A stretch of DNA of 64,000 nucleotides. Origin: Jatrophihabitans endophyticus (GTDB taxonomy: Bacteria; Actinomycetota; Actinomycetes; Mycobacteriales; Jatrophihabitantaceae). Under the pieces are notes generated by a model. That model worked only from the letters and a program-made list of their open reading frames with translations, was not told the origin of the DNA and made no database searches. This document shows positions 1 through 64,000 of this stretch, piece by piece; positions within the stretch are counted from its first letter, which is position 1, and the number at the start of each line of letters is the position of its first letter. Location of the stretch: assembly GCF_900129455.1 (NCBI RefSeq), contig NZ_FQVU01000004.1, positions 1 to 64,000 on the forward strand, in the 5' to 3' direction. The position numbers and the translations under genes were made by a program.

Positions 1-1
1 C

Positions 2-97
2 ATCCCCGGCACCATCACCGGACCACCCGCCCACGCCACCATCACCGTCAAACAAGCCCACACCGTCCTCGTCCCCAACCCCCACGGCGGCGACTAG
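2..97 (+). CDS. 3' end of an unrecognised gene (partial)
   Basis: An open frame enters from the left edge and stops at TAG 95-97, giving 31 residues that end VLVPNPHGGD. The codons are strongly C-ending, like the rest of the window. The fragment is rich in Thr, Pro and Val (for example ATITVKQAHT), which would fit the last strand of a secreted beta-sandwich or a low-complexity tail. There is too little to assign a family. It ends 20 bp before recC on the same strand, so it could be cotranscribed with it, but nothing shows a functional link. Confidence 0.45.
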   Translation: MPGTITGPPAHATITVKQAHTVLVPNPHGGD

Positions 98-117
98 AAC
101 TGTCGGCCGCACTTCCT

Positions 118-3100
118 ATGATCGCGAGCGTGACGGGGTTGCTGATCCATCGATCCGAGCGGGCCGATCCGCTCGTGTCGGCGCTGGGCGACCTGTTGCG
201 CCAACCGCTGGCCGACCCCTTCGCCGCCGAGGTGGTCGCCGTGCCGAGCCGGGGGGTGGAACGGTGGCTGGCGCAGCGTCTCAGCCACGTGCTGGGGGCG
301 GTCGACGACGACGGCATCTGCGCCAACGTGCAGTTCCCCTCGTCCAACCGCGTGCTCGACGACGCCATCGCCGCGGCCGACGAGAGCTACGCCGAATGCG
401 TCGAGCGGTGGTCGGCCGAACGCGCGGTGTGGCCGCTGCTGACGATCGTCGACACCGCCGTCGACCGCGAGCCCTGGGCGGCGGCGCTGGCCGGGCACCT
501 GGCCGGCGACCCCACCCGCCGCTTCGCCGTCGCCAACAAGGTCGCGCACCACTTCGCCCGGTACGCCCGCAGCCGCCCCGCGATGCTCACGGCATGGCTG
601 GCCGGCCGTGACGACGAGGGCGACGGCACGCCGCTGCCGGCGGACCTCCGCTGGCAACCGCAGCTCTGGCGTCGCCTGCGCGAACAGCTCGGGCCGTCCC
701 CCGCCGAACTCCTCGACGACGCCTGCGCGCGGCTGCGGGAGCACCCCCAGCAGGTGGCGCTGCCACCGCGCTTCTCGATCTTCGGCACGACCCGCATCTC
801 TCCGGCCCGCGTCGCCGTCCTCGACGCGCTGGCCGCCGGGCGCGAGCTCCACCTGTGGCTGCACCATCCCTCGCCCGCGCTGTGGCAGGCGGTGGCGCGG
901 GAACAACCCGGCCCGGGCCTGCGCGCCGCCGACCGCGGCGCGGCCCTCGTCGCCAATCCGCTGCTCGCGTCGCTCTCGCGTGACGTCCGCGAACTGCAGC
1001 AGCTGCTGCCGACCGCGTCCGGCGTGCATCACCCCGTGCCGCCCCGGCCGGCCAACCTGCTCGGCCGGCTGCAGGTCGAGCTGGCCGACGACGTCGTGCC
1101 CGAGCGGCCGGCGATCCTCGGGCCGGCCGACCGCAGCCTCGCCGTGCACGCCTGCCACGGCCCTGCCCGCCAGGTCGAGGTCCTGCGCGAGATCGTGCTC
1201 GGCCTGCTCCGCGACGACCCGACCCTCGAACCCCGCGACATCCTCGTCATGTGCCCCGACGTCGAGACGTTCGCCCCGCTCGTCTCGGCCGCCTTCGGGA
1301 TGACCGACGAGCCCAGCGGCCACCCCGCCGCGCACCTGCGGGTGCGGCTCGCCGACCGGGCGCTGCGCCAGGTCAACCCCATGCTCGGCCTGCTCGACCA
1401 GCTGCTCGACCTCGCGGCCGAGCGGGTCACCGCCACCCAGCTGCTGGACCTCGCCGGCACCCCGCCCGTCCGTCGCCGCTTCGGCTTCACCGACGACGAC
1501 ATCGAACGGCTGCGCGGCTGGACGACCGCCACCAACGCCCGGTGGGGGCTCGACGCCGACCACCGCGCGCCGTACGGCCTGGGCGGTCTCGGCCAGGGCA
1601 CCTGGCGTGCGGCCGTCGACCGGCTGCTGCTGGGCGTGGCGATGGAGGAGGACGGTCGCTGGATCGGATCGGTCCTGCCGCTCGACGACGTCGACAGCGG
1701 CGACATCGACCTCGCCGGCCGCCTCGCCGAGCTCGTCACCCGGGTCGACGCCGCGGTGCGCACCTTCGCGGAGCGGCACACCGTGCCCGAGTGGGCCGCG
1801 GTGCTCGGCGCGGCCGTGCTCGACATCGGCGACCCGGTACAGGCGTGGCAGGGGGTGCAACTGCGCAGCGAGCTCGACGACGTCGCCGAGACCGCCACCG
1901 ACACCGACGTGCGCCTCGGCCGCGCCGACGTCGCCGCCCTGCTGCGTTCGCGGCTCGACGGCCGACCGACCCGGGCGAGCTTTCGGACCGGCACGCTCAC
2001 GGTGTGCACGCTGGTCCCGATGCGCTCGGTGCCGCACCGGGTCATCTGCCTCATCGGCATGGACGACGGCCGCTTCCCGCGCCACGGCGTCGCCGACGGC
2101 GACGACGTGCTGCGCCGCGCCCCGCGCACCGGCGAACGCGACGTCCGTAGCGAGGACCGTCAGCTCTTCCTCGACGCCCTGTGCGCCGCGCAGGAACACC
2201 TCGTCGTCACCTACACCGGCGCCGACCCGCGCAGCGGTGCCGAGGTGCCCCCGTGCGTCCCGCTCGGCGAGCTGCTGGACGCCGTCGACGCCACCGCGCA
2301 GACCGCGGACGGCCGGCGGGGCCGCGACCAGGTGGTGGTGCGGCATCCGCTGCAACCGTTCGACCCGCGCAACTTCGCCGCCGGCGACCCGTTCTCCTTC
2401 GACCCCGCCGCGCTGGACGGCGCCCGCGCCGCGGCCGGCGTGCGTCACCCGCCGCCCCCGCTCGTCACGCAACCGCTCGACCCGGCCCCGCGCGGTGACG
2501 TCGAGCTCGACGACCTGGTCCGCTTCGTCCAGCACCCCGCCCGGGCATTCCTGCGGCAACGACTCGGCATCAGCACGTGGGACGACGACGACGATCCGAG
2601 CGATGCGCTGCCGGTCGGGCTGGACGGCCTCGAGTCGTGGGCCGTCGGCGACCGCGTGCTGCGACAGTGCCTGCACGGTGCCACCGCCGCCGACTGCGTC
2701 GAGATCGAGGGACGTCGCGGCGACCTGCCTCCCGGCCAGCTCGGCCGCGCCCTGCTCCGCGACATCGGCGCCAACGTCGACTGCCTGCTCGCCGCGTGCG
2801 CACTGGAACGCGCGACCGCGCCACGGACCGTCGACGTCACGGCCAGGCTCGACGACGGCCGCGCGGTCTCCGGCACGATCGGTGGCGTCCGCGGCGGCAC
2901 GGTGCTCGACGTCGTCTACTCTCGGCTCGCGCCGCGACACCGCCTCGCCGCCTGGGTGCGCCATCTCGCGCTCGTCGCCGGGACGGGTGACCCCACGTGG
3001 CAGTCGGTCACCGTCGGCCGCCGCACCGGCGGGGCCAAGCGCGCCATCCTGGGCGGCGTCGACGTCCACACCGCGCGCGACGTGCTCGCCGAGATCGTGG

Positions 3101-3417
3101 CGCTGCGCGATGCCGGGTTGCGTGAGCCGCTCCCGATGGCGCTGGTCTCCTCCGCCGAGTACGCCCAACGTCGGCACCGCGGCGACGACGTCGCCGACGC
3201 CCGGCAGGCCGCGCAGGACGCCTGGGACAACGCGCGTTGGGGCGATCACGAGAACGCCGAGCCCGAGCACCAGCTCGTGTTCGACGGCCGCCGGTCGTGG
3301 ACCCGGCTCACCGCCGAGCACGACACCGGCTTCCCCGACGAGACGACCCGCTTCGCCGTCCTCGCCCGGCGATTGTGGACGCCGCTGCTCGCCGCCGAGG
3401 TCGAGGTGTCGCCGTGA
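118..3417 (+). CDS. recC: Exodeoxyribonuclease V subunit gamma (RecC)
   Basis: This is the RecC subunit of the RecBCD helicase-nuclease, which processes double-strand DNA ends and in the E. coli enzyme scans for Chi. The 1099 residues match the usual RecC length. The N-terminus carries the RecC-type VPSRGVERWLAQRLS block (about residues 41-55). A helicase-like core follows with DILVMCPDVETF (about 373) and LIGMDDGRFPR (about 645), then a degenerate C-terminal nuclease-like domain (DLVRFVQHPARAFL, about 799). Start ATG 118 is the first plausible codon. The stop overlaps the recB GTG by 4 bp (GTGA), so translation is probably coupled. Family knowledge: RecC has lost ATPase and nuclease activity and acts as a scaffold. 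Confidence 0.95.
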   Translation: MIASVTGLLIHRSERADPLVSALGDLLRQPLADPFAAEVVAVPSRGVERWLAQRLSHVLGAVDDDGICANVQFPSSNRVLDDAIAAADESYAECVERWSAERAVWPLLTIVDTAVDREPWAAALAGHLAGDPTRRFAVANKVAHHFARYARSRPAMLTAWLAGRDDEGDGTPLPADLRWQPQLWRRLREQLGPSPAELLDDACARLREHPQQVALPPRFSIFGTTRISPARVAVLDALAAGRELHLWLHHPSPALWQAVAREQPGPGLRAADRGAALVANPLLASLSRDVRELQQLLPTASGVHHPVPPRPANLLGRLQVELADDVVPERPAILGPADRSLAVHACHGPARQVEVLREIVLGLLRDDPTLEPRDILVMCPDVETFAPLVSAAFGMTDEPSGHPAAHLRVRLADRALRQVNPMLGLLDQLLDLAAERVTATQLLDLAGTPPVRRRFGFTDDDIERLRGWTTATNARWGLDADHRAPYGLGGLGQGTWRAAVDRLLLGVAMEEDGRWIGSVLPLDDVDSGDIDLAGRLAELVTRVDAAVRTFAERHTVPEWAAVLGAAVLDIGDPVQAWQGVQLRSELDDVAETATDTDVRLGRADVAALLRSRLDGRPTRASFRTGTLTVCTLVPMRSVPHRVICLIGMDDGRFPRHGVADGDDVLRRAPRTGERDVRSEDRQLFLDALCAAQEHLVVTYTGADPRSGAEVPPCVPLGELLDAVDATAQTADGRRGRDQVVVRHPLQPFDPRNFAAGDPFSFDPAALDGARAAAGVRHPPPPLVTQPLDPAPRGDVELDDLVRFVQHPARAFLRQRLGISTWDDDDDPSDALPVGLDGLESWAVGDRVLRQCLHGATAADCVEIEGRRGDLPPGQLGRALLRDIGANVDCLLAACALERATAPRTVDVTARLDDGRAVSGTIGGVRGGTVLDVVYSRLAPRHRLAAWVRHLALVAGTGDPTWQSVTVGRRTGGAKRAILGGVDVHTARDVLAEIVALRDAGLREPLPMALVSSAEYAQRRHRGDDVADARQAAQDAWDNARWGDHENAEPEHQLVFDGRRSWTRLTAEHDTGFPDETTRFAVLARRLWTPLLAAEVEVSP

Positions 3418-6400
3418 CCGCCACCTTCGACCTGCTCGGTCCGCTCCCCACGGGCACCACCGTGCTCGAGGCCAGCGCCGGAACCGGGAAGACCTACACG
3501 ATCGCCGGTCTGGTCGCGCGCTACGTCGCGGCGGGCCACGTCCGCCTCGACGAACTGCTCGTGATCACCTTCGGCCGGGCCGCGACCCTGGAGCTGCGCG
3601 AGCGGGTCCGCGACCGGCTGGTGTCCGCGCGCGACGGGCTCGGCGACGCGGCCGCCGCCCGCGCATCCGCCGACGAGCTGCTCGCACTGCTCGCGACCGG
3701 GTCGGACGTCGAGGTGGCCGCCCGGCGACGCCGGCTAACCGAGGCGCTGGCCTCCTTCGACGCCGCCACCGTCGCGACGACCCACGAGTTCTGTCATCAG
3801 GTGCTGCACGGGCTCGGCACGGCCGGCGACGTCGACACCTCGGCCACGCTCGTGGAGAACCTCGACGACCTCACCGTCGAGGTCACCCAGGACCTCTACC
3901 TGCGCAAGTGGGCGCGCGACGGCGCCGAGCCGCCGGAGGTCACGTATCGCGAGGCGCTCGAACTCGCCCGCGCGGTGGTGCGCGACGCGCAGGCGCAGCT
4001 CGTACCCGTGGCGGCGTCGGCCGACTCCGACGCCGACGTCCGCCGCCGATTCGCCGATGCCGTCCGCACCGAGGTCGAACGACGCAAACGGGCGCGGCAG
4101 CTGCTCAGCTTCGACGACATCCTCACCCGGCTGCGCACCACGCTCGCGCACGGCAGCACCGGCGCCGCCGCAGCCCAGCGGCTGCGCGCGCGCTACCGGG
4201 TGGTGCTGGTCGACGAGTTCCAGGACACCGACCCCGTGCAGTGGGAGATCCTGCGCCTCGCCTTCCACGGCCACGCCACGCTGGCGCTCATCGGCGACCC
4301 GAAACAGGCCATCTACGCCTTCCGCGGCGCCGACGTGCACGCCTACCTCGGCGCGGCGGAGCTGGCCGACCACCGGGCCACCCTCGGCCGCAACTGGCGC
4401 AGCGACCCCGAGCTGCTGGCCGGCCTCGACGCGTTGTTCCGCGGCGCCTCGTTGGGCGATCCCCGCATCGTGGTCACGCCGGTGGCCGCCGGGCACCCCG
4501 GCCGCTCGCTCGCCGCCGACGGCGCGCCGGTACGGATCCGCGCGCTGCGCGAGCGGCAGAACCTGCCGGCGGCGCAGGCGCGCGACCTGGTCACCGCCGA
4601 CGTCGTCGCCGAGATCGTCGACCTCCTCGACAGCGGCACGCACCTGACGCCGCGCGACGGGCCGCCCCGCCCCGTCCGGCCGGGCGACATCGCCGTCATC
4701 ACCCGCACCGGCACGCAACTCGACCTCGTGCATGCCGCGCTGGTCGCCGTGGGGGTGCCGGCGGTCCAGCGCACGACGTCGAGCGTGTTCCGCACGCCGG
4801 CCGGGCGCGACTGGATCGTCCTGCTCGAAGCCCTCGAACAGCCGCACCGCGCCGTCCGGGTGCGACGGCTCGCCGTCACCGCGTTCGTCGGGTGGGACGC
4901 CGCCGATCTCGAGACCCGCGACGTCGACGCCCTCGGCCTACGCCTGCGGCACTGGTTGCGCGTGCTCACCGACCGGGGCATCGCCGCGCTGCTGGAGACC
5001 GTCAGCCGCGACGAACGCGTCCCCGCCCGACTGCTGGCGCAGCAGGACGGCGAGCGGCGGCTCACCGACCTGCGCCACGTGGGCGAGGCCCTGCACGCGG
5101 CCGCCACCACCGACGGGCTCGGCCTGACCGCGAGCCTGGAATGGCTGCGCCGCCGGGTGGACGAGTCCGACGAGGACTCGGCGAGCGAGCGCAGCCGCCG
5201 CCTCGACTCCGACGCCGCCGCGGTGCAGGTGGTCACCGTGCACGCGAGCAAGGGGCTCGAGTTCCCGATCGTCCACGTGCCCTTCGGGTGGGACCGCTTC
5301 GTCTTCGACCCACCCATCCCGCTCTACCACGACCCGGACGGTCGGCGGGTCCGCAGCGTCGGCGGGCGGCGTGGCCCCGGCTTCGGCGACGCGCAGCGGC
5401 GCGACAAGAGCGAGCAGTTCGGCGAGGACCTCCGGCTGCTCTACGTCGCTATGACCCGCGCCCAGGCCCAGGTGACCGCCTGGTGGGCGCCCGGTCGCAA
5501 CGCGCAGTGCTCGCCGCTGCACCGCCTGCTGTTCGCCGACGACCCCGCCCGCGAGATCGCCGAGTTCACCGCGGTCCCCGCCGCCGACGTCGCGCTCGCG
5601 CGCCTCGCCGCCCGCGCCGTCGCCGGCTGCCTGTCGGTCACCGAGGTCGAGCCGCGCGAGCCGCGCCGCTGGCACAGCGGCGGTGCGGGGGCGGGTGCGC
5701 TCGAGGTGGCCCTGCTCGGCCGTGCCATCGACACCGACTGGCGCCGCACCTCCTACAGCGCGCTGACCCGCGGCGTGCACGAGTCGCCGCCGATCAGCAC
5801 CGAGGCCGAGATCGAGGAGAAGGACGACGAGCCCGAGACGCCCACACCGGTGGGCCTCGGTGACGCGACGCTGCGCGAGATCCCCTCGCCGATGGACGCG
5901 CTGCCGGGCGGGACGGCGTTCGGCACGCTCGTCCACGCCGTGTTCGAGGGCCTCGACACGACGGCCGCCGACCTCCCCGCCGAACTGCGTGCGCAGGTCG
6001 CCGACCAGGTGCGCCGGTTCGGACCCGCCGACGTCCCGGTGGCCGAGCTCACCGACGCGCTGCTCCCGTCGCTGCGCACCCCGCTCGGCCGGCTCACCGG
6101 CGACCGGACGCTCGCCGACGTCGCCCCGGCCGACCGCCTGGTCGAGCTGGGCTTCGAGCTGCCGCTGCGCGGCGGCGACCGACCCAACGGCCTCGGCCTC
6201 CTGCGTGACGTCGCGCAATCACTGCGCAAGCACCTGTCCGACGACGACCCGCTCGCCTCCTACGCCGAGATGCTCACCGATCCGCTCGTGGGCGACGGTG
6301 TGCTGCGCGGCTACCTCAACGGCAGCATCGACGCCGTCCTGCGCGTCGACGGTCGCTACGTGATCGTCGACTACAAGACCAACCGGCTGGGCGACCTGGA

Positions 6401-6701
6401 ACGCCCGTTGACGGCGTGGGACTACCGCGGCGACGCGATGGCCGAGGCCATGCTGCACGCGCATTACCCGCTGCAGGCGCTGCTCTACGACGTCGCGCTG
6501 CACCGCTACCTGCGCTGGCGACTCCCGGACTACGACCCCGAGCGACACCTCGGCGGCGCGCTGTACCTGTTCCTGCGCGGTATGTGCGGGCCCGGCGTGG
6601 TGGCGGCCGATGGCACCGTGCCCGGCGTGTTCGCCTGGCGCCCGCCCGCCGCGCTGGTCGTCGAGCTCTCCGACGTCCTCGCCACCGGGGTGGCGGCATG
6701 A
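3414..6701 (+). CDS. recB: Exodeoxyribonuclease V subunit beta (RecB), helicase-nuclease
   Basis: RecB is the 3'-5' SF1A helicase and only nuclease of RecBCD. The protein has 1095 residues. Walker A is EASAGTGKTYTIAG (about 19-32), Walker B VDEFQDTDPVQWEIL (about 265), motif III GDPKQAIYAFRG (about 294), motif V VTVHASKGLEF (about 607) and motif VI LLYVAMTRAQ (about 676). The PD-(D/E)XK nuclease domain is intact: GTLVHAVFEGLD (about 837), VIVDYKTNRL with the catalytic D-x-K (about 983) and YPLQALLYDVALHRYL (about 1018). The start is GTG 3414, inside the recC stop. All helicase and nuclease motifs are present, so the subunit should be active. Confidence 0.96.
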   Translation: MTATFDLLGPLPTGTTVLEASAGTGKTYTIAGLVARYVAAGHVRLDELLVITFGRAATLELRERVRDRLVSARDGLGDAAAARASADELLALLATGSDVEVAARRRRLTEALASFDAATVATTHEFCHQVLHGLGTAGDVDTSATLVENLDDLTVEVTQDLYLRKWARDGAEPPEVTYREALELARAVVRDAQAQLVPVAASADSDADVRRRFADAVRTEVERRKRARQLLSFDDILTRLRTTLAHGSTGAAAAQRLRARYRVVLVDEFQDTDPVQWEILRLAFHGHATLALIGDPKQAIYAFRGADVHAYLGAAELADHRATLGRNWRSDPELLAGLDALFRGASLGDPRIVVTPVAAGHPGRSLAADGAPVRIRALRERQNLPAAQARDLVTADVVAEIVDLLDSGTHLTPRDGPPRPVRPGDIAVITRTGTQLDLVHAALVAVGVPAVQRTTSSVFRTPAGRDWIVLLEALEQPHRAVRVRRLAVTAFVGWDAADLETRDVDALGLRLRHWLRVLTDRGIAALLETVSRDERVPARLLAQQDGERRLTDLRHVGEALHAAATTDGLGLTASLEWLRRRVDESDEDSASERSRRLDSDAAAVQVVTVHASKGLEFPIVHVPFGWDRFVFDPPIPLYHDPDGRRVRSVGGRRGPGFGDAQRRDKSEQFGEDLRLLYVAMTRAQAQVTAWWAPGRNAQCSPLHRLLFADDPAREIAEFTAVPAADVALARLAARAVAGCLSVTEVEPREPRRWHSGGAGAGALEVALLGRAIDTDWRRTSYSALTRGVHESPPISTEAEIEEKDDEPETPTPVGLGDATLREIPSPMDALPGGTAFGTLVHAVFEGLDTTAADLPAELRAQVADQVRRFGPADVPVAELTDALLPSLRTPLGRLTGDRTLADVAPADRLVELGFELPLRGGDRPNGLGLLRDVAQSLRKHLSDDDPLASYAEMLTDPLVGDGVLRGYLNGSIDAVLRVDGRYVIVDYKTNRLGDLERPLTAWDYRGDAMAEAMLHAHYPLQALLYDVALHRYLRWRLPDYDPERHLGGALYLFLRGMCGPGVVAADGTVPGVFAWRPPAALVVELSDVLATGVAA

Positions 6702-6714
6702 CCGGGGCGACGGC

Positions 6715-8634
6715 GTGACCGCGCTGATCCCGGTGCGGGCGGACGGCCTGCTCGCCAGCTTCGCCGAGGCCGGCGTGCTGGCGCCGGCCGACGTCCACGT
6801 CGCGCAGCGGCTGGGGGCGCTGGTGGGCGAGACCGACGAGCGGGTGTTGCTGGCGACGGCGCTCACCGTCCGTGGCACCCGGCAGGGGTCGGTGGTGCTC
6901 GACCTCGCCGACGCCGCCGAGGCCGTGGCACCCGACTCGGACGACGCGGCCGACCTCGACGTCGAGCTGCCGTGGCCCGCCGCTGCCGACTGGCCCGCCG
7001 CGTGCGCCGCCAGCCCGCTCGTCACCGGGTCGGCCGGTGGGCCGCCGCTGCATCTCGTCGGCAGCCGGCTGTGGCTCGACCGCTACTGGCAGCAGGAGGT
7101 CCAGGTCGCCGAGGACCTGCTGCGCCGCAGCGCCGACCGTCCCCACGACATCGACCCGTCCGCACTGCGGGGCGACCTCGACGCGCTGTTCCCCGCCTCC
7201 GGCACCGGCGACGACCAACGCCTCGCCGTCGCGGTGGCCGCGCTGTCGCGGGTCGCGGTCATCGCCGGCGGCCCGGGCACCGGCAAGACGACGACCGTCG
7301 CGCAGCTGATCGCGGTGCTGCGCCGCCGGCTCGGGCCCTCGCTGCGCATCGCGCTCGCCGCGCCCACCGGCAAGGCGGCCGCCCGGCTCGAGGAGGCCGT
7401 CCACGCCGCCGCGGCCCGGTTGCCCGCCGATGCCGACACCCTGCGCGCGCTGTCGGCGTCGACCGTCCACCGGCTGCTCGGGTGGCGGCCGGGGGCAGCG
7501 AGCCGGTTCCGTCACGATCGCGACAACCACCTGCCCTACGACGTCGTGATCGTCGACGAGAGCTCCATGGTGTCGCTGACGCTGATGGCCCGGCTGCTGG
7601 AGGCGCTCGGCCCGGCGACCCGGCTCGTGCTCGTCGGTGACCCCGACCAGCTCGCGTCGGTCGAGGCCGGCGCCGTGCTCGGCGATCTCGTCGACCCGTA
7701 CGACGAGGCCGCGCTCACCGCGGGGTTCCGCGCGGCACTGGCCGCCGCGACCGACGGCCTGCCCGACGACACCCGCCCGGACGCGCCGGCGGCGCCGCTG
7801 CGCGAGTCGGTCGTGCGGCTGCGCACCGTGCACCGCTTCGACGCCGGCGGCCCGATCGCCCAGCTGGCCGCGCTGGTCCGCGCCGGTGCCGCCGACGACG
7901 CGCTCGCCCTGCTGCGCTCCGGGCCGCCGGGCGTCGTCTTCCACGAGGTCGCCGACGACGAGCCGGTGACCGGCCCGGCCCTTGCCGCCGTCCAGGTCGC
8001 GGTCACCGGACACGAGCGCGCCGCCATCGCCGCCGCCCGAGCCGGCGACGCCGAACGCGCGCTCGACGCCCTGGAACGCCATCGGGTGCTCTGCGCGCAC
8101 CGGGCCGGCCCCCGCGGCGTGCGGCACTGGAGCGAGCTCGCCGACCGCTGGCTCGCACCCGACCTCGACGCCGCGGCGCGCGGCGACGGCCATTACGCCG
8201 GGCAGCCGCTGCTCGTCACCGAGAACGACTACGAGACCGGGCTGTACAACGGCGACACCGGCATCGTGATCGCCCGCGGCGGCGCCGGTGACGACCTCGC
8301 CGCCGCGTTCCGGCGGGGCGGCGCGCCGGTGGTGCTGCCGCTGGTCCGCCTCGGCGAGGTCCGCCCGCTGCACGTGATGACGGTGCACCGCGCGCAGGGC
8401 AGCCAGTTCGACGACGTCACCGTGCTGCTGCCGTTCGCGGCGTCCCCGCTCGCGACCCGGCAGACGTTCTACACCGCCGTCACCCGGGCCGCGCGCGGCG
8501 TGCTGCTCGTGGGGTCGGCCGAGTCGGTGCTCACGTGCGTGCGGCGCCCCATCGCCCGCGCGACGGGGCTGCGCGAGCGGCTCGGCACGCCGCCCGCCCC
8601 GACCACGACGGGACGTGCCACCCTCGACGGATGA
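6715..8634 (+). CDS. recD: Exodeoxyribonuclease V subunit alpha (RecD), 5'-3' helicase
   Basis: RecD is the second motor of RecBCD, moving 5'-3'. The protein has 639 residues. Walker A AGGPGTGKTTTV lies at about 184, Walker B VIVDESSMVS at about 278, motif III VLVGDPDQLASVEAG at about 306, and the C-terminal VMTVHRAQGSQFDDV and FYTAVTRA motifs at about 555 and 585. I chose GTG 6715 because the ATG at 6698 overlapping the recB stop opens a different frame that ends after six codons. The gap to recB is 13 bp. Order recC-recB-recD with tight spacing indicates one operon. Confidence 0.94.
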   Translation: MTALIPVRADGLLASFAEAGVLAPADVHVAQRLGALVGETDERVLLATALTVRGTRQGSVVLDLADAAEAVAPDSDDAADLDVELPWPAAADWPAACAASPLVTGSAGGPPLHLVGSRLWLDRYWQQEVQVAEDLLRRSADRPHDIDPSALRGDLDALFPASGTGDDQRLAVAVAALSRVAVIAGGPGTGKTTTVAQLIAVLRRRLGPSLRIALAAPTGKAAARLEEAVHAAAARLPADADTLRALSASTVHRLLGWRPGAASRFRHDRDNHLPYDVVIVDESSMVSLTLMARLLEALGPATRLVLVGDPDQLASVEAGAVLGDLVDPYDEAALTAGFRAALAAATDGLPDDTRPDAPAAPLRESVVRLRTVHRFDAGGPIAQLAALVRAGAADDALALLRSGPPGVVFHEVADDEPVTGPALAAVQVAVTGHERAAIAAARAGDAERALDALERHRVLCAHRAGPRGVRHWSELADRWLAPDLDAAARGDGHYAGQPLLVTENDYETGLYNGDTGIVIARGGAGDDLAAAFRRGGAPVVLPLVRLGEVRPLHVMTVHRAQGSQFDDVTVLLPFAASPLATRQTFYTAVTRAARGVLLVGSAESVLTCVRRPIARATGLRERLGTPPAPTTTGRATLDG

Positions 8635-9482
8635 CACGGGGCAGGGTGGCGGTCATCGGCGACCTCGCCGGGCACCGCGGCGAGCTCGAGCGTGAGCTCG
8701 CGCGCCTCGGCGCCCGCGACGACCGGCTCCCCGACGACCTGACCGTCGTGCAGGTGGGCGACCTCGTCCACCGGGGTCCGGACAGCGAGGGCGTGGTCGC
8801 GCTCGTCGACCACTACCTGGGCACCCAGCCCGGCCGGTGGCACCAGCTCGTCGGCAACCACGAGGCCCAGTACCTGCGCGAGCCCGCGTTCGACTGGCCC
8901 GAGCACATCGACGACCAGGCGGCGGAGACGCTCGCCGGGTGGTGGGACGCCCGCGCGATGGTGCCGGCCGTGGCGATTCGTGCCGGCCACGGCGCGGACG
9001 CCGAGGACTTCCTCGTCACCCACGCCGGGTTGACCGCCGGGTTCTGGAAGCGCGCCCTCGACCGGCCCGGCGAGGCGCGGCTCGCGGCCGCGGCGCTGAA
9101 CTCCTTCGCCGGGCGACACGACGACGTCCTGTTCGCCGCCGGGCAGATGCTCGGCGGCGGCAAGGCCGACCACACCGCCGGGCCGGTGTGGGCCGCGGCG
9201 GCCAGCGAGCTCGTCGCGAGCTGGCTCGGCGTCGAACTGCCCTTCGGCCAGGTGCACGGCCACTCCACCGTCATGGACTGGAAGCACGATCGGCTGCGCG
9301 GCGAGGACGAGGTCACCACGCTCGTCACCGTCGACGGCGAGGCCGCCGTCGAGATCGTCACGATGCCGGGCGGGCGCATCGTCGGTGTCGACCCGGGGCA
9401 CGGCGCCAAGCCCCGCACCCCGTGGCGCGCCTTCGTGCTCGACGACGCCGAGGTGCTCGACGACGCCGGGGTCCGTAGCTAG
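8631..9482 (+). CDS. Metallophosphoesterase (calcineurin-like)
   Basis: A 283-residue calcineurin-fold phosphoesterase. Metal-binding motifs appear in order: GDLAGH (about 9), GDLVHRGPDS (about 43), GNHEAQYL (about 75), THAG (about 130) and GHSTVMDW (about 210), i.e. the D-x-H / GD-x-x-x-R / GNHE / H / GH pattern. The ATG at 8631 overlaps the recD stop by 4 bp (ATGA), which decides the start over upstream in-frame codons and suggests cotranscription with recCBD. The substrate cannot be read from sequence; the family includes protein and nucleotide phosphatases. The stop TAG 9480-9482 shares the tetranucleotide CTAG with the stop of the convergent permease. Confidence 0.85.
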   Translation: MTRGRVAVIGDLAGHRGELERELARLGARDDRLPDDLTVVQVGDLVHRGPDSEGVVALVDHYLGTQPGRWHQLVGNHEAQYLREPAFDWPEHIDDQAAETLAGWWDARAMVPAVAIRAGHGADAEDFLVTHAGLTAGFWKRALDRPGEARLAAAALNSFAGRHDDVLFAAGQMLGGGKADHTAGPVWAAAASELVASWLGVELPFGQVHGHSTVMDWKHDRLRGEDEVTTLVTVDGEAAVEIVTMPGGRIVGVDPGHGAKPRTPWRAFVLDDAEVLDDAGVRS

Positions 9483-11059
9483 GCCTTGGCCGCGGTGTCG
9501 TCGGCCTCCTCGGCCGATACCGCCGCCGACCCGCCGCCTTTGTTGCGGGCGGTCGGCCCGTTGGCGTCCCACGACGCCTCGAGGTGACCGTCGGTGTTGG
9601 CGAGGACGTTCTTGCGCACGACGAGCCAACCGATGGCCAGCAGGGCCGCGATGATGGGGATGCCGAGCACGACCACGAGGAAGTCGGTCTTGTCCAGGAA
9701 GTCAGGCGCCGACTGCCAGCCGGAGATGGCGAGCAGCACGATGACCAGGACGAGGAACGCCAACCCGAAGTAGCTCGTGTACGGCGACCCGGGCATCTGG
9801 AACGGGCTCTTCTCGATCACTCCTCGCTTGACGAGGAAGCGCAGCCGCAGCTGGCAGGCGAAGATCGTCGCCCACGTGAACGCGACGCAGATCGACGACG
9901 CCTCGAGCGCGGTCTCGAACGCATCCGGGTCGACGGCGTTGAGGATCGCGCCGAAGACGTAGACGACCGAGGTCATCACGATGCCGGCCCACGGCACGCC
10001 CGAGTCGCTCATCTTCAGCGTGAACTGCGGCGCCTGCTTGGAGACGCCGAGGCTGCGCAGCACGCGGCCGGTGGAGTACAGCCCCGAGTTCAGCGACGAC
10101 ATCGCGGCGACGATCAGCACGGCGAGGATCACGTTGCCGACCCAGCCGAGGCCCATCTCGTTAAAGACGGTGACGAACGGGCTGTTCTGCGGCTTCTCCG
10201 GATCGGCCGCGTAGGAGCTCGTGGGCAGCATGCTGACGAGCAGCAGGATCGAGCCGACGTAGAAGACGCCGATCCGGAACACCACCGCGTTGACGGCCTT
10301 CGGCACCTCGGTGCGGGAGTCCTTCATCTCGCCCGCCGCGACGCCGACCATCTCGATGGCGGCGAACGCAAAGATGACGCTGGACATGACGAGCAGCGGG
10401 CCGTACCAGTGGAAGTCGCCGTTCGTCGGCCAGAACCCGCCCTTGTTCTCCCAGAGGTTCGAGAAGCCGGCCTTATGCGCACCGAGGTGGATGCCGCCGA
10501 TGACGTAGACCAGGCCCACGACCAGGAACAGCACGATGGCGGCGACCTTGATGATCGATGCCCAGAACTCGAACTCGCCGAACGCCTTCGCCGACAGCAG
10601 GTTGATCACGAGGACGACGGCGAGCGCGATCAGCACCGTCAGCCACTTCGGCATGCTCTCGGCCTTGGACTGCACGTAGAGCGCGACCGCCGACAGCTCG
10701 GTGATGCCGGTGAGTGCCCAGTTCAGCCAGTACATCCAGCCCGTGACGTAGGCGCCCCGCTCGCCGTAGAACTCGCGCATGTAGGACACGAACGCGCCCG
10801 ACGTCGCCCGGTGCAGCACCAGCTCACCGAGCGCGCGCATGAGCAGGTAGGCCACGACGCCGACGATCGCGTAGCTCACCACCAACGCCGGGCCGGTGCT
10901 GTTGAGGTTCTTCGCCGACCCGAGGAACAGGCCGGTGCCGATCGCGCCGCCGATCGCGATCATCTGCACCTGCCGGCGGCCCAGCGACTGCTTGTAGCCG
11001 ACCTGCTCGGCGTCGAGGCTGTTGCCTGATTCGCCGTTGCCTGCTTCGGGCTTCGTCAT
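9479..11059 (-). CDS. Amino acid permease, APC superfamily (AAT family)
   Basis: A 526-residue integral membrane protein with about 12 hydrophobic segments and the N-terminal AAT-family glycine motif (IGGAIGTGLFLGSAKNL, about residues 38-54). Family members such as GabP, CycA and LysP are proton symporters for amino acids; the specific substrate is not deducible here. I prefer ATG 11059 over the in-frame TTG 18 bp upstream because GGGAAAG lies about 8 nt before it as a ribosome binding site. The C-terminus is a hydrophilic Ala/Asp-rich tail. It stands as a single gene, convergent with the phosphoesterase and divergent from the DUF294 gene. Confidence 0.9.
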   Translation of the reverse strand: MTKPEAGNGESGNSLDAEQVGYKQSLGRRQVQMIAIGGAIGTGLFLGSAKNLNSTGPALVVSYAIVGVVAYLLMRALGELVLHRATSGAFVSYMREFYGERGAYVTGWMYWLNWALTGITELSAVALYVQSKAESMPKWLTVLIALAVVLVINLLSAKAFGEFEFWASIIKVAAIVLFLVVGLVYVIGGIHLGAHKAGFSNLWENKGGFWPTNGDFHWYGPLLVMSSVIFAFAAIEMVGVAAGEMKDSRTEVPKAVNAVVFRIGVFYVGSILLLVSMLPTSSYAADPEKPQNSPFVTVFNEMGLGWVGNVILAVLIVAAMSSLNSGLYSTGRVLRSLGVSKQAPQFTLKMSDSGVPWAGIVMTSVVYVFGAILNAVDPDAFETALEASSICVAFTWATIFACQLRLRFLVKRGVIEKSPFQMPGSPYTSYFGLAFLVLVIVLLAISGWQSAPDFLDKTDFLVVVLGIPIIAALLAIGWLVVRKNVLANTDGHLEASWDANGPTARNKGGGSAAVSAEEADDTAAKA

Positions 11060-11181
11060 GGCTTCGCTCTTTCCCAATACCTATCGGTCACTCACAACAG
11101 CGTCGTAATGCCGGGTTTCGGTGCGGTGACCGCATCGTGTCAGGTGCGTGCCGTGCCGTACAGCCCCGTCACGCTGGCACC

Positions 11182-13038
11182 ATGGACGGCATGGACGCAG
11201 CCGGGCTCGCGAGCTTCCTCGGCGGTCACGCACCCTTCGACGACCTCCCGCCGGAGACCCTCGCCGAGGTGGCCGGTGCCGCCCGCATCGCCGCGTACGG
11301 CGACGGCGCAGAGATCGTGGACGCCTTCGAGCATCCGCGCCAGGAGTTGTACGTGGTGCTCGACGGCCACGTGGACCTGTGGAACTCGCGCGACAACGCC
11401 CGTCCCGACGAGCGACTGACCGCGGGCGGCGTCTTCGGCTTCTCCGCCCTGCTCACCCGCCGCTCGGTCGGGCCGCGCGCGGTGGCGGTCGGCGCGACGA
11501 CGGTCGCGGTGCTGCCCTCGTCGGCGGTCGAGCCGGCGTTCTCCTCCAGCGGCGGCGCCCGCTTCCTCGCCGAGAGCATGTCGCGCCGGGCACCGGTGGG
11601 CGACCCGTCCTACGGCGTGGTGGACGAGCTCATCACCCGCGTGCCCATCGTCGTCGGGCCCGACGCGCACGTGGACGACGTCGCCCGGGCCATGACCGAG
11701 CGAGACACCGGCTATGCGGCGGTCGACGTGGGCGACGGCACCTACGGGCTGATCACCGACACCGTGCTGCGCCGCAACCTCATCGTCCCCGGCCTGCCCG
11801 CCGACACCCGCGTCGGCGACGTCATGGCGCACCCGGCCCTGACGACGCAGAGCGGCGACTCGGCCGCGGGTGCGCTGATCATGCTGCTCGACCGGCAGGC
11901 CGACTTCGTGCTCGTCGTCGACCGGGACGGCCGGCTGCGCGGCGCCGCCGCGCCGAGCGACTTCGCGGTGTCGTCCACGACCGCCGGGGTGGCGCTGCGC
12001 CAACAGCTCACCCGCGCGGCGAACACCGACGACCTCGTCGAGCGCGCCCGCCGCGTGCCGGCGATGGTGGCCGACCTGCTCTCCCGTGGCCTGCCCACGA
12101 GCAAGGTGCTGGCGGTCTACAGCGCCACCGTCGACGCGATCGTGCGCCGCGCCCTCGTGCTGAGCTTCGCCGACCACCCGGATCTCGACCTCGACGCCTT
12201 CACCTGGCTGTCGCTGGGCAGCAGCGGCCGGCGCGAGGCCGTCCTCAGCTCCGACCTCGACTCCGCGGTCGCGTTCGCCCGCGACGTCGAGGAGGCGGAG
12301 CGGCAGCGCTACCGCAAGGTCTTCGTCGAGGTCGAGCGGGTGATCGCCGCCGCCGGGCTCGGCATCGACACCCACGGCGCCACCGCGTCCCGGCCGCCCT
12401 TCAGCCGCGACAACGGGGAGTGGCGGCAGGCCGCGCGCGACTGGCTCGCCGATCCGGTCGCCGGCCAGGGCGCGATCATGACGTCGCTGCTCGTCGACGG
12501 CCGCGCGATCCACGGCGACCCGGGACTGCCGGCGGTCACCCGCGTCTTCGCCGACCTGCGCTCGCACCCCGGCACCATGCGGCTGCTGCTGACCGAGTCG
12601 CTCGCGCAGCGCGCCAAGCTGCGCTCGGTGCGTGACGTGCTCGCGCGCCGCGGCGGCACCTTCGACGTCAAGACGCACGCGCTGGTGCCCATCGTCAACA
12701 TCGCCCGATGGGCGGCGCTGAGCGTGGGGTCCTCGGAGCTGCAGACCACCGAGCGGCTCCGCGCGGCGGCGGGGTCGCCGATGCTGCCCGACGACTCCGC
12801 AGACGTGCTCGTCGAGGTGTTCGAGGTGCTGCAGCGCATCCGGCTGCGCCATCAGCTGTCCCAGCGCGAGCGCGACCACCAGCCGTCCGACATCGTGACC
12901 ATGCACCGCCTCTCGCCGATCGACCGCAGCGTCATCGGCCAGGCCGTCCGCGAGATCTCGGCCGTGCAGAAGCGCATGGACAACGTCGCGCAGTACGTTC
13001 CCACCGACGAGTGGTCGGTGGTGGAGCGCCAGCGCTAG
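11182..13038 (+). CDS. Cyclic-nucleotide-binding/CBS/DUF294 nucleotidyltransferase-like signalling protein
   Basis: 618 residues with three parts. An N-terminal cNMP-binding-like beta-roll spans about 15-110 (LYVVLDGHVDLW). A pair of CBS domains spans about 150-262. A DUF294-type nucleotidyltransferase region follows, with GSSGRREAVLSSDLDSAVA at about 347-365, where G-S and D-x-D are the usual metal and nucleotide ligands, and then the DUF294 C-terminal helical domain. Known relatives resemble the GlnD uridylyltransferase head and are thought to be signal-transduction proteins, but their reaction is mostly unproven. Two ATGs nine bases apart (11182, 11191) are both possible starts and no strong ribosome binding site separates them. 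The stop TAG lies within a CTAG shared with the convergent GH92 gene. Confidence 0.85.
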   Translation: MDGMDAAGLASFLGGHAPFDDLPPETLAEVAGAARIAAYGDGAEIVDAFEHPRQELYVVLDGHVDLWNSRDNARPDERLTAGGVFGFSALLTRRSVGPRAVAVGATTVAVLPSSAVEPAFSSSGGARFLAESMSRRAPVGDPSYGVVDELITRVPIVVGPDAHVDDVARAMTERDTGYAAVDVGDGTYGLITDTVLRRNLIVPGLPADTRVGDVMAHPALTTQSGDSAAGALIMLLDRQADFVLVVDRDGRLRGAAAPSDFAVSSTTAGVALRQQLTRAANTDDLVERARRVPAMVADLLSRGLPTSKVLAVYSATVDAIVRRALVLSFADHPDLDLDAFTWLSLGSSGRREAVLSSDLDSAVAFARDVEEAERQRYRKVFVEVERVIAAAGLGIDTHGATASRPPFSRDNGEWRQAARDWLADPVAGQGAIMTSLLVDGRAIHGDPGLPAVTRVFADLRSHPGTMRLLLTESLAQRAKLRSVRDVLARRGGTFDVKTHALVPIVNIARWAALSVGSSELQTTERLRAAAGSPMLPDDSADVLVEVFEVLQRIRLRHQLSQRERDHQPSDIVTMHRLSPIDRSVIGQAVREISAVQKRMDNVAQYVPTDEWSVVERQR

Positions 13039-16000
13039 TTGCCGGCGTTGCCGGCCAGCGTGACGGCGTAGATCTCGCCGGTGCCGCCGCCGGGCAGCGT
13101 CAGCGACTGCAGCTGCTTGCCCTCGTCGAGGGGGATGCCCACCGCGAAGAGATTGACCGGCGGCCCGTCGACGCCCTGGCCGGTCTTGATGCGGTGCGCC
13201 ATCGCGACGGCCACGCTGTTGCCCGTCGCCGGTGAGGACGACGCCCAGTCGCTCAACGCGAAGGGGATCTCCTCGCTCGTGCCGTCGGTGTACGTCGCGG
13301 TCACCGTCGAGCTGAGCGCGCCGCCGTGCGCCGCGCCGAGCACGCGGGCCGTCGCGTAGGCACCGGCCGGGACGGCGAGCTGCTGGCGGCGAGCCGTGAC
13401 GAAGTTCTTGGCCGTGCCGGTCGGGTCGGGCAGCAGCCAGGACGTCCCCGCCGCGGTGTGTCGACCGGCCGCCGGCAGCAGCGCCGCGTCGTAACTCCAC
13501 CCGCCGCCGTCGAAGTTGCCGGAGTCCGGCGCGTCGGTGGTGGCGGTGCCGTCGAGATCGGCCACGGCACCGAGGTCGAGCGCGCAGTCGGCGCCGTCGG
13601 CGCAGGTGACGTCCTGCAGTTCCACCGTGACCGTCTTGGTGACGGTGCGGACGCCGTACGCGCGCATCGTCACCGTGACCGGGTAGCTGCCCGCGGCCGT
13701 CCCCTTCGGGACGTCGAGCGTGATCGTGCGGTCGAGCGCCGTCGGCAGTCCGTCCGAGGTGAGGAACTTCGTGGAGTGGGCCGGGTTCGCGCGCCACCCT
13801 GCCGGCGGCGTGACGGCGGTCGTCACGATCTTCGCCCCGGGCCACTGGCCGACCGTCGACGCGGTGACGGCGACCGTCCGCGCACCCGTGGCCGCCGCTG
13901 CGCCCATGGCGGTCCCCGCGAACGTGACCCGCTCGTCGTCGGCCGTCGGGTCGAGTGACGGCGGGGCATCCGCGGTCCGCGTGCCCCAGCGGCCCGGCGT
14001 GGCCGAGACGCGGTAGTCGATCGTGCCGCCGTGCGCGATGCTGCCGAAGCGCAGCCACGTCTTCGACGTCGACGCACCGTCCACCGCGACCGACGAGACG
14101 TAGCGGTCGGTGTCGCTGACGCCGGGGGCGGTGACGCGCAGGGTGCCGCCCTGTCGCGAGCCGTACCTGCCGATCGTGACCGTGGTGGAGGGGAACTGCG
14201 GCGTCGACAGCACGAACGTGCCCGAGCCGCTCATCGTCGGGTAGATGCCGAGCGAGCTCATCACGTACCAGGACGACATCTCGCCGAGGTCGTCGTTGCC
14301 GGTCATGCCGTCCGGGCCGGTGGTGAAGAGCCGGTAGGCGGCTCGGACGACGGTCGCCGCCTTCGCCGGCGCGCCGGCCGAGGTGTAGAAGTACGGCGCG
14401 ATCAGGTCGGGCTCGTTGTTCGGGTTGTAGGTCGACTTCGCGTAGTAGTCGTAGGGCGAGGAGATCCACTCGTCCTCGATCGTGCTGGCCGGGTCGGCGA
14501 GCAGCTTGTCGTAGGCGAAGAACCGGTCGAGCCGCCGCTCGGTCGCCTTGCGGCCGCCGAGCAGGTCGACCAGGCCGGCCGGGTCCTGCGGCACGAGCCA
14601 GGTGTACTGGTAGGCGCCGCTCTCGTGGAACTGCTCGTTGCCGCTCACCGGGTCGAAGGGCGAGAGGAACGAGCCGTCGGCGTTGCGGGGGTGGAACTGC
14701 TGGATCCGCGCATCCCACAGGTTGCGGTACCACCGGCCCCGCTGGGCGAACGTCGTCGCGTCCTTGGCGTGGCCGAGCTTCCTTGCCATGACCGACAGCG
14801 CGGCGTCCGCGGCCGAGTACTCGAGGGTGGCCGACGACGGGTTGTTGCAGTCGCTGTCGCCGCCCTGGTAGACGCAGTCGGTGCGTTGGTCGAGGCCGGA
14901 CGGGATGTAGCCGAGCTTGCGGTAGTACTCGACGCCGGCGCGGCCGTTGTACTGCGAGTCCTTCGGCGGCAGCTGCGTCGCGTACTTGCGCAGCAGCGCG
15001 TAGGCCTCGGCCTCGTGTCCGGCGAGGAAGCCCTTGGACCACAGCTCGACGAGCGTCGGCGTGATCGGGTCACCGGTCATGATGTTGGTCTCGCTGTTCT
15101 CCAGTGCCCACCGCGGCAGCCAGCCGCCCTCGCGGCCGATGGCCAGCAGCGACAGCGCGTCGTCGCGGGCGACGTCGGGGCGCAGCAGCTCGAGCAGCTG
15201 GTTCTGGGTGCGATAGGTGTCCCACAGCGAGAAGTTCGCCCGCGGCGTCCACCCCTTCGCGGCGTGGATCTTGTCGTCGAAGCCGCGGTACTTCCCGTCG
15301 ACGTCGCCGCTGAGGTTCGGGTGCAGCAGTGCGTGGTACAGCGAGGTGTAGTAGGCGACCTGCCGCTCGTGGGTGCCGCCGCTGATGCGGGCGAGGCCGA
15401 GCTGGCGCTCCCACTGCGCGGTGAGCGCGGTGCGGGTGGCGTCGAAGTCGAAGCCGGTGCCGGTCTCGGCCCTCAGGTTCTTGGTGGCGCCGGCGACGCC
15501 GGTGTAGGACAGCCCGACCTTGACCGTGACCTGCTTCGCGTCGCCGCCGAAGGTCACCCAGGCGCCGCGGTTGCCGTCGCCGGACGAGGTCTTCGCCCCC
15601 TTGTCGAGGGCGTCGCCGTGCCAGGTGCCGTAGGAGGCGAAGGGCGTGGAGAACGTGGCGACGAAGTGGACGGTGTGCTGGTCGTGGCCGGCGCAGAAGC
15701 CGCCGTCGGTGACGCTGCCGGTGAGCGTGTGGTCGTCCACCACCTGGATCGAGGACGTCTGCACCGCCATGTTGGCGTGCCCGGTGTTGAGCAGGACGTT
15801 GTGCTGGCCGTCGGCGGGGAAGGTGTAGCGCTGCCAGCCGGTGCGTTCGGTGGCGGTCAGCTCGGCGTCGATGTCGTACCGCGACAGCCCGACGCGGTAG
15901 TAACCGGGCGTCGCCTGCTCGTCGTCGTGCGAGAACGCCGACGAGTACTGGTCGTAGTCGCCGGTCGTGACGGCACCGGTCGTCGGCATGATCGGCAGCT

Positions 16001-16301
16001 CGCCGACGACGCCGCAGCCGACGCCCGACAGGTGCGTCTGGCTGAAACCGTGGATCTTGCTGCCCTTGTAGTCGTAACCGCCCTGGCCGCCGGTGTCGGG
16101 GCTGACCTGCACCATCCCGAACGGCGCGCTCGCCCCCGGGAAGGTGTTGCCGAAGTTCTCGGTGCCGATGTAGGGGTTGACCAGACCGGTGAGCGGACCG
16201 CCGGCCGGCGCGGCGATCGCGCCCGGCGCGGTGGCGGCGAGGACGCCGCCGAGCGTGACGGCGGCGACCGCGGCACCGACGACGCGGCGAACTGTGGACA
16301 T
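13035..16301 (-). CDS. Secreted GH92 alpha-mannosidase (1)
   Basis: 1088 residues. A Sec signal peptide (MSTVRRVVGAAVAAVTLGGV, Ala-rich cleavage near 30) is followed by the GH92 N-terminal motif NPYIGTENFGNTFPGASAPF (about 42) and catalytic-domain blocks SLWDTYRTQNQLLELL (about 356) and MTGNDDLGEMSSWYVMSSLG (about 664). Known GH92 enzymes are Ca2+-dependent inverting exo-alpha-mannosidases acting on alpha-1,2/1,3/1,4 or mannose-phosphate linkages. After the catalytic unit come a NEW3-like domain (about 790-900) and a C-terminal sandwich beginning FDGGGWSY (about 926) that also occurs in the second GH92 protein. The CTGGAGG ribosome binding site lies upstream of ATG 16301. It probably forms an operon behind the LacI-type gene. 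Confidence 0.92.
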   Translation of the reverse strand: MSTVRRVVGAAVAAVTLGGVLAATAPGAIAAPAGGPLTGLVNPYIGTENFGNTFPGASAPFGMVQVSPDTGGQGGYDYKGSKIHGFSQTHLSGVGCGVVGELPIMPTTGAVTTGDYDQYSSAFSHDDEQATPGYYRVGLSRYDIDAELTATERTGWQRYTFPADGQHNVLLNTGHANMAVQTSSIQVVDDHTLTGSVTDGGFCAGHDQHTVHFVATFSTPFASYGTWHGDALDKGAKTSSGDGNRGAWVTFGGDAKQVTVKVGLSYTGVAGATKNLRAETGTGFDFDATRTALTAQWERQLGLARISGGTHERQVAYYTSLYHALLHPNLSGDVDGKYRGFDDKIHAAKGWTPRANFSLWDTYRTQNQLLELLRPDVARDDALSLLAIGREGGWLPRWALENSETNIMTGDPITPTLVELWSKGFLAGHEAEAYALLRKYATQLPPKDSQYNGRAGVEYYRKLGYIPSGLDQRTDCVYQGGDSDCNNPSSATLEYSAADAALSVMARKLGHAKDATTFAQRGRWYRNLWDARIQQFHPRNADGSFLSPFDPVSGNEQFHESGAYQYTWLVPQDPAGLVDLLGGRKATERRLDRFFAYDKLLADPASTIEDEWISSPYDYYAKSTYNPNNEPDLIAPYFYTSAGAPAKAATVVRAAYRLFTTGPDGMTGNDDLGEMSSWYVMSSLGIYPTMSGSGTFVLSTPQFPSTTVTIGRYGSRQGGTLRVTAPGVSDTDRYVSSVAVDGASTSKTWLRFGSIAHGGTIDYRVSATPGRWGTRTADAPPSLDPTADDERVTFAGTAMGAAAATGARTVAVTASTVGQWPGAKIVTTAVTPPAGWRANPAHSTKFLTSDGLPTALDRTITLDVPKGTAAGSYPVTVTMRAYGVRTVTKTVTVELQDVTCADGADCALDLGAVADLDGTATTDAPDSGNFDGGGWSYDAALLPAAGRHTAAGTSWLLPDPTGTAKNFVTARRQQLAVPAGAYATARVLGAAHGGALSSTVTATYTDGTSEEIPFALSDWASSSPATGNSVAVAMAHRIKTGQGVDGPPVNLFAVGIPLDEGKQLQSLTLPGGGTGEIYAVTLAGNAGN

Positions 16302-16322
16302 GTGGCCTCCAGGCGGGACCGG

Positions 16323-16364
16323 TTTTGGCGGCCTGACGCAGCATGCTGCGTCAGGCCGCCAAAA
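16323..16364. repeat. Palindromic intergenic element, copy 1
   Basis: A perfect 42-bp palindrome with no loop bases, centred on GCAGCATGCTGC. The 21-bp arms start TTTTGGCGGCCTGACG. On the minus strand it follows the stop of the LacI-type gene by 6 nt and precedes the GH92 gene. A related palindrome with the same core, the same TTTTGGCGGC outer end and the same CCCACT flank occurs at 53876-53919, but with different middle arm bases that still pair. No T-run follows the hairpin, so a simple intrinsic terminator is not supported. Confidence 0.85.
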
Positions 16365-16370
16365 GTGGGC

Positions 16371-17393
16371 TTAGGGGGGTGGGGGACGCTCGCCCGAACC
16401 TCGGGGGACGAGCCGGACGGGCAGTCGTTCGTCGCGCGGGGCGCCGGGCGTGCCGTGCAGGTGGTCGAGCAGGCGAGCGGCGCCGGACTCGCCCATTTGC
16501 TCGGGGGAGTGGCTGACGACGGTGACCCCGAGCAGGTCGGCGAGCTCGAAGTCGTCGAAACCGACGAGCGCGGGTTTTTGCGCGGTGTCGCGCAAAGCGC
16601 GCAGCGTGCCGACGGTGATCCGGTTGTTGGTCGTGAACAGCGCGGTCGGCGGCTCGGGCAGGGCCAGCAGGTCGGCGGCGGCACGACCGGCGGACTCGCT
16701 GTCGTGTGAGTCGGCGCGCATGTACCGCTGCCAGTCGGCGATGCCGGCCTCGTGCATCGCGGCCTCGAACCCGGCGACGCGTTCCCGGTGGGTCGGCAGC
16801 CGGCTCAGGTCGCCGACGAGCCCGATGCGACGGTGCCCCTGCGCGAGCAGGTGTCGGGTGGCCAGGGCGGCACCGCCGGCGTTGTCGAGTGCGACCGTGT
16901 CGGCGGTGATGCCGTGTGGCGGGCGGTCCAGGAACGCGACGGGGACGCCGTGGCGGCGCTCGGCCTCGAGGTGGGCGTGATCGGTGAGGCACGTGGTCAG
17001 CAGCAGGCCGCAGACGCGGCGCTCGAGCATCTCGACGGTGAGCTGACGTTCCAGGTCGGCGTCCTCGTCGGTGGAGGCGGTGACGAGCTGCAGACCCTCG
17101 CGGCGCAGCCGACGCTCCACGCCGCGCGCGACCCGGGCGTAGAAGGGGTTGGCGACGTCGGCGATGAGCAGGCCGACCGACGTCGAGCGGGCACCGCGGC
17201 GCAGCTCGCGGGCGATCACGTTGGGCCGGAAGCCCAGTTCGTCGGCCGCGGCGTGGACCTTCGCCGCGGTCCGCTCGGTCACGTGCGGCTCGCCGTTGAA
17301 GACGCGCGACGCCGTCTTCAGGCTCACCCCGGCCAGGCGCGCGACCTCGTCCATCGTGGGACGGGAGCGCGCCGAAGTGGTCACGCCGGGCAT
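16371..17393 (-). CDS. LacI-family transcriptional regulator
   Basis: 340 residues. The LacI helix-turn-helix and hinge region is clear: MDEVARLAGVSLKTASRVFN (about 14-33), then VTERTAAKVHAAADELGFRPN. A periplasmic-binding-like effector domain follows, with SVGLLIADVANPFYARVARG and the C-terminal VGFDDFELADLLGVTVVSHS. It lies between two GH92 alpha-mannosidases, so the effector is probably mannose or a mannooligosaccharide (inference). A CG-centred operator sits immediately upstream (17406-17421). Start ATG 17393 is the first methionine; GTG 17378 and an in-frame TTG 17402 are alternatives. The gene is followed by palindromic element copy 1 and then GH92 (1). Confidence 0.92.
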   Translation of the reverse strand: MPGVTTSARSRPTMDEVARLAGVSLKTASRVFNGEPHVTERTAAKVHAAADELGFRPNVIARELRRGARSTSVGLLIADVANPFYARVARGVERRLRREGLQLVTASTDEDADLERQLTVEMLERRVCGLLLTTCLTDHAHLEAERRHGVPVAFLDRPPHGITADTVALDNAGGAALATRHLLAQGHRRIGLVGDLSRLPTHRERVAGFEAAMHEAGIADWQRYMRADSHDSESAGRAAADLLALPEPPTALFTTNNRITVGTLRALRDTAQKPALVGFDDFELADLLGVTVVSHSPEQMGESGAARLLDHLHGTPGAPRDERLPVRLVPRGSGERPPPP

Positions 17394-17405
17394 CCTGCCC
17401 AAACC

Positions 17406-17421
17406 TTGACAACGCTGTCAA
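17406..17421. promoter_or_regulatory. LacI-family operator candidate
   Basis: TTGACAACGCTGTCAA is a 16-bp near-perfect inverted repeat (TTGACA / TGTCAA) with the central CG dinucleotide typical of LacI-family operators. It is 12 bp upstream of the regulator's start and 63 bp upstream of the divergent GH92 gene. It could therefore govern both directions, including autoregulation. Confidence 0.75.
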
Positions 17422-17484
17422 TCCGCGAAATGGTCCCGGACGTCGTGCAGCGGGGCGCGACCGGAAAATCGGCAAGGGGACGCC

Positions 17485-20400
17485 ATGTTCGGCACCGACG
17501 CAGTGCGACGACCCACCTGCGCGAAGCGGGTACTGGCGATCGTCGGGGGCGCGGCGATCCTGCTCCCCGGGCTCGCCGCGGTCACTCCGGCGGCGGCCGC
17601 CGCCCCGGCGCCCGGCGCCTTCCGCACCTCGTTCGAGAGCGGTGAGCCCGCGGGGCTGGCCAGCACCGTCGAGGTCGGCCGCAACGGCAAGCCCGTCCGC
17701 AAGGGGATCGAGGCGTCGTCGGCCCACCTGCCCGGCAGCGTGGTCGCCGCCGACACCCCGATCACGGCGTCGGCGGAGAACCCGCCCGGCGAGGTCGCGA
17801 AGAACCTGGCCGACGCCGACCCGAAGACCAAGTGGCTGGCGTTCGCGACGTCGGCCACGCTGACCTACCACCTGCCCGCGGCGGCCACCGTCGTCACCTA
17901 CGGCCTCACCTCCGCCAACGACGCGCCCGACCGTGACCCGGCGGCCTGGACGCTGCAGGGCTCGACCGACGGCACCACGTTCACGACGCTCGACACCCGG
18001 GACGCGCAGACGTTCGCCGGCCGGGGCGTGCGCAACACGTACTCCGTGACCGGCCCGAAGTCCTACGCCTGGTACCGGCTCGCGATCAGCGCACCGCACG
18101 CGGGCTCGCTGCTGCAGCTCGCCGACCTCGATCTCGCCGCCGCCCCCCAGGGCGGCACGACCGCCGAGCCGATGATCACCGCGACGGGCAACGGCCCGAC
18201 GGCCGGTCTGAACATCAAGCAGAACGCCGGCTTCACCGGCCTGCACGCCTACCGCTATGCCGGCAAGCAGACCGTGGCGGGCCGGGCCTACGAGACGAAC
18301 GTGGTCAGCAAGGGCCTCGACGTCCGGGTGGGGCCGCGGACGCGGTTGAGCTACGACATCTTGCCCGAGGACACCGGTTCCCACGAGGCCTACCCGTCGA
18401 CCTACGCCGCCGTGGACCTGCACTTCACCGACGGCACCTACCTCTCCCAGCTGAGCCCCGTCGACCAGCACGGCGTTCCGCTGACCGCGCGCGGGCAGGG
18501 CAAGGGCAAGATCCTCTACGTCGACCAGTGGAACCGCGAGAGCAGCGACATCGGGTCGGTGGCGCGTGGGAAGACCGTCGACCGCGTCCTGCTCGCGTAC
18601 GACGCGACCAACGCCAAGGCCGACACCGACTTCGCAGGCTGGGTCGACGACGTGACGATCGACCCCGAGCCCAAGCAGGTCGACACCTCGACGCTGACCA
18701 ACGCCGTCGACACGCGTCGCGGCACCAACGCCTCCGGATCGTTCTCCCGCGGCAACAACCTCCCGATCTCGGCGATGCCCAACGGCTTCACGTTCCTGAC
18801 CCCGGTCACCGACGCGTCGTCCAACAGCTGGGAGTACTACTACGCGCAGGCCAACGACACCGAGAACCGGCCCCGGCTCCAGGGCTTCTCGGTCTCGCAC
18901 GAGCCGAGCCCGTGGATGGGCGACCGGAATCAGCTGTCGGTGATGCCGTCGGCGTCGGCCACGCCGACGGGCAGCCCCACCGGCCGCTCGCTCGCGTTCA
19001 CGCACGACCGCGAGATCGCGCGCCCGGACTACTACAAGGTCGCCTTCCTGAACCGGCTGTACACGGAGATGGCGCCCACGGACCACGGCTCGGTGCTGCG
19101 GTTCACCTTCCCCGGCGACTCGGGCTCGCTCGTCTTCGACACCGTGGACAAGAACGGCTCGTTCGTGCTCGACCCCGCCACCGGGACCGTGCACGGCTGG
19201 GTCGACAACGGCAGCGGCCTCTCGGTGGGCCGTAGCCGGATGTTCTTCACCGGCACGTTCTCCAGCAAGCCGACGGCGACCGGTGCGGCCGCCGGGGGCA
19301 ACGCCGACTCGCAGTTTGCGCGGTTCGGCGCAAAGACGGTCGAACTGCGGTTGGCGACGTCGTTCATCAGTCTCGCCCAGGCGCGGCGCAACGCGGACCT
19401 CGAGCTGACCGGTCGCAGCTTCGACGCGATCCACAAGTCCGCCACGGCGGCGTGGCAGCAGCGGCTCGGCGTCGTGGAGGTCGACGGTGCCAGTGACGAC
19501 CAGCTGCGCACCCTCTACGGCAGCCTCTACCGGCTCAACCTGTACCCGAACTCGCAGTTCGAGAACACCGGCACGGCGGCCGCGCCGGTCTACAAGTACG
19601 CCAGCCCCACCGCGCCGCGCAGCGACGCCAAACCGAGCGACTCGGAGACCTCGGCCGCCGTGCTCGCCGGCAAGGTGTACGTCAACAACGGCTTCTGGGA
19701 CACGTATCGCACCGTCTGGCCGGCGTACTCGCTGCTTTACCCGGACGTCGCCGCGGATCTCGTCGACGGGTTCGTGCAGCAGTTCCGCGACGGTGGGTGG
19801 GTCGCGCGGTGGTCCTCGCCCGGTTACGCCGACCTGATGACGGGCACGAGCAGCGACGTCGCGTTCGCGGGTGCCTACCTGCGCGGCGTGAAGCTGAAGG
19901 ATCCGCTCGCCACGTACGAGGCGGCGCTGAAGAACGCGACGACCCTGCCGTCGGCCAGCGGCGTCGGGCGCAAGGGCCTCGCGACCTCGCTGTTCCGCAA
20001 GTACACCGACACCGGGACGGGCGAGTCGGTCTCCTGGCAGCTCGAGGGTGACATCAACGACGCGGGGCTGGCGCAGATGGCGGCCCAGCTCGCGAAGGAC
20101 CCACGGGTGCCCGCCGCGCGGCGCGCGCAGCTGCGCGACGAGGCGGCGTACCTCGCCGACCGTGCCGGGCAGTACGTCAACCTCTTCGACAAGTCGGTCG
20201 GCTTCTTCCAGGGCCGCAAGGCCGACGGCTCGTTCAACGAGAGCAAGGACGAGTACGACCCCGAGGCGTGGGGCGGCGTCTACACCGAGACCGACGGCTG
20301 GAACTTCGCGTTCCACGCGCCGCAGGACGGTCAGGGCCTGGCCGACCTCTACGGCGGTCGCAAGGCGCTCGCGAAGAAGCTCGACGCGTTCTTCTCGACG

Positions 20401-23145
20401 CCGGAGCTCGCGAACAAGCCGGGCGGGTACGGCGGCGTCATCCACGAGATGGTCGAGGCGCGGGCCGTGCGCATGGGGCAGTACGGCCACAGCAACCAGG
20501 TCTCGCACCACATCCCGTACATGTACGACTACGTGCAGCAGCCGTACAAGACGCAGCGGCTCGTCCGCGAGGTCATGCAGCGGCTCTACGTCGGGTCGGA
20601 GATCGGCCAGGGCTACACCGGCGACGAGGACAACGGCGAGATGTCGGCGTGGTACGTGCTGTCGTCGCTGGGCCTCTACCCGCTGCAGTCCGGCTCGCCG
20701 AACTGGGCGGTCGGCAGCCCGCTGTTCGACCGGGTGGTCGTGCACCGCAGCACCGGCGACCTGACGATCAACGCCCGTCACAACAGCACGAGCAACGTCT
20801 ACGTGCAGTCGCTGAAGATCGACGGCCGCAAGCACGCCTCGACCTCGGTGTCGACGGCCGAGCTCGCCGGCGTCACCGACGTCGACTTCACGATGGGGTC
20901 GTCGCCGTCGACGTGGGGTACGGGCAAGAACGCCGTCCCGGATTCGCCGACGAGCGGCACGAAGGCGCCGCAGCCGGACGAGGACGCGACCAGCGGTGGT
21001 GTCGGCACGCTGACCGCCGCCAACGGCCAGGACATCGATGCCCTCACCGACGACGACTCGACGACGCAGACGACCTTCCGCGACGGGATACCGACGCTGT
21101 CGTGGACGGCCAACGGGTCGTCGCAGCGGGTGTCGAGATACACGCTGACGTCCGGCTCGGCCAAGGGTGACCCGTCGTCGTGGACGCTCGAGGGCTCGAC
21201 GAACGGTCGCCGGTGGACGACGGTGGACTCGCGCTCGGGGCAGACGTTCCCGTGGCGCGGCGAGACCCGACCGTTCTCGGTCGCGCACCCGCGCGCCTAC
21301 ACGCAGTACCGGCTGCTGTTCACCGGTGGCGGGACGACGTCGCTGGCCGAGGTCGAGCTGCTCGTGAAGCCCGGCTCGTCGGGCAGCGGCACGCTCGCGG
21401 TGACGCCGACGAAGAAGGCGTTGACCACGCGCACCGGCTCGTCGCTGACCGCGACGCTGGGCACGTTCGTCGCGGCCAAGGGCAGCACGGCCGACGACTA
21501 CAGCGCGACCCTGGACTGGGGTGACGGCACGACGTCGGCGGGCACGCTCAATGCCGGCCAGCTCAACTCCTACTCGGTGCGCGGTACCCACGAGTACGCG
21601 AAGCCGGGGTTCTACCGGGTGGCGGTCACCGTCACGAACGGCGGCCGGACGGCCACCGGGTTCGCCGGGATCACGGTCGCGAAGGCGGCCACCGGTGGGA
21701 TCGTGCCGGGCTTCGACGGCGTCTGCATCGCCGACGACGGTGTGAAGGTCGACTGCGACGGCGGCGGCTACTCCTACTCCCGGCAGGCGTTGGCGGCGGC
21801 CGGTGCGGCCCAGGGTGACTCGGTGGCCGTGCCCGGGACCTCGCTGCACTTCACGCTCCCGGCGGTCGCCGCCGGCACGCCGGACAACGCCAAGGGCAGC
21901 GGGCAGACCATCCCGGTCGACCTGCCGAAGGACGCCACCAAGATCGCCTTCATCGGTGCCGGCACGGAGGGCGACCAGAAGGCGACCGCGACCCTGACCT
22001 ACAGCGACGGGTCGAGCGAGTCCGTCCCGATGAACTTCCCGGACTGGACGCTCGGCGGTGGCGGCGCGGTGCCGAGCGGGTACACGGCCGTCGCGGCGAC
22101 GCAGTACCGGCTCGACGAGGGCGGGCGGGACGGTGCGAAGCCGTACCTGTTCGCCGCGCCGACCATCACGCTGACGGCGGGTAAGACGCTGACCGGTGTC
22201 GTCATGCCCCAGCAACCGGGCACCGAGAAGGACCAGGGTCGCGTGCACGTCTTCGCGATCGCCGACGACGGCACGCCGGCGCCGGCGCTGCGCACGACGG
22301 CGGCCGACGACGCGAACGCCACCACCGGCAGCGCCGCGTCGCTGACGCTGGGCAAGGCGACCGGTGGTTCGGGCGATCGCAGTGCCCGGGTGCAGTGGGG
22401 TGACGCGTCGCCGACCGCGGACGCCACGATCGGCGCCGACGGCACGGTGACCGGCTCGCACACGTGGACCGCGCCGGGCAGCTACACCGTCCATGTCACG
22501 GTCTCCGACGGGCAGAGCAGCGACACCACCGCGCTGACCGTCACCGTGGCCGACCGGACGACGCAGACCGTGTCGGTGCGCGACTCGGCCCGCCCGGGCA
22601 CGTCGCTCGCGGTCACCGGCCGGGGCTTCCGGCCGGGGGAGACGGTGGCGGTCGCGCTGGCGACACCGCGGGCGGCGACCACGACCGTCACCGCGGACGG
22701 CTCGGGGCGTATCGCGGCCACCGTGCCGGTCGCGTCCGCCGCGGCCGCCGGCGTCTACGCGGTGACGGCCACCGGATCGTCGACCAGGACGCCGGCCACG
22801 GCGACCACCTCGGTGACCGACCCGGTGCTCACCGCCGACGCCCCGCAGGTGCGCTCGACGCTCGTGCTGTCGTCCACCACGGCCACGCCGGGGGAGCGGG
22901 TGACGGCCAGCGGCACCGGCTACCGTCCGAACCGGGTCGTCACGGTGTCGGCAACCACGGCCGACGGGGCCACGGTCACGCTGGGGCAGGCCCGGGCGAA
23001 TCCGGACGGCGTCGTCACGACGTCGTTCGTGATCCCGAACCGGCGGCTGGTCAGCGTGGGCACCGACAACGCGGCGGCGCAGTCGACGCCGCGGGCCCGG
23101 ACCCCGTTCGCGATCGTGGCGACGCCGCACGGCACCGACCGGTAG
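17485..23145 (+). CDS. Secreted multidomain GH92 alpha-mannosidase (2)
   Basis: 1886 residues, much longer than a bare GH92 (about 750). Order of parts: Sec signal peptide (to about 40); F5/8 type C (discoidin-like) domain (about 89-215); further sandwich region; GH92 N-terminal and catalytic domain (about 405-1150) with NGFWDTYRTVWPAYSLLYPD and GDEDNGEMSAWYVLSSLGLY (about 1047-1066); a second F5/8-type domain (about 1180-1295); a PKD-like domain with DWGDGTTSAG (about 1340); a sandwich domain CDGGGYSYSRQ (about 1425-1595) shared with GH92 (1); a second PKD-like domain (VQWGDASP, about 1640); and two Ig-like repeats (GRGFRPGETV, GTGYRPNRVV). The start has AAGGGGA upstream. Probable role: extracellular trimming of mannosylated glycans, with the extra modules binding sugars or cell surface (inference). 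Confidence 0.92.
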   Translation: MFGTDAVRRPTCAKRVLAIVGGAAILLPGLAAVTPAAAAAPAPGAFRTSFESGEPAGLASTVEVGRNGKPVRKGIEASSAHLPGSVVAADTPITASAENPPGEVAKNLADADPKTKWLAFATSATLTYHLPAAATVVTYGLTSANDAPDRDPAAWTLQGSTDGTTFTTLDTRDAQTFAGRGVRNTYSVTGPKSYAWYRLAISAPHAGSLLQLADLDLAAAPQGGTTAEPMITATGNGPTAGLNIKQNAGFTGLHAYRYAGKQTVAGRAYETNVVSKGLDVRVGPRTRLSYDILPEDTGSHEAYPSTYAAVDLHFTDGTYLSQLSPVDQHGVPLTARGQGKGKILYVDQWNRESSDIGSVARGKTVDRVLLAYDATNAKADTDFAGWVDDVTIDPEPKQVDTSTLTNAVDTRRGTNASGSFSRGNNLPISAMPNGFTFLTPVTDASSNSWEYYYAQANDTENRPRLQGFSVSHEPSPWMGDRNQLSVMPSASATPTGSPTGRSLAFTHDREIARPDYYKVAFLNRLYTEMAPTDHGSVLRFTFPGDSGSLVFDTVDKNGSFVLDPATGTVHGWVDNGSGLSVGRSRMFFTGTFSSKPTATGAAAGGNADSQFARFGAKTVELRLATSFISLAQARRNADLELTGRSFDAIHKSATAAWQQRLGVVEVDGASDDQLRTLYGSLYRLNLYPNSQFENTGTAAAPVYKYASPTAPRSDAKPSDSETSAAVLAGKVYVNNGFWDTYRTVWPAYSLLYPDVAADLVDGFVQQFRDGGWVARWSSPGYADLMTGTSSDVAFAGAYLRGVKLKDPLATYEAALKNATTLPSASGVGRKGLATSLFRKYTDTGTGESVSWQLEGDINDAGLAQMAAQLAKDPRVPAARRAQLRDEAAYLADRAGQYVNLFDKSVGFFQGRKADGSFNESKDEYDPEAWGGVYTETDGWNFAFHAPQDGQGLADLYGGRKALAKKLDAFFSTPELANKPGGYGGVIHEMVEARAVRMGQYGHSNQVSHHIPYMYDYVQQPYKTQRLVREVMQRLYVGSEIGQGYTGDEDNGEMSAWYVLSSLGLYPLQSGSPNWAVGSPLFDRVVVHRSTGDLTINARHNSTSNVYVQSLKIDGRKHASTSVSTAELAGVTDVDFTMGSSPSTWGTGKNAVPDSPTSGTKAPQPDEDATSGGVGTLTAANGQDIDALTDDDSTTQTTFRDGIPTLSWTANGSSQRVSRYTLTSGSAKGDPSSWTLEGSTNGRRWTTVDSRSGQTFPWRGETRPFSVAHPRAYTQYRLLFTGGGTTSLAEVELLVKPGSSGSGTLAVTPTKKALTTRTGSSLTATLGTFVAAKGSTADDYSATLDWGDGTTSAGTLNAGQLNSYSVRGTHEYAKPGFYRVAVTVTNGGRTATGFAGITVAKAATGGIVPGFDGVCIADDGVKVDCDGGGYSYSRQALAAAGAAQGDSVAVPGTSLHFTLPAVAAGTPDNAKGSGQTIPVDLPKDATKIAFIGAGTEGDQKATATLTYSDGSSESVPMNFPDWTLGGGGAVPSGYTAVAATQYRLDEGGRDGAKPYLFAAPTITLTAGKTLTGVVMPQQPGTEKDQGRVHVFAIADDGTPAPALRTTAADDANATTGSAASLTLGKATGGSGDRSARVQWGDASPTADATIGADGTVTGSHTWTAPGSYTVHVTVSDGQSSDTTALTVTVADRTTQTVSVRDSARPGTSLAVTGRGFRPGETVAVALATPRAATTTVTADGSGRIAATVPVASAAAAGVYAVTATGSSTRTPATATTSVTDPVLTADAPQVRSTLVLSSTTATPGERVTASGTGYRPNRVVTVSATTADGATVTLGQARANPDGVVTTSFVIPNRRLVSVGTDNAAAQSTPRARTPFAIVATPHGTDR

Positions 23146-23150
23146 AGCGT

Positions 23151-23202
23151 TGATCAAGAGGGCGTCGTGGTGGCCAGGGCGACCACGACGCCCTCTTGAT
23201 CA
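23151..23202. terminator. Bidirectional terminator-like hairpin
   Basis: A perfect 21-bp inverted repeat, arms 23151-23171 and 23182-23202 (outer end TGATCAAGAGGGCG), with a 10-nt loop. It fills the 67-bp gap between the convergent GH92 (2) and PPOX genes. No T-run flanks it. Its length and perfect match suggest a strong hairpin that stops transcription from both sides, or a dispersed repeat copy. Confidence 0.7.
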
Positions 23203-23212
23203 CGGAGCAGGG

Positions 23213-23605
23213 TCAGGCGTTCCAGCCGTGCCAGCTGTCGATGCGCAGGTGGGTGTAGACGCGCGGGCTCTCCCGGTTGGGGTAGGGCTTGCCGTTGTAG
23301 TGCTGCGAGAGCCGGTCGATCTGGCGCAGCCCCTCGTCGTCGACGATCTCGCCGACCCGCCCCTGGACGCTGACGTGGGTGTACCAGTTCCCCTCGGCCA
23401 GGGCGGTCAGCGAGACGCGCGGGTCACGGCGCAGGTGGTTCAGCCGCGCGCGGGTCGCGTCGAGGCCGAGCAGGATGCTGCCGTCGTCCTCGAGCAGGTA
23501 CCAGGTGGCGACGGTGACGGGCCGGCCGTCCTTCGCGATCGTCGCCATCACGGCGGGGTTGGGCTCGGCGAGCAGGTCGCGGACGTGGTCGGGCAGGTCG
23601 GGCAT
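23213..23605 (-). CDS. PPOX-class (pyridoxamine 5'-phosphate oxidase-like) flavin/F420-dependent protein
   Basis: 130 residues with the split-barrel FMN-binding fold pattern: PAVMATIAKDGRPVTVATWY near the N-terminus, ARLNHLRRDPRVSLTAL in the middle and VSVQGRVGEIVDDEG after it. Actinobacterial members of this length are often F420H2-dependent reductases or FMN proteins; cofactor and substrate cannot be settled here. ATG 23605 is preceded by a strong GGGAGGAG ribosome binding site. It lies 35 bp downstream of terD on the same strand. Confidence 0.8.
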   Translation of the reverse strand: MPDLPDHVRDLLAEPNPAVMATIAKDGRPVTVATWYLLEDDGSILLGLDATRARLNHLRRDPRVSLTALAEGNWYTHVSVQGRVGEIVDDEGLRQIDRLSQHYNGKPYPNRESPRVYTHLRIDSWHGWNA

Positions 23606-23640
23606 CGTGGGCTCCTCCCGGTCGGGTGGTCGAGGGACGG

Positions 23641-24222
23641 TCAGGCGACGTCGACGCCGAAGTCGCGCGCGATGCCGGCCAGCCCGGCGTCGTAACCCTG
23701 ACCGACGGCGCGGAACTTCCACTCGCCGCGCATCCGGTACAGCTCGCCGAAGATCATCGCGGTCTCGGTGGAGGCGTCCTCGGACAGGTCGTAGCGCGTG
23801 ATCTCCTGACCGTCGGCGGAGTTCACGACACGGATGAACGCTCGGCGCACCTGCCCGAAGTTCTGGCCCCGCGCGTGCGCGTCGTGGATCGAGACGGCCA
23901 CCACGATGCGCTCCACGCTCTGCGGCACGGTCGCGAGGTCGACCGCGATCTGCTCGTCGTCCTCGAAGCCGGAGCCGCCGGTCAGGTTGTCGCCCTGGTG
24001 CTCGACCGAGCCGTCGGGCGAGGTCAGGTTGTTGTAGAAGACGAAGTGCTCGTCGGAGGGCACCTTGTCGTCGGCCCCGAGCAGCAGGGCCGACGCGTCG
24101 AGGTCGAAGTCGGCACCGGTCGACGAACGGGCCTGCCACCCGAGCCCGACGATGACGGCGGTGAGGCCCGGCGCCTCCTTGCTGAGCGAGACGTTCCCGC
24201 CCTTGCCCAGGGTCACGCTCAT
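23641..24222 (-). CDS. TerD-family stress protein
   Basis: 193 residues, full TerD length. Typical features are [20 protein letters not shown] at the start, [12 protein letters not shown] (about 40), [20 protein letters not shown] (about 62) and the acidic Ca2+-binding segment [10 protein letters not shown] (about 82). TerD proteins bind Ca2+ and are linked to tellurite, phage and membrane-stress responses; actinomycetes usually carry several paralogues without tellurite function. No other ter genes are visible nearby, so a specific tellurite role should not be assumed. Confidence 0.9.
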
Positions 24223-24262
24223 GCCGCGTCCTCGTCTCGGCAGTCAGCTCGACACGCGTCGC

Positions 24263-25135
24263 TCATCCGGCGGCCTCCTCGATCGTCGGGGACGGGGGCG
24301 CGGTGGTGACCCAGCGCAGCCCGCGCACCAGGGCGCCGCCGGCGGCGCGGACGACCGTCGCCTCGGCGACGGGCAGGTAGGGCAGCCGCAGCGGCCAGCG
24401 GGTCCAGGCCGGCAACGAGGCGACGGCGGCCGAGCCCAGCACGGCGTAGGGCGGCCGCGCGACCACCGGCAGCGGCGGGCGGACCAGCAGGAAGCGGGCG
24501 GCGGCGCGGGCCTCGGGCGTCCCGGCGAGCTCGGGGCGGTAGGCGGCGAGCTGTTCGGCGAGCTCGGCCACGGTCTCGGGCGGGTCGAGCACGCCCAGCT
24601 TGCGAGCGACGACCGCGGTGTCGGCGACGTAACCGTCCTGGCCGGCCGCGTCCAGGGGGTGCGAGCCGTAACGCTGGTGGGTGCGCAGGAAGCTGTCGAC
24701 CTCGGCCAGGTGCACCCAGCTCAGCAGGTGCGGGTCGGCCGCGCGGTAGCGCCGACCGTCGGGCGCGACGCCCTGCACCCGTCGGTGGATGCCGCGCACG
24801 CGGGCCACCGCGTGCTCGGCGTCCTCGGCCAGCCCGAAGGTCGTCACGGCGAGGAAGTAGCTGGTGCGCTGTAGCCGACCCCACGGGTCGCCGCGGTAGT
24901 CCGAGTGCCCGGCCACGCCGGCCATGGCCAGCGGGTGCAGCGACTGCAGCAGCAGGGCGCGCAGGCCGCCGACGAACATCGAGGAGTCGGCGTGCACCTG
25001 CCGGATCGGCCGGTCGGGCGGGAACCAGCGCTCGCCGGGTGTCAGGTGGATGCGGTCGCGGTGCTGCGGGCCCTCGCTGCCGGCGACCCGCTCGAACACC
25101 ACGCGGCCGAGACGCTCTCGCAGGTTCGGGGGCAT
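24263..25135 (-). CDS. DUF2236 / MpaB-type oxygenase-family protein
   Basis: 290 residues of the DUF2236 family (MpaB/B' and latex-clearing rubber-oxygenase catalytic domain). Visible are QVHADSSMFVGGLRALLLQS with LHPLAMAGVAGHSDYRGDPW after it, and LLSWVHLAEVDSFLRTHQRY, whose His residues correspond to the region that binds haem in the rubber oxygenase relative. Function in actinomycetes is mostly unknown. I start at ATG 25135, not the ATG at 25198, because the longer form would overlap the divergent Nudix-like gene and because CATGAT lies 6 nt before 25135 as a leaderless -10 box. Confidence 0.82.
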   Translation of the reverse strand: MPPNLRERLGRVVFERVAGSEGPQHRDRIHLTPGERWFPPDRPIRQVHADSSMFVGGLRALLLQSLHPLAMAGVAGHSDYRGDPWGRLQRTSYFLAVTTFGLAEDAEHAVARVRGIHRRVQGVAPDGRRYRAADPHLLSWVHLAEVDSFLRTHQRYGSHPLDAAGQDGYVADTAVVARKLGVLDPPETVAELAEQLAAYRPELAGTPEARAAARFLLVRPPLPVVARPPYAVLGSAAVASLPAWTRWPLRLPYLPVAEATVVRAAGGALVRGLRWVTTAPPSPTIEEAAG

Positions 25136-25141
25136 CGTCCC

Positions 25142-25147
25142 ATCATG
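25142..25147 (-). promoter_or_regulatory. -10 box of a probable leaderless transcript (DUF2236 gene)
   Basis: Read on the minus strand this is CATGAT, six bases before the ATG at 25135. The spacing matches the other TANNNT-N6-start arrangements in this window. Confidence 0.4.
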
Positions 25148-25196
25148 CCTGCGGGGCTCCGTCGTTCGCGAGACGGTCGCTGGCAGGATCGTGAGC

Positions 25197-25727
25197 ATGA
25201 CGCTCGACAGCGATGTGTCCGGGGCCTGGCTGACCCGCGAGGAGATGGAGTCCGCGCGGCAGCGGCTGCCGATCCTCTACGTGGACGCCGTGCCCGTGCG
25301 GGTGGACGAGGCCGGCGAGGTCACCGAGGTCGGCCTGCTGCTGCGCGCCGACGAGGAGGGCAACATCAGCCGGGCGCTGGTCTCGGGCCGCGTGCTCTAC
25401 GGCGAACGGGTGCGGCAGGCCCTGCTGCGGCACCTGGAGAAGGACCTCGGCCCGCTCGCCCTGCCCCGCGTGCCGACCTCGCCGCAGCCGTTCACGGTCG
25501 CCGAGTACTTCCCGGTGCCGGGCATCACGCCGTTCCACGACTCGCGCCAGCACGCGGTGTCGCTCGCGTTCGTCATCCCGGTGGAGGGCGACTGCCAGCC
25601 CCGCCAGGACGCCCTCGAGATCACCTGGATGGCGCCGCACGAGGCGCGTGACCACCGCGTGCTCGCCGACATGGTCGGTGGCCAGGGCACGCTGCTGCAG
25701 CACGCCCTGGCCCACGTCGGGGTCTGA
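25197..25727 (+). CDS. DUF4916 / Nudix-like family protein
   Basis: 176 residues. GAWLTREEMESARQRLPILY at the N-terminus, ILYVDAVPVRVDE and AEYFPVPGITPFHDSRQHAV are characteristic of the actinobacterial DUF4916 Nudix-related family. A canonical Nudix box (GX5EX7REUXEEXGU) is not evident, so catalytic activity is uncertain. The start is ATG 25197; an in-frame GTG lies six bases upstream. It is convergent with the IPT/propeller gene, with 6 bp between stop codons. Confidence 0.75.
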   Translation: MTLDSDVSGAWLTREEMESARQRLPILYVDAVPVRVDEAGEVTEVGLLLRADEEGNISRALVSGRVLYGERVRQALLRHLEKDLGPLALPRVPTSPQPFTVAEYFPVPGITPFHDSRQHAVSLAFVIPVEGDCQPRQDALEITWMAPHEARDHRVLADMVGGQGTLLQHALAHVGV

Positions 25728-25733
25728 GCCGCG

Positions 25734-28292
25734 TCAGCCCGTCGCGCGATAGGTGTAGTCGTCGCCGACGGCGACACAGCGCTGAGGGCTGCCGCACGCG
25801 AGATCGTGCAGGTTCCACGCTGTCGGCGGCACGGCCGACGGATCGAGCATCCTGGCGTCGGACCAGGTCCGGCCGTCGAAGCCGCGGACCCAGTCGTTCA
25901 GGGCGAGGGTGCACGATGTCGGGGTCGCGCACGACAAGGCGGTCGGCCCGTCGTAGTCGTGGCCGACCGGGGCCGGCGCGCTCCACCGCGTGCCCGACAG
26001 CACGAAGGCCTGGCTGCCGTCGGTGGGGTGTATGCCACTGGCCGAGACGAACACGCAATGGCGGACCTTCGGGCACGAGATCTGGGCCTCGCCGCCGTAG
26101 CCGGCACTCGGGTCGAGCAGCTGTCGTGGCGACCACGACCGGCCGTCGAAGGTCCACACACTGCCGCCGGCCGCGCCGAGGCAGAAGGTGGCCGACGCGC
26201 AGGAGAGCTGCGTCGGGTGGACCTGTGTCGCGACCTCGTGCCATGTGCCGTCCCAGGTGACGGTGCGGCTGCGACCAAGGCCGACGCACGAACCGTCCGG
26301 GGCGCAGGAGAGCGTCTGCACGGCCTCCGGCGGAGCCGGGGTCAGGCGCCAGGTGCTGCCGTCGAAGCGCGCCGCCCGACCGTCCCGGGTGACGGCGAGG
26401 CAGGAGGACGCGGACGAGCACGCGATGTCGCCGTCGACGTTGCGGACCGGGAACACCCGGGTGGGCTCGGCCCAGTCGGCGCCGGCCGCCGAGGTGCGGA
26501 CGTTGCCGTCGGTGTCGAGCCGGGCGCAGAACGAGCCGGCGCACGAGACCGCCGTCGCCCAGCCGTCGCTCGGGAGCGCCGACGCGGGTGCCGACCAGGT
26601 GGCTCCGTCGTAGTCCGAGGCGAGGCCCGAGCTGTCGCCGGCGACGCAGTCGGTCACGGTGGCGCAGTCGAAGGCCTCGTCGTAGAAGACCGGGTCACTG
26701 TTCGTCGGCGCGGCGGGCGAGTCGCTCCACGTGGTCCCGTCGAACGTCACGGACCGGCCCCAGTAGTCGATCGCCACGCACCGGGTGTCGGGGCAGGCGA
26801 CCCGGTGACCGTTCCGATGCGCGAAGACCATGCTCCGGGTCCACGCCGCGTCGCTGAGCATCGTGACGCCGCCCATGCGGTCGACGGCCGCGCAGTGCTC
26901 GTCGGAGCTGCAGTCGAGGTCGGCGATGTAGTCGGCGTCCGGCTCGGTGTGCGTGCTCCAGGCACCATCGGCCCAGACGGCCACCGTCTCGCGGCGGGCG
27001 GCGGCACACCAGTTCGTCCTCGGGCACGACACGTGGTCGGCGCCGCCGGCGAGCGCCAGCGACGTCCAGGAACCGTTCGCCAGCTGCCAGGCGCCGGCGT
27101 CACCGACGGCGACGCAGCTCTCCGGCTCGGCGCAGCTGACGTCGAGGACCGAAGAGCCGACGTCGGGCAGGCTCGACCAGGTCGTGCCGTCCCACTGCCA
27201 TCCCAGCCCGCTGGCGGCGAGGGCCACGCACGACGTCGTGGTGGGGCAGGACAGCGCGTGCAATGTCTGGCCGGCGACGACCTGGGTGGCCGGCCCCCAC
27301 GTCGTGCCGGTGCGCACCGCGAAGTCGTGCCCGTCGATGCCGAAGCAGGTACCGGCAACGGGACAGGAGATGCCTTCGAACCAGCCGCGGTTGTGGTCGG
27401 TGACCCGACCCACGTGCCAGCTCTGCCGGTTCGGCTGCCGGTAGTAGAAGTTCGAATGCGCCGAGCCGCCGGGCGTGACGACGGTGAGACGAACCGTGCC
27501 CGGCGCGTGCTTGGGAGTGGTGACGTGGACGGTCCGCTCCCCCGCGACGGAGAACCTGGCGTTCGTAGCGCCGAAGGTCACGGCGGTGACGCCGCCGCGG
27601 AACCGGCCGGAGACGGTCACGTCGGTGCCGCCTGCCGCGGGGCCGTCGCCGGCGTCCAGTCCGGTGATGCTCGGCGACGCCAGGTAACGGATGTCGTCGG
27701 CGACGGTGTTGGCGGACGTGCCGAAGTCGGTCCGGATTCGGACGCTGGCGGTGCCGGCGGCGTGCGCGGGAAGGATGGCGGCGATCCTGGTGCTCGAATA
27801 ACGGTGGACGGACCTCGCCGCCCGGCCGCCGACGGTGACCGATCGGATGCGCATGAGGTGGGCGCCTCGGATGGTGACCCGAGCGCCGCGGAGGGGCGAT
27901 GTCGTGCGCGAGAGGGCGGTGACGTCCGGGCCCTGGCCGAAGGTGAATCTCGCCCGGGACGTGGCCTTCGACGTGCCGGAGCGGGTCTCGACGCGAACCG
28001 CGTACGTCCCCGGCTCCAGCGGGGGGACCTGGACGCGCAGCCGGGTCGGCGACAGCACCCGGACATGCGGCGAGATGTCGTACCCGAACGTCACCCGAGG
28101 GTGGCGCCCGGCGAAGTGACGACCGCGGACGAGCAAGACCTGCCGGCCGGCACCGGTGTTGTGATGAGCCGACAGCGCGGTGACGACGGGCTTGGCCCGC
28201 GACGCGGCGGCGGCCGAGCCGGGGGCGGCGGCCAGGCCGATCACGGCGGCCAAGGCGGCGCAGACGGCGAACAGGCGCCGATGTGAGTTCAT
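25734..28292 (-). CDS. Secreted protein with three IPT/TIG domains and 14 Cys-paired propeller-like repeats
   Basis: 852 residues. A Sec signal peptide (MNSHRRLFAVCAALAAVIGL) is followed by three IPT/TIG Ig-like domains (about 30-300; for example SPSITGLDAGDGPAAGGTDV). Fourteen repeats of about 40 residues follow, each near SC-x5-C-(V/A)-A-x-D-x-x-G ... DG-x-x-W-S, for example ISCPVAGTCFGIDG, LSCPTTTSCVALAA and LACGSPQRCVAVGD. Two cysteines per repeat suggest one disulfide per blade, and fourteen blades fit two seven-bladed propellers (inference). No catalytic motif was recognised; adhesion or glycan binding is plausible. ATG 28292 is chosen over 28358 because GGGAGGG lies 8 bp upstream. Confidence 0.85.
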   Translation of the reverse strand: MNSHRRLFAVCAALAAVIGLAAAPGSAAAASRAKPVVTALSAHHNTGAGRQVLLVRGRHFAGRHPRVTFGYDISPHVRVLSPTRLRVQVPPLEPGTYAVRVETRSGTSKATSRARFTFGQGPDVTALSRTTSPLRGARVTIRGAHLMRIRSVTVGGRAARSVHRYSSTRIAAILPAHAAGTASVRIRTDFGTSANTVADDIRYLASPSITGLDAGDGPAAGGTDVTVSGRFRGGVTAVTFGATNARFSVAGERTVHVTTPKHAPGTVRLTVVTPGGSAHSNFYYRQPNRQSWHVGRVTDHNRGWFEGISCPVAGTCFGIDGHDFAVRTGTTWGPATQVVAGQTLHALSCPTTTSCVALAASGLGWQWDGTTWSSLPDVGSSVLDVSCAEPESCVAVGDAGAWQLANGSWTSLALAGGADHVSCPRTNWCAAARRETVAVWADGAWSTHTEPDADYIADLDCSSDEHCAAVDRMGGVTMLSDAAWTRSMVFAHRNGHRVACPDTRCVAIDYWGRSVTFDGTTWSDSPAAPTNSDPVFYDEAFDCATVTDCVAGDSSGLASDYDGATWSAPASALPSDGWATAVSCAGSFCARLDTDGNVRTSAAGADWAEPTRVFPVRNVDGDIACSSASSCLAVTRDGRAARFDGSTWRLTPAPPEAVQTLSCAPDGSCVGLGRSRTVTWDGTWHEVATQVHPTQLSCASATFCLGAAGGSVWTFDGRSWSPRQLLDPSAGYGGEAQISCPKVRHCVFVSASGIHPTDGSQAFVLSGTRWSAPAPVGHDYDGPTALSCATPTSCTLALNDWVRGFDGRTWSDARMLDPSAVPPTAWNLHDLACGSPQRCVAVGDDYTYRATG

Positions 28293-28303
28293 TGTTACGT
28301 ACC

Positions 28304-28316
28304 CTCCCGGCGGGAG
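28304..28316. promoter_or_regulatory. Small inverted repeat over the ribosome binding site
   Basis: CTCCCGGCGGGAG is a perfect 6-bp inverted repeat around one base. On the minus strand one arm overlaps the GGGAGGG ribosome binding site of the IPT/propeller gene, so a hairpin could mask translation initiation, or it may be a protein operator. Confidence 0.4.
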
Positions 28317-28355
28317 TGTAGAGGCGCGGGGGGCGTTTCGCGGAGGGTCTTTGGT

Positions 28356-28379
28356 CATGTCCGCCTATGACCGGACATG
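28356..28379. repeat. 8-bp inverted repeat between sirtuin and IPT genes
   Basis: CATGTCCG (28356-28363) and CGGACATG (28372-28379) are perfect inverted arms around an 8-nt spacer. It lies 34 bp downstream of the sirtuin stop and 64 bp upstream of the IPT gene start. It may be a terminator or an operator; no T-run follows. Confidence 0.45.
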
Positions 28380-28412
28380 GGTCGCCAGGAGCGCCCGGAA
28401 CGGACCAAGAAG

Positions 28413-29117
28413 TCAGAGCCGGGACAGCAGGGCCGGCACGGCCTCGCCGATCGGCTCGCGGATGACCTCGTCGGCGAGGTCGTCGTACGGCGTCGGCTCG
28501 GCGTTGACGATGACGATCCGCGCGCCGGCGCGCGCGGCGAGGTCGACCAGGCCGGCCGCCGGGTGGACCTGCAGCGACGTGCCGATCGCGACGAACACCT
28601 CGGCCGCCCGCGCCGCCGCGGACGCCTGGACCAGCACGCTCTCGTCGAGCAGCTGCCCGAACATCACGGTCGCGGTCTTGAGGATGCCGCCGCAGCCGAC
28701 GCAGCGCGGGTCCGGGTCGCCGGCGGCGAGTCGGTCCAGCGCCTGCTGCGTCGTGGAGCCCGCCCCGCACTCGATGCACACGGCCTCGACCATGTTGCCG
28801 TGCAGCTCGAGCACCCGGTTCGACGGTGAGCCCGCCCGCTGATGCAGCCGGTCGACGTTCTGCGTGACGATCCACGTGTCGGGGCGGGCGGCGAGTGCCC
28901 GGTGGGCGACGTTGGGCTCGGCGTTCCAGGCCGGGTTGGCCTGCCGGGCCAGCCAGGACCGGCGCCGGATCTCGGGGTCGGCGACGTAGTAGTCGTAGGT
29001 CACGAGCAACTCGTTGTCGGGGTCTTCCCGCCACAGTCCTTGCGGCCCGCGGTAGTCGGGGATGCCGGAGTCGGTCGAGATACCGGCACCCGTGAGCACG
29101 GTCAGCGAAACGGCCAC
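28413..29117 (-). CDS. Sir2-family NAD+-dependent protein deacylase
   Basis: 234 residues, normal for a bacterial class III/U sirtuin. NAD+ motifs are LTGAGISTDSGIPDYRG (about 8-24) and TQNVDRLH (about 84), the catalytic His is in LELHGN (about 104), the Zn2+ cysteines are CIEC and CVGC, and GTSLQVHPAAGL lies near 180. It removes acyl groups from lysines using NAD+. The start is GTG 29117, directly behind a TAGGCT -10 box with 6-nt spacing, so the mRNA is probably leaderless. It is divergent from the Dabb gene with only 37 bp between start codons. Confidence 0.92.
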   Translation of the reverse strand: MAVSLTVLTGAGISTDSGIPDYRGPQGLWREDPDNELLVTYDYYVADPEIRRRSWLARQANPAWNAEPNVAHRALAARPDTWIVTQNVDRLHQRAGSPSNRVLELHGNMVEAVCIECGAGSTTQQALDRLAAGDPDPRCVGCGGILKTATVMFGQLLDESVLVQASAAARAAEVFVAIGTSLQVHPAAGLVDLAARAGARIVIVNAEPTPYDDLADEVIREPIGEAVPALLSRL

Positions 29118-29123
29118 GCAGCC

Positions 29124-29129
29124 AGCCTA
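29124..29129 (-). promoter_or_regulatory. -10 box, leaderless sirtuin promoter
   Basis: TAGGCT on the minus strand, six bases before GTG 29117. There is no room for a Shine-Dalgarno sequence, so transcription probably begins at the start codon. Confidence 0.55.
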
Positions 29130-29142
29130 CGAAGCGGTGGTG

Positions 29143-29148
29143 TAGGCA
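29143..29148 (+). promoter_or_regulatory. -10 box, leaderless Dabb promoter
   Basis: TAGGCA, six bases before ATG 29155. It is back to back with the sirtuin -10 box 13 bp away, so the two promoters must share or overlap their -35 regions. Confidence 0.5.
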
Positions 29149-29154
29149 GGACCG

Positions 29155-29448
29155 ATGATTCGCAACGTGGTGCTGGGCCGGGTACGCGACGACCTCGACG
29201 ACGCGGGCCGACAGGCGCTGGACGAGGGGCTCGCCGGCATCGGCGGGCTCGTGCTGCCCGGCTTGATCGCCACCCGCCTCGGCTACGACCTCGCCCTGCG
29301 TGAGGGTGGCTGGAGCTTCGCCATCACCAACGACTGGGCCGACGCCGAGGCCTACCGCGCCTACGACGCCGACGCCGAGCACAACCGCTACCGGGCCGCG
29401 GTGGTTGCGGCCTGCGAGCAGGTGGCGCGCGTGCAGTTCGAGATCTGA
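29155..29448 (+). CDS. Dabb-family (stress-responsive A/B barrel) protein
   Basis: 97 residues in the ferredoxin-like dimeric alpha+beta barrel (Dabb) pattern. It starts MIRNVVLGRVRDDL, has a central WSFAITNDWADAEAYRAYDA and ends VAACEQVARVQFEI. Dabb proteins include small enzymes such as cyclases and stress proteins of unknown activity; no catalytic residue can be assigned here. It stands alone, divergent from the sirtuin, and is probably leaderless. Confidence 0.75.
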   Translation: MIRNVVLGRVRDDLDDAGRQALDEGLAGIGGLVLPGLIATRLGYDLALREGGWSFAITNDWADAEAYRAYDADAEHNRYRAAVVAACEQVARVQFEI

Positions 29449-29476
29449 CCCGGACGCCGGCGGCGACCCCACGGGA

Positions 29477-29941
29477 TCACGCCTCCTCGTCGACGCAGCG
29501 CGACGGCCGCGTGTCGTCGTGATCGACCGCCCGGTGCGGCGTGACGCCGTCGAACATCGCCGCGAGCAGCCCGCCGACGCCGTCGGCGATGCCGGCGACC
29601 GACACGACGGCCTGCGCCAGCACCGGGCCGGTGAGCGCGACCGGCGAGACCGTCTGCTGCACCACGACGATGTCGTCGATGAGCTGCACCGACGCGCTGA
29701 GCGCCCGGACGTTGATGTCGTTGAGCTCGGCGAGCAGGCCCGGTGACGGGGTGAGCTCGTAGGCCGCGTGCGCGAGCACCCGCACCATCGTCGGCGGCCC
29801 GTCGATCACCGACACCCAGCACGCGGCCGTGCCGTGCCGGAACGGGATGTCGCCGTCTCGGTCGACCTCGACCCGGCACACGCCCCACTCGCGCCGCAGC
29901 AGTTGCTCGACGTGCGATCGCACCCACATCAGCTCGGTCAT
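29477..29941 (-). CDS. YbjN / type III chaperone-like small protein
   Basis: 154 residues, starting MTELMWVRSHVEQLLRREWG and containing FRHGTAACWVSVIDGPPTMV and LLAELNDINVRALSASVQLI. This matches the YbjN or CesT-like fold common in actinomycetes, where it is usually a protein of unknown function that may bind partner proteins. The start ATG 29941 has GGGGAGA upstream. The C-terminal 25 residues are charged and probably disordered. It is not in an obvious operon. Confidence 0.65.
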   Translation of the reverse strand: MTELMWVRSHVEQLLRREWGVCRVEVDRDGDIPFRHGTAACWVSVIDGPPTMVRVLAHAAYELTPSPGLLAELNDINVRALSASVQLIDDIVVVQQTVSPVALTGPVLAQAVVSVAGIADGVGGLLAAMFDGVTPHRAVDHDDTRPSRCVDEEA

Positions 29942-30036
29942 GCCGTCTCCCCTCGACGACGACACCGTGCCAGCAGGGTCCGACAGTTTTCGATCGCAGG
30001 TGCGAGCCGGGCTCGAGGGGTGCCCGGCCCGGCGGG

Positions 30037-31053
30037 TCAGCCCGCCGACGAGTAGTGCGACGCGTCGCCCTTGCGCACGACCGACCGGGTGCCGTCGACC
30101 GCCACCGGCACCGGGCCGGCGAGCGTGATGCGGTGCAGCCGGCGGGGGCGGTCGTCGTAGTCGTCGACGGCGTAGTGCTGGGTGGCCATGTTGTCCCAGA
30201 TGGCGACGTCGCCGTCGCTCCACGACCAGCGCACGGTGTTGTCCAGCCGCGTGACGTGCCGCTGCAGCAGGGCGAACAGGTCCTGCGAGTCCTGCGTCGA
30301 CAGCCCGACGAAGCGGCGGATGAAGTGACCGAGCAGCAGCGTCCGATCGCCGGTCACGGGGTGCACGCGCACGGCGGGGTGCTCGGTCTCGAACTCGAGG
30401 TGCTCGAACTCCGCGCGGTAAGCCTGCTCCTGGACGTCGATGCCACCGATGCGCGTCTCATCGACCTCGGCGGCGTAGTCGTAGCGGTTCGAGTGGACCG
30501 CCCACAGCCGCTCGACGAGTGCCTGCAGCCCGGGGTGCAGCTGCTCGTAGGCGCGGGTGGTGTTCGCCCAGACGGTCGTGCCGCCGTACGGCGGCAGGGT
30601 GATCGCGCGGAGGATGCTCGCCGCCGGGATGCGGTCGACGAACGTGACGTCGGTGTGCCAGCTGTTGGCCTTGCTCTGGTCGGAGTCGATGGGCAGCACG
30701 GCGTCGCCGTCGCCGGCGACCGTCGGGTGCGGCTTGGTGACCTCGCCGAGCTGTACGGCGAAGGCGCGCTGGTCGGCGTCGGTGGCGTGGTGCTGGCCGG
30801 GCAGGAAGACCACCTTGTGGGCGGCGATCGCGGCCTTGATCTCGACGACCTGGCGTGGCTCGAGCGCGGCGCCCACGCGGACGCCCTCGATCGTGGCGCC
30901 CAGGTGGGCGCCCACCTTGCGCACGGTGATCGTGTCGTAGCCGGGCAGGTCGGCGGTGCGGAGGCCGTCGGTGCGGAGATCGTCGGTGGGGAGGTCGTCG
31001 GTGGGGAGGTCGTCGGTGGAGCGGTCGTCGGTGCGGTCGAGCTGTGTGGTCAC
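30037..31053 (-). CDS. TauD-family Fe(II)/2-oxoglutarate dioxygenase
   Basis: 338 residues. The iron ligands are visible as WHTDVTF (H-x-D) and the distal His in RRLHRITL, with the 2-oxoglutarate-binding Arg nearby. [20 protein letters not shown] and [13 protein letters not shown] are typical of TauD, AtsK and sulfonate or alkyl-sulfate dioxygenases, which release sulfite or sulfate from organosulfur compounds; other TauD relatives use unrelated substrates. Start GTG 31053 has AAGGACG upstream. Residues 13-37 are five imperfect TDDLP-type repeats encoded by 15-bp tandem units, absent from typical TauD proteins. A candidate leader peptide precedes it. Confidence 0.85.
30943..31017. repeat. 15-bp tandem repeat in the TauD-like coding sequence
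   Basis: Five consecutive 15-bp units encode [20 protein letters not shown] and TADLP. Two central units are nearly identical at base level (GTCGGTGGGGAGGTC on the plus strand). The repeat number is a multiple of three bases, so length changes would keep the frame. Confidence 0.8.
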
Positions 31054-31151
31054 GGGTCGTCCTTGTCGTCGGTGCGTCGCAGCACGTGAGGGAGCGGGGG
31101 CCGGTGTCGCGGCGAACGGCCTGCCTCGACGGGTCGCCCGGGGCGTCCGTC

Positions 31152-31271
31152 TCAGCGGCTGAACGCGTCCGAACATCGGTTGGCCTCGGCGTCGCCGTCG
31201 CGCACCGTGCCGATCTCGCGAGTGCGGGCGAACCGCCGGCGTCCGGTGAGCAGGGGTGCCGCGTCGCGCAC
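31152..31271 (-). CDS. Candidate leader peptide upstream of the TauD-like gene
   Basis: 39 codons starting GTG 31271, with a strong GGAAGGGG ribosome binding site at 31279-31286 (7-nt spacing). The peptide begins [18 protein letters not shown] and ends NRCSDAFSR. The PLLT-x-RRR block resembles the short Arg-rich leader peptides known ahead of sulfur-assimilation genes in actinomycetes; that resemblance is from memory and unverified. It ends 98 bp before the dioxygenase start. It could regulate by translation-coupled attenuation. The alternative is a chance frame. Confidence 0.4.
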
Positions 31272-31316
31272 GTGACCACCCCTTCCGACGCAGCCACGGG
31301 GCCGCATCCCACCTTG

Positions 31317-31322
31317 TCTATA
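31317..31322 (-). promoter_or_regulatory. -10 box candidate for the leader/TauD-like transcript
   Basis: TATAGA on the minus strand, the most AT-rich spot in the region. It would start a transcript near 31310, about 25 bases before the leader's ribosome binding site. No convincing -35 box was seen. Confidence 0.35.
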
Positions 31323-31333
31323 GAACCGACAGT

Positions 31334-31365
31334 AAAAAAGTGTACGCGGCATGGGCCGATGCCGC
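31334..31365 (-). terminator. Terminator-like hairpin after LD-carboxypeptidase
   Basis: GCGGCAT/ATGCCGC, a perfect 7-bp stem (31346-31365) with a 6-nt loop. It is followed on the minus strand, after 6 bases, by TTTTTT (31339-31334). It lies 29 bp past the LD-carboxypeptidase stop. Confidence 0.55.
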
Positions 31366-31393
31366 CCCCCGCCCGCCGGCTCGGCCGTGGGAG

Positions 31394-32332
31394 TCAGTCG
31401 CGGGGGATCAGTGGCGGATCGAGGAAGCGCACGACACCGGCGTCGGCGTCGAGCTCGGCCGCGACGCCCAGCGGGAAGGCGCGGTTCGCGCCGCCGTGCC
31501 CGATGTCGGCGCCGGTGATCATGGGGACGCCGAGGGTGCCGAGCCGCTCGGCGAGCACGTCGGCCACGAGGTCGTCGGGGCCGCAGCCGTGGAAGCGGCC
31601 GCACACGACGCCCGCGACGTCGTCGAGATACCCCGTGCGCTGCAGGTGGGTCAGCATGCGGTCGAGGCGGTACGGGTCCTCGGACTCCTCCTCGACGAGC
31701 AGCAGCCCGCCCGCCGCGGGGCGGGACGTCGGCGTGCCCAGTGACGCCGTCAGCACGCAGACGTTGCCGCCCAGCGTGACCCCGCGTGCCCGGCCGCCGA
31801 CGATCACCGTCGGGTCGGGGAAGCGGCACTCGCTCGCGCGCTCGGGCGTCAGCAGCACCTCGAGCAGCGTGCTCATGGACCACGCGGCGGTCCCGTTGTC
31901 CGAGGCGACCACCGTGGAGTGGACCGACGCCCAGCCCAGGCATCGGGCCACGGCCTCGTGCACGGCGGTGACGTCGGAGTAGCCGGCCAGCACCTTCGGG
32001 GCGAGACCGTCGAATCGCGACCACTCCAGCGCCGCGAGGGTGCGGGCCGCGCCGCTGCCGCCGCGGGCGAACACGATGCCGGCGATCGACGGGTCGAGCA
32101 GGGCATCGGTGAGGTCGGCGGCCCGCAGGGCGTCGGTGCCGGCGAGGTAGGGCCGTAGCGTGCCGGGTTCGCGCGCGGAGCGGTGGACGACCGGCTCGAG
32201 ACCCGCGTCGCGCAGCAGGCGCAGCCCGAATTCCAGCGGCCCGGCCGGGACGGGGCTGCTCGCGGTGAGGACCGCGACGCGGTCGCCGGGCCGGAGGGCG
32301 GGCGGGCGCCGCAGGGACGTCGGTGCCGTCAC
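31394..32332 (-). CDS. LD-carboxypeptidase (peptidase family S66)
   Basis: 312 residues. S66 enzymes such as LdcA cut the L,D bond releasing terminal D-Ala from murein tetrapeptides during cell-wall recycling; relatives include the MccF microcin-immunity proteins. Visible motifs: FARGGSGAARTL, the nucleophile block GYSDVTAVHEAV (Ser), GGNVCVLTASLGT, the Glu block LLVEEESEDPYRLDRML and the His block GADIGHGGANRAFPLG, giving the full Ser-Glu-His triad. GTG 32332 overlaps the upstream regulator stop by 4 bp. Context with an RpiR regulator, peptide transporter and D-peptidases supports a role in peptidoglycan peptides (inference). Confidence 0.88.
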   Translation of the reverse strand: MTAPTSLRRPPALRPGDRVAVLTASSPVPAGPLEFGLRLLRDAGLEPVVHRSAREPGTLRPYLAGTDALRAADLTDALLDPSIAGIVFARGGSGAARTLAALEWSRFDGLAPKVLAGYSDVTAVHEAVARCLGWASVHSTVVASDNGTAAWSMSTLLEVLLTPERASECRFPDPTVIVGGRARGVTLGGNVCVLTASLGTPTSRPAAGGLLLVEEESEDPYRLDRMLTHLQRTGYLDDVAGVVCGRFHGCGPDDLVADVLAERLGTLGVPMITGADIGHGGANRAFPLGVAAELDADAGVVRFLDPPLIPRD

Positions 32333-32988
32333 GGCGCGGTGCTCAGGACGACGGACAGCGTGAGATCGGCCGAGACCTCGTCGAGCCGGTGGACGCGGCC
32401 GGCGGGGAAGTGGCAGGCGTCGCCGGGGCCGAGGACGAAGCTCGCATCGCCCACGTGCAGGCGGCACCGACCGTGCAGCACGAGGACGTACTCCTCGCCG
32501 GCGTGGCTCGTGGGGGCGGCGTGATCGGCCGCGTCACCGTGGACGATGCGGGTGACCAGCCGGGTGCTGCCCGCCGCCGAGGTGTCCCAGACGCCGGGCG
32601 AACCGGCGACGGAGTGCGCGAGCGCCGCCAGCGACGGGCGCGGGTCGAAGTCGGGGTTCGGCGCGTCGCGCACGCCGAGCAGAGCGGGCACGCCGACGGC
32701 GGCCGCCACCTGGCTGAGCGCGCGCACGGTCGGGTTGGCCGCGCCGGACTCGATCTGGCTGACGTACGCGGGGGAGATGCCGCTGCGCGCGGCCACCACG
32801 GCCAGCGTGAGGCCCCGTTCCCGACGGGCGGCGGCGAGGCGGCCGCCGGTGCGAGCGAGCAGCTCGTCGGCGGCGCCGACCTCGGGCTCGGCGGGCCGCG
32901 GGTGCCCGGGGGCGTCCGGCGGGGTGCCCGGGCCGGCGTTCGACGCGCCGGGAGCCGCGGGCGCGACGGGGGTTGTTGGCGACCGCAT
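32329..32988 (-). CDS. XRE-family regulator with C-terminal cupin
   Basis: 219 residues. A Pro/Ala-rich leader (about 1-40) is followed by an XRE helix-turn-helix (GGRLAAARRERGLTLAVVAA, then SGISPAYVSQIESGAANPTV) and a cupin_2 domain with HAGEEYVLVLHGRCRLHVGD and LGPGDACHFPAGRVHRL. Such proteins sense a small ligand through the cupin and repress nearby catabolic genes. It is cotranscribed with LD-carboxypeptidase (GTGA overlap) and divergent from the RpiR-M20-ABC operon. The start codon lies inside the palindrome ACCGCATGCGGT. Confidence 0.9.
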   Translation of the reverse strand: MRSPTTPVAPAAPGASNAGPGTPPDAPGHPRPAEPEVGAADELLARTGGRLAAARRERGLTLAVVAARSGISPAYVSQIESGAANPTVRALSQVAAAVGVPALLGVRDAPNPDFDPRPSLAALAHSVAGSPGVWDTSAAGSTRLVTRIVHGDAADHAAPTSHAGEEYVLVLHGRCRLHVGDASFVLGPGDACHFPAGRVHRLDEVSADLTLSVVLSTAP

Positions 32989-32993
32989 GCGGT
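32982..32993. promoter_or_regulatory. Palindrome over the XRE-cupin start codon
   Basis: ACCGCATGCGGT is a perfect 12-bp palindrome containing the ATG of the XRE-cupin gene. It could be an autoregulatory operator or simply a chance arrangement. Confidence 0.35.
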
Positions 32994-33002
32994 GAGAGTA
33001 TG

Positions 33003-33027
33003 CGCAAACGGCAATCTACGTAAACGG
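33003..33027. promoter_or_regulatory. 9-bp direct repeats in the divergent control region
   Basis: CGCAAACGG (33003-33011) and CGTAAACGG (33019-33027) differ at one base and start 16 bp apart, i.e. about one and a half helical turns. They are in the AT-richest part of the divergent XRE-cupin / RpiR intergenic region, a good place for a regulator to bind. Confidence 0.4.
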
Positions 33028-33150
33028 AACCGATACGACATCTTCACTGGTGTCGAATCAGGTCTAGACCTCGAAGGCGAGATCGGCATCGTTGCACCGG
33101 ACCGCACCATCGCCACGGCCCCGGCCGGGCCGGGCACCGCAGCGCCCGCG

Positions 33151-34017
33151 GTGCCGGTGTACGAGCCGTCGCCCGCGCTGACCCTGCTGCGGGGTGCGGC
33201 CGCGCTGCTCGGCGACCCGGCCGACCGGCTCGTCGACGAGATCGCCCGCGACTACCCGCGGTCACTCGCCCGCCGCCCCGCCCAGCTGGTGCGGGCCGCG
33301 AAGGTCGCGCCGGACACGCTGGCCGAGCTCGTGCGGGCCGCCGGCTTCGTCGATCTCGACGCCGTCCGCGCGCACGCCGGGCGGGAACGGTCCGTCCCCC
33401 GCCCACGCCGCGCGGTGGCCGGCCCGCGCCGCGACGCCCCTGCCGACCGCACCGATCTCGGCCTCGCGATGCGCCGGGAGCAGGCCGCGGTCGCGGCCTC
33501 GTTCGACGCCGTCCGCTCGTCCGGCAGCCTCGAACTCGCGGCCGGAGCCATCCTGGGCAGCCGCCGCCGGTGGGTCTTCGGCGACCTGCGTTCGCGCGGT
33601 TTCGCGCAATTGTTCGCCGGCGAGGTGATGGCGGCGCTGGGGCAGGTGGTGCTCGTGGACCCGACCGCGGCCGGCGTGCTCGCCGCGGTCGGCGACGCCC
33701 AGCGCCGCGACTCGCTGACGGTGTTCACGTTCCGCCGGCACAGCCGGCTCTCGGTGCGGCTCGTCGCGCAGTTCGCCGCGCGCGGGACGCCGGTCGTCGC
33801 CGTCACCGACGACGAGCACGGCGCGGTGGCCGACGACGCCACGCACGTCCTGCGCGTCGCCGACCACGACGGCGGGCACTCGCCCACCGCCGCGGTCGCG
33901 GTCGCGCACGCGCTGGCCACTCTCGTCGCCGCCGGCGCGAAGGGCGCCGCGCGCCGGGCCGAGCAGGAGCGCGCCGTGGCCGCCGACCTGCGGTGGTACG
34001 AGGAGGACCCGGCGTGA
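33151..34017 (+). CDS. MurR/RpiR-family transcriptional regulator
   Basis: 288 residues. The N-terminal helix-turn-helix is divergent (LVDEIARDYPRSLARRPAQL, then KVAPDTLAELVRAAGF). The C-terminal SIS sugar-phosphate-binding domain is clearer: WVFGDLRSRGFAQLFAGEVM, DSLTVFTFRRHSRLSVRLVA and GTPVVAVTDDEHGAVADDAT. RpiR proteins sense phosphosugars such as MurNAc-6-P. No ATG is available; GTG 33151 is the best start seen, GTG 33157 is an alternative, and the ribosome binding site is poor. The stop overlaps the M20 gene by 4 bp. It heads the transport operon. Confidence 0.8.
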   Translation: MPVYEPSPALTLLRGAAALLGDPADRLVDEIARDYPRSLARRPAQLVRAAKVAPDTLAELVRAAGFVDLDAVRAHAGRERSVPRPRRAVAGPRRDAPADRTDLGLAMRREQAAVAASFDAVRSSGSLELAAGAILGSRRRWVFGDLRSRGFAQLFAGEVMAALGQVVLVDPTAAGVLAAVGDAQRRDSLTVFTFRRHSRLSVRLVAQFAARGTPVVAVTDDEHGAVADDATHVLRVADHDGGHSPTAAVAVAHALATLVAAGAKGAARRAEQERAVAADLRWYEEDPA

Positions 34018-35333
34018 GCCCGGCGACCGGCACGCTGGAACAGGACGCGGTGCGCGACTGCGCCGACCTCGTCCGCTTCGACACCTCGAACTTCGGCGGC
34101 GGCGACTCCCGCGGCGAGCGCGAGGCGGCGGAATGGGTCGCCGAGCAGCTGACCGACTGCGGGTACCGCCCCGAGGTCTACGAGTCGGCCCCGCGCCGGG
34201 CGAGCACGGTCGTGCGCATCCCCGGCCGCGACCGCAGCGCCCCCGGGCTCGTCGTGCACGGCCACCTCGACGTCGTGCCGGCGGAGGCGTCGGACTGGAG
34301 CTTCGACCCGTTCTGCGGCGAGATCCGCGACGGCGTGCTGCTCGGCCGCGGCACGCTCGACATGAAGAACATGGACGCGATGATGCTCGCGGTCGCCCGC
34401 GATCTCGCGCGGACCGGGTCGCAGCCGGCCCGCGACGTCGTCCTCGCCTTCGTGGCCGACGAGGAGGACACCGGCGCGTACGGCGCGGGCTACCTCGTCC
34501 GCGAGCATCCCGACCTGTTCGAGGGCGTGACGACCGGCATCGGCGAGTCCGGCGGCGGTCTCACCGTGCTTCCCGACGGCAGCCGGCTCTACGCGGTCGG
34601 CACCGGCGAGCGTGGCACGGCCTGGATGACGCTGCGGGCGCGCGGCACGGCCGGGCACGGCTCGCGTCCGAACGCCGACAACGCGGTCACCACGCTCGCC
34701 CGCACCGTCACCGCGCTGGCCGACGTCGACTGGCCGGTGCGGTTGATCCCGACCGTGCGTGCGTTCCTGGCCGGTGTCGGCGCGCGGCTCGGCATCGACA
34801 TCGACCCCGCCGACCCGGACAGCCTGCGTCGGCTCGGCGACGCCTACCCGCTCGTCGAGCGCACGCTCGCCAACTCGCTCAACCCGACCATGCTCGGCGC
34901 GGGCTACAAGGTGAACGTCATCCCCACCGAGGCCGTGGCCCACGTCGACGGCCGCATCCTGCCGGGACTCACCGACGAGTTCTTCGCCGCCGTCGACGCG
35001 GTGCTGCCAGCCGGCGTCACGCGCGAGTTCGACAGCTACACCGCGCCGGTCGGGGCCAGCCACGAGAGCGCGGCCTTCGCCGCCATGGCCGCCGCGATCA
35101 CCGAGCACGACCCGCAGGCGCTGGTGCTGCCCTTCGTGCTCGGCGGCGGCACCGACGCCAAGTCCTTCACACGGCTCGGCATCGACTGCTACGGCTTCAT
35201 GCCCGGCCGGACCCCTTCCGACTTCCCGGCCGAGCGCTACGTGCACGGCGTCGACGAGCAGATCCCGGTCGACAGCCTCGAGTTCGGCGTGCGCGTGCTG
35301 TCCACCTTCCTGCTGGCAGAGGAGATCCGATGA
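34014..35333 (+). CDS. M20/M25/M40-family metallopeptidase
   Basis: 439 residues. Di-zinc ligands: HGHLDVVP (about 80, H-x-D), GRGTLDMKN (about 110, bridging Asp), the general base in ADEEDTG (about 147) and a C-terminal His in YVHGVDEQIPV. The lid/dimerisation domain follows GTAGHGSRPNADNAV. Relatives are carboxypeptidases, acylases and dipeptidases. Placed directly before a peptide ABC importer and linked by ATGA/GTGA overlaps to both neighbours, it probably trims an imported peptide or N-acyl amino acid (inference). No signal peptide, so cytoplasmic. Confidence 0.88.
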   Translation: MSPATGTLEQDAVRDCADLVRFDTSNFGGGDSRGEREAAEWVAEQLTDCGYRPEVYESAPRRASTVVRIPGRDRSAPGLVVHGHLDVVPAEASDWSFDPFCGEIRDGVLLGRGTLDMKNMDAMMLAVARDLARTGSQPARDVVLAFVADEEDTGAYGAGYLVREHPDLFEGVTTGIGESGGGLTVLPDGSRLYAVGTGERGTAWMTLRARGTAGHGSRPNADNAVTTLARTVTALADVDWPVRLIPTVRAFLAGVGARLGIDIDPADPDSLRRLGDAYPLVERTLANSLNPTMLGAGYKVNVIPTEAVAHVDGRILPGLTDEFFAAVDAVLPAGVTREFDSYTAPVGASHESAAFAAMAAAITEHDPQALVLPFVLGGGTDAKSFTRLGIDCYGFMPGRTPSDFPAERYVHGVDEQIPVDSLEFGVRVLSTFLLAEEIR

Positions 35334-37144
35334 CAACCGTCCAGCGCACCTTCCGACGGTCGCTCGCGGCCGCCGCCGCGCTCGCCCTCTCGGCCGTCGT
35401 CGCGGCCGTGCCGGCGACACCGGCCCGGGGCGACGCCACCGACACCTTCACGGTCGGCTCGCTGGGCCAGGTGGTCACCTTCAACCCCTTCCTGGCTTTC
35501 AAGCAGGGCGAGCTCGACCCCATCAGCCAGCTGTACCCGACGTTGGTGTGGGGCAACGCCCAGCGCCTGCCCGAGCACTACCTCGCCGACAAGTGGACGA
35601 CCTCGGCCGACCGCAGGACGTGGACGTTCTCGCTGCACCCCGGACTGAAGTGGTCCGACGGCAAGCCGATCACCGCCGACGACGCCGCCTGGACCCTGAA
35701 CCTCGTCCACACCAACGCGACGGCCGGGACCGCGAACGGTCAGTTGCTCGACAACGTGGCGTCGGTCAAGGCGTCCGGCGACTCGACGGTCGTCATCACG
35801 ACCAAGGACCCGCAGGTGAACCTGCTCGACTCGGTGGGCCAGGTGCCGATCGTGCCGCGCCACGTGTGGGAGTCGCGGGTGAAGACGCTGGGCGACCAGA
35901 CGAACACCAAGACCCCGCTGGTGGGCTACGGGCCGTTCACGCTCAAGTCCTACAAGACCGAGCAGTCGACGGTGCTGACCGCCAACAAGGACTTCTTCCT
36001 CGGCGCGCCGAAGTACGACACGCTCGTGCTGCAGTACTTCAAGAACAACGACGCGGCGGTCTCGGCCCTGCGCAGCGGTGAGATCGATCAGGTCGACCGC
36101 ATCACTCCCACCGAGTACAAGGCCCTGAAGAGCGTCGACGGCGTCACCAGCTACCCGCAGGTCGGCGCCCGCTGGACCGGCATCGAGATCAACCCCGGGG
36201 CCAGGACGAAGTCGGGCAAGAAGATGGGCACCGGGCACCCCGCCCTCGCCGATGCGAAGGTGCGGAAGGCGATCGCGCTGGGCATCGACAAGCAGACGCT
36301 CGTGAAGAAGGTGCTCGACGGCCTCGGTCAGGTGGGGCAGGGCTATCTGCCGCCGGCGTTCCCGGCCTTCTCCTGGAAGCCGCCGCAGGTCACGCCGTAC
36401 GACCCCGCCGCCGCCAACGCGCTGCTCGACTCCGCGGGCTACACCAAGGGCAGCGACGGCGTCCGCAAGGATCCGAAGAGCGGCCGCGCGTTGACGTTCC
36501 GCCTCGGTACGCACTCCGACACCACCACCGACGCGCAGATCGCCGCGTACGTCGTGGGCTGGCTCAAGAAGATCGGCATCGGCGTCACCATCGAGCCGCT
36601 CAGCTCGACCAATCTCAACGACCGGCTGGCCAAGGGCGACTTCGACATGTTCATGGACGGGTGGGGCACCGGCCCCGACCCGACCTACCTGCTCGGCATC
36701 CAGACCTGCCGGACGCTGCCCGACAACGCCGAGGGCGAGAACGGCAACACCGACGCGTTCTTCTGCGACAAGCGTTACGACGCGCTCTACGCGCAGCAGC
36801 TGCGCACGTTCGACACGACCCAGCGCAGCGCGGTGGTGGGGCAGATGCAGCAGATCCTCTACGACGCCAACGTCGACCTGATCCTCTTCTACCAGAACAA
36901 CCTGTCGGCGGTCCGCACGAACGCGAAGAACGGGTTCGTCACCGGCAAGGCCGACGGCCAGGGCTTCTACCCGTACCAGAACTACACCCGCTCCTGGCGG
37001 TACGCGCAGCCGCCGTCGTCGTCCTCGGACGGCGGTTCGAGCGGCAGCGCGATCATCTGGATCCTCGTCGCGGTGGTCGTCGTGGTGGGCATCGGCGCCG
37101 TGGTCGTGCTGCGCCGGCGGGCCGGCGCCGCGGATCGGGAGTAG
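35330..37144 (+). CDS. ABC transporter substrate-binding protein, peptide family, C-terminally membrane-anchored
   Basis: 604 residues. The N-terminus is a signal peptide without a lipobox Cys (ALALSAVVAAVPATPARGDA). An SBP family 5 (DppA/OppA) domain follows: HPGLKWSDGKPITADDAAWT, LVGYGPFTLKSYKTEQ and VRKAIALGIDKQTLVKKVLD. Unusually, the C-terminus has a Ser/Gly linker and one hydrophobic helix (IIWILVAVVVVVGIGAVVVL) followed by RRR, so the protein should be held by a C-terminal membrane anchor rather than a lipid. ATGA overlap with the M20 gene. Imports oligopeptides or related compounds; the ligand is unknown. Confidence 0.9.
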   Translation: MTTVQRTFRRSLAAAAALALSAVVAAVPATPARGDATDTFTVGSLGQVVTFNPFLAFKQGELDPISQLYPTLVWGNAQRLPEHYLADKWTTSADRRTWTFSLHPGLKWSDGKPITADDAAWTLNLVHTNATAGTANGQLLDNVASVKASGDSTVVITTKDPQVNLLDSVGQVPIVPRHVWESRVKTLGDQTNTKTPLVGYGPFTLKSYKTEQSTVLTANKDFFLGAPKYDTLVLQYFKNNDAAVSALRSGEIDQVDRITPTEYKALKSVDGVTSYPQVGARWTGIEINPGARTKSGKKMGTGHPALADAKVRKAIALGIDKQTLVKKVLDGLGQVGQGYLPPAFPAFSWKPPQVTPYDPAAANALLDSAGYTKGSDGVRKDPKSGRALTFRLGTHSDTTTDAQIAAYVVGWLKKIGIGVTIEPLSSTNLNDRLAKGDFDMFMDGWGTGPDPTYLLGIQTCRTLPDNAEGENGNTDAFFCDKRYDALYAQQLRTFDTTQRSAVVGQMQQILYDANVDLILFYQNNLSAVRTNAKNGFVTGKADGQGFYPYQNYTRSWRYAQPPSSSSDGGSSGSAIIWILVAVVVVVGIGAVVVLRRRAGAADRE

Positions 37145-37146
37145 CC

Positions 37147-38208
37147 GTGACCGGCTCCGCTCCGCCCGCCCTCGAGGCCGAGGCCACCCGGGAACCGGCC
37201 GCAGCGCCCGGCGGCGACGGCCGGGGGCAGTTCCTGCGCTATCTCGGCGGGAAGCTGCTCGGCGCCGTCGTCAGCCTCTTCGTCACACTGAACATCGGCT
37301 TCCTGCTCTTCAACGTCATCCCGTCCGACCCGGTCGGGACCATCACCCGCGGTCGGCAGGTCAGCGCCGAGCAGAAGCAGGTGCTGCGCGAGCAGCTGGG
37401 CACGGACCGCTCGCTGTGGGAGAAGTACGGCCACTACCTGGACAACCTGGTCCACCTGCGGCTGGGCTACTCGTTCCAGTTCCAGGAGTCGGTGTCGTCG
37501 CTGATCGTCGACCGGCTCGGGCCCACGCTGCTGCTGCTCGGCATCTCGACCCTGCTCTCGGTGGTGCTCGGGCTCTGGCTCGGCGCGCGCGCGGGCTGGC
37601 GTAGCGGCAGTGCCTTCGACCGTTTCGTCTCCGGCGCGGCCATCACCCTGTGGTCGGTGCCGACGTTCTGGCTCGGCCTCATCCTGCTCGTCGTGTTCGC
37701 CATCGGCATCGGTCCGCTGTCCGGCCTGCTGCCGTCGGGCGGCATGTCCTCGCCCGACGTGTCCGGCGGCGTGCTCGCCGAGGTGCTCGACACCGCCGAG
37801 CACCTGGTGCTGCCCGTCCTGACCCTGGTGCTGGTCGTCTTCGCCCAGTACCTGACGATCATGCGGTCGTCGATCATCGACGAGCTGGGCAGTCCCTACC
37901 TGCTGACGGCGCGTGCCAAGGGGCTGCGCGACGACATCGTGCGGCGCCGGCACGCCGTCCCGAACGCGTTGCTGCCCTCGGTGACGGTCATCTTCCTGCA
38001 CCTCGGCGGCATCATCGGCGGCGCCATCACCGTCGAAACCGTCTTCTCCTGGCCCGGCCTCGGCTACCTGACCTACCAGGCGCTGCAGGGCCCCGACGTC
38101 CAGGTGCTCGAGGGCACGTTCCTGTTCTTCAGCGCCGCGGTGATCGCGATGAACCTGGTCGCCGACCTGCTCTACCGCGCGCTCGACCCACGGGTGCGGG
38201 CCCAGTGA
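37147..38208 (+). CDS. ABC transporter permease, DppB/OppB type
   Basis: 353 residues with about six membrane segments. Typical DppB features: FNVIPSDPVGTI after the first helix, QKQVLREQLGTDRSLWEKYG, and the EAA loop TARAKGLRDDIVRRRHAVPN. A 30-residue hydrophilic extension precedes the first helix. The start is GTG 37147, 2 bp after the binding-protein stop with GGGAG upstream. It pairs with the next permease to form the channel. Confidence 0.92.
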   Translation: MTGSAPPALEAEATREPAAAPGGDGRGQFLRYLGGKLLGAVVSLFVTLNIGFLLFNVIPSDPVGTITRGRQVSAEQKQVLREQLGTDRSLWEKYGHYLDNLVHLRLGYSFQFQESVSSLIVDRLGPTLLLLGISTLLSVVLGLWLGARAGWRSGSAFDRFVSGAAITLWSVPTFWLGLILLVVFAIGIGPLSGLLPSGGMSSPDVSGGVLAEVLDTAEHLVLPVLTLVLVVFAQYLTIMRSSIIDELGSPYLLTARAKGLRDDIVRRRHAVPNALLPSVTVIFLHLGGIIGGAITVETVFSWPGLGYLTYQALQGPDVQVLEGTFLFFSAAVIAMNLVADLLYRALDPRVRAQ

Positions 38209-39095
38209 CCGCGCTCGACACCGCCACCGTCGCCCCCGCCCCGCCGCGGCGGCGCGGCTTCCTGACGCGGCTGCTGCACATGCCGACCGCGGTCGCCGGC
38301 GCGGGCATCCTCGCGCTGTTCGTCGTGCTGGCCCTGACCGCACCGCTGTGGATCTCCGACGCCGACCTCGACGTCACCGAGGCCGACGGCCCGCAGCTCG
38401 GTGCGCCCGGTGGGCACTACCCGCTCGGCACCGACCAGGCCGGCCGCTCCGTGCTGCAACTGCTGGTCTGGGGGTCGCGCTCGTCGCTGCTCGTCGGCGT
38501 GATCGCCACCGTGCTGACGATCGTGCTGGGCAGCGTCGTGGGTCTCGTCGCCGGCCACTACCAGGGCCTGGTGGGCCGGGCGCTGATGACGGTCACCGAC
38601 TGGTTCATCGCGCTGCCGGCCCTGCCCCTCGCCATCTCGCTGGCTGCGGCCATCGGGCCGGGGGAGGGCTCGATCACCGTCGCGATCGCGGTGACGTCGT
38701 GGACCAGCACCGCCCGGCTGGTGCGGGCACAGACCCTCGCCGTCGAGGCGAGGCCCTACATCGAGCGGGCGCGGGCGCTGGGCGCCGGCGACCTGCAGGT
38801 CGTGTCGCGGCACGTCGTACCCAACGTCGCCCCGCTCATCCTGGTGTCGGCCACGCTCACCGTCGCGAGCGCGATCCTCGCCGAGACCACGCTGACGTTC
38901 CTCGGCCTCGGCGACCCCAGCCAGGTCTCGTGGGGCGGCATGCTGCACGACGCCTTCGCGCTCGGCGCGGTCAGCAGCGGCGCGTGGTGGTACGTGCTGC
39001 CGCCCGGCCTCGCGATCCTCGTCGTCGTGCTCGGCTTCACCCTCGTCGGCCGCGCGGTCGAGACCGTGCTCAACCCGAGGGCGGGGCGGTCCTGA
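38205..39095 (+). CDS. ABC transporter permease, DppC/OppC type
   Basis: 296 residues, about six membrane segments. DppC markers are HYPLGTDQAGRSVLQLLVWG after the first helix and the EAA loop ERARALGAGDLQVVSRHVVP. GTG 38205 overlaps the previous stop by 4 bp. It forms the second half of the import channel. Confidence 0.92.
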   Translation: MTALDTATVAPAPPRRRGFLTRLLHMPTAVAGAGILALFVVLALTAPLWISDADLDVTEADGPQLGAPGGHYPLGTDQAGRSVLQLLVWGSRSSLLVGVIATVLTIVLGSVVGLVAGHYQGLVGRALMTVTDWFIALPALPLAISLAAAIGPGEGSITVAIAVTSWTSTARLVRAQTLAVEARPYIERARALGAGDLQVVSRHVVPNVAPLILVSATLTVASAILAETTLTFLGLGDPSQVSWGGMLHDAFALGAVSSGAWWYVLPPGLAILVVVLGFTLVGRAVETVLNPRAGRS

Positions 39096-40063
39096 TGCTG
39101 CTGCGCGTCCGCGACCTCGCGGTCACCTATCGCACCGGGACCCTCGACGTCCCCGCCGTCCGCGGCGTCGGCTTCGACCTCGACGCCGGGCAGACGCTGG
39201 GCGTGGCGGGGGAGTCCGGGTCGGGCAAGTCGACGATGGCGCTGTCGCTGCTGCGGCTGCTGCCGGAGTCGGCGCGGGTGAGCGGGTCGGTCGAGTTCCG
39301 GGGCACGGAGCTCACGACCGCCCGCTGGGGCGAGCTGCGCGCGGTGCGCTGGGCGCAGGCGTCGGTCGTGTTCCAGGGGGCGATGAGCGCGCTCAACCCC
39401 GTTCGGGCCATCGGCGAGCAGATCGCCGAGCCGATCGAGCTGCACGAGCGCATCCGCGGTCGGGCGGTCACGACCCGGGTCGACGAGCTGCTCGACAGCG
39501 TGGGCGTGCCACCGCGCCGCCGCGGTGCCTACCCGCACGAGCTGTCCGGCGGGCAGCGGCAGCGGGTCATGATCGCGATGGCGTTGGCGTGCCGACCGCA
39601 GCTCGTCATCGCCGACGAGCCGACGACGGCGCTGGACGTCATCGTGCAGGCCCAGATCCTGACACTGCTCACCGACCTGGTCCGTGACGCGGGCATCGGG
39701 ATGCTGATGATCAGTCACGACCTCTCGGTGCTCGCCGAGACCTGCGACCGCATGGCGGTCATGTACGCCGGGCAGCTCGTCGAGACCGGGCCGTCGCGCG
39801 ATCTCGTGACCGACCCCAAGCATCCGTACACCCGGGCGCTGTCGGCCGCCTTCCCGACGATCGGCGACCCGGCGTCCCGGCGTGCGCCGGCCGGGCTCCC
39901 CGGTGACCCACCCGACCCGACCACCCTGGGGACGGGATGTCCGTTCGCGCCACGCTGCCCCGACGTGTTCGACGCCTGCACGGTGGAGGACGTCGAGCTG
40001 TGGGACGCCGGTCCGCAGCGCGAGTCGGCCTGCCTGCTCGTCCGGGATGCGGTGCGGTCGTGA
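39095..40063 (+). CDS. ABC transporter ATPase, DppD/OppD type
   Basis: 322 residues. Walker [10 protein letters not shown] (about 38), Q-loop [13 protein letters not shown], signature [15 protein letters not shown], Walker [13 protein letters not shown] and switch His in [10 protein letters not shown]. The C-terminal oligopeptide-transporter extension has the Cys cluster [10 protein letters not shown], which may bind an Fe-S cluster as reported for DppD. The ATG shares one base with the previous stop. Confidence 0.93.
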
Positions 40064-41067
40064 CGGCCATCGACATCGCCGACCTCGCCGTCGTCTACCC
40101 GGGTCGGCGGGGCCGCCCGCCCGCCCGCGCGGTCGACGGCATCGACCTGCGCGTCGGCGACGGCGAGATCGTCGCGCTGATCGGCGAGTCCGGCTGCGGC
40201 AAGTCCACGCTCGCCCGCGCCGTCGTGGGTCTCGTCCGGCCCACCGCGGGCTCGATCGGGTGCGCCGGGACGCCGCTGCCCCGGCGGGCGCGGGAGCTGC
40301 GGTCCTACCGGCGACTCGTCCAGCTGGTGCTGCAGGACCCGGGCGGTGCGCTCAACCCGCGGCAGACCGTGTACGACGCGGTGGCCGAGGGGCCGCGGCT
40401 GCACGGCCTGCGCGACGGTCTGGACGAGCGGGTGCACGACGCGCTGTCCCGGGCCGGGCTGCGGCCGCCGGGGAGCTTCGTCGACCGCTACCCGCACGAG
40501 CTGTCCGGCGGTCAGCAGCAGCGGGTCGTCATCGCAGGCGCGCTGGCGCTCGACCCGCAGGTGATCGTCGCCGACGAGCCGGTCGCGTCGCTCGACGCGT
40601 CCGTGCGCGGCGAAATTCTCGCATTGTTGCTCAAACTCCGCGACGAGCTGGGGCTCTCCGCCCTCGTCGTCAGCCACGATCTCGGGTTGGCCTGGAACAT
40701 CGCCGACCGGGTCGCGGTCATGTACCTCGGCCGCATCGTCGAACAGGGCACGGTCGAGGACGTGCTGCTGCGTCCCCGGCACCCGTACACGCAGGCATTG
40801 CTCAGCGTCGTCCCCGACGCCACGCGGGAGCAGCTGCCGTCGCTCATCCCGGGCGAGCCGCCCGACCCGACCGCGATCCCCGTCGGCTGCCGCTTCCACC
40901 CGCGCTGTCCGCGGCGGCGCGACCTGGCCGCCGACGGCGTCGACGTCGGCGTCTGCGAGACGGCCGACCCGGCCGTCCTGGCCGCGGACGGCGACGGCGT
41001 GGCGTGCCACTTCGCCACCGAGCGACCGAAGGGGGAGCCCGTCGATGCGGGTGCTCATCTCGGCTGA
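40060..41067 (+). CDS. ABC transporter ATPase, DppF/OppF type
   Basis: 335 residues. Walker [10 protein letters not shown] (about 42), Q-loop [14 protein letters not shown], signature [15 protein letters not shown], Walker [13 protein letters not shown] and [14 protein letters not shown]. The C-terminal Cys cluster is [16 protein letters not shown] 40060 overlaps the previous stop by 4 bp. The 3' end overlaps the next gene by 23 bp, so the whole operon is translated in a tightly coupled way. Confidence 0.93.
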
Positions 41068-41872
41068 CATGGAGGGCGTCACCGGCGTCACCTGGCCCGA
41101 CGACGTCGAGCCGGGCAACCCGCGCTGGGAGTACCACCGCCGCTTCTTCACCGACGACGTCAACGCCGCGATCGAGGGGTTCGTCGCGGCCGGCGCGTCC
41201 GACGTCCTGGTGAACGAGGCGCATGCGACGCAGCGCAACCTGTTGCGCGACCGGCTCGACCCGCGGGCGGCGCTGCTCACCGGACGCCACAAGCCGCTGG
41301 CGATGATGGAGGGCGTCGACCGCGGCGTCGACGCGGTCGCCTTCGTCGGCTACCACGCGGCGGCAGGGGAGCAGGGCGTGCTCGCCCACATCTACCTGCC
41401 GAACACGATCACCGGGGTGTGGCTGAACGGTGCGACGTGCAGCGAGGGGTACATGAACGCCGCGCTTGCGGCCGAGTACGGCGTCCCCGTCGTCCTGGTC
41501 ACCGGCGACGACCGGGCGTGCGAGGACGCGTTGACCTACGCACCCGATGCCGAGCTGGTCGCGGTGAAGGAGTGCGTCGACCGCTACAGCGCGATCTGCT
41601 TGCCCCCGGAGCGGACCTACGCCGCGATCCGCGAGGCGGCGACCGCCGCGCTCGACCCGCTGCCCGACCTGCGCCCGCTGGTCGCGCCCTACCGCTACGA
41701 GGTCGAGTTCGACACCACCAACCCGGTGGTGATGACCACCGGCATCCCCGACGTCGAGCAGGTCGGCACGCGACGGGTCTCCTGGGAGCTCCCCACGATG
41801 AAGCAGGCGATCCGCTGCTTCCGGGCCGTCACCGCGCTCGCGTCCGGCAGCACCGAGCACACGTACGGGTGA
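41045..41872 (+). CDS. M55-family D-aminopeptidase (DppA-like)
   Basis: 275 residues, normal length for the zinc D-aminopeptidase first known as DppA in Bacillus subtilis. [15 protein letters not shown] carries the N-terminal Asp and Glu ligands, [14 protein letters not shown] the His, and [19 protein letters not shown] another His ligand. It removes N-terminal D-amino acids such as D-Ala from peptides. ATG 41045 has AAGGGGGAG upstream. Together with the transporter and LD-carboxypeptidase it points to D-amino-acid peptides as the imported substrate. Confidence 0.92.
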
Positions 41873-42888
41873 GGCTCGACGCGGCGTCCGACGTCCTCGC
41901 GCGCGGTGTCGCCGACGGGCTGTGGCCCGGTGTGGTCGCGGCAGCCGGCGTCGGCGGACGCACCGAGCGGACGTGGGTGCTGGGACGCGCCGACACCCGT
42001 CCCGAGCGCCCGATGACCGTCGACACCGTCTTCGACCTGGCGTCGCTGACCAAGGTGCTGGCCACCCTGCCGGTGCTGCTGCGGCTCGTGTCCGGTGCCG
42101 TCGCACGGCGCGTCGTACGGCTCGACACGGCGGTCAGCGAGCTGGTGCCCGGCGTCGACGAGCGGGTGACGATCGAGCACCTGCTCACCCACACCGCCGG
42201 CCTGCCCGCCCACGTGCGCTTCGCGGCGACGGACCCCGACGCGCTCGTGGCCGCCGCCGCGGCCGTGCCGCTCGAGGCCGAGCCGGGGACGCGGGTGGCG
42301 TACTCCGACGTCGGCTTCGTCCTGCTCGGCGGCGTGGTGCACGCCGTGACCGGCGAGCGGCTCGACGCGGTCGCCGAGCGCGACGTGTTCGGACCGCTCG
42401 GCATCGCGCCGCGATTCCGGCCGCCGGCGTCGTGGCGCCCCCGCATCGCGGCGACCGAGGTCTACGACGACGTCCCGACCGTCGGGGTCGTGCACGACGA
42501 GAACGCACAGCTGGCGGGCGGCCTCGCCGGCCACGCGGGGCTGTTCGGGACGCTCGCCGACGTCGTCGGGTCGTTGCCGATGTGGCGGCGCGGCGGACCG
42601 CTGCTCGACGACGCCGTGCGCGCCGAGGCGATGCGCGACCGCACCGCCGCGCTCGACGGGCACCGCGGGCTCGGCTGGACGTGCCGCGGCGATCGCTACG
42701 ACATCCTCTCCGCCGGCTGGGGTGACGCCGCGGTGAGCCACACCGGCTTCACCGGCACCAGCGTGGCCTTCGACCCGGTGACCGAACGCTGGGCGGTGCT
42801 GCTCACCAACCACGTCCACTTCGGTCGGGGACGTCCCGAGGTGTTCGCCGCACGCCGCCGCTGGCACGCCGTGCTGGTCGGCGACTGA
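41869..42888 (+). CDS. Beta-lactamase-fold serine hydrolase (class C/esterase-like)
   Basis: 339 residues without a signal peptide. The serine-hydrolase motifs are SLTK (about 53, S-x-x-K nucleophile), YSDVG at about 145 (Y-x-N position, with Asp in place of Asn) and HTGFTG at about 290 in place of KTG. The family includes D-aminopeptidases, esterases and D-Ala-D-Ala peptidases. GTG 41869 overlaps the M55 gene by 4 bp, making it the last gene of the operon. A cytoplasmic D-peptide hydrolase fits the context better than antibiotic resistance (inference). Confidence 0.85.
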   Translation: MRLDAASDVLARGVADGLWPGVVAAAGVGGRTERTWVLGRADTRPERPMTVDTVFDLASLTKVLATLPVLLRLVSGAVARRVVRLDTAVSELVPGVDERVTIEHLLTHTAGLPAHVRFAATDPDALVAAAAAVPLEAEPGTRVAYSDVGFVLLGGVVHAVTGERLDAVAERDVFGPLGIAPRFRPPASWRPRIAATEVYDDVPTVGVVHDENAQLAGGLAGHAGLFGTLADVVGSLPMWRRGGPLLDDAVRAEAMRDRTAALDGHRGLGWTCRGDRYDILSAGWGDAAVSHTGFTGTSVAFDPVTERWAVLLTNHVHFGRGRPEVFAARRRWHAVLVGD

Positions 42889-42902
42889 GTGCGCTCACCG
42901 GG

Positions 42903-44483
42903 TCAGCACGAGCGCGTCCAGGTGCACTCGAGCTGCGCGCGGGGGCCGGTGGGTGCGTGGGACGCCGGGGCGACGCGCACCCGCGGCGTGCTCCGCGCCG
43001 CCGCGCCGTGCTCGGCGAGGGTCACCGCCACTGCGTCCTCGAGCGACGACACCCCGCCCGCGACGGCGTTGTTGGTGATCATGGCGAAGCCGAGGTGGTG
43101 GCCGGCGGCGTCGGTGACGTACCCGGACAGCGCGCTGACGCCGGTCATGGACCCGGTCTTGGCGTGCACGTTGCCGGCGGCTGCGGTGCCGACCATCCGG
43201 TTGCGCAGCGTGCCGCCGACGAGCCGGTCGGGATCGCCGGCGACGGGCAGGGCCGCGTACCACGTGGCGAACCACGGCTTGTCGCGGGCGGCATCGAGCA
43301 GGACCGCGAGCTGGTCGGTCGTCGCGTAGTCGGCGCGCCCGAGTCCGGAGCCGTCGAAGAGCTGCAGCGTGGACGTGTCGAGGCCGAGTCGCTTCAGCTC
43401 GGCCAGGACGGCGGCGGTGCCGGCCGACCAGCTGCCCTCGCCCGAGACCGTGCGGCCCATGGTCTTGACCAGCGCCTCGGCCATCATGTTGTTCGACAGC
43501 TTGAGGAACGGCGTCAGCAGCGCCGCGAGCGTGATCGAACGGTGCGACGCCACCGGCCGTGCGGCCGAGGGGGTCACGGCATGCCGCGCGCCGGCCCGGA
43601 TCCGCACCCCGTGGTGGGCCAGCGCCCGGGCGAACAGCTGCGCGGCGAGGCCGGTCGGCCGGTCGACCGTCGGCTGGTCCTCGTACGTCTCGCCGCCGGC
43701 CGGGATCGACCCGGTGACGTCGACGACGTTGCGGCCGTGTTCACGCACCAGCGAGACGGTGGTGTCGGACCCGGCGGTGCCGGTCGTCGCCCGGTTGCGG
43801 ATGTGCAGGTAGTGGTTGGCCGGGGTCATCGTGACGCGCGGCGCGGCGCCGGGCCGGCGGCCGGGGTGCACGTCGACGAGCACGGTCCCGGCGTCGCCGT
43901 CGGTGTTGGGCGCGACGGTCAGCGCGGACGTCTGCGCGGAGTAGTGGTAGGGCTCGTCGTCCCACGACCAGAACGGGGCGAGCGGGGTCGCGTCGAACCA
44001 CGAGTCGTCGGCGACGAGCCGGCCCGTCACCGAGCGGACGCCGGAGCGCGCGACGTCGGCGGCCAGCCTGTCGTAGTCGGCGGCCATGATCGTCGGGTCG
44101 CCGGTGCCGCGCAGGTAGAGGTCGCCGCGCAGCGTGCCGCCGCGCCGGGCCCCCGTCGCCAGGACGTCGGTGACGAAGCGGTGGTCCGGGCCGAGGACGT
44201 CGAGCGCCGCCGCCGAGGTGAGCAGCTTCGTGTTCGACGCGGGCAGCAGGCGGGTCGAGCCGAACGAACGGAAGAGGGTCTCGTCGCTGTCCAGGTCGCG
44301 CACGGTCAGCGCGGCGGAGGCGCCGTCGAGCCGACTGTCGCCCAGGATCGCGGTGAGCCGTGCACGCAACGGATCGGCGGCGGGATCGGTGGACGGGGCG
44401 GCCTGCGTCCCCGGTCCGGTGAGACCTGCCACCACCGCCAGCGCGGCGAGCGCCGCCCCGACCGTCCGTCTGCGCGCGTGCAT
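42903..44483 (-). CDS. dacB: D-alanyl-D-alanine carboxypeptidase/endopeptidase (PBP4, DacB)
   Basis: 526 residues. A signal peptide (RRRTVGAALAALAVVAGLTG) is followed by the S13-family motifs: ASNTKLLTSAAALDVLGPDH (S-x-x-K nucleophile, about 83), SNNMMAEALVKTMG (S-x-N, about 328) and AKTGSMTGVSALSGYV (K-T-G, about 447). It trims D-Ala from, or cross-links in, peptidoglycan stem peptides outside the cell. CAGGAGG precedes ATG 44483 and a TAGCCT -10 candidate lies at 44518-44513. It converges on the peptide-scavenging operon. The C-terminal tail after about 500 is Pro/Arg-rich. Confidence 0.93.
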   Translation of the reverse strand: MHARRRTVGAALAALAVVAGLTGPGTQAAPSTDPAADPLRARLTAILGDSRLDGASAALTVRDLDSDETLFRSFGSTRLLPASNTKLLTSAAALDVLGPDHRFVTDVLATGARRGGTLRGDLYLRGTGDPTIMAADYDRLAADVARSGVRSVTGRLVADDSWFDATPLAPFWSWDDEPYHYSAQTSALTVAPNTDGDAGTVLVDVHPGRRPGAAPRVTMTPANHYLHIRNRATTGTAGSDTTVSLVREHGRNVVDVTGSIPAGGETYEDQPTVDRPTGLAAQLFARALAHHGVRIRAGARHAVTPSAARPVASHRSITLAALLTPFLKLSNNMMAEALVKTMGRTVSGEGSWSAGTAAVLAELKRLGLDTSTLQLFDGSGLGRADYATTDQLAVLLDAARDKPWFATWYAALPVAGDPDRLVGGTLRNRMVGTAAAGNVHAKTGSMTGVSALSGYVTDAAGHHLGFAMITNNAVAGGVSSLEDAVAVTLAEHGAAARSTPRVRVAPASHAPTGPRAQLECTWTRSC

Positions 44484-44565
44484 GGTGCCTCCTGGGGAGC
44501 GGGTGTGCTCGCAGGCTAGAAGAGGCGGACGAAACCGGACAAGGGGTCCGCACCCGACACGGTGC

Positions 44566-45423
44566 TCAGGCCACGGACCGGATCGCCGCCGTCACCGCGG
44601 CCAGCGCGAGGAGGCGCACGACGTCGACGTGGGCCTCGACCTCGCCCGTCGCCGCGGCGACGAAACCGTCGCCGTCGACGCGGGTGTGGGGCGGGGTGAT
44701 CGCGCGGGCCAGGCCGTCGTGCGCCCCTTGGGCGACGGTGCGACAGGCGGTCTTGTCGAGCCGCGCGTTCGTCACCACCACGCCGATCGTGGTGTTCGTG
44801 CGCTCGAAGTCGAACGGGCGTGGCAGGGCGCGGAGAGCGTCGAGCACGACCTCGTCGTGCCCGTCGTCGATGTCGCCGAACGCGTTCACCGCGCAGAGCG
44901 CCGCGACGACCACGTCGTCCAGCCGGCGCACGGCGTGGCCCAGACCGCCCGGCCGACGACCGTCGACCCCGCGCCAGTTGCCCACGTGCGCGCCGGTGCC
45001 GGCGCCGATGCGGCCGTGCAGCGCGACGTCGGTCCCGACGTCGCGCGCCGCGGCGTAACCCTCGGCCGGCCCGGGCCGCACGCTCGCGTCCCCCGCCGCG
45101 AGGTCGTAGAGCGCCATCGCCGCGACGATGGGCACGACCCCTGCCGGGGTGGTGACACCGCGTCCGGCCTCCTCCAGGCGACGCATCACGCCGTCGGCGG
45201 CGGCGAGGCCGAAGGCGGACCCGCCGGTGAGCAGCACCGCGTCGACGGCGGTCACGGACTTGTCCGGCTCGAGCGCGATCAGCTCGCGCGACGCCGGGGC
45301 GCCGCCGCGCACCTCGTAGGACGCGACCGTGCCCGGCGGCAGCTCCACGACGGTGCAGCCGGTCGCGGCGTCGGGATCGCTCCAGTGCCCGACGCGGACG
45401 CCGTCGACGCCGAACGCCGTCAC
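44566..45423 (-). CDS. P1-family (DmpA-like, S58) peptidase
   Basis: 285 residues. Features are VDGVRVGHWSDPDAATGCTV, LLTGGSAFGLAAADGVMRRL and RTNTTIGVVVTNARLDK, the last being where DmpA-type Ntn-fold enzymes self-cleave; the nucleophile would be Thr rather than Ser. DmpA relatives are aminopeptidases acting on D-amino or beta-aminoacyl peptides. GTG 45423 overlaps the Gfo/Idh/MocA stop by 4 bp, so the pair is cotranscribed. It lies next to a region rich in D-peptide enzymes, which may or may not be meaningful. Confidence 0.85.
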   Translation of the reverse strand: MTAFGVDGVRVGHWSDPDAATGCTVVELPPGTVASYEVRGGAPASRELIALEPDKSVTAVDAVLLTGGSAFGLAAADGVMRRLEEAGRGVTTPAGVVPIVAAMALYDLAAGDASVRPGPAEGYAAARDVGTDVALHGRIGAGTGAHVGNWRGVDGRRPGGLGHAVRRLDDVVVAALCAVNAFGDIDDGHDEVVLDALRALPRPFDFERTNTTIGVVVTNARLDKTACRTVAQGAHDGLARAITPPHTRVDGDGFVAAATGEVEAHVDVVRLLALAAVTAAIRSVA

Positions 45424-46373
45424 GCGTCGACCGCGGCCCGAACGAGGTCGAGCGCCCGCGCCTGCGCGAGGCCGTCGTCGAGCACGGTGTGCCGTGGCGC
45501 CTCGGTGCCGGCGACGACGGCCTGGACGTGCGCGACGCCGTGCGCGAACGCGAGCCGCTCGTCGGCGGTCCACGTGTCGACGACCTCGCCGTCGCGGACG
45601 AGCGTCACCGTGTCGCCCGGCTTGGGATGGAACGGGTTGTCGACGTGCAGTTCGGCGCGCGTCCCCACGACGCGGGTGCGGGTCGAGAACGGTCGCTGGA
45701 TGCTCGCCGAGAGCAGCAGCCGGCGCTCGTCGGGAAAGTCCAGGACGGCGGTGCTCGACGTGTCGACGCCGTCGGCGTTGCGCACCGCGCTGCCGTGCGC
45801 GGCATCAGGCTCAGTGCCGAAGAGCAGGCGGGCCAGCCGGATCGAGTAGCAGCCCACGTCGTAGAGCGCACCCCCGCCGGTCGCGTCCCAGCGGATGTTG
45901 CCGCCGGCCGGCAGCGAGAAGTGGAACTCGGAGAACAGCTGCAGCGGGTCACCGAGCTCGGGCAGCAGCGACGCGATGTGCTGCGTCTGCGGGTGGAACG
46001 GGAAGACGAACGCCTCCCATACCCGCGCGCCGGCGTCGAGACCGTCGACCAGCGTGTGCACCTCGGCCGCGTCGAGGGCGAGCGGCTTCTCGCACAGCAC
46101 CGCCTTGCCCGTCGCCGCCGCCCGCGCGGCCCACTCGACGTGGCGGTCGTTGGGCAGCGCGACGTAGATCGCGTCGACGTCGTCGGCGGTGAGCACGCCC
46201 TCGTAGTCGGTGCCGCGGGCCACGCCGTGCTCGGCCGCCCACGCCGCCGCCCGGTCGGTCGAGCGGCTGCCCACCACCTGCGCCACCCCGCCCGCCGCCG
46301 CCACGGCGGGCAGCAGCGACTTGCGGGCGATGTTGGCGGTGCCGAGGATCCCCCAGCGGACGGGCGCGGTCAT
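45420..46373 (-). CDS. Gfo/Idh/MocA-family oxidoreductase
   Basis: 317 residues. The NAD(P)-binding N-terminus is WGILGTANIARKSLLPAV, the catalytic-region motif EKPLALDAAEVHTL (about 97), and GGGALYDVGCYSIRLARLLF marks the C-terminal domain of the dehydrogenase subgroup. Relatives oxidise sugars, inositols or trans-dihydrodiols using NAD(P). The substrate is unknown. It is the first gene of a two-gene operon with the P1 peptidase. Confidence 0.87.
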   Translation of the reverse strand: MTAPVRWGILGTANIARKSLLPAVAAAGGVAQVVGSRSTDRAAAWAAEHGVARGTDYEGVLTADDVDAIYVALPNDRHVEWAARAAATGKAVLCEKPLALDAAEVHTLVDGLDAGARVWEAFVFPFHPQTQHIASLLPELGDPLQLFSEFHFSLPAGGNIRWDATGGGALYDVGCYSIRLARLLFGTEPDAAHGSAVRNADGVDTSSTAVLDFPDERRLLLSASIQRPFSTRTRVVGTRAELHVDNPFHPKPGDTVTLVRDGEVVDTWTADERLAFAHGVAHVQAVVAGTEAPRHTVLDDGLAQARALDLVRAAVDA

Positions 46374-46391
46374 GCCCCCGAACCTAGCGGG

Positions 46392-47081
46392 CTACTTGCG
46401 GACCGACCGCGACGTCGCCGCGAAGGCTGTCGCGGTCTCGGCCGAGACGACGCGGTACCGGGCCGCGGCGCGGGCCCTGAGACGGTACGTGTAATGGCCA
46501 CCCTTGGCCGTCGTACGGCGGATCGTCTTCCACTTCTTGCCTGTGAGGCGCTGGATGCTGATCTTCGCCGTCATCGCCTTGGAGCCTTCGTACTCGGCGT
46601 AGCGGGCGGTGCGGGCAGTGAGTGTGAGCGTCGTCTTCGAACGCTTCGCGGACAGCGTCGGACGCCCGGCGAATTTGATGACGGTCGCGGTGCGGGTGAC
46701 CGTGCAGCTCAGTTCGTTGTAGTCCGCGTCGTAGGAGTCGCAGTCCTCGGCCGTCGTGCGGTATGTGCCGGGGGAGACGCTGGACGCGTACACGCTCTCC
46801 ACCTCGGCCTTGGTGCTCGTCCACCAGAGGAAGTACGAGTCGGAGCCGTGCACCAGCTGCGCGGTGACGGAGATGTCCTGGCAATCGGCTGGTCCGCTCA
46901 CTGCTAGTGGCGCACGCAGCTCGGTCACGCTCTGGCCGACGGAGATGCGTTTCGGCATCACGGGGCGATAGGTGCAGGTCGCGGCAGCGGTTGCCGGGTC
47001 GGCGACTGTTGCCTGCAGACCGGCAGCGGCGAGGACGGCGGAGAGCAGAATGGTCGAGGATCGGCGCACGGCGTCGATCAT
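46392..47081 (-). CDS. Secreted hypothetical protein
   Basis: 229 residues. A signal peptide (STILLSAVLAAAGLQATVAD) is followed by four cysteines in CTYRPVMPK, ADCQDIS, EDCDSYD and LSCTVTR that could form two disulfides. The second half (about 125-225) is a Lys/Arg/Thr-rich sandwich-like domain (TLTLTARTARYAEYEGSKAM, GHYTYRLRARAAARYRVVS), resembling the Ig-like repeats that end many actinomycete secreted proteins. The base composition is slightly less GC-rich than its neighbours. Function unknown. ATG 47081 is chosen; an in-frame TTG at 47105 would lengthen the N-terminus before the signal. Confidence 0.7.
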   Translation of the reverse strand: MIDAVRRSSTILLSAVLAAAGLQATVADPATAAATCTYRPVMPKRISVGQSVTELRAPLAVSGPADCQDISVTAQLVHGSDSYFLWWTSTKAEVESVYASSVSPGTYRTTAEDCDSYDADYNELSCTVTRTATVIKFAGRPTLSAKRSKTTLTLTARTARYAEYEGSKAMTAKISIQRLTGKKWKTIRRTTAKGGHYTYRLRARAAARYRVVSAETATAFAATSRSVRK

Positions 47082-47164
47082 GGCGGCACGGCCGATCCAG
47101 CCCAAGCCGAGATCGAATTAACGGGACGACCGGTCGGACATTCGGGGCGAAGGTCCCCGTTCGG

Positions 47165-48295
47165 TCAGCCGGTCGCCTTCTTGGTCGGTGCCTTCTTCGC
47201 AGCTGCCTTCTTGGTCGCCGCCTTCTTCACCGGCGCCTTCCTGGCCGTGGTCGTCGCCTGCTTCGCGGGTGCCGTCGCGGCCGGATCGGCGAGGATCGCG
47301 CGGACGGCGTCGCCGGCGAAGAACGGCGCGAGGCGGGAGCGGACGATGCCGTCGAGCTGCCCGTGCTCGTGCAGGGTGGTCAGCAGCCGTGGCGCGACCT
47401 GCTGCACGGCGAACAGCAGCTCGGGTCGACCGAGGCCGAGGTCGCCGAGCAGCGTGGTGACGTCGGTGTCGCCGTAGGCGTCGAAGATCGCGTCGACGCA
47501 GGCGTCGAGCAGCGCGGCCGCGTACTCGGTGTCGCGGGCGTCGGCGATGATGGCGCGCACGAGCTGCGCGATCTCACGCACGTCGGCGGCACTGGCGTAC
47601 TCCCGCAGCGCACCGATGGTCTCGGCCGCCTGCAGGTCCCACACTTCGAGGGCAGCCTCGCGCAGCGGCGCGTCGCGCAGCAGGTCACGGGTGACGGCGT
47701 TCGTGCGCTTCACCGCGAACTGCGCGCCCCGGCCCGCCGCCTCGCCGATGAACGTGTCCGCGGTCGCCGCCCGGACCCGCTTGGCGGCGCCGAGGCCGAG
47801 CGACATCATCGACTTCGCGCCGGGCAGCCGTTCGACCTTCTCGCGGTTCTGCGTGACGATGTCGTTGACCAACTGCCCGACGAAGCGCTGCGCGATGTCG
47901 GCCACGGCGGGGCTCTGCGCCATGCGGTCCATCGCCTGGTCGTGCAGCTGCCGCATGGCCAGCAGCTTGGTGATCAGCGCATCGACGTGCTCGCGGGGGA
48001 TCACGGTGCCGAGGCCGTGCTCGTCGGCGGCGGGGAGCGCGTAGACCGCGTCGGCGATGGCGTCGACCATCGCCGTGACGAGCGCGCTGTCGCCCGACGC
48101 CGACACCGACCGGCGCACGACCCGCTTGAGCGACTCGCGTTCGACGAGTGCGCCGAAGGGCACGCTCGTCCCGATCCGCAGCAGGTCGTCGACGTCGTGG
48201 GCGAGCAGGTCGGCCAGCTGCGGGCCGGTCAGCTCCCCGACGATCCAGTCGACCTGGGCGTCGAGCAGGCGGGCGGCGACGTCCTCGACGGTCAT
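47165..48295 (-). CDS. Helical protein of unknown function with Lys/Ala-rich tail
   Basis: 376 residues, mostly predicted alpha-helix (VEDVAARLLDAQVDWIVGEL; LRDAPLREAALEVWDLQAAE). The last 30 residues are a histone-H1-like KKAATKKAAAKKAPTKKATG tail, as seen on some actinomycete DNA-binding or secreted proteins. No catalytic motif or membrane segment seen. The start ATG 48295 follows CATGCT with 7-nt spacing, a weak leaderless -10 candidate. The tail suggests nucleic-acid or polyanion binding, but nothing else supports that. Confidence 0.65.
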   Translation of the reverse strand: MTVEDVAARLLDAQVDWIVGELTGPQLADLLAHDVDDLLRIGTSVPFGALVERESLKRVVRRSVSASGDSALVTAMVDAIADAVYALPAADEHGLGTVIPREHVDALITKLLAMRQLHDQAMDRMAQSPAVADIAQRFVGQLVNDIVTQNREKVERLPGAKSMMSLGLGAAKRVRAATADTFIGEAAGRGAQFAVKRTNAVTRDLLRDAPLREAALEVWDLQAAETIGALREYASAADVREIAQLVRAIIADARDTEYAAALLDACVDAIFDAYGDTDVTTLLGDLGLGRPELLFAVQQVAPRLLTTLHEHGQLDGIVRSRLAPFFAGDAVRAILADPAATAPAKQATTTARKAPVKKAATKKAAAKKAPTKKATG

Positions 48296-48432
48296 GGCGC
48301 CCAGCATGGCATCCGGGGACGCGACAGCTCCGGCAGGGCTGCGGGCGCGACACCGGCCACCCGGGCGTCGGCCCCGCCGGTCCGCCGCCCGCCTCCACGG
48401 CGCTGCGTCGCAGTAGGTGACGGCGAGGCGGT

Positions 48433-48438
48433 TAGGCT
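48433..48438 (+). promoter_or_regulatory. -10 box of a probable leaderless transcript (small membrane gene)
   Basis: TAGGCT followed by 5 nt and then GTG 48444. There is no Shine-Dalgarno sequence, so translation probably starts at the 5' end of the message. Confidence 0.5.
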
Positions 48439-48443
48439 CAATC

Positions 48444-48713
48444 GTGGTTCTGGCCGACGCGTACGCGCCGACCCGTGCGATCGTCGGGTCGATCGTCTTC
48501 GCCGGTCTGCTCGGCATTCTGGGAATCGCGCTCTACCGCCGTCCTGGCATCGGCTGGGCACTGGCGCGAGTGCGCGCGTCGAAGGACACCATCGACGAGA
48601 TCAAGCGCCGACACCGCGCCGGCACCGAGCGGGGCTTTCGCGTCATGGGGGTGTGCCTCGTCCTCGCCGCGCTCGTCATCACAGGGATCTCCGTCGGCTA
48701 CGCCGTCGCCTGA
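48444..48713 (+). CDS. Small two-helix membrane protein
   Basis: 89 residues with hydrophobic segments AIVGSIVFAGLLGILGIALY and RVMGVCLVLAALVITGISVG, separated by a charged loop of about 35 residues (RASKDTIDEIKRRHRAGTER). No family recognised. GTG 48444 is chosen because a TAGGCT -10 box lies 5 nt upstream; GTG 48417 is an alternative that would put the box inside the gene. Confidence 0.6.
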   Translation: MVLADAYAPTRAIVGSIVFAGLLGILGIALYRRPGIGWALARVRASKDTIDEIKRRHRAGTERGFRVMGVCLVLAALVITGISVGYAVA

Positions 48714-48852
48714 CCCGTCCCCGCGCCGAGCACCGCATTCCGGTCCGCTCGCGGCAGCGCCGTGAGCGGACCGGCGTGGGGTGGCGACGGGCGCGGCGTA
48801 CGGCGCGCCCACGTGCCCCTAGGCTGTCACCCTCGACCCGGGGAGGGTTGCC

Positions 48853-49104
48853 ATGCGCAGAGCCTGGCGCAGCATCGCGCGGCTGCCGGTGTTCCCGCGG
48901 TGCGTACTGATCTTCTCCGGCGGGTTCTTCGTTGCGGGGCTCGTCGTGGGTCTCGTCGTCGGGCTGACCGCGTACCCGCCCACCGCGTGGTTCGCGGCCG
49001 CGGAGATCGGCATACCGGCCCTGATCGTGGGTGCCCTGATCGGCCTGGTGGTCGGTGGCGCCGCCGAACTGGTGAGCATCCGCAAGGCCGATCGACACCG
49101 ATGA
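48853..49104 (+). CDS. Small two-helix membrane protein
   Basis: 83 residues with two membrane segments (CVLIFSGGFFVAGLVVGLVV; IGIPALIVGALIGLVVGGAA) and a basic C-terminus. A GGGGAGGG ribosome binding site precedes ATG 48853 and a TAGGCT -10 candidate lies at 48820-48825. Family not recognised. It is not overlapping or clearly linked to neighbours. Confidence 0.6.
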   Translation: MRRAWRSIARLPVFPRCVLIFSGGFFVAGLVVGLVVGLTAYPPTAWFAAAEIGIPALIVGALIGLVVGGAAELVSIRKADRHR

Positions 49105-49179
49105 CCGGTCCCTGCGTGTGGCGCACCGATCGTTCGCGTCGCCCACCACGGCGCCGCAGGGCGTCGACGGAGGGGACGC

Positions 49180-50211
49180 CTAGCTGCGGGCCGCGCGACG
49201 GACGTTCACCGCGGGCATGACCTTGTCGCCGTAGGCCGCGAGCGTCTCGTTCTTGGCGTCGTGCTGCAGGTAGAGCGCGAACTGGTCGACCCCCAGTGCG
49301 CGCAGCTCCTCGAGCCGGGCGACCTGTGCCTCGACCGGGCCGACGAGGCAGAACCGGTCGATGATCTCGTCGGGCACGAAGTCGGTGTGCGAGTTGCCGG
49401 ACTTGCCGTGCGAGTTGTAGTCGTACCCCTCGCGGTTGCGGATGTAGTCGCTCAGTGCCTGCGGCACGGCGGCGCCGTCGGCGCCGTAGCGGGCGACGAT
49501 GTCGGCCACGTGGTTGCCGACCATGCCGCCGAACCAGCGGCACTGGTCGCGGCCGTGGGCCAGACCGGCGTCGGTCCCGTCGGTGACGTAGGCCGGTGCC
49601 GCGACGCAGATCGTCACCGACTCGGGGTCGCGGCCGGCGTCGGCGGCCGCCTTGCGCACGGCGTTCACCGACCACTCGGTGATCGCCGGGTCGGCCAGCT
49701 GCAGGATGAAGCCGTCGGCGACCTCGCCGGTGAGCGCGAGTGCCTTCGGCCCGTACGCGGCGACCCACACCGGCAGCCGCGAGCCGTCCGACCACGGGAA
49801 CTGCAGCCGGTTGCCCTTGTAGTCGACCTGCTCGCCGTTGGCGAGACCGCGGATCACGCCGATCGACTCGCGCAGCGTCTTCAACGTGACCGGCGCGCCG
49901 TTGATGACGCGCACCGCGGAGTCGCCGCGACCGATGCCGCAGATCGTCCGGTTGCCGAACATCTCGTTGAGCGTCGCGAACAGCGACGCCGTCACCGTCC
50001 AGTCGCGGGTCGCGGGGTTGGTGACCATCGGTCCGACGGTCACTTTGCGCGTACTCGCGAGAATCTGGCTGTAGACGACGTAGGGCTCCTGCCACAGCAG
50101 GTGCGAGTCGAAGGTCCAGACGTGGCTGAAGCCGTACGTCTCGGCCTGCCGGGCCAGCTCGACCACCCGCGCGGCGGGCGGGTCGTTCTGCAGGACGACA
50201 CCGAAGTCCAT
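49180..50211 (-). CDS. LLM-class F420-dependent oxidoreductase
   Basis: 343 residues in the luciferase-like monooxygenase barrel fold. Features: MDFGVVLQNDPPAARVVELA, HVWTFDSHLLWQEPYVVYSQ, GIGRGDSAVRVINGAP and LPVWVAAYGPKALALTGEVA. It resembles the CPS_4354-type (TIGR03842) subgroup that I recall beside hydantoinase/dihydropyrimidinase genes; that assignment needs a profile search. F420 or FMN would be the hydride carrier. It is 12 bp downstream of the dihydropyrimidinase stop and the last gene of the operon. It might reduce the pyrimidine ring, since no dihydropyrimidine dehydrogenase is present here (inference). Confidence 0.82.
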   Translation of the reverse strand: MDFGVVLQNDPPAARVVELARQAETYGFSHVWTFDSHLLWQEPYVVYSQILASTRKVTVGPMVTNPATRDWTVTASLFATLNEMFGNRTICGIGRGDSAVRVINGAPVTLKTLRESIGVIRGLANGEQVDYKGNRLQFPWSDGSRLPVWVAAYGPKALALTGEVADGFILQLADPAITEWSVNAVRKAAADAGRDPESVTICVAAPAYVTDGTDAGLAHGRDQCRWFGGMVGNHVADIVARYGADGAAVPQALSDYIRNREGYDYNSHGKSGNSHTDFVPDEIIDRFCLVGPVEAQVARLEELRALGVDQFALYLQHDAKNETLAAYGDKVMPAVNVRRAARS

Positions 50212-50223
50212 GAGCAGCCGCCC

Positions 50224-51645
50224 TCAGATCAGATTCTGCGACAGGTCGCGCTTGACGAAGCGGCCGTGGGACTTGGTCCCCACGTATCCGGAGCCGTCGA
50301 CGATGACGCTCCCGCGGGACAGGACGGTGTCGACGTGGCCGTCGATCTCCCAGCCCTCCCAGGCCGAGTAGTCCATGTTCATGTGGTGGGTGTCGACCGA
50401 GATCGAGGTGTGCCCGTTCGGGTCGTACACGACCACGTCGGCGTCGGCGCCCGGCGCGATGACGCCCTTCTTGCCGTACAGCCCGAACATGCGCGCCGGG
50501 GTGGTGCAGCAGACGTCCACCCAGCGCTCCTTGCTGATGCGGCCGTCCTTGACGCCCTGGAAGAGGAGGTCCATACGGTGCTCGACCGAGCCGATCCCGT
50601 TGGGGATCTTGGCGAAGCTGCTCGTCCCCAGCTCCTTCTGGTCCTTCATGCAGAACGGGCAGTGGTCGGTGCTGACGGTCGTGACGTCACCCGTGCGCAG
50701 GTACTTCCACAGCTCGTCCTGGTGGCCCTCGGCACGTGATCGCAACGGGGTCGAGCAGACCCACTTCGCGCCCTCGAAGTCACCCCACTGCTCGCTGCGG
50801 GCGCCCAGCTGCTCCTCCAGCGAGAGATAGAGGTACTGGGGGCACGTCTCGCCGAACACGTTCTGACCGGCGTCGCGAGCCTCGGCGATGCGGGCGAGCG
50901 CCTGCTTGGCGCTGACGTGCACGACGTACAGCGGCGCGCCGGTCATGTCGGCCAGCATGATCGCGCGGTGCGTGGCCTCCTGCTCGGTCTGCCACGGACG
51001 GGTGACGCCGTGGTGGTACGGCGCGGTCTCGCCGCGCTCCAGCGCCTGCTGCACCAGCACGTCGATGGCCGAGCCGTTCTCGGCGTGCATCATGATCAGC
51101 CCGCCGTTGCCGGCGGCCGCCTGCATGGCCTGGACGATCTGCCCGTCGCTGGACAGGAACACCCCGGGGTAAGCCATGAACAGCTTGAAGCTGGTGATGC
51201 CCTCGCCGATCAGCTCGTCCATCGCCTTGAGCGACTCGGCGTTGACCTCGCCGATGATCTGGTGGAACGCGTAGTCGACGGCGCAGTTGCCGCCGGCCTT
51301 GTCGTGCCAGAGCGCGACCTGGTCCTGCACGCGCTGGCCGTGCGCCTGGACGACGAAGTCGACGATCGTCGTGGTGCCGCCCCACGCCGCGGCCCGCGTG
51401 CCGGTCTCGAAGGTGTCGCTGGCGTTGGTGCCACCGAACGGCATCTCCATGTGCGTGTGCGCGTCTATGCCGCCCGGGATCACGTACTTGCCGGTGGCGT
51501 CGATGGTGGTCTCGGGTTGCAGGTCGGGCAGCGCGCCCGGCGCGAGCACGGCGGCGATGGTCTCGCCGTCGACGAGGACGTCGGCCGTCGTCGAGCCGGT
51601 GGCCGAGACGACCGTCCCGCCCTTGATGAGAGTCGTCACGGTCAC
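50224..51645 (-). CDS. hydA: Dihydropyrimidinase / hydantoinase
   Basis: 473 residues of the cyclic amidohydrolase family. Zinc ligands and the carbamylated lysine are visible: GIDAHTHMEMPFGG (H-x-H, about 60), TSFKLFMAYPG (Lys, about 150), MMHAENG (about 184), VVHVSAKQALARI (about 238) and STDHCPF (Asp, about 315). It opens 5,6-dihydrouracil or dihydrothymine, or 5-substituted hydantoins, to the N-carbamoyl amino acid. GTG 51645 overlaps the amidohydrolase stop by 4 bp; GTG 51639 is an alternative. In this operon dihydropyrimidines are the likelier substrate because the following steps are all present. Confidence 0.92.
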   Translation of the reverse strand: MTVTTLIKGGTVVSATGSTTADVLVDGETIAAVLAPGALPDLQPETTIDATGKYVIPGGIDAHTHMEMPFGGTNASDTFETGTRAAAWGGTTTIVDFVVQAHGQRVQDQVALWHDKAGGNCAVDYAFHQIIGEVNAESLKAMDELIGEGITSFKLFMAYPGVFLSSDGQIVQAMQAAAGNGGLIMMHAENGSAIDVLVQQALERGETAPYHHGVTRPWQTEQEATHRAIMLADMTGAPLYVVHVSAKQALARIAEARDAGQNVFGETCPQYLYLSLEEQLGARSEQWGDFEGAKWVCSTPLRSRAEGHQDELWKYLRTGDVTTVSTDHCPFCMKDQKELGTSSFAKIPNGIGSVEHRMDLLFQGVKDGRISKERWVDVCCTTPARMFGLYGKKGVIAPGADADVVVYDPNGHTSISVDTHHMNMDYSAWEGWEIDGHVDTVLSRGSVIVDGSGYVGTKSHGRFVKRDLSQNLI

Positions 51646-52490
51646 GGCTTCGCGATCTGGGTGTAGGAGTCGGGGCGGCGGTCCCGGTAGAACTGCCAGT
51701 CGTCACGCATCTGCTGGACGAGGTCGAGGTCGAGGTCGCGCACCAGCAGCTCCTCCTTCTCGGCCGAGCCGCGCTCGCCGACGAAGTTGCCCCGCGGGTC
51801 GATGACCTGGCTGGTGCCGTAGAAGTCGACGGCCAGCTCGCCGTACTCGTTGTCCTCGCGGCCGACGCGGTTGGGCTGCAGCACGAAGTAGCCGTTGGCG
51901 ACGGCCGCGCACGGCCCCTCGACCTCCCACAGCCGGTTGGACAGCCCCGGCTTGGTGGCGTTGGGGTTGAAGACGATGTGCGCGCCGGCGAGGCCCAGCT
52001 CGCGCCACCCCTCGGGGAAGTGGCGGTCGTAGCAGATGTAGGTGCCGACCTTGCCGACCGCGGTGTCGAAGACCGGGTAGCCCAGGTTGCCGGGGCGGAA
52101 GTAGAACTTCTCCCAGAAGCGATCGAGGTGCGGCAGGTGGTGCTTGCGGTACTTGCCCAGGATCGTCCCGTCGGCGTCGACGACCACGGTGGTGTTGTAG
52201 TAGACGCCGGTCTGGTCCTCCTCGTAGATCGGGAGCACCATCACCTGGCCGAGTTCCTTCGCCAGGGCTGCGAAACGCTGCACGATCGGGCCGTCGGCGG
52301 CCTCGGCGTAGCGGTAGTACTTCTGGTCCTGCGTGATGCCGAAGTACGGGCCGTAGAACAGCTCCTGGAAGCACATGACCTGCGCGCCCTGCTCACCGGC
52401 CTCGCGGGCGAACTGCTCGTGGCGGTCGAGCATGGACTCCTTGTCGCCGGTCCACGTGGTCTGCGAGATCGCTGCCTTGATCACGGTCAT
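51642..52490 (-). CDS. Beta-ureidopropionase-type N-carbamoyl amidohydrolase (nitrilase superfamily)
   Basis: 282 residues. The Glu-Lys-Cys triad is visible in CFQELFYGPYF (about 43), KYRKHHLPHLDRFWEKFYF (about 115) and YICYDRHFPEGWRELG (about 152). It hydrolyses N-carbamoyl-beta-alanine or N-carbamoyl-beta-aminoisobutyrate to the beta-amino acid, CO2 and NH3; N-carbamoyl-D-amino acids are the alternative if the pathway is a hydantoin one. It lies between the aminotransferase and dihydropyrimidinase genes, with 1 bp and overlapping spacing. Confidence 0.9.
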   Translation of the reverse strand: MTVIKAAISQTTWTGDKESMLDRHEQFAREAGEQGAQVMCFQELFYGPYFGITQDQKYYRYAEAADGPIVQRFAALAKELGQVMVLPIYEEDQTGVYYNTTVVVDADGTILGKYRKHHLPHLDRFWEKFYFRPGNLGYPVFDTAVGKVGTYICYDRHFPEGWRELGLAGAHIVFNPNATKPGLSNRLWEVEGPCAAVANGYFVLQPNRVGREDNEYGELAVDFYGTSQVIDPRGNFVGERGSAEKEELLVRDLDLDLVQQMRDDWQFYRDRRPDSYTQIAKP

Positions 52491-52491
52491 G

Positions 52492-53856
52492 TCAGTTCCC
52501 CTCGTAGTAGCGGTCGGCGACGTCGAGCGCCTCGTCCAGGATGCCGAGACCCTCTCGCACTTCTGTTTCGGTGATGATGCACGGCGGTACGACGTGCGTG
52601 CGGTTGAAGTGGGTCATGGGCCACAGCCCCCGTTCCTTGCACGCGGCCGCCAGCTCGTTCATCGGCTTCGCGTCGGCGCCGCTCGCGTTGTAGGGGACGA
52701 GCGGCGCGTGGGTGGCGGCGTCGCGGACGAGCTCGACGGCCCAGAACACCCCCAGCCCACGCACCTCGCCGACCGACGGGTGGCGCTCGGCGATCTTCGC
52801 GAGCTCCGGGCCGATGACCTCGGTGCCGAGCCGGCGGGCGTTCTCGACGATGCCCTCGTCCTTGAAGATGGTGATCGAGGCGACCGCGCTCGCGCAGGCC
52901 AGCGGGTGACCGGAGTAGGTGAGGCCGCCCGGGAAGATCCGTTCGTCGAAGGTGCGCGCGATGCGCTCGCTGATGACGACGCCGCCGAGCGGGACGTACC
53001 CGGAGTTGACGCCCTTGGCGAACGCGATGAGGTCCGGCGTCACGTCCCAGTGGTCGACGGCGAACCACTCGCCGCAGCGGCCGAAGCCGGCCATGACCTC
53101 GTCGGCGATGTAGACGATGCCGAACTCGTCGCAGATCTGCCGCACGCCCGCGAGGTAGCCGTCCGGCGGGACGAGGATGCCGTTCGTCCCCACGACGGTC
53201 TCGAGGATGATCGCGGCGACGGTGTGCGCGCCCTCGACCATGAGCGTGTCGCGCAGGTGCTGCAGCGCGCGCTCGCACTCCTGCTCCGGCGTCTCGCTGT
53301 GGAAGGCCGAGCGGTAGGGGTACGGCCCCCAGAAGTGGACGATGCCCGGCATCGCCGGCTCGGCGCCCCAGCGGCGCGGGTCGCCGGTGGCGGTGATCGC
53401 GCCGGCGGTGGCGCCGTGATAGCTGCGGTAGGCCGCGAGCACCTTCTGCCGCCCGGTGTGCAGCTTCGCCATGCGCATGGCGTTCTCGACCGCCTCGGCG
53501 CCGCCGTTGGTGAAGAACACCCGATTCAGGTCGCCGGGGGCGAGCTCGGCGATTAGCCGGGCGGCCTCGCTGCGGGCGTCGTTGGCGAACGTCGGGGCGA
53601 TCGTCGTCAGCCGCCCCACGTAGTCCTGGATCGCCGCCACCAGCTTGGGGTGGTTGTAGCCGATGTTGGCGTTGATCAGCTGGCTGGAGAAGTCCAGGTA
53701 GCGCGTGCCGTCGTAGTCGGTGAAGTGGCTGCCCTCGGCGCTCGCGATGGGCAGCGGGTCGATCAGCTTCTGCGCCGACCACGAGTGGAAGACGTGCGCG
53801 CGGTCGAGCTCGCGGATGCGCGCGTCGGTGTCGGGCAGGCCGTCCAGCGGGTTCAT
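52492..53856 (-). CDS. Class III omega-aminotransferase (beta-alanine/beta-aminoisobutyrate type)
   Basis: 454 residues. PLP motifs: FTNGGAEAVENAMRMAKLHT (about 110), YIADEVMAGFGRCGEWF (Asp, about 250) and DLIAFAKGVNSGYVPLGGVV (Schiff-base Lys, about 282). It transfers the amino group of beta-alanine or beta-aminoisobutyrate to pyruvate, giving malonate or methylmalonate semialdehyde, which fits the next enzyme. ATG 53856 is preceded by AGGAGAGG, which rules out the earlier in-frame codon inside palindromic element copy 2. Confidence 0.9.
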   Translation of the reverse strand: MNPLDGLPDTDARIRELDRAHVFHSWSAQKLIDPLPIASAEGSHFTDYDGTRYLDFSSQLINANIGYNHPKLVAAIQDYVGRLTTIAPTFANDARSEAARLIAELAPGDLNRVFFTNGGAEAVENAMRMAKLHTGRQKVLAAYRSYHGATAGAITATGDPRRWGAEPAMPGIVHFWGPYPYRSAFHSETPEQECERALQHLRDTLMVEGAHTVAAIILETVVGTNGILVPPDGYLAGVRQICDEFGIVYIADEVMAGFGRCGEWFAVDHWDVTPDLIAFAKGVNSGYVPLGGVVISERIARTFDERIFPGGLTYSGHPLACASAVASITIFKDEGIVENARRLGTEVIGPELAKIAERHPSVGEVRGLGVFWAVELVRDAATHAPLVPYNASGADAKPMNELAAACKERGLWPMTHFNRTHVVPPCIITETEVREGLGILDEALDVADRYYEGN

Positions 53857-53875
53857 ACGGTTCCTCTCCTGTCCG

Positions 53876-53919
53876 CTTTTGGCGGCTGAGCGCAGCATGC
53901 TGCGCTCAGCCGCCAAGAG
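53876..53919. repeat. Palindromic intergenic element, copy 2
   Basis: A 44-bp palindrome with 22-bp arms and a single T/G mismatch pair, centred on GCAGCATGCTGC. The arm start CTTTTGGCGGCTGAGCG differs from copy 1 in the middle, but both arms changed together. On the minus strand it begins 7 nt after the dehydrogenase stop and ends just before the aminotransferase ribosome binding site. Confidence 0.85.
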
Positions 53920-53926
53920 TGGGGGG

Positions 53927-55414
<1,488 letters not shown>

Positions 55415-55420
55415 GACACA

Positions 55421-55426
55421 ACGCTA
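55421..55426 (-). promoter_or_regulatory. -10 box, leaderless promoter of the pyrimidine operon
   Basis: TAGCGT on the minus strand, six bases before ATG 55414. Confidence 0.5.
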
Positions 55427-55450
55427 GGCGCGTGGCTGGACGATAGGTAC

Positions 55451-55465
55451 CCGACAGAGTGTCGG
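55451..55465. promoter_or_regulatory. Operator candidate between PucR-type regulator and pyrimidine operon
   Basis: CCGACAGAGTGTCGG is a perfect 6-bp inverted repeat with a 3-bp spacer. It is 25 bp upstream of one -10 box and 28 bp upstream of the other, the right place to control both divergent promoters. Confidence 0.5.
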
Positions 55466-55492
55466 ATCCATGCGCAGCATCCGGACGGTTTG

Positions 55493-55498
55493 TAGGGT
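55493..55498 (+). promoter_or_regulatory. -10 box, leaderless promoter of the PucR-type regulator
   Basis: TAGGGT six bases before ATG 55505. No ribosome binding site is seen. Confidence 0.5.
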
Positions 55499-55504
55499 TG
55501 TCGG

Positions 55505-56746
55505 ATGCTGCCGACGCTGCGAGAGGTGCTCGACCTCCGTCCCCTGCGCGACGGCGAGCCGATCGTGCGCGCGGGCCGGTCGCGCCTGGACGCGCCGGTG
55601 CGCTGGGTGCACGTCAGCGAGATCGGCGACATCGGGAACCTGCTCGAGGGCGGCGAGCTCATCCTCTCGACCGGGGTCGCGCTCCCCGAGTCCGCGGCCG
55701 CGCTGGCCCGGTTCGTCACCGACCTGGCCGGCGCCGGCGTGTGTGGAATCGTCGTCGAGCTGGGCCGCCGCTTCCACCGCTCGCTGCCGGCCGCGCTCGT
55801 CGACGCGGCCCACCGCGCCGAGCTGCCGCTCGTCGAGCTGCACCGCGAGACGCCCTTCGTCGCGGTCACGCAGGCCGTGCACACGCTCATCCTCGCCGCG
55901 CGGATGCGCGAGCTGGAGGCGTCGGACGAGCGGCAGCGCCATCGCACCCTGCTCACGACGCTGGCGCTCGCGGCCGACGTGCCCCCGGACCTCGCGGAGC
56001 GGGCCGGGGCGCTCGGCGTCCCCCTGCACGGCCGCGCGCTCACCGGCGTCGCCGTCCGTACCGGCGACGGCGGCGCCGACGGTGCTGACCCCGCCCTGCT
56101 GCGCGACATCGCCAACCGGGCCGCGGACACCCTGCGCGCGCTGCGGGTGCCCGCGCTCGTGGGGCTGCTCGACGACCAGCACGTCGCCGCGGTGGTGTCG
56201 CTGGAGGACGCCGGGCGCACCGACGCCGCCCTGCGTCGGCTGTGCGAGCAGGTGCACGCCGTCGCGGAGGTCCGGGGAGTCGGGCCGCTCGTCGTCGGCG
56301 TGGGCACGACGACGAGCGGTGCGCCGTCCGCGGCCGCCACGCTGCGCGAGGCCGTCCGCGTCGCCGACACGGCCGCCACGCTCCCGCCCCGCGCCGGCTG
56401 GTTCCGCTCGCCGGACCTGCGGCTGCAGGGCCTCGTGCACCAGTTGCGCGATCACCCCTCGCTGCGCGACTACGTGGAGCGCGAGCTGCGCCCCCTGCTC
56501 GACCGGGCCGACGCCGACCGGCTGCTCGACGTCCTCACGGCGTACTGCCGCACCGGCGCCAGCAAGACCGACACGGCGGCCGCGCTGTTCGTCTCCCGCG
56601 CCTCGCTCTACGACCGGCTGCGCAAGCTCGAGCGCATCCTCGGCGTCGACCTCGCCGACCCCGACGTGGTGCTCGGCCTGCACTTCGCGCTGCTCGCGCG
56701 CGAGACGCTGGCCCGCCCCGACCTCGCCGCGCCCCACGCCGGTTGA
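55505..56746 (+). CDS. PucR-family transcriptional regulator (1)
   Basis: 413 residues. An N-terminal PucR domain (MLPTLREVLDLRPLRDGEPI, then VRWVHVSEIGDIGNLLEGGE) is followed by a GGDEF-like middle region and the C-terminal PucR helix-turn-helix (TGASKTDTAAALFVSRASLY, then DRLRKLERILGVDL). PucR proteins control purine, uracil or amino-acid catabolism. Being divergent from the dehydrogenase gene with a shared inverted repeat, it most likely regulates the pyrimidine operon. It converges on PucR (2), with 12 bp between stops. Confidence 0.9.
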   Translation: MLPTLREVLDLRPLRDGEPIVRAGRSRLDAPVRWVHVSEIGDIGNLLEGGELILSTGVALPESAAALARFVTDLAGAGVCGIVVELGRRFHRSLPAALVDAAHRAELPLVELHRETPFVAVTQAVHTLILAARMRELEASDERQRHRTLLTTLALAADVPPDLAERAGALGVPLHGRALTGVAVRTGDGGADGADPALLRDIANRAADTLRALRVPALVGLLDDQHVAAVVSLEDAGRTDAALRRLCEQVHAVAEVRGVGPLVVGVGTTTSGAPSAAATLREAVRVADTAATLPPRAGWFRSPDLRLQGLVHQLRDHPSLRDYVERELRPLLDRADADRLLDVLTAYCRTGASKTDTAAALFVSRASLYDRLRKLERILGVDLADPDVVLGLHFALLARETLARPDLAAPHAG

Positions 56747-56758
56747 GCGGCGCGTCGA

Positions 56759-58237
56759 TCATCCGCCGTCGGAGCGGTCGTCGTCGAGGCGGTGCAGCTC
56801 GAGCGCGGCGTAGACCGCGAGCTGTCGGTCGGGCTGGTCCAGGAACGGGCCGATGGCCGACTCGAGTTTCGTCAGCCGCTGCCGCAGCGTGTTGCGGTGC
56901 ACGAACAGCCGCCGGGCCGCATCAGCGAGATTGCCCTGAGCAGCCCGGAGCGCGCGCAGCAACCGGCGTGACTCCGCGGCCTCGGCATCGTCACCGGCGA
57001 CCGGGCCGAGCGTCTCCGCGACGAATGCACGGCGTTCGTGCTCGGGCAGCTGGTAGAGCAGCCGCAGCATGCCGAGCTGCTCGTAGCGGGTGACGTCGTT
57101 CGCGGCGCCGAGCCGCCGACCGATCGTTGCGGCGCGGGCGGCCTCGCGGTGCGCGCCGGGCAGGCTGCGCGCATCGGACACCACGCGACTGACTCCTGTC
57201 GACAGCGGCAGCGAGGCGGCGCGGCGGAAGCCCCGGACGAGCGCGTCGAGGTCGGTGACGGCGTCGAGCAGCAGGACGACGCCGCCGTCCCAGACGAGCA
57301 TGGTCGACCGCGGGTCCGCCCGCGTCGCGGCTGGCTCGAGCTGCGCGGCGAGACGGCGCAGGCCGGTGGGGCCCACCGACTGCGCGAACGGCTCGATCAC
57401 GGCGACGACCATCCGGCGCCGTGGGAACAGCTGCAGCCGCCGGCTACGGCGCAGCGCGGCCTCCCGTGCCTGCAGGTCGTCGCCCAGGATGAGCGCGAGC
57501 TGGGCGCGGGCCGGTTCGGCGGCCTCGCGGTCCGCCCGGTGGACGCGCCACGACAACGACACGATGCGCGCCACCGGCACGAGGGCGTCGCGGACGCAGT
57601 CGTCGATCGGCTCGCGGCGGTCGACCGCCAGCTCCGTGCCACGCGCGGTCGCGTGGTCGAGCTCGTAACGGACCTCATGGGGGCCACCCCGGTCGGCACC
57701 GGCCTCGAGGACGGTCGTCCCGCGGTCGGTGACTGCGACGCAGGCGTCCAGCCGCACGGCCAGTCGTTCCAGCAACGGCGCGAGGTCGAGGTCGCCGTCC
57801 AGGGCGGCCGCGACGAGCTCCGGGTCGGCCGGCCGGCGCTCCGTCTCGGCGGCCAGCGTCGTCCGCATCCGTGTCGCGAGGGCGGCGACGTCGGTGGTGG
57901 CGCCGGGTCCCGTCCACAGCAATCCGCAGCCCGCTTCGCACACGACCGAGGCGACGCCGGCGGGCAGGGTCCGCGGTGGCGGCTCGACGGACGCCACCAC
58001 GATGACGGCGGGGCGCAGCCGGTGCGCGACACGGCCGACGACGAGGTCCAGCGGCTGCGCGGTGTCGCGGGCCGCGGCCGTCCGGTCGAGCACCACCAGC
58101 GCGGCCGGAGGGATCCGCTCGGCACGGGCCGGCCGGCCCTCGGCGTCCAGGAGGTGGACGGCCGACGGCGGCGGCAGGCTCGACGGGGCCAGGACGACGA
58201 GGTCGGCTTCGGCCGCGATTCGCGCGAGCCGGCTCAC
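56759..58237 (-). CDS. PucR-type helix-turn-helix regulator (2)
   Basis: 492 residues. The C-terminal PucR/CdaR-type helix-turn-helix is clear (AAQGNLADAARRLFVHRNTL, then RQRLTKLESAIGPFLDQPDR). The preceding part has the GGDEF-like region (REAARAATIGRRLGAANDVT). The N-terminal half is a divergent sensor with no recognised domain, not the standard PucR domain of its neighbour. GTG 58237 is the start. It is divergent from the isopenicillin-N-synthase-like gene by 77 bp, so that gene is a likely target. Confidence 0.82.
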   Translation of the reverse strand: MSRLARIAAEADLVVLAPSSLPPPSAVHLLDAEGRPARAERIPPAALVVLDRTAAARDTAQPLDLVVGRVAHRLRPAVIVVASVEPPPRTLPAGVASVVCEAGCGLLWTGPGATTDVAALATRMRTTLAAETERRPADPELVAAALDGDLDLAPLLERLAVRLDACVAVTDRGTTVLEAGADRGGPHEVRYELDHATARGTELAVDRREPIDDCVRDALVPVARIVSLSWRVHRADREAAEPARAQLALILGDDLQAREAALRRSRRLQLFPRRRMVVAVIEPFAQSVGPTGLRRLAAQLEPAATRADPRSTMLVWDGGVVLLLDAVTDLDALVRGFRRAASLPLSTGVSRVVSDARSLPGAHREAARAATIGRRLGAANDVTRYEQLGMLRLLYQLPEHERRAFVAETLGPVAGDDAEAAESRRLLRALRAAQGNLADAARRLFVHRNTLRQRLTKLESAIGPFLDQPDRQLAVYAALELHRLDDDRSDGG

Positions 58238-58314
58238 CGGCGCCTGCCCGCCGGGTGGGTGCGCGCCGCGTGCCGCCGCGGACCGGCTGGCGGGCGGCGC
58301 CGGCGCGACCGAGA

Positions 58315-59310
58315 ATGAACGCCGTGCACAGCCTGCCCGTGGTGGACGTGGCGGCCGTCGGCGACGCCGCGGAGGCCGCCCAGGCCGAACAGCTGGACCT
58401 CGCCTGCCGTCACGTCGGCTTGTTCGAGGTGGTCGGCCACGGCATCCCGCGCGAGGACGTCGTCGAGCTGTTCAGGCTCACCCGCGAGTTCTTCGCGCTG
58501 CCCGCGGTCGAGAAGGCCGCCGTGGCGCAGCCGGCGCCTGACCAGGTGCGGGGGTGGTCGCCGGCCGGGAGCGAAGGTATCGCCTATTCCCTCGACGAGG
58601 AGTCGCCGGCCGATCTCAAGGAGAAGCTGGACATGGGGCGTCCGCACGTCGACGCCGCCGATCCGTACTACGACCCGGCGCGCTCCGGGCCGCACCTGGC
58701 GCCGAACCTCTGGCCGGTTCGTCCTCGCGAGCTGCGTCCGGCGTGGGAGGGGTACTGGCAACATCTCGACCGCGTGTGCGCGATCCTGATGCGGCTCACC
58801 GCGCTCTCCTTCGAGCTGCCCGACACGTGGTTCGCCGACAAGATCGATCGTTCGATCAGCATGTTGCGGGCGCTGCACTACCCGCATCAGCACGAGCCGC
58901 CCCTGGCCGGGCAGCTGCGCGCCGGTGCGCACACCGACTACGGCGCCTTCACCGTCGTCACCGGCGAGGACGCCCCGGGCGGCCTGCAGGTACTGGAACG
59001 AGACGGCGGCTGGGTGTCGGTGACGACCACCCCCGGGCGACTCGTCGTCGGCGTCGGTGACCTGTTGGCCGAGTGGACCGCCGACGTGTGGCCCGCGACG
59101 CTGCACCGCGTGGTGAACCCGCCGCGCGGTCTCGCGTCGGACGCGTCGCGGCTCGCCTTCGCGTTCTACCAGCACCCGAACTACGACGTCGAGGTCGACG
59201 TCCTGCCGTCGCTGCTGAGCCATGACCGCGCCGCGGCGGCGCCCCGGCTGACCGCCGGCGACCATCTGCGGCACAAGTACGTGCGGCAGACGACCTTCGG
59301 TCGGGCCTGA
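58315..59310 (+). CDS. Isopenicillin N synthase-family 2-oxoglutarate/Fe(II) dioxygenase
   Basis: 331 residues. Pattern: SLPVVDVAAVGDAAEAAQAE; HVGLFEVVGHGIPREDVVEL; iron ligands in LRAGAHTDYGAFTVVT (H-x-D, about 203) and LHRVVNPP (distal His, about 263); and the RLAFAFYQHP region with the co-substrate Arg. Members oxidise many small molecules, and fungal thymine-7-hydroxylase belongs to this fold, which is suggestive beside a pyrimidine operon, but no substrate can be read here. ATG 58315; GTG 58324 is an alternative. It ends in a hairpin shared with the VOC gene. Confidence 0.85.
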   Translation: MNAVHSLPVVDVAAVGDAAEAAQAEQLDLACRHVGLFEVVGHGIPREDVVELFRLTREFFALPAVEKAAVAQPAPDQVRGWSPAGSEGIAYSLDEESPADLKEKLDMGRPHVDAADPYYDPARSGPHLAPNLWPVRPRELRPAWEGYWQHLDRVCAILMRLTALSFELPDTWFADKIDRSISMLRALHYPHQHEPPLAGQLRAGAHTDYGAFTVVTGEDAPGGLQVLERDGGWVSVTTTPGRLVVGVGDLLAEWTADVWPATLHRVVNPPRGLASDASRLAFAFYQHPNYDVEVDVLPSLLSHDRAAAAPRLTAGDHLRHKYVRQTTFGRA

Positions 59311-59334
59311 CCGGGGACGCCGCACGCCGGTCAG
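59307..59334. terminator. Bidirectional terminator hairpin containing both stop codons
   Basis: CTGACCGG (59307-59314) and CCGGTCAG (59327-59334) are perfect inverted arms with a 12-nt loop. The TGA of the dioxygenase and the TGA of the convergent VOC gene lie in opposite arms. No T-run. Confidence 0.5.
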
Positions 59335-59744
59335 CCCGGTGCGAGAGGGAGGTGGTTGATCCGGAACACGTTTCCCTCGGGATCCCGGACGACCGCCTGC
59401 CACGCCCCATAGTAGGTCCGGTGCGGCTCCTGGACGGCCGTCCCACCGCGACTCACCGCCGTCGCGAAGCGGGTCGCGACCTCCGGTTCGGTCGCGCACT
59501 CGAAGGTCAGGAACGACACCACGCCGTCACGGCCGTGGGACGGCGGTTCGAGGGCGAGCAAGTCGTACGCCGTGTGGGCGCTGAAGCCGAGCACGACCGG
59601 GCCCACCCACAACCCGCGGAAGTGCGGTGAGTCGAGGCCGGCGACCGCCGCGAGCCCGAAGACGTCCCGGTAGTAGTCGGCGAGACCGACGATGTCTGCG
59701 GCGAAGACGCTCGCGAACGACAGCGAGACGGCCGGCGCGCTCAG
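59331..59744 (-). CDS. VOC-family (glyoxalase/bleomycin-resistance-like) protein, probable CTG start
   Basis: 137 residues if read from CTG 59744. The N-terminal half (VSLSFASVFAADIVGLADYY, then RDVFGLAAVAGLDSPHFRG) and C-terminal half (YYGAWQAVVRDPEGNVFRI) make one complete VOC domain, so the protein clearly extends beyond the first standard start (TTG 59612). No ATG, GTG or TTG exists in frame before the domain, but CTG overlaps the binding-protein stop as CTGA, with AAGGTG 5 nt upstream. Function unknown; VOC proteins bind metals and small molecules. It is the last gene of the Rbs-type operon. Confidence 0.7.
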   Translation of the reverse strand: MSAPAVSLSFASVFAADIVGLADYYRDVFGLAAVAGLDSPHFRGLWVGPVVLGFSAHTAYDLLALEPPSHGRDGVVSFLTFECATEPEVATRFATAVSRGGTAVQEPHRTYYGAWQAVVRDPEGNVFRINHLPLAPG

Positions 59745-60838
59745 AACTTCACCTTGCCGGCGTAGGTCTTGTAGCGGTACGGGTTGGCCTTCACGGCCGC
59801 CGTCGCCGTCGACTTGGTGATCATCGCCTGGGTGATGGGGTTGTCGAACGTCGCCGAGCCGCCCTCGATCTTGGCGCGGACCGCCTTGGCCACGGCCGAT
59901 CCGGTCTGCGCCGCCGAGTAGTAGCGGTTCGCCTGCAGGTAGGGCGTGCCGAGCCAGGTGAACAGCTCGTCGTCGCCGTCGCTCGAGACGTGCGTGAGGT
60001 CGGTGATCTTCTTCGACTTGAGATACGAGGCGATGCCGTCGGACATCGACGCGGAGTACGCCACGATCGCGGTGGTGTCCGGGTGGGCCTGCAGGCCGGA
60101 CTCCACCACGCCGGTCGCCTTGTTGCGGTCGAAGAACGCCTGCTGCCGCACCGCGACCGTGAAGCCGCTGCCGGCGAGCGAGGCGTTCAGTCCCTCGTCG
60201 ATCTTCTCCGAGAAGCCCTGCCCGACGATGCCCTGCACGACGATGACCTTGCCCGGCTTGGCGTTCTTCTTGAGGTACTCACCGATCAGCTTGCCGCCCG
60301 CGACGGAGTCGAGGTCGGCGACGCCGGTGTAGTACTTGTCGGCGGCGCTCTTGCCCGGCCACAACGCGTTGCCGACGGGAACTCCCTGCTGCGAGCACAG
60401 CTGCGCCGCCTTGCCGATCGTGGTCGCGTCGGCGGGCAGCACGACCAGCCCGTCGATGCCCTGCGTGAGCAGGTTCTGGATGTTCGACAGCTCCGTGGTG
60501 GAGTTGAAGTTGTTCTGCACGCCGACGACCTTGTACTTCGTCCCGGCGAGCGCGGCCATCACACCCTCCGCCACATAGGTGGAGTAGGCGTTGATGCCGT
60601 TGAGGGAGATGCCGATCGTCTTGCCGGCACCCGCGTTCCCACCCGCGCCGCCCGAGCCCGACGACGTCGACCCCGAGGAGTCCGACGACGAGGAGCAGGC
60701 GGTCGCGGCACCCCCGACGGCGAGGAGGGCGGCGACGCCGCCGATACCGCGCAGGAAGGTGCGTCGGTCGGGTTCGAGGTCGGTGAGCGCGGCGGTCGGC
60801 GTGACGGAACCGGGGTGCGGTGACGGGCGGCGGGACAT
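59741..60838 (-). CDS. Sugar-type ABC transporter substrate-binding lipoprotein (Tat signal)
   Basis: 365 residues. A twin-arginine signal (DRRTFLRGIGGVAALLAVGG) ends in the lipobox AATACS, then a Ser/Gly linker. The periplasmic-binding fold follows (KTIGISLNGINAYSTYVAEG; GIDGLVVLPADATTIGKAAQ). It resembles the RbsB/XylF group. Export already folded and lipidated is implied by Tat plus lipobox. AGGAG precedes ATG 60838. It lies 131 bp downstream of the permease, the only sizeable gap in the operon. Substrate unknown. Confidence 0.9.
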   Translation of the reverse strand: MSRRPSPHPGSVTPTAALTDLEPDRRTFLRGIGGVAALLAVGGAATACSSSSDSSGSTSSGSGGAGGNAGAGKTIGISLNGINAYSTYVAEGVMAALAGTKYKVVGVQNNFNSTTELSNIQNLLTQGIDGLVVLPADATTIGKAAQLCSQQGVPVGNALWPGKSAADKYYTGVADLDSVAGGKLIGEYLKKNAKPGKVIVVQGIVGQGFSEKIDEGLNASLAGSGFTVAVRQQAFFDRNKATGVVESGLQAHPDTTAIVAYSASMSDGIASYLKSKKITDLTHVSSDGDDELFTWLGTPYLQANRYYSAAQTGSAVAKAVRAKIEGGSATFDNPITQAMITKSTATAAVKANPYRYKTYAGKVKF

Positions 60839-60969
60839 GCGGACTCCTCGGGTCGGGACGGGTTCGATGCGGCGGTGGGCGGCGCTGCCCGAGGTGCCGG
60901 TCCGGGTGGGGACGGACCGGGTGGTGGTGGCGTGGTGGGTCGACCGGCGGGGTGCCCGCTCGGCGCCGA

Positions 60970-62115
60970 TCAGCCGGGGTCGGCCCCGGCGTCGGTCCTC
61001 GCGGCCGATGACCGGCCAGGACGGGTGAGCACGCGGCCGAGCACGCCGGAGACCGCGCCGCCGAGACCGGCGCCGGTCGCGACCCGGCCGGCCCGCAGGT
61101 CGGCGGCGGCGGTGGCGAGCACGGCGAAGATGAGGATGCCGCCGGACACCAGGCTCTGGTAGGCACCGGGCACCTGCAGGAAGGTGAGTGCGGCGCTGAC
61201 CGTGCCGTAGACCATCGTGCCGAGGAAGGTGCCGATCATGTTGCCGCGGCCGCCAGCGAGGGCCGCGCCGCCGAGCACGGTCACGGCGATGGTGTTGAGC
61301 TCGAGGCCCTCGCCCGAGTGCGGGTCGCCGGAGGCGAGCCGCGCCATCATCACGAGCCCGGCAAGGCCCGTCAGCACGCCGTTGAGCGCGAACAGCTCGA
61401 CGGTCAGCCGTCGCGAGGGCAGGCCGGCGAAGAACGACGCCTGCGGCGACGACCCGAGCGCGAAGGTGTTGCGGCCGAAGCGCGTGAAGTGCAGCAGCAG
61501 CCCGGTGGCCACGAGGACGAGCAGCAGGGTCAGCGCGGGGGCCCGCACACCGTGCCACTCGCCGAAACCCAGGGTCTCCAGCCCGGACAGCACGCTGATG
61601 GGGTGATTGTCGGAGAGGATGAGCGCAGCCGACGCGAAGACGCTCAGCCCACCGAGCGTGAGGATGAACGGCGGCACCCGCAGGTAGGCGACGATCAGAC
61701 CGTAAAGGACGCCGACGGCGGTCGACATGCCGAGGCAGACGGCGAGCACGGCCGGTGTCGACCAGCCGTCGTCGAATAGCGTCGCCGCGACGACCGCCAC
61801 GAACGAGACCATGCTGCCGACCGACAGGTCGAGCTGGCCGCCGATGATCAGGAACGTCTGGCCCGCGGCCAGGATCCCCAGGACCGAGACCTGCGACAGG
61901 ATGTTGTCGTAGTTGTTCCAGGTGAGGAACTCGGGGTTGCGACTGTTGGAGTAGAGCGACAGCGCGGCGACGGCGAGGACGAGGGGGATCGCCGTCCGGA
62001 CGAAGGTGATCGTGGTCGACTGGCGCCGGGTACGGGGCCGGCGTGCCGGGTCCGCACCGGCGGCAGGCGCCGCGGCGGGCTTGGCCAGGGCGACGGGGGA
62101 GCGGGTCTCGGTCAT
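60970..62115 (-). CDS. Sugar-type ABC transporter permease (RbsC family)
   Basis: 381 residues with about ten membrane segments. Family markers are AAGQTFLIIGGQLDLSVGSM (RbsC-type first cytoplasmic loop) and GGAALAGGRGNMIGTFLGT near the C-terminus. An Ala/Pro-rich N-terminus of 30 residues and a 35-residue hydrophilic tail are extra. The ATG overlaps the ATPase stop by 4 bp. Confidence 0.92.
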   Translation of the reverse strand: MTETRSPVALAKPAAAPAAGADPARRPRTRRQSTTITFVRTAIPLVLAVAALSLYSNSRNPEFLTWNNYDNILSQVSVLGILAAGQTFLIIGGQLDLSVGSMVSFVAVVAATLFDDGWSTPAVLAVCLGMSTAVGVLYGLIVAYLRVPPFILTLGGLSVFASAALILSDNHPISVLSGLETLGFGEWHGVRAPALTLLLVLVATGLLLHFTRFGRNTFALGSSPQASFFAGLPSRRLTVELFALNGVLTGLAGLVMMARLASGDPHSGEGLELNTIAVTVLGGAALAGGRGNMIGTFLGTMVYGTVSAALTFLQVPGAYQSLVSGGILIFAVLATAAADLRAGRVATGAGLGGAVSGVLGRVLTRPGRSSAARTDAGADPG

Positions 62116-63659
62116 GCCGTGCCTTTCGTGGACTGGGGCGGCTGCTGGCCCATCTCGAGCTGGTACAGCAGGTCGGGCGTGGCCGTCGCGCCGTCGAGCT
62201 CGGCCGTCACCACGCCGTCGCGCATGACCAGCACACGATCGGCAAGGCAGCTGATCTCCTCGTAGTCACTCGACACGAACAGGATCGCCAGGCCGTCCGC
62301 GGCAAGGTCGAGCAGCTGCTGGTAGATCTCGAACTTCGAGGCGATGTCGACGCCGGCGGTCGGTTGGTCCAGCACGAGCAGCCGGCAACCGGCGAGCAGC
62401 CATCGCGCGAGGACGACGCGCTGCTGGTTTCCGCCGCTCAGGGTGGCGACCGTGCGGCGCGGATCGTCGGCCTTGACCCGGCCGCGTCGCAGCGCATCGC
62501 GCACCAGCCGCAGCACGGCGCGTGGACGGTAGAGGGCGGTGCCCCGGCCGCGCCGCGACAGGATGACGTTCTCCACGATCGGGCGGTCCAGCAGCAGGGC
62601 GTCGGCCTTGCGGTCGGCCGGGACGAAGCCGACCCCGGCCCGCGCCGCCCGGCTGCGGCCGCGGACGCGGTCGCCCCCCGGCCCGTCGCCCAGCTCCAGT
62701 CGCCCCGAGGTGGGCGCCTGCGCGCCCGCCAGGATCGTGGCCAGGTCCGAGGCCCCGGAGCCCGCCCCGCCGCACAGCGCGACGATCTCGCCGCGATGCA
62801 CTGGGACGTCGGTCGGGGCGAGCACCGGCGGCCGCGCGACCGCCGTGGCCCGCGCGGCGACGTGGCTGGTGTCGCGTTCGGGCCGCGGCAGCCGGACGTG
62901 CGCGACGCTGCGGTCGAACATCGCGCCGACGAGCTCGTCGGGCGTGGTGTCGGCGACGCGGAAGTGCCCGACCCGGGCACCGTTGCGCAGCACCGTCGCG
63001 ACGTCGGCGATCTCGAACACCTCGTGCAGGTGGTGCGAGATGTAGAGCAGCGCCGTCCCCTCGCGCCGGAGGGCGCGGATCACCGCGAAGAGGACGTCGA
63101 CCTCGCCGCGGCGCAGCGACGCGGTCGGCTCGTCCATGATGACGAGGGGCGCGCGGCGGTGGACGGCCCGCACCAGCTCGACGAGCTGCTGCTCGGCGGC
63201 GGTGAGCCCGGCCGCCGGGCGAGCGGCGGAGATGGCGATGTCGAGCCGGTCCAGCTCCTCCTGTGCCCGGGCGACGAGACGCCGGCCGCGTACGACGCCG
63301 AACCCACCCGGGAGGTCGTCCATCAGGATGTTGTGGGCGACCGAGAGGTCGGGGGCGATCTGCCGCTCCTGGTGCACGACGCGTACGCCGAGGTGCTGCG
63401 CCGCCCGCGGCGTGAACGTGCGCAGCGGTCGACCGGCGATGGTGACCGTGCCGGCGTGCGGGCGCTGCACGCCCGTCACGATCTTGATCAGCGTCGACTT
63501 GCCAGCGCCGTTCTCCCCGAGCAGGGCGTGCACCTGGCCGGGCGCGACCTCCAGGCTGACGTCGTGCAGCGCACGCACGCCGGGGAACGCCATGCCGAGG
63601 CCGTGGACGGCCAGGGCCGGTACCTCGGGCTCGACGGTCGTCGCCAGGGCGGCGCTCAC
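62112..63659 (-). CDS. Sugar-type ABC transporter ATPase with two nucleotide-binding domains (RbsA family)
   Basis: 515 residues. First domain: Walker A GENGAGKSTLIK (about 48), Walker B LVIMDEPTASL and HHLHEVFEIAD. Second domain: degenerate Walker A GGAGSGASDLATIL (no Lys, as usual in this family), signature LSGGNQQRVVLARWLLAG, Walker B LLVLDQPTAGVD. GTG 63659 overlaps the ferredoxin stop by 4 bp and is chosen over more distant upstream codons. It drives the permease at 60970. Confidence 0.93.
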   Translation of the reverse strand: MSAALATTVEPEVPALAVHGLGMAFPGVRALHDVSLEVAPGQVHALLGENGAGKSTLIKIVTGVQRPHAGTVTIAGRPLRTFTPRAAQHLGVRVVHQERQIAPDLSVAHNILMDDLPGGFGVVRGRRLVARAQEELDRLDIAISAARPAAGLTAAEQQLVELVRAVHRRAPLVIMDEPTASLRRGEVDVLFAVIRALRREGTALLYISHHLHEVFEIADVATVLRNGARVGHFRVADTTPDELVGAMFDRSVAHVRLPRPERDTSHVAARATAVARPPVLAPTDVPVHRGEIVALCGGAGSGASDLATILAGAQAPTSGRLELGDGPGGDRVRGRSRAARAGVGFVPADRKADALLLDRPIVENVILSRRGRGTALYRPRAVLRLVRDALRRGRVKADDPRRTVATLSGGNQQRVVLARWLLAGCRLLVLDQPTAGVDIASKFEIYQQLLDLAADGLAILFVSSDYEEISCLADRVLVMRDGVVTAELDGATATPDLLYQLEMGQQPPQSTKGTA

Positions 63660-63943
63660 AGGTCGAGCACCAGGACGGGCGTCCGTGACCGGCTCACGCA
63701 GATGGCGATCCGCTTGTTCGCCGCCTTCGCGCGGGGGCTGAGGACGGTGTCGCGATGCGCGGGGGTGCCCGCGACGACGCGCTGGACGCACGTGCCGCAC
63801 TCACCGCGCAGGCACTGGAAGTCGACCGGTTCCACCGCGAGCAGGGCCTGCAGGATCGTGGTGTCGGCCGCCACGCGCACCTGCCGGCCGCTGCGGGCGA
63901 GTTCGACGACGAACGAATCCGGCGGTCCGGGGTCCTCAGCCAC
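63656..63943 (-). CDS. Stand-alone 2Fe-2S ferredoxin domain (reductase C-terminal type)
   Basis: 95 residues. The plant-type cluster CLRGECGTC (C-x4-C-x2-C, about 44-52) and the fourth ligand in AICVSRS (about 81) are intact. The sequence resembles the C-terminal ferredoxin of phthalate-dioxygenase-type reductases, including the ending LVLDL, but an in-frame TGA just upstream shows that here it is a separate gene. GTG 63943 (or 63949) overlaps the 3' end of the preceding gene. It feeds electrons to an oxygenase or demethylase not visible in the window. Confidence 0.8.
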   Translation of the reverse strand: MAEDPGPPDSFVVELARSGRQVRVAADTTILQALLAVEPVDFQCLRGECGTCVQRVVAGTPAHRDTVLSPRAKAANKRIAICVSRSRTPVLVLDL

Positions 63944-64000
63944 CGGCACCTGCGGGGGTCACGGTCGAGGCCAGACCGGCGGCGGGCTCGACCGAGATCG
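63936..64000 (-). CDS. 3' end of an unrecognised gene (partial)
   Basis: The minus-strand frame enters from the right edge, reads ISVEPAAGLASTVTPAGAGG and stops at TGA 63938-63936, overlapping the ferredoxin start by 8 bp. Low complexity; the family cannot be named. By position it could be the reductase or oxygenase partner of the ferredoxin (inference). Confidence 0.45.
   Translation of the reverse strand, partial: ISVEPAAGLASTVTPAGAGG

Follow-up and report, generated by a model that had tools for sequence, protein, structure and literature searches.

Dispersed gene-end palindromes with conserved ends and genome-specific arms in Jatrophihabitans endophyticus and related genera

The genome of Jatrophihabitans endophyticus (G000; 4.48 Mb in 10 contigs) harbours a family of 30 palindromes, all located at gene 3' ends, and other genera of the same family carry dispersed palindromes with similar ends and different arms. 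Since the positions appear to be inherited while the arm sequence is genome-specific, the sequence comparison indicates that a dispersed palindrome at fixed sites undergoes concerted evolution. The species-specific middles suggest a process by which these palindromes are copied or rewritten genome-wide.

The palindrome family of J. endophyticus

The family was detected through two copies in the window, i.e. the whole stretch of 64,000 nucleotides that was analysed (Table 1). Copy 1 (TTTTGGCGGCCTGACGCAGCATGCTGCGTCAGGCCGCCAAAA) is, as initially annotated, a loop-free perfect palindrome of 42 bp whose arms match throughout; it is real and far beyond chance, the expectation for a perfect 21-bp arm at the local base composition being about 7e-7 per 64 kb. 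The second copy described at a distance of 37.5 kb is present and shares with copy 1 the core GCAGCATGCTGC, the outer TTTTGGCGGC and the minus-strand flank CCCACT, but it is near-perfect only, with one altered base at the end (right end CCAAGA). The middle of the arm differs between the two (CTGACGC vs TGAGCGC) and is paired within each copy, also in line with the initial annotation. On neither strand of either copy is the stem followed by a T-run, each strand reading TTTT before and AAAA after it, and the earlier remark that this is not a plain terminator therefore holds. No match above the gathering score of Rfam 15 was found in the 64-kb window.

Table 1. Palindrome copies and adjoining genes in the window
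Feature	Position	Strand	Description
Copy 1, perfect 42-bp palindrome	16323..16364	.	TTTTGGCGGC-CTGA-CGC-AGCATGCT-GCG-TCAG-GCCGCCAAAA; 71.9 bits (covariance model R1)
Copy 2, same family	53877..53918	.	TTTTGGCGGC-TGAG-CGC-AGCATGCT-GCG-CTCA-GCCGCCAAGA
LacI-family regulator gene	16371..17402	-	Pfam LacI/Peripla_BP; stop codon 6 nt from copy 1
Glycoside hydrolase family 92 gene	13035..16301	-	Pfam Glyco_hydro_92; downstream of copy 1, start 21 nt away
Aldehyde dehydrogenase gene (mmsA-like)	53927..55414	-	Pfam Aldedh; stop codon 8 nt from copy 2
Class-III aminotransferase gene	52492..53856	-	Pfam Aminotran_3; downstream of copy 2, start 20 nt away

In G000, TTTTGGCGGC-N-GCCGCCAAAA is matched exactly 24 times, always at a single length, although spacers of 10–34 bases were permitted. 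With up to three mismatches allowed, 30 credible copies were found, while a 31st match looks like chance. The genome-wide count with a covariance model, proposed in the initial annotation, recovers exactly the same 30 copies (60 strand hits, 58.8–81.6 bits) and nothing weaker. The 30 copies are therefore a discrete family. No solo half-sites were found in G000, the decamer TTTTGGCGGC always lying within a palindrome. When scanned with exact patterns of the window-type arm, the GTDB contig collection and IMG/VR gave no match outside G000, and the literature covered, which was partial, held nothing relevant on the sequence itself or on such palindromes in actinobacteria. G000 also carries another repeated inverted repeat, CCGACTGGCGACCTGTAGGTCGCCAGTCGG, at L230:12666-12731 and L236:14125-14154.

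The consensus of the aligned copies reads CC(G/A)C-TTTT-GGCGGC-NNNN-CGC-AGCATGCT-GCG-NNNN-GCCGCC-AAAA-GCGG. The ends TTTTGGCGG/CCGCCAAAA and the inner CGC/GCG hardly vary among the 30 copies. The four stem pairs between the ends and the inner CGC do vary, with ten left-arm versions that are mostly still paired; TGAG is the arm of 15 of the 30 copies, and one copy (C3:882907) is chimeric, i.e. it combines two arm types. The centre is AT in all copies and not palindromic in every one (e.g. TTAATACT). Nine pairs show double changes, and the covariation amounts to 38 double-changed cells; shuffling gave 10.0 +/- 2.5, and sliding the partner no more than 6. This agrees with the initial view of a dispersed extragenic palindrome family whose hairpin shape is kept as the arms change.

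As to position, which the initial annotation had suggested relating to stop codons, genes were called with a simple codon-usage caller and not taken from a curated annotation. Of the 30 copies, 28 begin 4–18 nt past a stop codon and two overlap the stop. The only apparent exception, at L019, lies behind a 193-aa hexapeptide-transferase gene overlooked by the caller, and therefore all 30 copies stand at gene 3' ends. Thirteen are located between convergent genes and 16 after the first of two tandem genes, where they are closer to the preceding stop codon than to the next start in nearly all cases. At least 27 copies lie within 20 nt of a stop codon, where 12 % of random intergenic points would fall (P~6e-22).

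Relatives, shared sites and arm turnover

To find relatives, the short-end pattern TTTTGGC-N-GCCAAAA was run against 249 genomes of the order. Dispersed families were found in other genera of the same family, with 23 copies in G010, 19 in G015 and nine in G021, and together with the 30 copies in G000 this sets aside the idea of an isolated pair without counterparts in relatives, considered at the outset. The elements of these three genomes are 42–43 bp long, generally adjoin stop codons and mostly have (C/G)GC outside and AT or TA at the centre. Kept across them are the ends (C/G)GC-TTTTGGC...GCCAAAA-GC(G/C), whereas the arms are species-specific, i.e. mostly A-NNNNN-GCACG in G010, ACACCTGCAGGG or ACAGCGACCGGG in G015 and GTGGAGTCCG in G021; chimeric copies with two arm types also occur among them. 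Because non-carriers are placed between carrier genomes in the DnaA tree, either the family is old and was lost many times, or it was gained repeatedly. The two other genomes of the genus of G000 gave no match to the TTTTGGC pattern, which is weak evidence, both being drafts of 76–79 % completeness.

Nocardia also gave TTTTGGC...GCCAAAA hits, but these are part of longer CGTCATCCCGGC... repeats and were treated as a different family. Nocardia genomes (L072–L185, G213) hold many copies of a REP-like doublet, CGTCATCCCGGC(A/G)(T/C)GCTTTTGGCCGGGATCCAC...GTGGATTCCGGCCAAAAGC(A/G)(T/C)GCCGGAATGACG, which from its sequence looks like a CGTC-tagged repeat, separate from the TTTTGGC family.

Orthology of sites was judged by comparing flanking genes in samples taken around the elements. 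Twelve of the 19 G015 elements stand at gene ends orthologous in G010, and four of the 30 G000 elements at ends orthologous in both, i.e. copy 2 of the window (W53), the element at L041 and two at L022, where the two flank one gene and orthology rests on that gene being only ~51–54 % identical. A further candidate, L038 vs L198/L206, was not counted since the BLAST matches were not adjacent to the elements in like manner. At the site of copy 2, the order of the aminotransferase gene and the mmsA-like gene (so named for its presumed likeness to methylmalonate-semialdehyde dehydrogenase) is the same in eight genomes of the family. The palindrome is also present at this gene end in G010 and G015, whereas G011, G003 and G006 have no element or hairpin and only roughly 7–20 nt from stop to next start.

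Inheritance of position is not matched by inheritance of sequence. Within genomes, arm identity is 0.81 (G000), 0.58 (G010), 0.80 (G015) and 0.90 (G021), while between G010 and G015 it is 0.47 for orthologues and likewise 0.47 for all pairs (permutation p=0.46). The initial annotation had ascribed conserved ends with compensatory change to selection on the inverted-repeat shape; the shape is indeed kept, but this account is too simple, as the arms change in concert genome-wide. Every copy of a genome takes part in this change, and therefore an exchange among copies, by copying or conversion, is probably involved besides site-by-site compensation.

Single loci, one case of each kind and read by eye, give glimpses of gain and loss. 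L193 (present) and L361 (absent) differ by a simple net insertion of 47 bp in G010 relative to G015, and no target-site duplication is evident at this one clear insertion/empty pair. The comparison of L199 with L287 shows a decayed element of the same length with conserved flanks, and that of L212 with L277 a G010 remnant without ends that has retained a G015-type core, as if the ends were required for arm rewriting.

All 42 TTTTGGC elements of G010 and G015 are located within 1.28 Mb of dnaA, the half-genomes being 2.1 and 2.4 Mb, and the terminus-side 40–47 % of these chromosomes holds none. This clustering is in part the common ancestry of the sites. The origin-distance test, as well as the reading of remnants as relics, was conceived after seeing the data.

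Positions 23151–23202 of the window hold a long gene-end palindrome of a second type, TGATCAAGAGGGCG...CGCCCTCTTGATCA. Matches to TGATCAA...TTGATCA occur in 21 of the 41 genomes searched, including 101 in G037, 54 in G021, 42 in G008 and two in G000. Most are palindromes of ~50–52 bp whose arms are genome-specific. They are often located close to the 3' end of a gene, and the terminal TGA doubles as the stop codon in several of them.

Candidate mechanism and alternatives

We give about an even chance to the reading that the family is a REP/REPIN-like dispersed palindromic element, standing outside the RAYT-linked REPs, whose ends are read in trans by a putative enzyme. Elements of about 42–48 bp, bounded by (C/G)GC-TTTTGGC and placed right after stop codons, would be recognized at their conserved ends by a trans-acting activity (a nuclease, recombinase or transposase), which could copy one element over another or insert new elements behind stop codons. 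As the arms need only pair, any new arm variant could therefore come to occupy all members of the set. The host would probably carry it as a strong bidirectional hairpin at the transcript 3' end, where it would be tolerated or would serve as a 3' barrier and insulator, in analogy to the REPs of Escherichia coli, which are located at gene ends and between the genes of operons. Speaking for this reading are the 30 discrete copies without solo half-sites, their placement at gene 3' ends, the covariation, the related families, the shared sites, the higher arm identity within genomes than between orthologues, the chimeras, the presence/absence sites and the tight, hairpin-free operon of G003, G006 and G011 at the site of copy 2. 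On the other side, no mobilizing gene was identified, no target-site duplication was evident at the one clear insertion/empty pair, the copy number is low (9–30) compared with REPs in the literature, and positional conservation across genera exceeds what is expected of an active mobile element. The link to a RAYT-type transposase suggested in the initial annotation was not borne out: Y1_Tnp (PF01797) was found neither in G000 nor in the 24 family genomes searched, some of them incomplete drafts, while control genomes were positive. Neither is a GTAG tag common to the 30 copies, the bases beside TTTT/AAAA being mostly CCGC, CCAC or CCGG, nor do the aligned G000 copies contain a CGTC tag or CCA tail. 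With these tags missing and no such transposase found, the family was not filed as REP.

It is tempting to extend this reading to both gene-end palindromes, i.e. the TTTTGGC and the TGATCAAC types, which may have been fixed at their genes for the lifetime of the genera while a putative non-RAYT, end-reading enzyme rewrites all arms in concert by a homing-like replacement in place. We regard this wider proposal as speculative and rather unlikely.

The family could also represent bidirectional terminators without a U-tract ('I-shaped') or 3'-end stabilizers, kept for their RNA hairpin and homogenized by ordinary recombination or by selection for one efficient sequence, which we consider possible, though rather unlikely. 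The location 4–18 nt past stop codons, with 13 of 30 copies between convergent genes, would fit, as would the retention of the element by gene ends across genera despite turnover of the stem sequence. Moreover, the hairpin predicted for each of the four copies folded is very stable (about -31 to -53 kcal/mol), and because of this strong predicted folding an effect of the palindrome on transcript ends is likely. An ordinary terminator, however, is unlikely: the order on either strand is TTTT-stem-AAAA, opposite to that of an intrinsic terminator, and the operon in which copy 2 lies shows tight coupling and no hairpin in three relatives (G003, G006 and G011). In a 464-kb sample of G000, 69 of 76 convergent pairs were without a long hairpin (near-perfect, score >=13), and therefore the palindrome is not the usual transcript end of this genome. 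Selection on the RNA strand was looked for in the pairing and left no sign, as G-U did not exceed A-C; between convergent genes, however, the element is read in both directions, and an RNA role is therefore still compatible with this result. What a terminator leaves unexplained is the sharing of arms within a genome and their replacement between genomes.

Strict ends, a fixed length of 42–43 bp and genome-specific 'dialects' would also be expected of DNA-level recognition sites (a cruciform or paired half-sites) for a chromosome-organizing or DNA-processing protein, whose drifting specificity drags the arms along as in the uptake-sequence dialects of Neisseriaceae, a precedent for genome-wide sequence shifts (PMC3630211). 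The confinement of every G010 and G015 copy to within 1.28 Mb of dnaA points the same way. With only 9–30 copies, no solo half-sites and a mid-arm that is free to differ among the copies of a genome provided that it pairs, which a sequence-specific dimer site would forbid, this explanation seems improbable. More improbable still is self-templated repair, i.e. template switching of the polymerase at quasi-palindromes of ancient dispersal, which would match the arms without selection or a mobile element. It accounts for arms that remain matched despite sequence turnover in one copy, but neither for the same new arm at unlinked sites nor for chimeric copies with two arm types.

Comparison with known systems

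The spread and persistence of dispersed palindromes in bacteria are best understood for those tied to RAYTs, and the TTTTGGC family behaves REPIN-like without any Y1 transposase found. Fixed positions with species-specific arms allow concerted evolution in bacteria to be tested cleanly in a natural setting. The process is directly testable in G010 and G015, which belong to one genus, are each assembled as a single contig and have 12 sites in common, besides several found in one genome only.

Among known systems, the CGTC-tagged palindromic repeats (PMC3733652) are likewise short dispersed palindromes lacking a dedicated transposase; in contrast to these, the G000-type family has no CGTC tag and no CCA tail, and the CGTC type is listed for five phyla, with Actinobacteria not among them (PMC3733652). 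With the actinobacterial 'I-shaped' terminators without U-tract the family shares a long GC-rich stem behind stop codons, often between convergent genes, but differs by a sequence common to 30 unlinked copies, the conserved TTTT/AAAA inside the stem and the genome-specific arms. Uptake sequences number hundreds or more, unlike the G000-type family, which consists of 42-bp palindromes only, with no solo copies, tens of copies and arms that vary within a genome. Their dialects in Neisseriaceae, which are established genome-wide sequence shifts, resemble it in being a species-specific version of a dispersed short sequence throughout a genome (PMC3630211). REPINs are described as non-autonomous elements that are inherited vertically and depend on RAYT genes present in single copy (PMC8049555). 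From the REPs and REPINs with RAYTs of Enterobacteria and Pseudomonas, the G000-type family is set apart by the missing GTAG tag, by the RAYT/Y1 not found, by its loop-free near-perfect palindrome, by its low copy number and by arms that are free to change while the ends stay. Like them, it consists of extragenic hairpins dispersed over gene ends and the gaps between operon genes, with a conserved terminal motif, genome-specific families and largely vertical inheritance.
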